A DNA stretch of 27,057 nucleotides from a virus. Below, piece by piece: positions 1 through 27,057 of the stretch. Location of the stretch: positions 1 through 27,057 of the IMG/VR virus record IMGVR_UViG_3300021961_000518; one strand, written 5' to 3'. The position numbers and the translations under genes were made by a program. Under the pieces are notes generated by a model. It was not told the DNA's origin, ran no database searches, and was given only the letters and a program-made list of their open reading frames with translations. The first letter of the stretch is position 1. Each line of letters opens with the position of its first letter.

Positions 1-282
1 ATGCGTGATTGGCTGAAAACGGGCCATATTCCGACAGATCGGTTCCTGAAAACGGACCTCATCAGCCCGCGCACCAAGCCGGACAGCAAGGGTACGCTGT
101 TCCTAGAGAGCAAGAAGGACATGAAGGCGCGCGGCCTAGCCTCGCCAGACGCAGCGGACGCCATAGCGGTCACGTTTGCGTTTCCTGTAGCATCTACTGA
201 TCCGCGTCTGGGACGCGTTGACAAGCGACGCACAAGCAGTTATTCTACGTCTGGAATTTCTACAAGCTGGATGGGCAGTTAA
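1..282 (+). CDS. Terminase large subunit, C-terminal fragment (5' end outside window)
   Basis: These 93 residues look like the end of a phage packaging-motor large subunit, which cuts and translocates DNA into the prohead at the portal. The visible part fits the last portion of the C-terminal nuclease (RNase H fold) domain. There is a stretch L-F-L-E-S-K-K-D-M-K followed by R-G-L-A-S-P-D-A-A-D-A-I-A, and the S-P-D-x-x-D-A motif commonly supplies a metal-binding Asp in this domain. The ATG at base 1 is an internal Met, because the fragment begins mid-domain and no ATPase domain is present, so the gene continues upstream. The tail after residue 65 is Ser/Arg-rich and not conserved in my memory. 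The stop is TAA, two bases before the next ATG. The position just before the portal supports the call. Confidence 0.85.
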   Translation: MRDWLKTGHIPTDRFLKTDLISPRTKPDSKGTLFLESKKDMKARGLASPDAADAIAVTFAFPVASTDPRLGRVDKRRTSSYSTSGISTSWMGS

Positions 283-284
283 TA

Positions 285-551
285 ATGGCCGACAAGAAAA
301 AGTCTGTGTCGCTGTCAGTTGGCCGTGGAGAAAAGCTGTCCGCTGCCCAAGGCGCGGGGCTGACTGCCAAAGGTCGGGCTAAGTATAACGCCGCCACAGG
401 CTCGAAATTGAAGCCGCCTGCACCCAACCCGAAGACAAAGGCTGATGCAGGCCGCAAAGCGTCGTTTTGTGCACGTATGGGCGCCGTAGCCGCCAAGGCT
501 AAGGACGGAACCCGCGCTAAAGCAAGTTTGAAAAGGTGGAATTGCTCATGA
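285..551 (+). CDS. Small basic phage protein (DUF6321-like)
   Basis: This is an 88-residue, strongly basic protein with about 15 Lys and several Arg against only four acidic residues. The central segment G-L-T-A-K-G-R-A-K-Y-N with S-K-L-K-P-P-A-P, and a C-terminal R-A-K-A-S-L-K-R-W, resembles a small phage family I recall as DUF6321; no search was run. Two Cys residues (in S-F-C-A-R and at W-N-C near the end) could bind a metal or form a disulfide, but that is speculative. It begins two bases after the terminase stop and ends in an ATGA overlap with the next gene, so the two are translationally coupled. The function is unknown. A DNA-binding or packaging-associated role is only inferred from charge and position. 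Confidence 0.8.
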   Translation: MADKKKSVSLSVGRGEKLSAAQGAGLTAKGRAKYNAATGSKLKPPAPNPKTKADAGRKASFCARMGAVAAKAKDGTRAKASLKRWNCS

Positions 552-709
552 AGCCCGGACTATATGCCAATATCCACGCCAAAAAGGCCCGCATAGCGGC
601 TGGATCAGGCGAAAAAATGCGTAAACCGGGTACCAAAGGCGCCCCTACAGCCAAAGCGTTCAAAGAGAGCGCCAAAACCGCTAAAAAACCAGTTAAGAAG
701 GGTAAGTAA
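548..709 (+). CDS. Small lysine-rich protein, 53 aa
   Basis: This short gene encodes 53 residues starting M-K-P-G-L-Y-A-N-I-H-A-K, with about 14 Lys, and ends in a K-K-P-V-K-K-G-K tail. The start is fixed by the ATGA overlap with the upstream stop. The middle motif G-E-K-M-R-K-P-G-x-K-G-A-P-T-A is one I recall from small conserved proteins near terminase and portal genes of other phages, always without an assigned function. The Lys/Ala/Pro composition resembles histone H1-like tails, which would suit binding to nucleic acid or an acidic protein, but this is inference. The coupled arrangement supports real translation. Confidence 0.75.
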   Translation: MKPGLYANIHAKKARIAAGSGEKMRKPGTKGAPTAKAFKESAKTAKKPVKKGK

Positions 710-710
710 T

Positions 711-959
711 ATGCCAGCAGATAAATATGGTAAAAGCCTGTACAAAGCAGGGACTATGAAGTCCGAAAAAGCAGCTATTGCTAACCGCGACCCAGCCCGC
801 AAGGCAGCAGCCGAAAAACTTTTGGCCCGCGAAGGTACCACAAGCGCAGCCGGCGGACGCCCAGCGGCTAAAATGCCCGCTAAAACTGCGATGCCTAGAG
901 CGCCACAGGTTATCCGCACGACCGTCATGTTTAAGCCAACACCGACAAAGAAGAAATAA
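711..959 (+). CDS. Small basic protein, 82 aa, unknown
   Basis: The start ATG lies one base after the previous stop, and translation runs 82 residues to a TAA. The protein is rich in Ala and Lys, with no predicted membrane segment, and ends in T-P-T-K-K-K. I do not recognise a domain. The N-terminal part (M-P-A-D-K-Y-G-K-S-L-Y) may form a short helix, and the rest looks disordered. It is the third of four consecutive small basic genes between terminase and portal. An overlapping reading frame at 778-1011 and an antisense frame at 605-1105 are shadows. The role is unknown. Confidence 0.7.
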   Translation: MPADKYGKSLYKAGTMKSEKAAIANRDPARKAAAEKLLAREGTTSAAGGRPAAKMPAKTAMPRAPQVIRTTVMFKPTPTKKK

Positions 960-961
960 CC

Positions 962-1102
962 ATGCCGCTGTCCAAATCGACAAGCAAAGCTGCGTTCCGC
1001 AAGAACATTAAGGCTGAAGTAAAGGCTGGCAAGCCGGTAAAGCAGGCTGTGGCGATAGCGTACAGCGTCAAGCGAGAAGCCGCCAAGAAGGGCAAGAAAT
1101 AG
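962..1102 (+). CDS. Small lysine-rich protein, 46 aa
   Basis: The gene runs ATG 962 to TAG 1102 and encodes 46 residues with 12 Lys and a G-K-P-V-K-Q-A-V-A-I-A-Y segment. I recall that type of segment from other small phage proteins, where a K-Q-A-V-A-I-A-like helix recurs. The start is two bases after the preceding stop. Its TAG is the only ordinary amber terminator among the 36 complete genes in the window. The portal ATG at 1106 is in the same frame, one codon after the TAG, so readthrough would fuse this protein to the portal N-terminus. The function is unknown. Charge suggests contact with nucleic acid or acidic partners. Confidence 0.7.
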   Translation: MPLSKSTSKAAFRKNIKAEVKAGKPVKQAVAIAYSVKREAAKKGKK

Positions 1103-1105
1103 CAC

Positions 1106-3352
1106 ATGGCCGACCCCACAGGCATCAACACGGCAGGCAAAGTAGCCAACGTCGGCTCTAACCCGCCCAAAACGTCAGGTGACGACGGCGACAAGATGGC
1201 AACCATGCGGTCGCGCCTCCAGATGGCGCAGGCTGCGTACTCTGACAGCCGTGAAGATGAACTGGATGACCTACGGTTTATGGCAGGATCGCCAGACAAC
1301 CAGTGGCAATGGCCTGCTGACGTGCTGGCGACCCGCGGAAGTGTGCAAGGGCAGACAATTAACGCACGTCCATGCTTGACAATTAACAAATTACCGCAAC
1401 ACGTCCGTCAAGTTACGAACGAACAGCGTCAAAACCGCCCTAGCGGCAAGGTAATCCCTGCCGATGACAACGCTGACGTAGAAGTTGCAGAGATTTTCAA
1501 CGGCGTTATGCGTCATATTGAGTATATGTCGGACGCCGACGTTGCATATGATACTGCCTGCGACAACCAAGTTACCTACGGCGAAGGCTATATCCGCCTA
1601 ATAACTGAGTATTGCGACGAAGACAGCTTTGATCAAGACATTCGCATTATGCGCGTCCGTAACTCGTTTAGCGTCTACATGGACCCGACGATCCAAGACC
1701 CATGCGGCGCAGACGCTGAATGGTGTTTTGTTACTGAAGACATCCTGAAATCCGACTATGAGCGTATGTTTCCAGACGCAGCGCCTATCTCGACTCTTAT
1801 GTCGCAGGGCGTCGGCAATGAAAGCATGGCACAGTGGCTGGCCGAAGATACCATCCGCATCGCGGAATACTTCTACAAAGACTACGAAAAAGCTACGCTG
1901 CACCTGTATCCGGACAACCAGACAGCTTTCAAAGGTACGCCGCAGGATGCTAACTTGCAGGCTATGTTTGGCAAGCCCATCCGCACACGCGAAGTAGACC
2001 GCCAGAAGGTCATGTGGATGAAAACCAACGGTTTTGACATCCTTGACGAACGCGAATGGCCGGGCAAGTGGATACCTGTCGTGCGCGTCATCGGCAACGA
2101 ATGGGAAGTCGAAGGCCGTATGTACATCTCTGGCCTTGTGCGTAATGCCAAGGACGCCCAGCGGATGTACAACTACTGGACGAGCCAAGAGGCAGAAATG
2201 CTGGCGCTGGCGCCAAAAGCACCGTTTATCGGCTACGGCGGCCAGTTCGAGGGTTACGAACAGCAGTGGAAGACTGCCAACACGACCAACTGGCCGTATC
2301 TGGAAGTCAATCCTGACGTTACAGACGGCGCTGGAGGCGTTCTACCGCTGCCACAACGCGCACAGCCACCTCTGCCCCAGACAGGCCTGATACAGGCTAA
2401 AATGGGCGCTGGAGAGGATATTAAGGCCACTACAGGCCAGTATGACGCATCGCTAGGCCAACAGGGCAACGAACGTTCGGCTAAGGCTATCATCGCACGC
2501 GAAAAGCAGGGCGATGTCGGCACGTATCACTATGTTGACAACCTTGCCCGCGCCATTCGCCACATCACACGGCAAGTCGTTAATCTTATCCCTAAGATTT
2601 ACGACACGCAGCGCATTGCACGCATCATCGGTGTTGATGGCGACGTGAGCATGGTTAAGTTCAACCCAACGCAGCCAGAGCCGGTCAAGGAAGTCCGCGA
2701 CATGGAAACTGGCGGATTGATCGAAAAGATTTACAACCCCGGCGTTGGTACATACGACGTTATGGTCACAACTGGCCCCGGCTACATGACCAAGCGTCAA
2801 GAAGCACTCGACGCCATGAGCCAGATTCTGCAATCCAACCCACAACTTTGGGGTGTTGCAGGCGATCTGTTCATCAAGAACATGGATTGGCCCGGCGCGC
2901 AAGAAATGGCCGAGCGGTTCAAGAAAATCCTTGATCCTAAGGTACTTGCTTCAGGCGATGAGTCACCTGAGATGGCTGCTGCACAGCAACAAATGGAAGC
3001 GATGGCTCAAGAACTGAACCGCATGGTCGATATTATCGAGGGTGTTCAGGCTGACGTCGCGAAGCGTGAAGTAGACATCAAGGAATACAAGGCTCAGGTA
3101 GACGCCTACGACGCTGAAACAAAACGTATCAGCGCGATGCAAGCAGGGATGACAGAAGAGCAAATTCAGGATATTGTCATGGGGACGATTGCCGGTGCGT
3201 TAGACACAGGCGATCTAATTAACGGATCACCAGAAATGCGTGAACAACCTATGATGAACGAAGAAATGCCTCCACAGCAACCAATGCCGGAAATGGGCGG
3301 TATGCCTGAAATGCCAGAGCAGCCACCTATGCCGCCTGAAGGAATGATGTAA
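1106..3352 (+). CDS. Portal protein (P22-like)
   Basis: This 748-residue protein matches the P22 gp1 type of portal in length (P22 is about 725) and texture. Portals form the dodecameric ring at one head vertex through which DNA enters and leaves, and to which the tail hub binds. Visible marks are the V-Y-M-D-P segment near residue 190, the N-E-R-S-A-K-A-I stretch near 455 that begins the long helical region, and a coiled-coil-prone Gln/Glu-rich region from about 624 to 690. The C-terminal 35 residues are a Met/Pro/Glu-rich low-complexity tail. The tail replaces the regular barrel helix ending and may be flexible. The start is three bases after the previous gene. The stop overlaps the next ATG (TAATG). 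Confidence 0.93.
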   Translation: MADPTGINTAGKVANVGSNPPKTSGDDGDKMATMRSRLQMAQAAYSDSREDELDDLRFMAGSPDNQWQWPADVLATRGSVQGQTINARPCLTINKLPQHVRQVTNEQRQNRPSGKVIPADDNADVEVAEIFNGVMRHIEYMSDADVAYDTACDNQVTYGEGYIRLITEYCDEDSFDQDIRIMRVRNSFSVYMDPTIQDPCGADAEWCFVTEDILKSDYERMFPDAAPISTLMSQGVGNESMAQWLAEDTIRIAEYFYKDYEKATLHLYPDNQTAFKGTPQDANLQAMFGKPIRTREVDRQKVMWMKTNGFDILDEREWPGKWIPVVRVIGNEWEVEGRMYISGLVRNAKDAQRMYNYWTSQEAEMLALAPKAPFIGYGGQFEGYEQQWKTANTTNWPYLEVNPDVTDGAGGVLPLPQRAQPPLPQTGLIQAKMGAGEDIKATTGQYDASLGQQGNERSAKAIIAREKQGDVGTYHYVDNLARAIRHITRQVVNLIPKIYDTQRIARIIGVDGDVSMVKFNPTQPEPVKEVRDMETGGLIEKIYNPGVGTYDVMVTTGPGYMTKRQEALDAMSQILQSNPQLWGVAGDLFIKNMDWPGAQEMAERFKKILDPKVLASGDESPEMAAAQQQMEAMAQELNRMVDIIEGVQADVAKREVDIKEYKAQVDAYDAETKRISAMQAGMTEEQIQDIVMGTIAGALDTGDLINGSPEMREQPMMNEEMPPQQPMPEMGGMPEMPEQPPMPPEGMM

Positions 3353-4824
3353 TGACCGTAAGCCTCAAGCATACCTTTCAGTCTGCTAAACTTGACAGCG
3401 CCGACACAACAATTGTTCAGCCATCCAACTGGAACGAAGAACATCAACTGACGCTTGCCACCAATAAGGTGCTAGGCCGCGCTACGGCTGGCACAGGCGC
3501 TGCCGAAGAAATTAACATCGGCACTGCTTTGTCGGTATCTGGCGGCACGCTGGCTGTAACTAACGTACCTGTCGCTAATGGCGGTACAGGCGCGACAACG
3601 CTGACCGGCGTAGTTAAAGGTAACGGCACGTCACCTATGACCGCCGGCGCTGTTGATCTTACGACTGAAGTGTCTGGTACGCTCCCTGTTGCAAACGGCG
3701 GTACAGGTGCTGCAACGCTAACAGCTAACAACGTCCTAATTGGCAACGGCACGTCGGCTGTAACTTCTGTCGCGCCGGGTACTTCTGGCAATCTACTGAC
3801 TAGCAACGGCACAGCGTGGACGAGCGCGGCTCCAACAACCGGTCCAGTACTTGAGTTTACAAGACCGTTTGTAACGCAAACTACTACAAACTTTACTGTT
3901 CCGTCCGGTGTTACAGCCATTCGGCTTTACGCCTGCGGCAAAGGCGGCGACACAATTTCAAACGGCTCTGTTATTATGGGCGGCGCCGGCGGGGGCGGTT
4001 TTGGTTTTGGAACCTTAGCGGTTACGCCCGGACAAGTAATCAACGTAACAATTAGTGGCGGCGTGGCTACTGTAGTACGCAGCGGAACAACTTTAATTAC
4101 TGCAAACCCCGGCAGTAGTGTTACCAACAGCGGAACCGGCGGCGCTGGCGGAACTGCCACAATAAATGGTGTTTTGACTAGCGGCGGCGCTTTTACTGGA
4201 GGCTCCGGCGGTTCCAATGTTAACAGCGGCCCCGGCGGAGGAGGTTCAGCCGGCTCACCGCTTGGAAATGGATTTGCTGGCGGCGGCGGCGGCCTAAGCG
4301 CAGGCGGCGGCGGCGGCGGAATCGGTGGTGTAGGGGGATTGGGTCTTGGCAACACTAACGGCGCCGGCGGCGGCGGCGGCGCAGGCGGCGCTGGCTCGGC
4401 ACCTGTTGCTGGCGGGTCTGGCGGCGGGTCTGGCGGCGGCGCTGGCGGCGCGGCAAACGGGCGAATCCCCGGCGCAGGCCGTGTGATACCTTTTTCCGAT
4501 CCTCTTTTGGCTGGCTTAACGGCAACGGGCGCCATCGCTGGAAGTACTAACGGTCTCATGTCATTGACTAGCGGTCCCGGCGCTGGGGGCGCTGGGGGTG
4601 CTGCCGGAACTAATGGTCTTGCTACTCCGGGCGGTTTTGGCGGCGGCGGCGGCGGTCGCGCTTCATCCAATAGTAATGGAGTTTTCGTTGGAGGCGCTCT
4701 AGGTGGCGGCGGCGGCGGCGACTATAACTCCGTTGTCGCCTCACTTGCGGGCGGCGGCGCCGGCGGTATTGACGCCGTTGGTACACTTGTGGGCGGCCCA
4801 GCAACAGTCTGGATTTATTATTAA
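3352..4824 (+). CDS. Glycine-rich tail fibre or adhesin-like protein 1
   Basis: This protein has 490 residues. The first 165 contain two copies of a phage-fibre repeat, P-V-A-N-G-G-T-G-A followed by T-L-T and N-G-T-S, which is common in tail fibre stems. From about residue 168 a glycine-rich domain starts with F-T-V-P-S-G-V-T-A-I-R-L-Y, the usual first strand of Gly_rich_2-type domains. It continues with many GGG runs to a final strand W-I-Y-Y. Known Gly-rich phage adhesins, such as the S16 gp38 tip, pack such runs as polyglycine II helices that bind host receptors; that role here is inferred. The start overlaps the portal stop (TAATG). Lying between portal and scaffold is an unusual place for a fibre gene. 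Long antisense frames here are GGC/GCC shadows. Confidence 0.8.
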   Translation: MTVSLKHTFQSAKLDSADTTIVQPSNWNEEHQLTLATNKVLGRATAGTGAAEEINIGTALSVSGGTLAVTNVPVANGGTGATTLTGVVKGNGTSPMTAGAVDLTTEVSGTLPVANGGTGAATLTANNVLIGNGTSAVTSVAPGTSGNLLTSNGTAWTSAAPTTGPVLEFTRPFVTQTTTNFTVPSGVTAIRLYACGKGGDTISNGSVIMGGAGGGGFGFGTLAVTPGQVINVTISGGVATVVRSGTTLITANPGSSVTNSGTGGAGGTATINGVLTSGGAFTGGSGGSNVNSGPGGGGSAGSPLGNGFAGGGGGLSAGGGGGGIGGVGGLGLGNTNGAGGGGGAGGAGSAPVAGGSGGGSGGGAGGAANGRIPGAGRVIPFSDPLLAGLTATGAIAGSTNGLMSLTSGPGAGGAGGAAGTNGLATPGGFGGGGGGRASSNSNGVFVGGALGGGGGGDYNSVVASLAGGGAGGIDAVGTLVGGPATVWIYY

Positions 4825-4836
4825 GGAAAGTATGTC

Positions 4837-5103
4837 ATGAAATGGGCCTATAACAACAACGGCGTCCTGTACGATGTGGTCATGACGCACCCTAGCATTC
4901 TGTTTCCACAGGGTTATGCCGATCAGTTCATTGAAGTACCTGACGAAGCCGTAAATGGTTGGTTCTGGGATGGCGAAAACGTATCTGAGCCTCCGGCTCC
5001 AGAGCCTATGCCTGTCCCACCACCACCCACTAAAGAAGAATTGCTGGCACAGCTTCAGGCGCTGCAAGCCCAAATTGAAGCCCTTGGAGAAACTCCGGCA
5101 TGA
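4837..5103 (+). CDS. Small acidic companion protein, possible fibre assembly factor
   Basis: This 88-residue acidic protein is preceded by a good ribosome-binding site (AAGGAAAG at 4823-4830). The N-terminal 55 residues contain aromatic-rich text (N-G-W-F-W-D-G-E), followed by a Pro-rich linker and a C-terminal helix (K-E-E-L-L-A-Q-L-Q-A-L-Q-A-Q-I-E-A-L) with heptad-like Leu spacing. This layout resembles small proteins encoded directly after phage fibre genes, often called tail fibre assembly proteins, which may chaperone or cap the fibre. I do not recognise a named family. Its stop overlaps the next start (ATGA). A similar gene follows the second glycine-rich protein at 6757. Confidence 0.7.
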   Translation: MKWAYNNNGVLYDVVMTHPSILFPQGYADQFIEVPDEAVNGWFWDGENVSEPPAPEPMPVPPPPTKEELLAQLQALQAQIEALGETPA

Positions 5104-5462
5104 AATGCGCTGATTTTATAGGCACACTGTTTCTGGCGCGCGACGTAGCGCACAGCACGCACCTGAACACTCGCAGCTTTGCCAAGCACTCTGCGTTGAA
5201 CACTTTCTATGATGAAGTGATTGAACTGGCTGACAAATTTGCTGAGGCCTATCAGGGCAAATACGGCCTTATCGGGCCTATCTCGCTTATGTCGGCTAAG
5301 AAGACGAACAACATTGTCGAGTTTCTTGAAGGTCAAGTAGACGAACTGATGGAAATGCGGTATAAAGTCGTTGATAAGGAGTGTACCCCACTCCAAAACA
5401 TTATCGACGAGATTTTTGGGTTGTATTACTCAACCTTGTACAAACTTAAATTTCTCGCATAA
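5100..5462 (+). CDS. DUF5856-like, possibly ferritin-like helical protein
   Basis: This 120-residue, mainly helical protein is coupled to the upstream gene by ATGA. Residues 14-40 contain R-D-V-A-H-S-T-H-L-N-T and F-A-K-H-S-A-L, followed by F-Y-D-E-V-I-E-L. The spaced His and Glu residues on predicted helices resemble Dps or ferritin-like four-helix proteins. I recall a phage and environmental family, DUF5856, with this pattern. If correct, the His/Glu set could bind iron or another metal, but no function has been shown to my knowledge. Placed between fibre-like genes, it could be a particle component or an unrelated cargo gene. Confidence 0.6.
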   Translation: MKCADFIGTLFLARDVAHSTHLNTRSFAKHSALNTFYDEVIELADKFAEAYQGKYGLIGPISLMSAKKTNNIVEFLEGQVDELMEMRYKVVDKECTPLQNIIDEIFGLYYSTLYKLKFLA

Positions 5463-5473
5463 GGACGCGACAT

Positions 5474-5791
5474 ATGGAAATTTTACGCCCTCTTAACGAC
5501 GCCGGTTTTGCTACTCAAAGCGTAGCTTACACTGGGACTGCTGGTTCTGTAACTGGCTGGAACGCTGGCCCGCAAGCCGTGCTGGTGTGGTGTACATCTG
5601 ATGCGTATATCCGCGTTGGTAACGGCGCTACGGCTACGACGGCTGACACGCCGCTGCCAGCCAACACGCCCGTACCTATTTACGTACCACAACCCGGCGA
5701 TGCTGGTGGTAACGGCGGTCCTTGGCGCGTCAGCGCGATCCAGATCAGCGCCGGCGGCACAATGTACGCAAAGCCGATCAACATCCGATGA
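5474..5791 (+). CDS. Small structural-type protein, 105 aa
   Basis: This 105-residue protein is predicted to be mostly beta-strand. It reads like a compact phage surface or head protein: V-L-V-W-C-T-S-D-A-Y-I-R-V-G-N-G-A-T-A-T, then P-L-P-A-N-T-P-V-P-I-Y-V-P, ending in an I-S-A-G-G-T-M-Y-A-K-P-I strand. I recall similar short proteins in the structural blocks of podoviruses, without assigned function. It starts after a weak AAGGA-type site at 5461-5465. Its TGA overlaps the ATG of the next gene at 5788, so it is coupled to the second adhesin. Confidence 0.7.
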   Translation: MEILRPLNDAGFATQSVAYTGTAGSVTGWNAGPQAVLVWCTSDAYIRVGNGATATTADTPLPANTPVPIYVPQPGDAGGNGGPWRVSAIQISAGGTMYAKPINIR

Positions 5792-6756
5792 GTTTCGGCG
5801 TCCCCGTCCGTAATGGTATAGGTATAGGCTTAAAAGCCTCTACTTCGCTGTCTACGCGCAGTGGGCCAAGCGGTCCGCCTCAAGGACAGCAGGCCTACAC
5901 TACTGCGGGGACTTATTCCTTTGTTGTGCCTACGGGCGTGACAAGCGTGTGCGCTGTTGTTGTCGGCGGCGGCGGGGCTGGCCGCGCAGGCGGCACGGGC
6001 GGCGGCGGCGGCGGCGGCGGCCTTGCGTATTCCAACGCCATTTCCGTAACCCCCGGCGAAACTTTGACTGTTACTGTTGGTGCCGGGGGGCCATTTAATT
6101 TCGCCGGCAGCGGCAGCGGCAGCGCAAATGGCGGAACGTCATCCGTTGCGCGCGGCGGAACTGCGCTTGTTTCAGCTACGGGCGGAATTTCTGCGCCTTC
6201 GACAACTGGCGGCGCGGGCGGCAGCGGCACCGTAGGGCAATCACTGCGTACCGGCGGGGCCGGCGGTAGTGCCAACTCAACCGGGTCCGGCGGCGGCGGT
6301 GCTGCGGGCTACACCGGAAACGGTGGCGCTGGCTCTTCTTCGCCGGCGTCATCGGGAAGTGCTGCTGCTACGGGCGGCGGCGGGGGCGGTGGTGGTGCTT
6401 CGGGGTATTTTTATCAAGACCCCGGCGTATATTACGGACAAAACGGTGGTTCGGGCGGCGGCGGCGTAGGATTGTTAGGCCTTAGTAACACGGGTATCGC
6501 CGGCGCAGGTGGCGACGGTTTTTCATACGGCGGCGGCGGCGGGTCTGGCGGCGTAGCCGGCGGAAACTCTATTGGCAATTATAGCGGTTTTAGCGGCGGC
6601 GTTTACGGCGGCGGCGGCGGCGGCGCTGGGTTCATATATGATTATGCGACAGACACGCAGACAAACGGCTCGGCTATAGGCGGCGCTGGCGGCGGCGTCC
6701 GTATCATTTGGGGCGCAGACCGCGCATTCCCTTCAACTAACACGGGTAACGTCTAA
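5788..6756 (+). CDS. Glycine-rich adhesin-like protein 2
   Basis: This 322-residue protein starts at ATG 5788, chosen because it overlaps the upstream stop (ATGA). The frame stays open to 5722, but that extension gives an Arg/Gln-rich, non-conserved head. Residues 36-65 read A-Y-T-T-A-G-T-Y-S-F-V-V-P-T-G-V-T-S, then a strand and G-G-G-G, the classic opening of a Gly_rich_2 domain. About 230 residues of Gly/Ser-rich text with GGG runs follow, closing with G-V-R-I-I-W-G. It lacks the N-G-G-T-G-A stem repeats of the first adhesin, so it may be a tip protein or a short fibre. Receptor binding is inferred from family resemblance. Confidence 0.8.
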   Translation: MSFGVPVRNGIGIGLKASTSLSTRSGPSGPPQGQQAYTTAGTYSFVVPTGVTSVCAVVVGGGGAGRAGGTGGGGGGGGLAYSNAISVTPGETLTVTVGAGGPFNFAGSGSGSANGGTSSVARGGTALVSATGGISAPSTTGGAGGSGTVGQSLRTGGAGGSANSTGSGGGGAAGYTGNGGAGSSSPASSGSAAATGGGGGGGGASGYFYQDPGVYYGQNGGSGGGGVGLLGLSNTGIAGAGGDGFSYGGGGGSGGVAGGNSIGNYSGFSGGVYGGGGGGAGFIYDYATDTQTNGSAIGGAGGGVRIIWGADRAFPSTNTGNV

Positions 6757-7071
6757 ATGGAACCGACTGACCTCGAACTTTACATTCAAATCCGCGACGG
6801 GCAGCCTTTTGAGCATCCGATCTCAGCGGACAACTTTCGCTCGGCCTTCCCCGGTGTGGACATTGAGAACCTGCCAGACACCTTTGCTAAGTTTGTCCGC
6901 GTAGCGCCGCCTGAAATCGACACCTATGATGGCGTCACATATCAATGGGTCGATGGCGTTGTAAAAGATGTTTACAGCGTGCGTCCGATGACGGACGAAG
7001 AACGAGCCGCTAAGACGCTTCAAATTGAAGCAGCCAAAAATTCAACCGTATTGTCAAGCCCCATAATTTAA
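6757..7071 (+). CDS. Small companion protein, fibre-assembly-like, 104 aa
   Basis: This 104-residue acidic protein begins immediately after the second adhesin stop. It opens with L-E-L-Y-I-Q-I-R-D-G-Q-P-F-E-H-P-I and contains Y-D-G-V-T-Y-Q-W-V-D-G-V-V. It then has R-P-M-T-D-E-E-R-A-A-K, a segment typical of proteins encoded next to phage tail fibres (DUF4376-like or tail-fibre-assembly-like). The C-terminal helix is short. With the 4837 gene it gives each glycine-rich protein a small partner directly downstream. An assembly or chaperone role is inferred, not shown. Confidence 0.7.
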   Translation: MEPTDLELYIQIRDGQPFEHPISADNFRSAFPGVDIENLPDTFAKFVRVAPPEIDTYDGVTYQWVDGVVKDVYSVRPMTDEERAAKTLQIEAAKNSTVLSSPII

Positions 7072-7111
7072 TGTAGTTTGACCATTAACCGTACTGGTGC
7101 GGCACATCAGG

Positions 7112-7126
7112 AACTCCATAGGAGTT
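7112..7126 (+). promoter_or_regulatory. Hairpin that would hide the scaffold ribosome-binding site
   Basis: AACTCC (7112-7117), a three-base loop ATA and GGAGTT (7121-7126) form a perfect 6-bp inverted repeat just before the scaffold ATG at 7131. The 3' arm contains the GGAG ribosome-binding site. A folded mRNA would block initiation, so it could set or switch scaffold synthesis. A three-base loop is tight, and the hairpin would be only moderately stable. The rest of 7072-7130 shows no convincing promoter: TTGACC at 7078 has no good partner. Confidence 0.5.
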
Positions 7127-7130
7127 AAAC

Positions 7131-7916
7131 ATGGACGAAACAGTCCCCAACGTAGCGGATGCCTCCGCGCCAGAACTCGAAGCCACGGCAGCAATCGAGC
7201 CTGTAGAAAACACGACGCCGGAAACGCCTGCTGAACAGGAAGCAAATAAGTCCTTCACACAAGAAGAACTTGACGCAATTGTTGGCAAGCGCCTCGCAAG
7301 AGAACAGCGCAAATGGGAGCGCGAACAGGCTCAAAAAGCAGAGGAAATGCAGGCCCGCCAACAAGCGGTGCATGACATAGCCCCTGAACAATTTGAGACT
7401 TATGAGGATTACGCAGAGGTTTTGGCCGAACGTAAAGCCGAAGAATTGCTGGCACGGCGGGAAACTGCCCGACAGCAAGCTGAATTGCAGGATGCCTACC
7501 ATGACCGTGAAGAAGCGGCGCGGGACAAGTATGATGACTTTGAACAAGTCGCTTACAATCCCAACCTTCCGATCACGGATTTCATGGCGCAAAGCATCCA
7601 AGCGTCAGACGCAGGCCCAGACGTTCTATATTATCTCGGCTCAAATCCGAAAGAAGCTGATCGTATCGCCCGCCTAGCGCCAATTTTGCAGGCAAAAGAA
7701 ATTGGAAAACTTGAGGCTTCATTGTCCTCAAATCCGCCGGTTAAAAGAACTTCAACCGCCCCGGCACCAATTGCGCCTGTCACTGCTCGTTCTGCTGGGT
7801 CAAACCAGTACGACACCACCGACCCTCGCTCGACTAAGTCGATGAGTACGTCGGAATGGATCGAAGCTGAACGGATGCGACAGATCAAGAAGTACGAGGC
7901 ACAACGCAACAGATAA
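7131..7916 (+). CDS. Head scaffolding protein
   Basis: This 261-residue protein is Glu/Gln/Ala/Arg-rich and largely helical. Residues 35-150 are charged coiled-coil text, including F-T-Q-E-E-L-D-A-I-V-G-K-R-L-A-R-E, a motif recurrent in phage scaffold proteins. The middle contains N-P-N-L-P-I-T-D-F-M-A, then V-L-Y-Y-L-G-S-N-P, which I recall from scaffolds of P22-like podoviruses. The C-terminal 20 residues form a basic amphipathic helix (W-I-E-A-E-R-M-R-Q-I-K-K-Y-E), comparable in place to the coat-binding end of P22 gp8. Scaffold directs coat assembly into the procapsid and leaves before packaging. It lies immediately before the coat gene, as expected. Confidence 0.9.
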   Translation: MDETVPNVADASAPELEATAAIEPVENTTPETPAEQEANKSFTQEELDAIVGKRLAREQRKWEREQAQKAEEMQARQQAVHDIAPEQFETYEDYAEVLAERKAEELLARRETARQQAELQDAYHDREEAARDKYDDFEQVAYNPNLPITDFMAQSIQASDAGPDVLYYLGSNPKEADRIARLAPILQAKEIGKLEASLSSNPPVKRTSTAPAPIAPVTARSAGSNQYDTTDPRSTKSMSTSEWIEAERMRQIKKYEAQRNR

Positions 7917-7931
7917 TTTGGGATTATTACC

Positions 7932-9140
7932 ATGTCTAACTCGATTTTAACAATTGACATGATTACGCGGAAGGCTCTGGAAATTCTGGAGAACAACCTC
8001 GTACTCACACGTAACGTAAACCGCCAGTACGACGACAGCTTTGCTGTTGAAGGTGCTAAAATTGGCTCAACCCTGCGTATCCGTCTTCCAGACCGCGCGC
8101 TTGTAACTGACGGCGCAGCACTTCAGGTATAGGATGACAACGAACAGTTCACAACACTGACCGTTGCCAACCAGAAGCACATCGGCGTCAACTTCACATC
8201 TGCTGAATTGACCATGCAGCTTGACGATTTCGCAGAGCGCGTTCTCAAACCACGTATCTCGCAGCTTGCTTCCAGCATCGACGCTGACGTTGCAAACGCG
8301 TATGCAACCATCGGTAACTCGGTCGGCACGCCCGGCACAACTCCCGGCACTTCGGCAGTTCTTCTTGCTGCACAGCAGAAGCTGAACGAAAACGCTGCGG
8401 TGATGTCGCCACGTTACGCCACCGTCAACCCAGCAGCTAACGCTGGCTTGGTCGAAGGCTTGAAGGGTCTCTTCAACCCAACCGACACGATCAGCAAGCA
8501 GTTCAAGAACGGCATGATGGGTACAGGCGTACTTGGTTTCGACGAAATCAATATGTCGCAGTCCATCAAGCAGTTCACCACTGGTTCGCGTACTGCAACC
8601 GGCGGCACGACTTCGGCTGCAATCACCACTGAAGGTGCAACGGCAATCGCCATCACCGGCGCGGGTGCTGCTGCAACTGTCAAGGCTGGCGACGTGTTCA
8701 CTGTAGCTGACTGCTTCTCAGTCAACCCACAGACACGTGAAAGCACTGGTTCGTTGTTCCAGTTCGTTGCGCTGGCTGATGTCACGCTCAACGGTTCAGG
8801 CGCAGGCAGCATTACTGTTGCACCGATCTACTCGGCTGCACACGCTCTCGCCACCGTCAACACACTGCCCGGCAACAGCAAGGCAATCGTGTTCGTCGGC
8901 GCAGCGTCCACACAGTACGCTCAGAACCTTGTATACCACAAGGACGCTATCACCTTCGCAACCGCCGACCTTCTGCTCCCACAGGGCGTAGATATGGCTT
9001 CGCGTCAGGTGCATAACGGCATCAGCTTGCGCGTTGTTCGTCAGTACGACATCAACAACGACCGTATGCCTTGCCGTATTGACGTTCTGTATGGCTACAG
9101 CACAATCCGTCCACAAATGGCCGTCCGGATGTGGGGTTAA
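7932..9140 (+). CDS. Major coat protein (P22 gp5-like), interrupted by in-frame amber codon
   Basis: The open frame from ATG 7932 encodes a P22 coat-type major capsid protein of about 402 residues (P22 is 430), except that codon 67 (8130-8132) is TAG. The same frame then runs without a break to TAA 9140. Before the stop, residues such as N-R-Q-Y-D-D-S-F-A and G-A-K-I-G-S-T-L-R-I-R fit the N-arm and first strands. Right after it, D-D-N-E-Q-F-T-T-L-T-V continues the fold with L-T-M-Q-L-D-D-F. Near residue 260, V-N-P-Q-T-R-E-S-T-G-S is also typical. An ATG at 8208 in the downstream part has no ribosome-binding site and would lack the N-terminal arm. GGGA at 7920-7923 serves the true start. A strong terminator follows. 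Confidence 0.9.
8130..8132 (+). other. In-frame TAG (amber) inside the coat gene
   Basis: The codon order is CAG GTA TAG GAT GAC. From memory of P22-type coats, homologues read Leu-x-Gln-Asp here, so TAG most simply replaces CAG by one C-to-T change. No other long gene in the window contains an in-frame TAG, so this is not general recoding of TAG. Explanations are a sequencing or assembly error, a rare mutant in the source population, or readthrough by a suppressor tRNA. Confidence 0.85.
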
Positions 9141-9149
9141 TCTAACACT

Positions 9150-9178
9150 GGCCCTCGGTTCGCCGGGGGCCAATTTTT
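9150..9178 (+). terminator. Intrinsic terminator after the coat gene
   Basis: GGCCCTCGG (9150-9158), loop TTCG, and CCGGGGGCC (9163-9171) form a 9-bp GC-rich stem with one G-U pair, followed by AATTTTT. This is a standard Rho-independent terminator. It lies ten bases after the coat stop and before the next ribosome-binding site (AAAGGA at 9181-9186). It would lower expression of downstream tail genes relative to coat. Confidence 0.8.
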
Positions 9179-9194
9179 CTAAAGGATTTTTATT

Positions 9195-9590
9195 ATGGCT
9201 CTTCCTAATGGTGCTGGCGGTTATCAAGTCGGCGACGGAAATCTTGGCGAAGTTACTCTCGGTACTTCGGCTATCCCTACTGCGTACACCGCAGCAGCTA
9301 CGCTAACCACTGCCGATTTGGCCGGCGGCGCAGTTGTCTACACTTCGGGCAGCACTGCTGACCTTACGCTTCCTGCTGTTTCGGTTGTTAATGCTGACAT
9401 CAGCAGCGCAAAGACCAACTCATCGTTTGAGTTTTCTTTGGTTGCTACCAGCACCGGCGTCCCTACTATCGTAGTAGGTACTGGCTGGACGTTGGTCGGC
9501 GTTGGCACAGGCGTTGCATCGCGCAGCGTACTGTTCCGCGCAGTTAAGACAAGCGCGACAACGTACAACCTGTACCGCATCGCTGGCTAA
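9195..9590 (+). CDS. Small head protein, possible decoration protein
   Basis: This 131-residue protein is Ala/Thr/Val/Gly-rich and predicted to be beta-stranded, beginning M-A-L-P-N-G-A-G-G-Y-Q-V-G-D-G-N. I recall proteins with this opening directly after P22-type coat genes, often annotated as hypothetical or head-associated. A run V-G-T-G-W-T-L-V-G-V-G-T-G and a final strand T-Y-N-L-Y-R-I resemble a compact beta-sandwich. High Thr/Val content and the coat-adjacent position suggest capsid decoration or cementing, but no experiment is known to me. The ribosome-binding site AAAGGA lies directly after the terminator, so translation is independent of the coat gene. Confidence 0.7.
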   Translation: MALPNGAGGYQVGDGNLGEVTLGTSAIPTAYTAAATLTTADLAGGAVVYTSGSTADLTLPAVSVVNADISSAKTNSSFEFSLVATSTGVPTIVVGTGWTLVGVGTGVASRSVLFRAVKTSATTYNLYRIAG

Positions 9591-9598
9591 TATGTTTT

Positions 9599-9618
9599 GC
9601 CCCGGCTTCGGTCGGGGC
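9599..9618 (+). terminator. GC-rich UUCG hairpin after the head protein gene (weak or attenuating)
   Basis: GCCCCG-GC-TTCG-GT-CGGGGC forms an eight-pair stem with a C(UUCG)G loop, which is exceptionally stable in RNA. Two flanking T-A pairs can extend it. The T run is upstream rather than downstream of the stem, so release should be poor. It may instead act as a pause site, an attenuator or a barrier to 3' exonucleases that protects coat and head-protein mRNA. Confidence 0.5.
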
Positions 9619-9641
9619 AAGCTATTCTGAAAGATAATTTT

Positions 9642-9821
9642 ATGGCTGTTATCTATCTCGTTCACCCCCGCCACGGCGCAAAAGTTGCTATATCTGAAGA
9701 AGAAGCACGCTGCGACGAAGATTACGGATGGGAAAGATACTATCCTGACGAACCTGTAGCTGCTATAGCTAACGAAATGCCGGCGCGCACTGGCCGCCGC
9801 CGCACAACGCAGGAAGACTAA
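9642..9821 (+). CDS. Small protein between head and hub genes, 59 aa
   Basis: ATG 9642 is chosen over a TTG at 9597, because the latter would translate through the hairpin at 9599-9618 and adds non-conserved residues. The 59 residues start M-A-V-I-Y-L-V-H-P-R-H-G-A-K-V and include D-E-D-Y-G-W-E-R-Y. The C-terminus has an R-T-G-R-R-R-T tail. I recall short proteins with this V-H-P-x-H-G-A-K opening in many podoviruses, at the coat to gp4 junction, of unknown function. It lies three bases before the gp4-like gene, so it is probably cotranslated. Whether it is in the particle is unknown. Confidence 0.7.
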   Translation: MAVIYLVHPRHGAKVAISEEEARCDEDYGWERYYPDEPVAAIANEMPARTGRRRTTQED

Positions 9822-9824
9822 ACG

Positions 9825-10535
9825 ATGGAAACGGCTGGGGACATAATCAACGGTTCGCTTAGGCTTCTAGGCGTTCTGGCAGAAGGCGAAACTCCCTCGG
9901 CTGAAACGTCGCAAGACGCCTTGCGCGCTATGGATCAGATGATCGATAGCTGGAACACTGAGCGCCTGTCCGTTTTCGCTACGCAAGACCAGATATTCAC
10001 ATGGCCTGCCGGCGAACTGTCGCGCACGCTTGGCCCTTCCGGCGACTTTGTCGGCAACCGCCCAGTGCTGCTTGAGGACTCGACATATTTCCGCGATCCC
10101 GGCACCGGCATTAGCTACGGCATCAAATTCATTAACCAGCAGCAGTATAACGGCATCGCGGTTAAGACGGTGACATCTACGTTCCCGCAAGTCATCTTCG
10201 TCAACAACACGTACCCTGACATTGAAATGTACATCTACCCGCGCCCTACGCGCGCTCTGGAATGGCATTTTATTTCGGTCGAAAAACTGACACAGCCGGC
10301 TTCGCTCAATACCAACCTTACATTTCCGCCCGGATACTTGCGTGCGTTCCGTTACAACTTGGCGTGCGAACTAGCACCTGAGTTTGGCGTTGAGCCATCG
10401 CCGCAAGTCCAGCGTATAGCTATGACATCTAAGCGCAACCTGAAGCGCATCAACAACCCAGACGACATCATGTCGATGCCGTACAGCATTGTGGCTACAC
10501 GCCAGCGGTTTAATATCTTCGCAGGAAACTACTAA
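9825..10535 (+). CDS. P22 gp4-like tail accessory / head-completion protein
   Basis: This 236-residue protein looks like the P22 gp4 type of tail accessory factor, which binds the portal ring after packaging and closes the head. N-terminal text includes I-N-G-S-L-R-L-L-G-V-L-A-E-G-E-T, then A-M-D-Q-M-I-D-S-W-N, a characteristic start of this family. The middle is strand-rich, and the C-terminus has L-K-R-I-N-N-P-D-D-I. P22 gp4 is about 166 residues, so this version is longer, but the N-terminal match and the place before the gp10-like gene support the call. The stop overlaps the next start (TAATG). Confidence 0.85.
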   Translation: METAGDIINGSLRLLGVLAEGETPSAETSQDALRAMDQMIDSWNTERLSVFATQDQIFTWPAGELSRTLGPSGDFVGNRPVLLEDSTYFRDPGTGISYGIKFINQQQYNGIAVKTVTSTFPQVIFVNNTYPDIEMYIYPRPTRALEWHFISVEKLTQPASLNTNLTFPPGYLRAFRYNLACELAPEFGVEPSPQVQRIAMTSKRNLKRINNPDDIMSMPYSIVATRQRFNIFAGNY

Positions 10536-12067
10536 TGAAGACGCCCATACTGGGCAGCGCGTATGTGGCCCGTTCAGTAAACGCTGCCGACGCACGCATG
10601 GTAAACCTGTTTCCAGAAGTCGTGCCAGAAGGCGGCATGGAGCCTGCCTTTCTACAGCGTTGCCCCGGCTTGCAGCTTCAACAAGTTATTGGCGAAGGTC
10701 CGATCCGCGGGCTGTGGGCGCACCAGACGCGCGGCGATGACTTCTACGTCGTATCCGGCTTTGAAGTCTACAAAGTGTCCAGCCTTACCGGGACGCCCAT
10801 CAAGCTAGGCGACGTGACCGGCACAGGTCCAGTATCCATCGCCGACAACGGCGCGCAGATATTCTTTGCCTGCAACCCTGACGCGTTTATTTACGACGAG
10901 TCAACCGACACGTTTGGGCAAATCACCGATCCTGACTTTCCGGGCGCAGTCACCGTCGGCTATCTGGACGGCTATTTCGTGTTCAACGAACCAAACAGCC
11001 AGAAGATTTGGGTGACGCAGCTTTACGACGGCTTTCAGATTGACCCATTAGAGTTTGCTAGCGCCGAAGGTAGCCCTGATGGCGTTGTCGGCATATTGGT
11101 AGACCACCGCGAATGCTGGGTGTTTGGTACCGACTCCACTGAAGTGTGGTACAACTCCGGCGGCTTAGACTTTCCGCTTTCGCCGATCCAAGGCGCGTTC
11201 AACGAAATCGGTTGCGCCGCACCACACTCCATCGCCAAGATGGACAACACTGTGTTCTGGCTGGGCGCTGACGCCCGCGGACAGGGTATCGTCTACAGGG
11301 CGGCTGGCTATAACGCACAGCGCGTGTCTACGCACGCGATTGAATGGCGCATCCAAAACTATCTAAACATGAGCGACGCGGTCGGCTACACTTACCAGCA
11401 GGACGGCCATGCGTTCTACGTTCTGTCGTTCCCATCTGCTGACGAAACATGGGTGTTTGACGCGTCTACTGGTGCATGGCACCAGCGGTCATCTTACGCC
11501 GCTCTTGCGCCAACTGAAGGTGCGTTTAACGCCGAAGCGTTTTATACAGGCGCGTTCTACACGGTGCTGCCGCTTACGCCTTCTGGCGTCAGTGGGGCAT
11601 TCTCACGTCACCGCAGCAACTGTCAGTGTAACTTCCAAGGCAATATCATTGTCGGCGACTACGCTAACGGCAACATTTACACGTTTGAGTTAAATGTTTT
11701 TGAAGACAACGGGATCGCGCAGCGTTGGTTGCGGTCGTGGCGCGCGCTGCCGACAGGACAAAACAATCTTAAGCGTACAGCAAACCATAGTTTGCAGCTT
11801 GAGTGCGAAACAGGCGTCGGCCTGAACACAGGCCAAGGAAGTGATCCGCAAGCCATGCTCCGCTGGTCCGACGATGGCGGCCATACATGGTCCAACGAAC
11901 ACTGGGCGTCTATGGGTAAGATCGGCGCAACTGGCACCCGCGTCATGTGGCGCCGGCTTGGCATGACGTTGAAGCTGCGCGACCGCGTCTACGAAGTGTC
12001 TGGCAGTGACCCTGTCCGTATTTATTTGACAGGCGCTGAACTTCTGTTGAGCGGCACAAATGCTTGA
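10535..12067 (+). CDS. P22 gp10-like packaged-DNA stabilisation / tail hub protein
   Basis: This 510-residue protein is close in length to P22 gp10 (about 472), which sits below gp4 and closes the tail hub. The opening M-K-T-P-I-L-G-S-A-Y, then D-A-R-M-V-N-L-F-P-E, and a repeat-rich beta-propeller-like body with many G-x-D and W segments match the stabilisation-protein family. Aromatic W-V-F-G-T-D-S-T-E-V-W-Y near residue 200 is the most recognisable part. Start and order support the call: it overlaps the gp4-like stop and lies before the distal tail genes. It ends eight bases inside the next gene. Confidence 0.87.
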   Translation: MKTPILGSAYVARSVNAADARMVNLFPEVVPEGGMEPAFLQRCPGLQLQQVIGEGPIRGLWAHQTRGDDFYVVSGFEVYKVSSLTGTPIKLGDVTGTGPVSIADNGAQIFFACNPDAFIYDESTDTFGQITDPDFPGAVTVGYLDGYFVFNEPNSQKIWVTQLYDGFQIDPLEFASAEGSPDGVVGILVDHRECWVFGTDSTEVWYNSGGLDFPLSPIQGAFNEIGCAAPHSIAKMDNTVFWLGADARGQGIVYRAAGYNAQRVSTHAIEWRIQNYLNMSDAVGYTYQQDGHAFYVLSFPSADETWVFDASTGAWHQRSSYAALAPTEGAFNAEAFYTGAFYTVLPLTPSGVSGAFSRHRSNCQCNFQGNIIVGDYANGNIYTFELNVFEDNGIAQRWLRSWRALPTGQNNLKRTANHSLQLECETGVGLNTGQGSDPQAMLRWSDDGGHTWSNEHWASMGKIGATGTRVMWRRLGMTLKLRDRVYEVSGSDPVRIYLTGAELLLSGTNA

Positions 12068-12707
12068 GAGCCAACTCACTCGCATCCCCGCCGCCCGCGT
12101 CCCGATTACGGACGCGTCAGACGGCACGGTGACGCGTGAGTGGTATAGGTATCTGTTTAACCTTTTTACGCTGGTAGGCGGCGGCCAAGCTAACTCAGCC
12201 GCCAGTTCGTCTTTCGGGCAAGACTTGGCGCCGGCTTATACGCCGCAACTTGAAGATAACCGTCATGGCGTGTTCTTTGACACGACCACGCAAACAGCCG
12301 CTGTCATCAATACGGCTTATCCAATCACGTTTAACACCACAGACATAACTGATGGCGTTTACATTGGTACGCCTACGTCGCGCATTTATGTAGACCGGGT
12401 AAACACTTACAACTTTCAGTTTTCCGCGCAGCTTAACAAAGCATCTGCGGCCAGCAAACACGTTTATATCTGGTACAGGGTCAATGGCGTTGACGCGGCA
12501 AACTCTGCGGGAAAAGTAAATCTGTCCGGAAACGACGCGGCAGTTATCGCTGCGTGGAATTATGTGGTACAGTTAAACGCAGGTGATTATTTTGAACTGG
12601 TTTGGTCTACTGATGATACAGGATGTAAACTTGAAGCATTTGGGGCCAGCGCCCCTGTACCCGCAATACCGTCCATCATTTTGACGGTCACTGATAACAT
12701 TAACTAA
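12060..12707 (+). CDS. Tail protein with possible jelly-roll C-terminal domain
   Basis: This 215-residue protein starts within the end of the gp10-like gene. The first 45 residues, P-I-T-D-A-S-D-G-T-V-T-R-E-W-Y-R-Y-L, are a motif I recall at the N-terminus of many phage tail proteins, perhaps an anchor. Residues about 85-215 look like a C1q/TNF-type trimeric jelly-roll: a Y-N-F-Q-F-S-A-Q-L strand, Y-I-W-Y-R-V-N-G-V-D, and a G-D-Y-F-E-L-V-W-S strand. This gene holds the position of the P22 needle gp26 but shows no long helical shaft, so it is more likely a fibre or tip than a needle. Receptor binding is an inference. Confidence 0.65.
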   Translation: MLESQLTRIPAARVPITDASDGTVTREWYRYLFNLFTLVGGGQANSAASSSFGQDLAPAYTPQLEDNRHGVFFDTTTQTAAVINTAYPITFNTTDITDGVYIGTPTSRIYVDRVNTYNFQFSAQLNKASAASKHVYIWYRVNGVDAANSAGKVNLSGNDAAVIAAWNYVVQLNAGDYFELVWSTDDTGCKLEAFGASAPVPAIPSIILTVTDNIN

Positions 12708-12716
12708 GGCTTAGAT

Positions 12717-13508
12717 ATGACTGTTCTTGCTCAACAACCTAAAGCACAATTCTTCGATGCTAGCGGTAGCCCGTTGGTCGGCGGTAAGGTCTATACCTAC
12801 GCAGCCGGTACGACAACGCCGTTGCAGACATATACTGATGCGTCAGGGGTTACACCCAACACCAACCCAGTTATTCTGGATTCACGCGGCGAATGCAACC
12901 TGTGGTTCTCTACCGCCACTAGCTACAAAGTAGTCTTGGAAAGCGCGACTGACGTGCTGCAATGGTCCGTTGATAACATTGCGACCTACGGCACCATTAC
13001 CAGCCAGAACTCCAACAACGTGGCTATCACCGGCGGTACGATCAGCGGCGTCACAATCACAACGTCCACTATCACAGGCGACATATCCGGCAACGCTGGC
13101 ACCGTGACGAACGGCGTTTATCTGAACGCAGTGCAGACGCTGACAAACAAGACCATCACAGGTCTGGCGTCGGCATCAACGGTCAAAGACAGCCTCGGTA
13201 CGGATTACACTATCGGCTTCCGCAGCATCCCGCAAAGCCTGAACACGACCGCCGCGGCTTCCGACGTTGGAAAGCATCTGTTTGTTTCCGCCACCACCAC
13301 AGTCCCGTCGGGCGTGTTTGTGGCTGGTAACGAGTTTCTCGTTGTCAACAGCAGCGCCAGCACCATTACGCTGACGCAGGGCGCTGGCACGACGCTACGG
13401 CTTGGCGGCACTGCGACCACAGGCAACCGCACCATTGCAGCCTACGGCGTTGCTAACGTGCTGTGTACTGGCACTGAAACTTTCTACGTCACCGGCAACG
13501 TAACCTGA
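12717..13508 (+). CDS. Tail fibre protein with head-binding-type N-terminus
   Basis: This protein has 263 residues. Residues 7-70 read like the particle-binding domain of many podovirus fibres and tailspikes: K-A-Q-F-F-D, then G-G-K-V-Y-T-Y-A-A-G-T-T-T-P-L-Q-T-Y, and P-V-I-L-D-S-R-G-E-C. From about 100 to 165 it has Thr/Ile repeat text (T-G-G-T-I-S-G-V-T-I) and V-Q-T-L-T-N-K-T-I-T-G, a common fibre stem motif. The end is a small beta-rich domain. No enzymatic (pectin-lyase or endosialidase) domain is seen, so it is a fibre rather than a depolymerase. Start ATG 12717 follows a nine-base gap. Confidence 0.78.
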   Translation: MTVLAQQPKAQFFDASGSPLVGGKVYTYAAGTTTPLQTYTDASGVTPNTNPVILDSRGECNLWFSTATSYKVVLESATDVLQWSVDNIATYGTITSQNSNNVAITGGTISGVTITTSTITGDISGNAGTVTNGVYLNAVQTLTNKTITGLASASTVKDSLGTDYTIGFRSIPQSLNTTAAASDVGKHLFVSATTTVPSGVFVAGNEFLVVNSSASTITLTQGAGTTLRLGGTATTGNRTIAAYGVANVLCTGTETFYVTGNVT

Positions 13509-13520
13509 TAGGATCGGCTC

Positions 13521-13859
13521 ATGCCAATTATCGCAGTAAACATCATCCCCGCCAAGAACATGGAAAACGCCCAGACTGTGCAGTATGTGTCGCCAAGCAG
13601 CACCACGACCATCATTGACAAGTTCACCGCTACCAACTTTAGTAGCGGCATGGTCAACGTAAGTGTCAACTTGGGCGCGGTTAGCGAAGCCACAGGCAAC
13701 AGCAACTTGATCGTCAAGACGCGGACGCTGCAACCCGGCGAGACGTACACCTTTCCTGAAATCGTAGGACACGTCCTGCCGACCGGCGGGTATGTTTCAA
13801 CACTCGCGTCAGCAGCAGCGGCAGTCAACTTGCGCGCGTCTGGCCGCGAAATTAGCTAA
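13521..13859 (+). CDS. Small tail or structural protein, 112 aa
   Basis: This 112-residue beta-rich protein opens M-P-I-I-A-V-N-I-I-P-A-K-N-M-E-N-A-Q, with I-I-D-K-F-T-A-T-N and P-G-E-T-Y-T-F-P-E-I-V-G. It ends in L-R-A-S-G-R-E-I-S. I recall this pattern (A-K-x-M-E-N-A-Q, I-I-D-K, R-A-S-G-R-E) in small proteins encoded near tail hubs of several podoviruses, with no assigned function. It is probably a beta-sandwich. Translation is coupled to the next gene by TAATG overlap. It could be a tail accessory or a fibre-joining protein. Confidence 0.7.
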   Translation: MPIIAVNIIPAKNMENAQTVQYVSPSSTTTIIDKFTATNFSSGMVNVSVNLGAVSEATGNSNLIVKTRTLQPGETYTFPEIVGHVLPTGGYVSTLASAAAAVNLRASGREIS

Positions 13860-14926
13860 TGCCGCCGTTCGTCGTATTTTCACTACCCAGATCACGGTCA
13901 GCTTGGCTGTCGCAGTTTCTGACTTACGGTGAGTGGATATGCGGTCATGAAGAACTACGGCATATGCGTAGCGTTGATGACGTACAGGCATGGTTTTCCC
14001 AACCTAACATCGGCACTGCGGAGACTGCGGCTGCGCCTTGGTGGCGACTGCTAGACAAGTTTGCACCCAACGCCCGCGTTCTAGTTGTACGCCGTCCGCG
14101 TGACGAAGTTGCCGAAAGTCTTATGAAGATACCCGGCACGCAGTTTGACCGCGCTAAACTTGACGCGTTGCTTCTGAAGCTGGACCGCAGCCTAGACCAG
14201 ATTGAGGCGCGGCTACCTAACGTCTTGTCGGTGTCGTTTGACAGCCTGAACAAAGAAGACACTTGCGCGGCAGTGTTCGAGCATTGCCTTCAGCAGCCGC
14301 ATGACCTCGACCACTACGCGCGTATGGCGCCTGTCAACATTCAAATCAATGTGCCTGCGATGATGCGTCATTACGAAGCATACGCGCCGGCGATGGAAAA
14401 GTTGGCGTCGGTAGCCAAGCACCAGACGATAACGGCGCTGGCGCCGAAGGTTAATGAGCCGCCTGAAGGCGTCACCTTCCAGACTGAAGATTTTGATAGC
14501 TGGGTGCGCGACGCCGACAGCCTGTTTGACGAGCATCTTATTCAGGTAGGCGAAACGCCGGGCAACTGGCAGAATAAAAACTTGCCGCTTATGCGCGCGC
14601 TGGATGGCGTCGGGGCTATGCAGATAATGACCGCTCGGTGTAATGGCCGTATGTTTGGTTATCTTATGACGTTAATATCACCGTCGCTAACTTCGCCAGA
14701 CATTTTGTCCGCCACAAACACTACGTTCTTCGCGTCGCCAGAGTTCCCCGGATTGGGGTTGAAGCTGCAACGCGAAGCAATTAAAGAACTAAAAAATAAA
14801 GGTGTTGACGAAGTCTTTTTTGAGGCAGGGAAAAGGGGTTCCGGACCCCGTATTTCCATGCTATACAAGCGCCTTGGCGCGCAAGATCACGGTAGTGCTT
14901 ACCGTTTGCAACTGAAGGAAGCGTAA
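13859..14926 (+). CDS. Sulfotransferase-like / GNAT acetyltransferase-like fusion enzyme
   Basis: This 355-residue protein appears to have two enzyme parts. Residues 4-130 look like a PAPS-dependent sulfotransferase: F-S-L-P-R-S-R-S-A-W-L (7-17) fits the 5'-phosphosulfate loop, and V-L-V-V-R-R-P-R-D-E-V-A-E-S (74-87) fits the 3'-phosphate motif, with R79 and S87 as the expected binding residues. Residues about 205-350 look like a GNAT acetyltransferase: a core strand A-M-Q-I-M-T-A-R, a degenerate acetyl-CoA loop near P-G-L-G-L-K-L (297-303), and a closing S-M-L-Y-K-R-L-G-A. The loop departs from the usual Q/R-x-x-G-x-G/A. The substrate is unknown. It lies among tail and ejection genes, so surface glycans or tail proteins are plausible targets. 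It is rightward and coupled by TAATG. Confidence 0.7.
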   Translation: MPPFVVFSLPRSRSAWLSQFLTYGEWICGHEELRHMRSVDDVQAWFSQPNIGTAETAAAPWWRLLDKFAPNARVLVVRRPRDEVAESLMKIPGTQFDRAKLDALLLKLDRSLDQIEARLPNVLSVSFDSLNKEDTCAAVFEHCLQQPHDLDHYARMAPVNIQINVPAMMRHYEAYAPAMEKLASVAKHQTITALAPKVNEPPEGVTFQTEDFDSWVRDADSLFDEHLIQVGETPGNWQNKNLPLMRALDGVGAMQIMTARCNGRMFGYLMTLISPSLTSPDILSATNTTFFASPEFPGLGLKLQREAIKELKNKGVDEVFFEAGKRGSGPRISMLYKRLGAQDHGSAYRLQLKEA

Positions 14927-14927
14927 A

Positions 14928-16526
14928 ATGGGTTTGGCAGCAGCAGCAGCTATAACAGCTACAACCGCGGCGGTCGGCGGTGTAGTCGCCAGCAAAGCAT
15001 CTAAAAGGGCCGCTAACGCACAGGCTCAAGCAGCTACTACGGCGGCGCAGTCGCAGGAGCGCGCAGCAGCGTTGGCAGTAGAGGCGCAGCGCACCGGATC
15101 GGCTGAAGCTGTTGCAGCGGCAAGAGACGCAGCAGCCACAGCGCAGCAGGCGCAGAATGAGGCAAATTTTCAGGCGCAGAACCTAGAACGCTTACGCTTT
15201 AACGAAACGCGCATGGCGGACGAGCGCGCGTTTACTGGCGCGCAAGAAGCCGCGGACAGGGGCTTCGACGCCGCTCAAGGCGCGTATACTTCTTCATTCG
15301 GCGCGGCGCAGGCGGCTAGCGATTTAGGTTTTGACACCGCGCTGGCCGATGCCACTAGGGGTTTCGACACCGCTCTGGGTGACGTAAACAGGGGTTATGA
15401 CCTAGCGCAAGCGGCGGCGGAACAAGGTTACACCACCGCTGAAGAGGCTTACAGGCAGGCGTACCAGCGGCAGGGTGAATTTCAAGACCCATACATAAAA
15501 AGCGGCCTTACTGCCCAAGAGCAGATCATGCAGCTTATGGGTATCGGCGGCGACAAGACCGCCGCTGACTACGGTCAGTACGCTAGGTCATTTGGCGCGG
15601 GCGATTTTGTAGAAGACCCCGGCTATGCCTTCCGTCAATCGGAAGGTCTAAAGGGGCTAGAGCGTTCAGCATCCGCCCGCGGCGGCATACTGTCCGGCGG
15701 CGCGCTGAAGAATATCCAGCGGTTCGGCCAAGACTTAGCCAGCCAAGAATACCAAAACGCGTTCAACCGTTACCAGACTGAACGCGCAGCACGCCTTAAC
15801 ACGCTCGGCGGTTTGTCCGGCGCGGGTCAGTCAGCGGCGAATGTCATGACGGGTGCCGCAGGGCAGCTTGGCTCAAACAGCGCGGCAAACGCTTTGGCGC
15901 GGGCGCAGGCGACATCCGCGAACTCCATAGGGCGCGGGACCACAACCGGCAATATCGCCATGACCCGCGGCGCAACAACAGGCAACATCGCCATGAACCG
16001 CGGCGCGACAACCGCCGGAAACGCTTTGGGGCTTGGTCAAGCAACAGCAGGAACTGCTTTGGGGCGCGCTAACGCAACCACTCAAAACCTTATGGCCCAG
16101 AACGCGGCGACTAACGCAAACAACGCGGCGTATTACGGTAATATAGGTAACCTTACACTGGCCCAAGGCCAGAACACAGCGCAGAATGCGTACAACGTAG
16201 CCAATGCCGTTTCAGGCGGCGCCATGAACGTAGCAAACGCTGCGTCGCAGGGCGCGTACAATGTCGGCAATGCACAGGCCACAGGCGCGATGAACACCGG
16301 CGCAGCCCGTGCGTCTGGATACATCGGTCAAGCCAACGCGCTAACAAACGCTCTGGGCCAGATAGGTAACTATGCAGCGCAGGCGCCTATGAACAACGCC
16401 ATGATGGCTTATTATAGGAACAACACCCCTGACACGCCGGCCACACCCGCCAGCGCCAACCCGTATTTTTCTGCTGGGCAAGGACCGCAAAAACTACCGT
16501 TTAACATTCTTAATTTGGGAAGATAA
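14928..16526 (+). CDS. DNA ejection protein (p32-like DNA transfer protein)
   Basis: This 532-residue protein is Ala/Gln/Asn-rich. It starts with a hydrophobic Ala-rich segment (3-22, a possible membrane-active helix), followed by a long helical region. Residues 105-185 contain repeated G-F-D or G-Y-D/T units about 11-12 residues apart. The middle, near residues 225-300, matches text I recall from proteins annotated DNA transfer protein p32: P-G-Y-A-F-R-Q-S-E-G, then G-G-I-L-S-G-G-A-L-K and E-Y-Q-N-A-F-N-R-Y. The last 200 residues are Asn/Ala/Gly repeats. Such proteins leave the particle with the DNA and help build a channel across the envelope. It is the first of three consecutive ejection genes, at the P22 gp7 position. 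Confidence 0.8.
   Translation: MGLAAAAAITATTAAVGGVVASKASKRAANAQAQAATTAAQSQERAAALAVEAQRTGSAEAVAAARDAAATAQQAQNEANFQAQNLERLRFNETRMADERAFTGAQEAADRGFDAAQGAYTSSFGAAQAASDLGFDTALADATRGFDTALGDVNRGYDLAQAAAEQGYTTAEEAYRQAYQRQGEFQDPYIKSGLTAQEQIMQLMGIGGDKTAADYGQYARSFGAGDFVEDPGYAFRQSEGLKGLERSASARGGILSGGALKNIQRFGQDLASQEYQNAFNRYQTERAARLNTLGGLSGAGQSAANVMTGAAGQLGSNSAANALARAQATSANSIGRGTTTGNIAMTRGATTGNIAMNRGATTAGNALGLGQATAGTALGRANATTQNLMAQNAATNANNAAYYGNIGNLTLAQGQNTAQNAYNVANAVSGGAMNVANAASQGAYNVGNAQATGAMNTGAARASGYIGQANALTNALGQIGNYAAQAPMNNAMMAYYRNNTPDTPATPASANPYFSAGQGPQKLPFNILNLGR
15933..15998 (+). repeat. 33-base tandem repeat in the ejection protein gene
   Basis: Two adjacent 33-base units encode the 11-residue pattern R-G-(T/A)-T-T-G-N-I-A-M-(T/N). 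A third, degenerate unit (R-G-A-T-T-A-G-N-A-L) follows from 15999. The protein repeat is clear while several third positions differ, so this is an old duplication, not a recent one. Confidence 0.7.
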
Positions 16527-16529
16527 CCT

Positions 16530-18359
16530 GTGGCAAACCAAATGATAGCCCTTCAGTCACGCGGACCACAACTTACTGATCCGTCGAGGCTGACAGCGCA
16601 GTACGCAAACATGATGAACATGGCGTCGCAACAGCGCGCGTCGAAACTTCAGGGTGAGCGCACGCGTCAGGAAATGAAGTTTGCGGAGAACGCCGAAGCG
16701 CGTGAAGTTGCTGGTGAACAGCGTGCGGCGCAAAAGTTTAGTTTGGAACAGTCAACAGCGTTAGTATCGGCGTTAGGTACAGGTTTGGTTGGTATATTAC
16801 GCGACCCCAGCGACGCGACCATAGGCCAAGTCGGTCAAACTTTTGCTAGTGTTGGCATGGACCCTGAAAAATTTGGTCCTTTGCTAAAACAGATACAAGA
16901 AATACCCGACGCAAACGACCGCAAACTGTTCGCGTTGCAATTCATTTCGCAGTCTGAACCGGCGCGCGGCGCGCTTAAATATGTCATGCCTGAAGTAAAA
17001 GAGACGAAGGTAGGCGACGCTACGGTATTCTTTGACGCCAACCCTAACTCACCTATTATGGGGCAAGAACTGTTCCGGTTCACCGCGCCACCAGAGCCAG
17101 TTAAAATGACTCAAAACGTTGTTGAAGGTACGGTAATCAACACAAACCCTTACACTGGTGTTTCCGCTGAGTCCGTTGTCGGCGATCCAAGAGCAAATCT
17201 TACTCCCGCCGTGCGAAACCCTACTTTCGCCAGCACTGGCGTCGCGTCGCCATACGCCGTCGGCGGCGGTACAGGCCAGCAGCCAATGATGCCGCCCGTT
17301 GCGCCTGCCGCACCGCCAGCAGCAGCCGTTGGAATACCTGTCGGCGGTCCGCGCGGTGCGCCGGGCGCGGGCGGCGATGTATTTAGCCGAATGATAAAGC
17401 AGGAATCCCGCGGCCAACAGTTTGATCGCAGCGGTCGCCCGCTCACGTCATCGGCAGGCGCTATTGGTATTGCTCAGGTTATGCCGGGTACGGCACCAGA
17501 AGCTGCTAAGTTGGCTGGACTTCCGTTTGATCCAAACAAATACCGCAATGACGCCAACTACAATCTTGCGCTCGGCAAAGCATACTACGAAAAACAATTG
17601 CGTGATTTCGGCGACGAGCGCCTTGCGGCTGCTGCGTACAACGCTGGCCCCGGTGCCGTGCGTAGCGCACTGAAAAAAGGTGGCCCTGACGGCTGGATTA
17701 ACCATGTCCCGTCAGAAACACGCAAGTATGTTAGGGCGGTGTTTGGCGGCGCCGGCGCACCTACACGTACCGGCGGCGCAGCGGCTGCACCTACCGGCGC
17801 ACCTCCCGCCACAGGCGCGGGCCAACCGATAACTCTAGGCGAACAACAGAGACGGAAAGGGTTCCAGAAAACTCTTGAGTTGTTTGATTACGACGCAGCG
17901 ACCGGCGCAGACTCGGTTTCTCCATTAATTAAAGCGTCCACCAGCGGCGGCGCAGAGAAACTAGGTTCTGACGTAGCAGGATTCTTCGGCGTAGGTACGC
18001 CGGGGCGGGTGGCCCTTGGTCAATTGGAAACGCTGAAAGACAACATGACGTTTGAAAAGTTGCGCGGCAAGTTAGGCGCACAAATTTCAGACGCTGACGT
18101 TCGCTTGATAGCTAGTACGATGGGCGACATAGCCAACCCGAATACCCCCGCGTCCGTGCGTTTGGCAAAATGGCAGAATATAGTCTTGCCGATGCTTGTG
18201 CGCGGCGCCGGCATGACGCCAGTAAAGCGGAAAACGGCGACCGGCGGCGGCAAAGATAAATCTGGTCTACCTCGTGTTACCACCGACGCCCAATGGAACG
18301 CGTTAAAGTCAGGACAAGAGTACATTGCGCCTAACGGCGAACGTAAAAGGAAACGGTGA
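16530..18359 (+). CDS. Ejection protein with lytic transglycosylase (SLT) domain
   Basis: This 609-residue protein starts at GTG 16530 with GGGAAG at 16517-16522 in front. The first 225 residues are helical and charged, then comes an Ala/Pro/Gly-rich linker. Residues about 285-400 form a soluble lytic transglycosylase domain: M-I-K-Q-E-S-R-G with catalytic Glu292, G-A-I-G-I-A-Q-V-M-P-G-T (310-321), and A-A-Y-N-A-G-P-G-A-V (368-377). These enzymes cleave the glycan strands of peptidoglycan, opening a path for DNA. The end carries a T-D-A-Q-W-N-A-L-K-S-G segment, a short motif I recall from other virion proteins, and terminates in R-K-R-K-R. It is the second ejection gene. Confidence 0.88.
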   Translation: MANQMIALQSRGPQLTDPSRLTAQYANMMNMASQQRASKLQGERTRQEMKFAENAEAREVAGEQRAAQKFSLEQSTALVSALGTGLVGILRDPSDATIGQVGQTFASVGMDPEKFGPLLKQIQEIPDANDRKLFALQFISQSEPARGALKYVMPEVKETKVGDATVFFDANPNSPIMGQELFRFTAPPEPVKMTQNVVEGTVINTNPYTGVSAESVVGDPRANLTPAVRNPTFASTGVASPYAVGGGTGQQPMMPPVAPAAPPAAAVGIPVGGPRGAPGAGGDVFSRMIKQESRGQQFDRSGRPLTSSAGAIGIAQVMPGTAPEAAKLAGLPFDPNKYRNDANYNLALGKAYYEKQLRDFGDERLAAAAYNAGPGAVRSALKKGGPDGWINHVPSETRKYVRAVFGGAGAPTRTGGAAAAPTGAPPATGAGQPITLGEQQRRKGFQKTLELFDYDAATGADSVSPLIKASTSGGAEKLGSDVAGFFGVGTPGRVALGQLETLKDNMTFEKLRGKLGAQISDADVRLIASTMGDIANPNTPASVRLAKWQNIVLPMLVRGAGMTPVKRKTATGGGKDKSGLPRVTTDAQWNALKSGQEYIAPNGERKRKR

Positions 18360-19951
18360 TGAGTTGGCGCGACGACCCTAGCGTAACCCCTACAAAACCA
18401 GCGCCGCCGCCTAAAAATATTTCGTGGCGGGATGATCCTGTTGTTAACGTAAAACCCCCTCGCACGGGCATGGACAAAGCTACGCAAGTGGCGGGCGTCA
18501 CCACAAACGCCCTACTGCCCTACGCAACGGCAGCGTTGGCCGGCGGCGCTGCTGGCGCGCCGTTTGGTGGCGTCGGTGCTATCCCCGGCGCGGCAGGCGG
18601 CGTGTTGTCGCTAGGTGTCGCCGACCTTGGCACAGCATTATATAATTTAGGCGGGTCGCTATTTAACGCCGAACGCATTCCGCTGCCGTCGGAGACTATC
18701 AGCAAAGGCTACAGGAGCGTCGGCATTGGCCGTGCGCCAGAGACACCCGGCGAACAAGTTTACAGCGATGTTTTGGAAGGTGGCGTCGGCGCTTTTAGCC
18801 AAGGCAAAGCGGCGCAAAACTTGTTTAAGACAGGGTCAAAGCCGGTCCAAAACTTCATGGCCGATATGGGTAAAAACATTCGCGGTCAGACCGTCGCTGG
18901 TGCAGCAGCAGCCGGCGCGCCGTCCGTTGCGTCCAACTACTTTGATGTCACAAACCCCTACGCGTTGGCGGGGCTTTCGTTAACCTCCGGCATGGCAGGC
19001 AATAAAGTCGCTAGGTCTAACCCAAAGCCAGTGACGGCGGCGGAACTAAAAAGAGAGTCTTCCACTCTATACAAGCAGATGGAAGGCGAAGGTGTCCAAA
19101 TTGCGCCGCAAGCAATGGCGGATTTGAACGCGTCAGTCCGTACAAAATTAAGCGATTTGCGGTACGACGCCGACACGGACAAATTAGTTAACCAAGCGTT
19201 AGATTTGTTCAGCAAAAAATCTGGCAAGCCCATGTCGTTTGAAATGTTGGAAGAGTTTAGGAAGTCCATTCGTGATCTCCCCTACACCCAAAGCGGCGCC
19301 GGACGCGGCACACCTAAAGAACGCGCAATAATCGCGGCGCTTGACGACACCATAGACAAATACATGGATAATTTGACGCCGGCGCAAGTATCGTCTGGCG
19401 ACCCTGCTGCTGCGGCTGCGTTCCTAAAAAAAGCGCGTGACGTTCGGGCGAGAGGCTATCGGACTGAGACGTTAGAGAATGCGTTTACAAAAGCGACCGC
19501 TACATCTGACGCGTTAAACTCTAATAAATCATATCCGCAAGCACTTCGGGATGAATTTGGTAAGATAGCAAAAGACCCGCGTAAACTGTCAAAGTTTGAT
19601 AAGCCAACCCAAGAATTAATTAAAAAAGTCGCCAACGGGACCGCCACGCAAAGCGTTTTTGCCGCGCTGGGGAAATTGTCCCCTAGTGCGACTATGTTAG
19701 GTATGAAAAATATTGGGTACGGCGCGGGTGGGTTTGCGGCGCCGACGACTACAGCGACAATCGCCGGTCTTACTTCAGGATCAAAAGCTATTGCAAACCG
19801 GATGACCAAAGGTCAGGCGAACCGCGCTCTTATCAGCGCCGCCCAGCCCGGTGGCAACATAAAGCCCGGCGGCCCCGGCTACTTTGCGCTGTCGCCTATC
19901 GCGCAGCAAAACGTAATGGCGCAAGACCGCGCTAATAAACGGAAACGCTAA
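18359..19951 (+). CDS. Third DNA ejection / internal virion protein
   Basis: This 530-residue protein starts at ATG 18359 by overlap with the upstream TGA and after AAAAGG at 18345-18350; GTG 18356 is also possible and adds one residue. The N-terminus has two copies of S-W-R-D-D-P about 20 residues apart. Residues about 45-100 are Ala/Gly-rich and hydrophobic, perhaps membrane-inserting. The middle is helical (a Y-K-Q-M-E-G segment, then Lys/Asp/Glu-rich helices), with no enzyme motif recognised. It ends in N-K-R-K-R, like the preceding protein. Its size and place as the last of three suggest a role like P22 gp16 or gp20, inferred from order. Confidence 0.72.
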   Translation: MSWRDDPSVTPTKPAPPPKNISWRDDPVVNVKPPRTGMDKATQVAGVTTNALLPYATAALAGGAAGAPFGGVGAIPGAAGGVLSLGVADLGTALYNLGGSLFNAERIPLPSETISKGYRSVGIGRAPETPGEQVYSDVLEGGVGAFSQGKAAQNLFKTGSKPVQNFMADMGKNIRGQTVAGAAAAGAPSVASNYFDVTNPYALAGLSLTSGMAGNKVARSNPKPVTAAELKRESSTLYKQMEGEGVQIAPQAMADLNASVRTKLSDLRYDADTDKLVNQALDLFSKKSGKPMSFEMLEEFRKSIRDLPYTQSGAGRGTPKERAIIAALDDTIDKYMDNLTPAQVSSGDPAAAAAFLKKARDVRARGYRTETLENAFTKATATSDALNSNKSYPQALRDEFGKIAKDPRKLSKFDKPTQELIKKVANGTATQSVFAALGKLSPSATMLGMKNIGYGAGGFAAPTTTATIAGLTSGSKAIANRMTKGQANRALISAAQPGGNIKPGGPGYFALSPIAQQNVMAQDRANKRKR

Positions 19952-19954
19952 CCC

Positions 19955-20125
19955 ATGACTTCTATCGACCAGACCCAAGCACAACTTAACACGCACGAAC
20001 AGGTCTGCGCGTTCCGGTACGAAAGTATCTGTGCGCGATTGAAGCGTCTTGAAACCATAGGTATGTCTGTGGCCGGCACAATCATTCTGTTGCTGGTCGG
20101 CATACTGTTGAAAGCTGGCACATGA
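19955..20125 (+). CDS. Small XhlA-like membrane protein, 56 aa
   Basis: This 56-residue gene starts four bases after the ejection protein stop. Residues 1-33 are a short polar helix (E-Q-V-C-A-F-R-Y-E-S-I-C-A-R-L-K-R-L-E) that may form a coiled coil. Residues 36-52 are one hydrophobic segment with L-L-L-V-G-I-L-L. This layout, helix then C-terminal membrane span, matches the XhlA (haemolysin-like) family of small phage lysis proteins. Its TGA overlaps the endolysin start (ATGA), which supports a lysis role. The two Cys are notable. It could help holin action or anchor endolysin. Topology is not certain. Confidence 0.7.
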   Translation: MTSIDQTQAQLNTHEQVCAFRYESICARLKRLETIGMSVAGTIILLLVGILLKAGT

Positions 20126-20514
20126 GTATCGTCCTCGGCGCGCGGTCACTGTCGCGGCTTGAGGGCGTGCATCCGGACCTTGTCCGCGTTGTCAAGAAGG
20201 CCGCGGCGATGTCGGACCTAGACTTCACAGTGCTAGAAGGCTTGCGTACCGTCGCGCGCCAGACGCAGTTGGTCAAGCAAGGCGCATCAAAGACAATGAA
20301 CTCGCGTCACATCACCGGACACGCTGTCGATTTAGCGCCGATGATTGACGGCAAAGTATCTTGGGACTGGCCTTTATACCATCGGCTAGCCAAGATCGTG
20401 AAGGCCGCTGCGGCGGCTGAAAAAGTGCCGCTCCAGTGGGGCGGCGATTGGCGGACGTTCAAGGATGGCCCGCACTGGGAACTGCCTTGGAAGTCCTACC
20501 CGAAAGGAAAGTAA
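20122..20514 (+). CDS. Endolysin, M15 family peptidase
   Basis: This 130-residue single-domain enzyme has the M15 signature S-x-H-x-x-G-x-A-x-D (S61 to D70, with Zn ligands H63 and D70), followed by D-G-P-H (D115 catalytic base candidate, H118 third ligand). This matches the T5-type L-alanoyl-D-glutamate endopeptidase, which cuts the peptide stem of Gram-negative peptidoglycan. No signal peptide is seen, so export would need a holin. The start is fixed by the ATGA overlap with the upstream small membrane gene. The length is typical (T5 endolysin is 137). Confidence 0.9.
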   Translation: MSIVLGARSLSRLEGVHPDLVRVVKKAAAMSDLDFTVLEGLRTVARQTQLVKQGASKTMNSRHITGHAVDLAPMIDGKVSWDWPLYHRLAKIVKAAAAAEKVPLQWGGDWRTFKDGPHWELPWKSYPKGK

Positions 20515-20515
20515 T

Positions 20516-20674
20516 ATGCTAAAAGGTTATCGCACATACGTTCTGGCTGGAATGGGCGTTCTCTCCGCCGTTGCCAGCTATCTGGTCGGCGACACTGACT
20601 TGATGACGGCGGCTAACGCTGCCTTTACCGCAGGCGCTCTAGCGTTCCTGCGCGCAAGCGTCCCTCGCATTTAA
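20516..20674 (+). CDS. Small membrane protein, putative holin, 52 aa
   Basis: ATG 20516 is one base after the endolysin stop with a GAAAGGAAAG site at 20502-20511. The open frame upstream to 20465 overlaps the endolysin gene and is rejected as a start. The 52 residues begin M-L-K-G-Y-R-T-Y and contain two hydrophobic stretches (8-24 and 31-47) split by a G-D-T-D turn, giving a hairpin topology. I recall similar small proteins in phage lysis or packaging regions. A holin, which would let the endolysin reach the wall, is the most economical reading, but no family is certain. Its stop TAA at 20672-20674 overlaps the opposing gene's stop. Confidence 0.6.
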   Translation: MLKGYRTYVLAGMGVLSAVASYLVGDTDLMTAANAAFTAGALAFLRASVPRI

Positions 20675-20802
20675 GTTCGCCTAGCCATCATACGCCCGAT
20701 CAATATAACCATCGGGCCTAAATCTTCAGGTGATTGCCCTGCCTTTAGCATGGCAATCACCTTCTCTAATGCCTCGGCTGTAGCCGCCGCATGGTCTGTC
20801 AT
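20671..20802 (-). CDS. Small protein at end of leftward operon, 43 aa
   Basis: Read on the minus strand, ATG at 20802 overlaps the upstream stop as ATGA, and the frame runs 43 residues to TAA at 20671-20673. The product (M-T-D-H-A-A-A-T-A-E-A-L-E-K-V-I-A-M-L) is helical, with a Q-S-P-E-D-L-G turn and an R-M-M-A-R-R end. It has no recognised family. The gene contains a long inverted repeat (20728-20762), and its stop overlaps the rightward holin-like gene. Coupling supports translation, but the small size leaves doubt. Confidence 0.55.
   Translation of the reverse strand: MTDHAAATAEALEKVIAMLKAGQSPEDLGPMVILIGRMMARRT
20728..20762. terminator. Long hairpin at the convergent junction (bidirectional termination candidate)
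   Basis: AGGTGATTGCC (20728-20738) and GGCAATCACCT (20752-20762) are a perfect 11-bp inverted repeat. After one mismatch (20739/20751), the stem gains three more pairs, leaving a five-base loop CTTTA. It has no T run on either strand. It lies just past the ends of both opposing operons, inside the 43-aa minus gene, where converging transcripts would end. It may act as a pause or Rho-linked terminator, or may protect 3' ends of the late mRNA. Confidence 0.5.
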
Positions 20803-20990
20803 TTCTTCAGCCCTTTCAAAAGTTCGACGCGCTCCCGCGCTGTCCGCAGCGCAGAGTAACGCTGGTGCAAACGCCGGGCGATGGCCGGGCGCTTGTGCGT
20901 CCGCAGTTCAGCGTCCAGCGCCGCCTTCAGTTCGTCTTCCGTAAGGTCAGACAGCACGGCGATCATCGACCGCCAGTTTAGTTTACTCAT
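20799..20990 (-). CDS. Small helical protein, 63 aa
   Basis: This minus-strand gene starts at ATG 20990, overlapping the helicase end by eight bases, and stops with TGA at 20799. The 63 residues are helical, with an acidic half (L-T-E-D-E-L-K-A-A-L-D-A-E-L) and a basic half (R-R-L-H-Q-R-Y-S-A-L-R-T-A-R-E-R). I do not recognise a family. The coupled arrangement with helicase and nuclease suggests a replication or recombination accessory role, though nothing in the residues shows it. Confidence 0.65.
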   Translation of the reverse strand: MSKLNWRSMIAVLSDLTEDELKAALDAELRTHKRPAIARRLHQRYSALRTARERVELLKGLKK

Positions 20991-22302
20991 TTTTCAATTC
21001 CTCTAAGGCTATGTCGGACACCGCACGCTTGTCGTGCAGCGCCGCCCATATGCGTTCATCAATACTCTTCTCAGTCAACATTACATAGACCCAGACATCT
21101 TTAGTCTGGCCGCTGCGGTGCAGGCGTCCGACCGTCTGCTCGTACAACTCCAGCGACCACGGCAGCGACAGGAACACCATGTGGCAGCCGCCGTGCTGTA
21201 GGTTCAGACCGTGGCCTGCCGACTTAGGGTGAGCCAACAGCAGTTCGACCTGCCCAGCGTTCCAGCGTTCGATGACGTTGTCATCATCCATCGTCTGCGC
21301 GTGCGGGAAGCGGCGCTTCAGTTCGGCCAACTCTTCCTGATAGGTGTACGCAATGATGGTGTTGGCCCGCTGGTTCTCCGCCAGCAGTTCTTCCAGCCGG
21401 TCGAACTTGTGGCTGCTAAACCAGATGGCAAAATCGTAATTCAGACTGCCGCGGTTGTAGACAAAGCCGGACGCCATCTGTTGCAGCTTGGTCGTCACTG
21501 ACGCTGCGTTCTGCGCTACGATCTGGTCGTTGCCGAAACGTGCTACATACTCGCGTTTCATTGCTTCATACGGCTTGCGGTCGTCCAGCGCAACGCGCAC
21601 CTCAGTGACGTGACAGGGCGGCAGCCTGTCCTTGTACTCGCCCGGCTCCAGCACGAACGTCGCAGGGCGAATGCGCTGCATGACTTGCTCCAGCGCGCCG
21701 GCTGCCGGCACCCACTGGCCGAAGTCGCGGTTGGTGCAGATGAAATACTGCTGCATGAACGCACCCTTGGCACGGCCCAGTAGCGTCTGGTCAATGATCT
21801 TGCACTGGCCGAAGACATCCTCCAGCCCGTTCGACGTGAACGAGCCGGTCAAGCCCCAGCGCACCTTGACGTTAGCCAGCAGCTTGTCCAGCGCCTTGAA
21901 GCGTTTGCCGCTGGGGTTCTTCAGCCGCGTCAGTTCGTCGAACACAATTCCGTCGAAGCCGGATAAATCCTCTAGCTTATCTAGGTTGTCATAGTTAATG
22001 ACGACCACACTGGCGTCGCTCTGCAACGCATCCACCCTTTGCACTGGCGTGCCGACAGCCAGAGCAGGGACGACGCCAGACCATTTCGGCGCTTCGACAG
22101 GCCACACATCCGTGCAGACGCGCTTCGGCGCTACGACCAGCCAGCGTTTGACATGGCCGTCGCGCAGCATCTCATCCATCGCCGTCAAGGTAATGGCTGT
22201 CTTGCCCGCGCCGACAGGCGCAAGGATCATGGCGCGGTCGCGCTCGTACAGGAACGTCGCAGCCTCTTGCTGGTACGGCCTTAGCTGAAGCGTTTGAACC
22301 AT
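20983..22302 (-). CDS. SNF2-family DNA helicase/ATPase
   Basis: This 439-residue superfamily 2 protein has motif I A-P-V-G-A-G-K-T (28-35, K34), motif II D-E-L-T (122-125, in place of DEAH) with the following R-L-K-N, and a motif III-like G-L-T-G-S. Near the end is motif VI Q-T-V-G-R-L-H-R-S-G-Q-T (389-400). The G-R-x-H-R-x-G-Q form is typical of the SNF2 group. Such phage proteins probably translocate on or remodel DNA during replication or recombination; the substrate here is unknown. The start at 22302 lies 22 bases inside the nuclease gene, and it is downstream of it in the same operon. Confidence 0.9.
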   Translation of the reverse strand: MVQTLQLRPYQQEAATFLYERDRAMILAPVGAGKTAITLTAMDEMLRDGHVKRWLVVAPKRVCTDVWPVEAPKWSGVVPALAVGTPVQRVDALQSDASVVVINYDNLDKLEDLSGFDGIVFDELTRLKNPSGKRFKALDKLLANVKVRWGLTGSFTSNGLEDVFGQCKIIDQTLLGRAKGAFMQQYFICTNRDFGQWVPAAGALEQVMQRIRPATFVLEPGEYKDRLPPCHVTEVRVALDDRKPYEAMKREYVARFGNDQIVAQNAASVTTKLQQMASGFVYNRGSLNYDFAIWFSSHKFDRLEELLAENQRANTIIAYTYQEELAELKRRFPHAQTMDDDNVIERWNAGQVELLLAHPKSAGHGLNLQHGGCHMVFLSLPWSLELYEQTVGRLHRSGQTKDVWVYVMLTEKSIDERIWAALHDKRAVSDIALEELKNE

Positions 22303-22556
22303 TCGTCCACATCCTCTTTAGACCATAGGCAGGCGTAGTGCTGCTTGGTGTGCGTCATTTCATCTGAGAAGATACGCTGCAACGCAGACAGCCGACCGTT
22401 AGGCTGCTTCAGTTCTATAAACCAAGCCTCACCGTTGGGCATACAAGCTATGCGGTCGGCGACGCCGACTTGCGTAATGCTGCGGAACTTATAGGCAAAA
22501 CCGCCTACCGCCCGCACGCGCTTACAGAAATACCGCTCTATCTCTTTCTCAGTCAT
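22281..22556 (-). CDS. VRR-NUC domain nuclease
   Basis: This 91-residue stand-alone VRR-NUC protein is a member of the PD-(D/E)XK nucleases. The active-site signature is G-V-A-D-R-I with D34, then W-F-I-E-L-K with E48 and K50, and a helix Gln near 60 (L-Q-R). Stand-alone phage VRR-NUC proteins are thought to cut branched or flap DNA as Holliday-junction-type enzymes. It is the first gene of the leftward operon and overlaps the helicase gene by 22 bases, so the two may act together. Length fits the minimal family. Confidence 0.92.
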   Translation of the reverse strand: MTEKEIERYFCKRVRAVGGFAYKFRSITQVGVADRIACMPNGEAWFIELKQPNGRLSALQRIFSDEMTHTKQHYACLWSKEDVDEWFKRFS

Positions 22557-22571
22557 AACGAAGGGCTACTA

Positions 22572-22609
22572 CAAAATTTTTTGCATTTCAAGGCTTGCAT
22601 CAAATTTTG
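22572..22609. promoter_or_regulatory. Operator-like imperfect dyad in divergent region
   Basis: CAAAATTTTTTGCA (22572-22585) and TGCATCAAATTTTG (22596-22609) are inverted copies, with 12 of 14 positions matching, around a 10-base centre. The right arm overlaps the -35 of the rightward promoter. This is the layout of a repressor or activator site between divergent operons. The binding protein is not in the window. Confidence 0.55.
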
Positions 22610-22622
22610 TTGTCTGTATACT
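22595..22622 (+). promoter_or_regulatory. Rightward sigma-70-type promoter
   Basis: TTGCAT (22595-22600) and TATACT (22617-22622) are separated by 16 bases, giving a good match to a bacterial housekeeping promoter. It would drive the replication operon starting at 22653, whose ribosome-binding site is GAGG at 22643-22646. No equally good leftward pair is seen for the VRR-NUC operon, although AT-rich sequence continues. Confidence 0.65.
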
Positions 22623-22652
22623 GGCCGCTCAAACAGTAGAGTGAGGTACAAT

Positions 22653-23774
22653 ATGCAACATAGTAAGATAGTCGGCGGTTCAACCGCCAAACGCGTCATC
22701 GCCTGCCCCGGCAGCGTTGCGCTGGTAGACACAGTCCCGCCAAAGCCCAGCAGCAGCTACGCCGACGAAGGCACGCTCCTGCACGACACCATCGCGTCTA
22801 TATTAGAGCGCGACCTTGACCCGTACAGCATGGTTGGCACCACCTACGAAAAGACAGTGCTGACCGAAGCGTTGGTCGATGACAAGCTGATACCGGCGCT
22901 GCGTGCGCTGGATGAGATAGACCCCAAAGGGGAGATGGAATATGCGGTTGAAAGCAGGGTTGGCTTTGGTGATTTTCTGCCTGACGTTTTTGGTTCTACC
23001 GATCTTCTTGGTCGCCTTGGTGATCGAGCGATTGTTCTGGATTGGAAGTTTGGCGATGGCGTGGCTGTCGAAGTCGAGGAAAACAGCCAGCTACTCTTCT
23101 ACGCTGCGGCGGCTAAACGCACGGCGGAAACGTCGTGGGCTTTCAAGGACGCCAAAGAAGTCGAACTGATCATTGTCCAGCCGCCTTACGTCAAGCGTTG
23201 GGTGACAGACCTTGCCCGCGTCGATGCGTTTGAGAAAGAACTTGCCGCTGCCGTCAAGATTGCGAAGCGTCCGGACGCGCCGTTGGCGTCAGGCGACCAT
23301 TGCAAGTGGTGCGCGGCCAAGCCTGTCTGTCCTATCATGACGGGCGCTGTAGACCGTGCGCTGAAAGTCAAGCTGGAAGCGTTGCCAGTTGAGCAGATCG
23401 CACACTATCTGGAGCAAGCGCCGCTGATCGAAGGGTTCATCAAGGACTTGCAGCAGTTGGCGCACGGACTTCTGGAAGAGGGGCAAAAAGTCCCCGGCTG
23501 GAAGCTGGTCAACAAACGCGCCACAAGACAGTGGACAAATGAGGATAAGGCTGTAGCCTTCCTGACCAGTGCTGGTGTAGAAGCATGGGCAGAACCCAAG
23601 CCGCTGTCACCAGCCCAAGCGGAAAAGGCTTTGAAGAAAGCCAAGATAGAATTGCCGGCTGACTTAGTTGTCGCCGTCTCCACAGGCTCTACCCTTGCGC
23701 CGGAAAATGATCCCCGGCCAGCGGTTTTGCAAATCGGACAGACGCTTACCAAAGCCATGTCTAAAATACAGTAA
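22653..23774 (+). CDS. DUF2800-type PD-(D/E)XK exonuclease-like protein with Fe-S cysteines
   Basis: ATG 22653 follows GAGG at 22643-22646 and is preferred to the open frame from 22470, which would run through the divergent promoter. The 373 residues show RecB/Cas4-like nuclease motifs: H44 in L-L-H-D, E100, D117 in G-S-T-D, D130-x-K132 in V-L-D-W-K, and Q146 to Y150 for the last motif. Cys18 (C-P-G-S) and C217-x2-C220-x5-C226 match the four-cysteine Fe-S pattern of AddB and Cas4. I recall the family as DUF2800, found beside phage polymerases. It probably processes DNA ends in phage recombination or replication. Its first gene position implies early expression. Confidence 0.82.
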   Translation: MQHSKIVGGSTAKRVIACPGSVALVDTVPPKPSSSYADEGTLLHDTIASILERDLDPYSMVGTTYEKTVLTEALVDDKLIPALRALDEIDPKGEMEYAVESRVGFGDFLPDVFGSTDLLGRLGDRAIVLDWKFGDGVAVEVEENSQLLFYAAAAKRTAETSWAFKDAKEVELIIVQPPYVKRWVTDLARVDAFEKELAAAVKIAKRPDAPLASGDHCKWCAAKPVCPIMTGAVDRALKVKLEALPVEQIAHYLEQAPLIEGFIKDLQQLAHGLLEEGQKVPGWKLVNKRATRQWTNEDKAVAFLTSAGVEAWAEPKPLSPAQAEKALKKAKIELPADLVVAVSTGSTLAPENDPRPAVLQIGQTLTKAMSKIQ

Positions 23775-23789
23775 CAGAAAGGTAAAATA

Positions 23790-24068
23790 ATGAACTTTAT
23801 TCCAGAACCAGACGTTGAAACCTATCGCCGCTTAGGCGATTTGGTGGATGCTTTAGATCGCGTTATTTTCGCCCATATACGCGAACAAGGCGAAAAACAA
23901 GGCACGAGCGACGCATTCAACGCCGTGTGCGCCGTTCTATCGGGGGTAGTGCAAAGCGTAGCGGATTTTGACGCCGACGTGTTCGATAAACTTTCGGGCG
24001 CGATAAGCTACCATATCTACTGCCAAGCAAGCCGTTCGGGTGAGCGCGGCGAATATACAGTCCAGTAA
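23790..24068 (+). CDS. Unknown protein, 92 aa
   Basis: The gene starts after the leader CAGAAAGGTAAAATA at 23775-23789. The 92 residues are helical and mildly acidic, with R-R-L-G-D-L-V-D-A-L-D-R-V-I-F and F-D-A-D-V-F-D-K-L-S. I recognise no domain. It sits between a nuclease-like gene and a probable DNA-binding protein gene, so it may have a replication role. The same type of leader recurs before the next gene. Confidence 0.72.
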   Translation: MNFIPEPDVETYRRLGDLVDALDRVIFAHIREQGEKQGTSDAFNAVCAVLSGVVQSVADFDADVFDKLSGAISYHIYCQASRSGERGEYTVQ

Positions 24069-24086
24069 ACAGAAAGGTACAATACA

Positions 24087-24749
24087 ATGTCGAACATCAC
24101 AACTTTTGGTGGCGCTAACTTGCCGTCCGTACAGTCACTCTCCGGCGCTTTGCGTTCTATTCAGTCTGAAGTCGCCCCCGGCGGCACAGTCATTCTGAAA
24201 ATGGACAAGACAGGCCATTGGGTTTTCGGTGCAGACCAGACCGAAGTAGAAGACGGCAGCCTGTGGGCAGCCAATCCGTTCTCATTCGTGCATGGCTACA
24301 TCGCATGGGGTAAAGGCGAAGTGCTGGCTGAAAAGCTGGTGCCGGTGTCAGAGCCGCTGCCTGCGTTAGAGCCTGCGCCATCAGGCGCGGAACGCGGCTG
24401 GGAAATGCAAGTCGGCATGATGCTGGTTTGCACGAACGGTGAAGACAAGGATATGCAGGCACGCTTCACGGCTACGTCAGTCGGCGGAAAGCGTGCAGTG
24501 CAGGCGTTGGCTGTTGCCATCGCCGATCAGGTCGAGAAAGACCAGAACAAGCCAGTGCCGTTGATCGAACTGAAGTCTGAGCATTACCAGCACAAGACCT
24601 ATGGTCGTATCTATACGCCTATCTTCGACATTACCGATTGGGTATCAATGGATGCGTCTTCGGTGGAAGAAACAGAGGATGCGGAATTGGAAGTCGCCGC
24701 TGAACCTGAAGCCGCTGATGGTGCGCGTCGTCGTCGTCGCGTAGTATAA
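24087..24749 (+). CDS. Probable replication accessory protein (possible ssDNA-binding), 220 aa
   Basis: This 220-residue protein follows a leader nearly identical to that of the previous gene. Residues 30-75 form strands (V-I-L-K-M-D-K-T-G-H-W-V-F-G), and 105-190 are beta-rich with W-E-M-Q-V-G-M-M-L-V and H-K-T-Y-G-R-I-Y-T-P-I-F. The tail is acidic then ends R-R-R-R-R-V-V. In phages that pair a DUF2800 protein with a family A polymerase, a gene at this position often encodes a single-strand DNA-binding protein. That suggests, but does not prove, an SSB role. No standard OB-fold motif is obvious by eye. Confidence 0.6.
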   Translation: MSNITTFGGANLPSVQSLSGALRSIQSEVAPGGTVILKMDKTGHWVFGADQTEVEDGSLWAANPFSFVHGYIAWGKGEVLAEKLVPVSEPLPALEPAPSGAERGWEMQVGMMLVCTNGEDKDMQARFTATSVGGKRAVQALAVAIADQVEKDQNKPVPLIELKSEHYQHKTYGRIYTPIFDITDWVSMDASSVEETEDAELEVAAEPEAADGARRRRRVV

Positions 24750-24760
24750 GTGGTGCGAAA

Positions 24761-24787
24761 GCTGGGGTGTGTGTCCTGCACCCCAGC
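24761..24787 (+). promoter_or_regulatory. Perfect 9-bp hairpin before the DNA polymerase gene
   Basis: GCTGGGGTG (24761-24769) and CACCCCAGC (24779-24787) enclose a nine-base loop. No T run follows, so it is not a standard terminator. It lies 25 bases before the polymerase start in the only sizeable gap of this operon. It may limit polymerase expression, serve as a processing site, or bind a regulator. Confidence 0.5.
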
Positions 24788-24811
24788 AAGTAGCGGAAGA
24801 GTGAGAACTTC

Positions 24812-26767
24812 ATGTCTAAATTATGGATCGATTTTGAGACGCGCAGCCGTTGCGACCTTCGCAGCCGCGGCGTGTACAACTACGCGCAGGACGCCAGCAC
24901 CGACGTGCTGTGTATGTCATACGCATTTGATGACGAAGACGTGCGGACGTGGCTCCCCGGTGAGCCTTTCCCGCAGGCCGTCCGTGACCACAAGGGGCTA
25001 GTCTACGCGCACAACGCAGCGTTCGAGCGCCTGATATTCTGGTATGTCCTTCAGGTAAACTTCAAGCTGGAGCAGTTCTACTGCACCGCAGCACAAGCCC
25101 GCGCCAACTGTGCGCCGGGCAGCCTTGAGGATGTGGGCCGCTTCGCTGGCGCTACCATGAAGAAAGACCATCGCGGCGGGCAACTAATCCGCGCGCTGTC
25201 CATACCGCAAGCTGACGGCACCTTCCGTGAAGACGCCGCGCTGATGCAGGAGATGGTCAATTATTGCGAACAGGATGTCCGTGCCATGCGCGCCATCGCG
25301 CAGGCGCAGCGTCCGCTGTCGGCTGATGAGTTGGCCGACTACCACACCAACGAGCGCATCAACGACCGCGGCGTCCTGCTCGACAGGCCGCTGGCGCAGG
25401 CCGCAGTCTCGTATTCAAACGCAGAAACAGTTGAGATACAGAACTTGGTGTGCGAGATAACGCAGCGGGAGATCACAAGCGTTCGCAGCACGCGCATGAA
25501 GGACTGGGTTTGGGACCGCGTCGGGCCTGAGTCCCGTAAACTTATGACGCTTGTCAAGAATGACCGTGAGCATAGATGTTTAGATAGAAACGCGCGCGCC
25601 AACTTGCTGGCGTTAGCGGAGGAGAACCCAGATGAAATACCGGCGGAAGTTGCGGATGTCATCCAGTGCGCGGACGATCTGTGGGCATCGTCCGTGGCCA
25701 AGTTCCAACGTGCGGCGGCGCTTGCTGATGAGGAGGATTTTCGCGTTAGAGGAGCGTTCGTATTTTCTGGAGGCAGTGCTACTGGGCGCGCTTCATCGTT
25801 TGGGCTTCAAGTCCATAACTTCCCAAGAAAGTGTGCCGCAGACCCTGCATTAGTGCGGCAGGCTATGGTGCGCGGTCACAGTATAGTCCCTGAGCATGGC
25901 CGCCGCGTGACGGACGTGCTGAAAGGTATGCTACGCCCTGCGCTGATGGCCGACAAAGGCAAGCGGCTGGTTGTCGCTGACTGGGCCGCCATCGAAGCGC
26001 GGGTGACGCCGTGGGCGTCCAACAGCGTCTTTGGCGCGAACAAGCTAGACATCTTTGCCAAGGGTGAGGATGTGTACAAGCACAACGCTATGGCGACCTT
26101 CCATGTCGGCTATGACGACGTTGACAAAGACCAGCGCCAGATCGGTAAGGTGCAAGAGTTGGCGTGTGGCTTCGCCGGCGGCGTAGGAGCCTTCGCCAGC
26201 ATGGGCCGCATCTACGGCCTGACGATGTCGGAGAGCGACGCAAAGCGCATGGTGGACGCATGGCGCAGGGCTAACAAGTGGGCTGTGCCTTACTGGTCTG
26301 GCCTTGAGGAAACCTATATGCGCGCCATGCGTAACAAAGGCCGTGAGTTTACCATCGGGCGCGTCACATATTTATTTGACGGACTGCATCTTTGGTATGC
26401 TCTTCCGTCTGGCCGTGTGTTATGTTATCCTTTCGCCCGCTTCGACGAGGAGGGCAATCTAACCTATGCCAAGGCTTCATGGAAGCCAGCCGCAGACGCT
26501 AAGGAGTGGCCTAGAGCGCGGCTATGGCGCGGTCTGGCGTGTGAGAACATCACGCAGGCTGTTGCTAACGACCTGCTGCGCGCCGCCTTACGTCGGTTGG
26601 ACGATGTAGTGCTGCACATCCACGATGAAATCGTCTTGGAAGTGCCAGAAGATGAAGCCGAAGCCGCCGCCGCGCGGCTGGTGCAGATTATGTGTGAGCC
26701 GCCATCTTGGGCAGCAGGGCTACCCCTGAACGCTGAAGTGGCAATTATGGAACGATACGGGAAATAA
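24812..26767 (+). CDS. DNA polymerase I family A (3'-5' exonuclease plus polymerase)
   Basis: This 651-residue family A polymerase has no 5' nuclease domain. The proofreading domain begins W-I-D-F-E-T with D7 and E9, includes H-N-A-A-F-E, and has Y151-C-E-Q-D155 as the third exonuclease motif. Polymerase motif A is D390-W-A-A-I-E-A-R, motif B is R442-Q-I-G-K446-V-Q-E-L450-A-C-G-F, and motif C is H604-D605-E606. Asp390 and Asp605 bind the catalytic metals. The residue at the E. coli Phe762 position is Leu450, and the usual motif B Tyr is Phe454. It copies phage DNA. It is part of the rightward replication operon and probably acts with the helicase. Confidence 0.95.
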   Translation: MSKLWIDFETRSRCDLRSRGVYNYAQDASTDVLCMSYAFDDEDVRTWLPGEPFPQAVRDHKGLVYAHNAAFERLIFWYVLQVNFKLEQFYCTAAQARANCAPGSLEDVGRFAGATMKKDHRGGQLIRALSIPQADGTFREDAALMQEMVNYCEQDVRAMRAIAQAQRPLSADELADYHTNERINDRGVLLDRPLAQAAVSYSNAETVEIQNLVCEITQREITSVRSTRMKDWVWDRVGPESRKLMTLVKNDREHRCLDRNARANLLALAEENPDEIPAEVADVIQCADDLWASSVAKFQRAAALADEEDFRVRGAFVFSGGSATGRASSFGLQVHNFPRKCAADPALVRQAMVRGHSIVPEHGRRVTDVLKGMLRPALMADKGKRLVVADWAAIEARVTPWASNSVFGANKLDIFAKGEDVYKHNAMATFHVGYDDVDKDQRQIGKVQELACGFAGGVGAFASMGRIYGLTMSESDAKRMVDAWRRANKWAVPYWSGLEETYMRAMRNKGREFTIGRVTYLFDGLHLWYALPSGRVLCYPFARFDEEGNLTYAKASWKPAADAKEWPRARLWRGLACENITQAVANDLLRAALRRLDDVVLHIHDEIVLEVPEDEAEAAAARLVQIMCEPPSWAAGLPLNAEVAIMERYGK

Positions 26768-26778
26768 AGGAGCAAGCG

Positions 26779-27057
26779 ATGAGTGAGGATCGCACGAAGT
26801 TCATAGAGTATATAACTGGTTTGGCGACGGACAATGTGGGCGAGACAGCCCTTGTTGTGCGTCAGAAGCCGCAGCATGACAGCGACGGCAACCTGATGTA
26901 TCACGCAGACGGCGCGCCAAGGGCTACGTTCCCTGCGTTCCTGCCAGAAAAGACCCGCATGAAAGAAGGCGAGGCATGGTATGTCAACACAGGCTCGTTC
27001 ATCGTTGACCGCTTTGTAGACGGCAAGCCAGCCGCTAAGTCCAGCAACGTCGAATAT
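26779..27057 (+). CDS. Start of possible primase/primase-helicase gene (3' end outside window)
   Basis: This frame of 93 residues has no stop before the window ends. It starts after AAGGAG at 26767-26772. The text reads T-K-F-I-E-Y-I-T-G-L-A-T, then A-L-V-V-R-Q-K-P, F-P-A-F-L-P-E-K, and W-Y-V-N-T-G-S-F-I-V-D-R-F. I recall this style of opening from phage RepB-type primases, often fused to a VapE-like helicase, located after a family A polymerase. The match is by memory and the catalytic part is not visible. It is translated in the same direction as the polymerase, 11 bases after its stop. Confidence 0.55.
   Translation, partial: MSEDRTKFIEYITGLATDNVGETALVVRQKPQHDSDGNLMYHADGAPRATFPAFLPEKTRMKEGEAWYVNTGSFIVDRFVDGKPAAKSSNVEY

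Follow-up and report, generated by a model that had tools for sequence, protein, structure and literature searches.

A lone in-frame TAG in the coat gene of a P22-like phage contig: probably a sporadic base change without function

The stretch of DNA analysed here (the window), 27,057 bases long, makes up an entire virus record; in it, the frame of a major coat protein is interrupted by TAG. How is this stop to be understood? The contig consensus could be wrong at this base, or a mutation could recently have inactivated the gene; the stop could be read through by a suppressor tRNA and limit capsid synthesis; it could divide the gene into two separate proteins; or TAG could simply mean glutamine in this phage. 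The following features are involved.

7932 to 9140, plus strand: frame of a P22-type major coat protein (402 codons, with Pfam and PHROG matches), interrupted at codon 67
8130 to 8132, plus strand: in-frame TAG, codon 67, where relatives have Gln
8208 to 9140, plus strand: open reading frame after the stop, starting with TTG, whose product would begin at residue 93

The TAG is in frame with the ATG at 7932, and 335 sense codons lie in the same frame between it and the TAA at 9138–9140. The part downstream of the stop is sufficient by itself to match both PF11651 (P22_CoatProtein; E = 3.4e-31, positions 81–423 of the 423 in the profile) and PHROG 283 (major head protein; E = 1.7e-61). As viral and cellular relatives align with the frame at 67–99% identity, and distant phages at 35–42%, it is, judging by homology, a coat frame rather than a chance open frame. 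The family profile of a P22-type (HK97-fold) major coat protein is present, and the uninterrupted frame expected of such a gene is broken at codon 67, where the relatives are unbroken. By descent, therefore, this is a coat gene as far as homology can tell, its intact product being putative.

The position of the stop in the protein was established with a profile (A1) built from ten coat sequences, which was searched against solved structures and matched the solved P22 gp5 (E = 5.3e-31), whereas the single coat sequence yielded no match to solved structures. Column 67 of the profile corresponds to residue 67 of gp5, as counted by eye along the alignment. In gp5 (PMC9965877), the N-arm comprises residues 2–30 and the E-loop residues 51–78, and the N-arm, F-loop and E-loop all fall within residues 2–78 with a short P-domain stretch between. 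As codon 67 aligns with gp5 residue 67, the stop falls in the region of the E-loop. The N-arm and F-loop regions would remain on the 66-residue piece, and the product started at 8208 would be devoid of the regions matching all three elements.

To see what relatives have at codon 67, we considered 80 viral loci (the best 80 of 600 matches), which were not picked by this codon, since the search patterns were all located downstream of the stop. After removal of three identical copies, 77 distinct ones remained, one of which does not cover codon 67. In all 76 distinct covering copies among these best 80 of 600 the codon encodes Gln (CAG, n = 65; CAA, n = 11), and the same holds for 13 of 13 covering copies on cellular contigs (14 loci, one not covering). 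Hence none of the covering copies, viral or cellular, has the stop, whereas a stop conserved among relatives would be expected were readthrough at this site programmed. Of 40 phage records matched, six named ones were compared at codon 67: five have Gln, and Xanthomonas phage PBR31 has Glu. A larger tally of 182 copies, from which 13 identical ones had been dropped, gave 146 CAG, 35 CAA and one copy not covering the codon, but it is biased, including loci fetched with a pattern that demanded CAA or CAG, while the tally of 76 and 13 copies is not. In the sequence context tested, TAG at codon 67 was found in no other IMG/VR record, and CAA or CAG in at least 120 contigs; these searches for relatives may omit records very close to the window. 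The sequence-only reading had placed the TAG within a P22-like coat frame, named Gln at this codon in homologues, explained the stop by one base change and remarked that a product from 8208 would miss the N-arm. All this is borne out, by the frame coordinates and both profile matches, by the covering copies (76 viral, 13 cellular), by codon 67 being Gln, mostly CAG, in relatives, and by a start at residue 93 compared with an N-arm at residues 2–30 (PMC9965877).

The three nearest relatives (L002, L003 and L004) are at 96% DNA identity. At positions where these three agree, 12 of the base changes private to the window gene are synonymous and a single one is non-synonymous, which is the stop itself; the same count gives 4, 3 and 6 private amino-acid changes for L002, L003 and L004, respectively. 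This ratio of 12 to one indicates a gene that was under constraint up to a very short time ago. The pattern would fit a recent mutation, an error and a still translated frame alike, and by itself does not separate them.

Since two complete relatives measure 37,569 and 38,801 bases, we take the window to be a fragment; by comparison with these two, about 10 kb of the genome would be missing. Four genes around the coat gene, or relevant to the use of TAG discussed below, are as follows.

962 to 1102, plus strand: conserved gene of 46 amino acids (PHROG 2423, E = 4e-18), ending in TAG at 1100–1102
1106 to 3352, plus strand: P22-like portal gene (PF16510, E = 7e-172), intact, with no internal stop in comparison with relatives
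7131 to 7916, plus strand: head scaffolding protein (PHROG 8865, E = 1.1e-30), directly upstream of the coat gene, intact, with no internal stop in comparison with relatives
10535 to 12067: head closure gene, intact

For 25 of the 32 genes a relative could be placed in frame, and the coat TAG was the only in-gene stop exposed in this way; the other stop positions listed, 7119 and 22320, are upstream of gene starts. An unfiltered comparison of frames was too noisy, as antisense open reading frames of the relatives were counted; its three frame changes lie on the minus strand at 577–1389, and no gene was placed on that strand. With the filter applied, no other gene among the 25 testable was broken, and we rejected general decay or poor sequence of the window as an explanation. 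The stretch between the portal and scaffolding genes (3352–7071) is variable: for the genes starting at 3352, 4837, 5788 and 6757 we observed 0, 0, 1 and 1 relatives, respectively, at no less than 50% identity in the 80 loci (best 80 of 600), these low counts being partly due to locus coverage. The gene at 5100–5462 (PHROG 858, annotated as starvation-inducible transcriptional regulator) has 31 relatives at the same threshold in the same best 80 of 600.

How often such stops arise by chance was estimated from homologues of the window genes (at least 50% identity) in the 80 viral loci, again the best 80 of 600. In 535 gene copies, or 144,009 codons, there were three in-frame stops. Two of them are at portal positions 735 and 739 of 748, that is, 13 and 9 residues before the end, and we took these as presumably natural ends. 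This leaves one internal stop in 535 copies, a TAG at codon 213 of a coat gene (L019:2652-2654, IMGVR_UViG_3300008120_001046), so that, besides that of the window, one more coat gene of the group carries an isolated TAG within its frame; codon 213 encodes Lys in 146 of the 171 copies covering it, the window included. When TAG was sought at three other conserved coat Gln codons in IMG/VR, there were 0, 0 and 1 matches. The one match (L234:11752-11754, minus strand, IMGVR_UViG_3300007735_000409) falls within the five terminal bases of its contig and is probably a contig-end artefact. Thus, with one stop in each of these two coat genes, stray stops do occur in this collection. One stop in 144,009 codons corresponds to approximately 0.06 stray stops expected per window of 8,464 codons, so that a stray stop is uncommon for one given window and expected in a scan of many. 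Of the window coat codons that are one transition away from a stop, 18 are CAG, one is CAA, one is TGG and none is CGA, hence a stop arising from a chance transition would nearly always be TAG.

We conclude that the TAG is very probably a sporadic single-base change, without function, in an otherwise normal P22-type coat gene, a reading that accounts for all that was observed; the base is then either wrong in the consensus or the result of a mutation that recently inactivated the gene. A consensus error would be the likelier origin, and we lean towards it because the gene is constrained with the stop as its one departure, and because a genome of this kind could not multiply alone. A real recent mutation would be clearly less likely, if still a substantial possibility; the genome would then be a dead end, or complemented, or a prophage starting to decay. 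If the stop is real, translation would end after 66 residues, and the genome could not build capsids alone. We infer both the lack of selection on the change and the split between error and mutant. Several observations speak against a sporadic change: the stop is far from the contig end (8130 of 27,057), the contig is not visibly poor, as the other genes with an in-frame relative (25 of 32 testable) are all unbroken, a frame that is still translated would equally show no private amino-acid changes downstream of the stop, and the base rate is only about 0.06 such stops per window. The sequence-only reading had offered error, a conditional-lethal mutant and suppressor readthrough; the first two remain, in this order of preference, and the third found no support, as detailed below.

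A particular form of the real mutation, with its chances counted inside that option, is that the window comes from a decaying cellular prophage, the stop being an early step of decay. We regard this as improbable. Integration in kin is likely possible, given that Rhizorhabdus histidinilytica strain UM2 has a relative of the coat gene on a contig of 768 kb, yet no phage integrase match was observed in the window, which is incomplete and could have its integrase outside, or in 24 long records of viral relatives, and all other testable genes are intact. The relative in question (L221:10001-11020) has a coat 84% identical and is probably integrated; the Rhizorhabdus genome as a whole has 19 phage integrase matches. 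This relative hints at hosts among the Sphingomonadaceae.

Next in likelihood, and very unlikely, is that an amber suppressor tRNA, encoded by the host or by the unseen part of the phage, reads through the stop and limits coat synthesis. The frame after the stop is free of private amino-acid changes, as would be expected if it were still translated, and approximately 28–30% of the genome is unseen if it is as long as the two complete relatives. On the other hand, no tRNA was found by ARAGORN in the 27,057-base window, and the Rfam tRNA model detected no tRNA with a CTA anticodon in 50 records of relatives, many of them fragments. The only one of these records with a tRNA match has a tRNA-Met with anticodon CAT (L197:1501-1575, record G046), and the same search gave matches in all control genomes (14 of 14). 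Nor is the stop shared by any covering relative. The 100 nt following it fold no better than shuffled sequences (z = −0.20), and an RNA signal stimulating readthrough was rejected on this ground, although not every readthrough site requires an RNA structure. Finally, no virion protein is more abundant than the coat, so that partial readthrough would be costly.

The use of TAG as a terminator bears on the same question. In the first gene list a stop is present in 28 genes, of which 22 end in TAA, six in TGA and none in TAG; relative to the rate in relatives (58 of 513 mechanically chosen open reading frames from 16 records), the probability of this is 0.035, a mildly unusual outcome that would be in favour of suppression. 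But this list omitted the conserved gene at 962–1102, which does end in TAG. Because of this gene, TAG is, on the sequence evidence, a working terminator in the window phage. Three bases separate its TAG from the portal start at 1106, which is in the same frame, so that strong or efficient suppression would fuse the 46-residue protein to the portal. The 37 distinct relatives of the small gene terminate at this point or close to it, through TAA (n = 23), TGA (n = 11) or TAG (n = 3). Two relatives (L020 and L007) also have its TAG three bases before an in-frame ATG; in the window this ATG is the portal start. In the records of the nearest relatives (L002, L003, L004 and L005), TAG is rare too, ending 3 of 57 open reading frames. 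We therefore rejected the missing TAG terminators as a sign of recoding, since the list lacked 962–1102 and TAG is likewise rare in the nearest relatives.

Readthrough controlling capsid synthesis, as suggested from the sequence, is thus not upheld: the stop is absent from all covering copies (76 viral, 13 cellular), a conserved gene ends in TAG, searches of the window and of 50 records of relatives, many of them fragments, gave no suppressor tRNA, and the RNA downstream of the stop folds no better than shuffled sequences. The sequence-only reading had itself named sense codons throughout the related phages, together with no suppressor tRNA, as the outcome arguing against programmed readthrough, and this is what the covering relatives, the window and the 50 records, many of them fragments, show. 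What small chance programmed readthrough retains, it keeps mainly because the host and the missing part of the genome are unseen. In its fullest form, which we consider highly doubtful, the host would be a suppressor strain, the coat would be made by suppressing this TAG, capsid yield would be tied to the suppressor level, and the L019 coat would be a second independent case. If readthrough were true, it would mean capsid-dosage control in P22-like phages; such control was not found in a limited search of literature listings, from which we make no claim of its absence from print.

It is hardly conceivable that the two pieces, the 66 residues and the product started downstream, act as separate proteins: an open reading frame from the TTG at 8208 does exist, but no covering relative shares the split, and the downstream product would miss the regions matching the gp5 N-arm, F-loop and E-loop, as these are delimited in PMC9965877. 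The least credible alternative, with a practically negligible chance, is a changed code in which TAG means Gln: the TAG does sit where relatives have Gln, which is its meaning in table-15 phages (PMC11210395), but the listed genes contain a single in-frame TAG in 8,464 codons with no other in-gene stop in the 25 of 32 genes testable, TAG ends the conserved gene at 962–1102, which already contradicts such a code, relatives terminate 58 of 513 mechanically chosen open reading frames with TAG, and searches of the window, itself a fragment, and of the 50 records of relatives, many of them fragments too, brought up no suppressor tRNA, in agreement with the earlier view that full recoding is unlikely.

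The coat TAG as it stands thus matters little. The lesson is rather that, when a metagenome contig shows a one-base stop, the frequency of such stops in relatives should be considered first and readthrough proposed only afterwards.

The nearest named phage records are DSL-LC05 (OR003940) and ctNMl277 (MW202483), with coats 78% and 82% identical, respectively, to that of the window over the full frame. Both coats are without an internal stop and have CAG at codon 67, where the window has TAG. In DSL-LC05 the scaffolding gene adjoins the coat gene, as in the window, and in ctNMl277 the neighbour of the coat gene is annotated as trbI. Laboratory amber mutants of phage structural genes likewise have a stop giving a short non-functional fragment (PMC9576892); such mutants are kept on suppressor hosts, whereas the stop in the window is known from the contig consensus alone, and its base may not be real. 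Phages with TAG recoded to Gln (table 15; some Crassvirales and others), as described in PMC11210395, resemble the window in having TAG where relatives have Gln. They carry it, however, in many genes, for example in 41 open reading frames of phAss-1 according to PMC10607447, whereas the listed genes of the window contain one, and in the window, unlike in these phages, TAG still ends a gene.

Follow-up and report, generated by a model that had tools for sequence, protein, structure and literature searches.

GNAT genes are often seen beside the ejection genes of podophages, and they have been attributed to metabolism or host takeover. In the Zobellviridae/Cobavirinae (SIO1, ICBM2, CRP-4, VpV262, and Vibrio phage 1.015.O), the GNAT gene lies directly 5′ of the first gene for an internal virion or ejection protein. 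The Cobavirus GNAT was likened to T7 gp13 by its position, and the function given to it is a guess (PMC6775973). T7 gp13 and P22 gp14 (DUF2824) are themselves encoded directly 5′ of T7 gp14 and P22 gp7, respectively. Pseudomonas phage PfAn1 has a P22-like gene order with a hydroxylase and a GNAT in this slot, followed by an ejection protein that starts with MV. In the case of Bordetella phage BPP-1, the slot with the GNAT bbp24 belongs to a different podophage backbone and is located between the terminase and portal genes. Rim/Nat and NMT are protein N-terminal acyl/acetyltransferases that choose their substrates by residue 2.

The window analyzed here is the whole stretch of 27,057 nt, positions 1 to 27,057 of the IMG/VR virus record IMGVR_UViG_3300021961_000518. 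Its gene order is that of a P22-like podophage: portal, scaffold, coat, adaptor Ad3, Hc3, slot, ejection protein (phrog_598), and a transglycosylase-containing protein. The slot corresponds in position to the T7 gp13 and P22 gp14 genes, to the GNAT genes of the Zobellviridae/Cobavirinae, and to the PfAn1 slot. It differs from these in its content, a sulfotransferase fused to a GNAT (ST-GNAT); the GNATs of the Zobellviridae/Cobavirinae are homologous to its C half (phrog_1249) but do not have the sulfotransferase half, which PfAn1 also lacks. The genes of this region are as follows.

10535..12067, + strand: Hc3 head-closure gene, P22 gp10-like (phrog_578, E 5e-125), used as the marker for the backbone tree
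13521..13859, + strand: 112-aa gene, left border of the swapped slot, adjoining the slot gene on its 5′ side, with its stop overlapping the slot ATG
13859..14926, + strand: ST-GNAT fusion gene (slot allele A), 355 aa, a single intact ATG frame
14928..16526, + strand: P22 gp7-like DNA-ejection protein (phrog_598), starting MGLAAAAAIT, the proposed substrate
16530..18359, + strand: ejection/internal virion protein with a transglycosylase domain (PF01464, above cut-off)

The ATG of the ST-GNAT gene overlaps the stop codon of the upstream gene (TAATG) and the gene ends 1 nt before the downstream ATG, which is the spacing of a tightly coupled late operon. An earlier note on this DNA had described a sulfotransferase and a GNAT in one 355-aa frame of the tail region. 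The single frame was borne out: it is intact in 67 distinct ST-GNAT proteins, with identity down to ~50% and no internal stop in any of these copies. The placement has to be corrected, as the block is one of head completion and ejection and not the tail proper. In a search of environmental phages, which the note had proposed, a first scan of IMG/VR gave 70 loci with the single-frame fusion and a second scan gave 140 relatives. Five genome contigs (Alphaproteobacteria, Nevskia) also carry it in loci of prophage type, four of them at full length; the hosts are Azospirillum, Sphingomonas, Nevskia, and Beijerinckiaceae. The dN/dS values were 0.04-0.12 for the N half and 0.01-0.09 for the C half, which indicates purifying selection on both. 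The fusion is one real protein, not an assembly accident. In 50,697 phage records, no place reached 80% coverage of ST-GNAT. The open-access literature, subscription papers being outside the coverage, yielded neither a description of the fusion nor a report of N-terminal modification of ejection proteins. The view that this two-enzyme fusion is apparently without described precedent thus holds for these records and this literature.

The domains and motifs of the fusion protein are listed below.

13859..14443, + strand: N half, residues 1-195, PAPS sulfotransferase-fold domain, assigned by fold and motifs
13883..13909, + strand: 5′-phosphosulfate-binding (PSB) loop LPRSRSAWL, residues 9-17, with P10-R13 and W16 invariant in 67 distinct proteins
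14093..14119, + strand: 3′-phosphate motif R79...S87, invariant in 67/67
14477..14923, + strand: C half, residues 207-355, GNAT-fold domain, assigned by fold and phrog_1249
14744..14764, + strand: degenerate acyl-CoA pyrophosphate loop FPGLGLK, residues 296-302, with G298/G300 conserved

Structure prediction recovered a sulfotransferase fold for the N half. The AlphaFold model of this half alone (pLDDT 85.5) had tyrosylprotein sulfotransferases and SULTs as its top PDB fold matches (best E 6e-5, TMq 0.53-0.57), and P-loop kinases were ranked lower. The PAPS-type loop and the R79/S87 motif, noticed previously in the single sequence, were confirmed by the alignment. The loop consensus in the 67 distinct proteins, LPRSR[ST]xWL, matches the 5′-PSB loop type PRSGTxxL, and PRSR (10-13), R78, R79, and S87 are invariant in all of them. 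The spacing of 8 residues between R79 and S87 is that of the canonical 3′-phosphate motif, R(x7)S. The nearly invariant E32/R34 are only candidates for PAPS binding, the catalytic base, or activity. Against Pfam Sulfotransfer_3, the window protein scored 19.5 bits, below the 27-bit cut-off, and a stand-alone relative in Stenotrophomonas phage Bhz60 exceeded the Sulfotransfer_4 cut-off (26.2 vs 22.8). The N half resembles PAPS sulfotransferases (tyrosylprotein sulfotransferases, SULTs, and the phage families phrog_10855/38824) in its fold, PSB loop, and R...S motif. It differs from them in being ~190 aa long, fused to a GNAT fold, and encoded inside the ejection block, whereas the phage relatives found are stand-alone proteins of early regions.

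The full ST-GNAT model (pLDDT 80) gave 591 PDB matches at E<1e-3, and those listed at the top were nearly all GNATs. In the fold comparison of the C half with AAC(3)-Ia, a TMt of 0.70-0.72 was obtained. Among viral proteins, the full model matched podophage GNATs (VpV262, CRP-4) and phage 'sulfotransferase family' proteins. The C half matches phrog_1249 ('acetyltransferase'), and hhalign (94.6%) shows its homology to the GNAT that Vibrio phage 1.015.O encodes as a separate protein. No curated Pfam match was found for the C half of the window protein; the score of the homologue in locus L064 was 20.9 against the Pfam GNAT cut-off of 20.7. PDB sequence searches with profiles of the halves gave weak matches only, the best HMM match of the C half being N-alpha-acetyltransferase NAA30 (E 0.01), so the fold evidence rests on the AlphaFold models. 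The T7 gp13 (PF11090) and P22 gp14 (DUF2824) families were considered for the C half and rejected on sequence (hhalign probabilities of 0.15% and 1.1%). Neither protein has significant sequence similarity to the fusion.

The description of the C-terminal part as GNAT-like with a degenerate CoA loop was right. The loop reads PGLGLK where [QR]xxGx[GA] (canonically RGxGxG) is expected; the central G300 is kept, and R/Q and the last G/A are lost. Because of this degeneration, the C half is labelled a GNAT-fold domain only, with putative catalysis. Many free-standing podophage GNATs are likewise imperfect at this loop, and E210, K240, N241, and G300 are invariant in the 67 distinct copies. The degenerate loop would suit a non-catalytic morphogenesis factor, in which the GNAT fold serves as an assembly chaperone on the hydrophobic N-terminus of the ejection protein, as a counterpart of T7 gp13 and P22 gp14, with the sulfotransferase half as a further module for binding. 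The gene position shared with T7 gp13 and P22 gp14 points the same way, as does the gp13-like role proposed for the Cobavirus GNAT (PMC6775973). However, the invariance of PRSR, R79, and S87 in 67 proteins and the low dN/dS in both halves are expected of a kept cofactor site, and we consider a purely structural role improbable.

For 73 relatives of the ejection gene, the flanks could be read on both sides, and the content of the slot was surveyed in these. In 73/73, a GNAT-fold or GNAT-like gene separated the 112-aa gene from the ejection gene, in one of four forms.

Allele A (10 of 73): ST-GNAT, 355 aa
Allele B (19 of 73): GNAT, 153/154 aa
Allele C (20 of 73): gene of the Asp/Asn beta-hydroxylase family (PF05118, above cut-off) and GNAT, 180+151 aa
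Allele D (24 of 73): short GNAT-like protein, 138-144 aa

The alleles are exchanged between closely related phages. The flanks of the slot are up to 96% identical between phages with different alleles, and Hc3 of three loci with alleles D (L144), B (L145), and C (L147) is shared with the window at 94-96%. When the slot alleles were placed on a tree of Hc3 from 88 phages, at least 32 changes of class were needed (minimum possible 3). On its left, the slot begins exactly at TAATG, where stop and start overlap. The transglycosylase ejection gene (window 16530-18359; same gene in L143-L217) is mosaic, with 0-78% identity among phages with Hc3 89-96% identical, and is a second variable spot in the ejection block. 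Stand-alone GNATs occur in the same slot in other podophages (Zobellviridae, PfAn1, Pam1/Pan3, and others); VpV262, Vibrio 1.015.O, Vibrio 1.077.O, PfAn1, SIO1, Pam1, ICBM2, Pan3, and CRP-4 all have one directly 5′ of an ejection-type gene. The gene upstream of the PfAn1 GNAT is 40% identical to the allele C hydroxylase, whose family includes protein and lipid hydroxylases, and the allele C GNATs share the imperfect CoA loop. Allele D matches phrog_1249 and the P22 gp14 family phrog_651 (E 0.0026), both weakly, and is the only slot form to touch the latter; a single-sequence comparison with P22 gp14 was weak as well. This resemblance of the short D-type allele favours the chaperone explanation, and the sharing of the slot by hydroxylase genes disfavours it.

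The start of the ejection gene contains two further features.

14928..15002, + strand: initial ~25 ejection-gene codons, moving together with the slot gene and showing high column association
14931..14933, + strand: codon 2 of the ejection protein, GGT (Gly), the residue that tracks the slot allele

Each slot allele was found with its own residue 2 in the ejection protein. Among distinct sequences, Gly accompanied allele A in 53/53, Ala allele B in 13/13, Val allele C in 13/13, and Pro allele D in 10/10, which gives an agreement of 89/89 in the initial sample and U(class|residue 2)=1.00. The background of Gly2 in other genes of these loci is 3% (10/330). On the opposite border, the adjacent C-terminus of the 112-aa protein showed a U of at most 0.14 with the slot class; this gene has almost no link to the slot allele, though it is equally close. 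The residue-2 prediction was then recorded beforehand, and new loci were fetched with C-, D-, and B-type queries. After de-duplication by sequence containment, the distinct new cases gave Val in 41/41 for C, Pro in 35/35 for D (starts checked), and Ala in 35/40 for B. The remaining five B-type cases have Gly2 and form a subclade 44-48% identical to the query (L433, L432, L435, L451, L453), a natural case for locating specificity residues in the GNAT pocket. Phylogeny-controlled pairs all agreed (10/10, 5/5, 9/9, and 6/6). The N-terminal residue of the candidate substrate is matched to the enzyme type, as for an N-terminal acyltransferase; the link is correlative. That the allele match is sharpest at residue 2 speaks for an N-terminal enzyme and against a chaperone.

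Part of the match comes from linkage between the slot and the start of the ejection gene. In aligned ejection-protein columns, the association with slot class fell towards background after ~25 residues, and the first ~25 codons do move with the slot. The body of the protein showed no clear pattern with slot allele, and it reassorts. An association beyond ~25 residues in unaligned sequences was rejected as an artefact of N-terminus lengths that differ between classes, and the aligned test was used instead. Linkage might account for the whole match if recombination passed on the slot gene and the beginning of the ejection gene as a unit, possibly because the slot gene contains the ribosome-binding site and the overlapping start; residue 2 would then be a passenger and the job of the enzyme would be elsewhere. 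The start codons of the ejection genes do overlap or abut the slot gene. Nevertheless, residues 3-12 diversify within classes while residue 2 does not change within A, C, or D, and each of the four Gly codons occurs at codon 2 with allele A, so residue 2 is not part of a frozen hitch-hiking segment. Gly2 is also kept where the remaining downstream protein is unrelated: it accompanied ST-GNAT in 56/56 over four downstream families mutually without detectable similarity, including locus L114 with a different, BPP-1-like backbone. Together with the absence of association at the equally close left neighbour, this pattern argues for selection on the residue rather than simple hitch-hiking, and we regard pure linkage as unlikely.

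Deeper divergence shifts the code. The ejection proteins of isolates have G, V, S, C, or A at residue 2, and P22 gp7 and Burkholderia phage DC1 gp64 start with ML, off the code. A wider rule for deep relatives, 'any small, Met-removable residue', was not significant alone, as Ala, Pro, Ser, and Thr make up ~70% of second residues in these loci. In phage DC1, the GNAT gene (L466:1011-1442) overlaps the start of the virion protein gene gp64, an arrangement shared with the slot of the window. The GNAT of Bcep22-like phages was termed a moron in the JC1 paper (PMC9144972). One C-type locus (L139:7464-8549) encodes an ejection protein with the N-terminal extension MLYMKRKLQGHTFE before VAAAIGVSAAAG. 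This recalls P22 gp7, from which host OpdA cleaves the first 20 residues (P22 record note), and by analogy cleavage of the extension could expose Val.

ST-GNAT is not confined to backbones closely related to the window. In some phages, Hc3 is 24-34% identical or undetectable, yet ST-GNAT is 51-60% identical. One ST-GNAT backbone (L064 and L127, the latter a prophage of Azospirillum rugosum) has a phrog_376 tail protein upstream, and another (L119) has phrog_4287. In L114, ST-GNAT is part of a BPP-1-like backbone, with the portal 60% and the MCP 50% identical to BPP-1. The slot of this backbone lies between the terminase and portal genes and contains a GNAT in BPP-1, a hydroxylase and a GNAT in Limnohabitans phage DC33, and ST-GNAT in L114; the same enzyme kinds are therefore exchanged at two genome positions. 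Phage DC33 (L458, PQ492659.1) is recorded as Inoviridae and is probably a misclassified podophage, its terminase and portal being BPP-1-like (61% and 66%). In ctXG1253 (L459:3498-4675), a hydroxylase gene directly precedes the gene for a hydrophobic ejection-like protein that starts with MP; no GNAT gene separates the two, and this hydroxylase may act without a GNAT.

We favour, with somewhat better than even confidence, the explanation that the enzyme encoded in the slot is devoted to modifying the N-terminus of the ejection (pore) protein; both the chemistry and the N-terminus as acceptor are what we infer from the match. The slot enzymes would probably modify the tip of the neighbouring pore protein that opens the path into the bacterium. 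Gly, Ala, Val, and Pro are all permissive for Met-aminopeptidase, and GNAT-fold N-terminal acyltransferases recognize a substrate by whichever residue comes first once Met has been removed; for N-acetylation, Pro2 is uncommon as an acceptor. The 355-aa protein would be one allele of a slot whose enzymes serve the outer-membrane pore protein of short-tailed phages, their first ejection protein. The initial ~25 ejection-gene codons would be exchanged together with the slot gene as a single cassette. For the GNAT-fold half of the 355-aa protein, the most probable activity is acylation or acetylation of the ejection-protein N-terminus after loss of Met, with allele A matched to Gly2. The likeness to Rim/Nat and NMT would consist in the GNAT fold and the residue-2 dependence of substrate choice; the window enzyme differs in that its activity is putative and that it would serve a single virion protein encoded next to it. 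For the sulfotransferase half, the likeliest target of sulfation is this same protein, or else the group that the GNAT half has added; it would be an add-on comparable to the hydroxylase gene of allele C. This parallel suggests decoration by add-ons, and action of the sulfotransferase half at the N-terminus is less likely than the N-terminal job of the slot itself. The first residues of the ejection protein form a hydrophobic Ala/Gly-rich segment, and T7 gp14, its counterpart, enters the outer membrane (PMC8954989). The modification could help the pore to insert, or protect the protein from proteases or defences of the host.

The earlier note had instead proposed a two-step modifier that would sulfate and acetylate a glycan or protein, alter the particle surface, or block superinfection. 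In such a role, the enzyme would be packaged or expressed late, and its target would be a glycan or protein of the host. Some phage GNATs do have host targets, as is reported for Rac of phiKMV-like phages (PMC7552054), and the stand-alone sulfotransferase relatives in early regions of other phages would fit as well. On the other hand, ST-GNAT is not placed like a moron but lies inside a late morphogenesis operon, between structural genes, with a strict link to the ejection gene that it abuts, and there are no glycan or membrane genes nearby. The slot allele tracks the N-terminal residue of the ejection protein, which indicates a virion protein rather than a glycan as substrate. A modifier of the host or of the particle surface is therefore unsupported here and very improbable. 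The two halves may still act in two steps on one substrate.

A bolder form of the N-terminal modification explanation, which we hold to be rather improbable, is a combinatorial code in which the GNAT-fold enzyme would place an acyl group on the pore protein and add-ons would decorate it: the hydroxylase in allele C, the sulfotransferase in allele A, and both in L061, where a hydroxylase gene adjoins ST-GNAT on the upstream side. Such substrate-matched caps would be interchangeable on the first protein ejected and diversified by selection from host envelopes, proteases, or defences. The match between allele and residue 2 gives the slot GNATs a concrete candidate substrate, and the role of the slot, T7 gp13 and P22 gp14 included, becomes directly testable. 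If the N-terminal modification explanation is true, phages carry dedicated, swappable modification enzymes for their cell-opening protein, one of them a phage sulfotransferase acting on a virion protein.

Two other genes of the window were noted. Immediately 3′ of the portal gene, positions 3352-4824 encode a 490-aa protein with no Pfam or PHROG match. Between portal and scaffold, positions 5722-6756 encode a Gly-rich domain protein (PF21722) with a weaker match to a tail-fibre-assembly PHROG, which by these matches appears to be a fibre-like gene in an unusual place.
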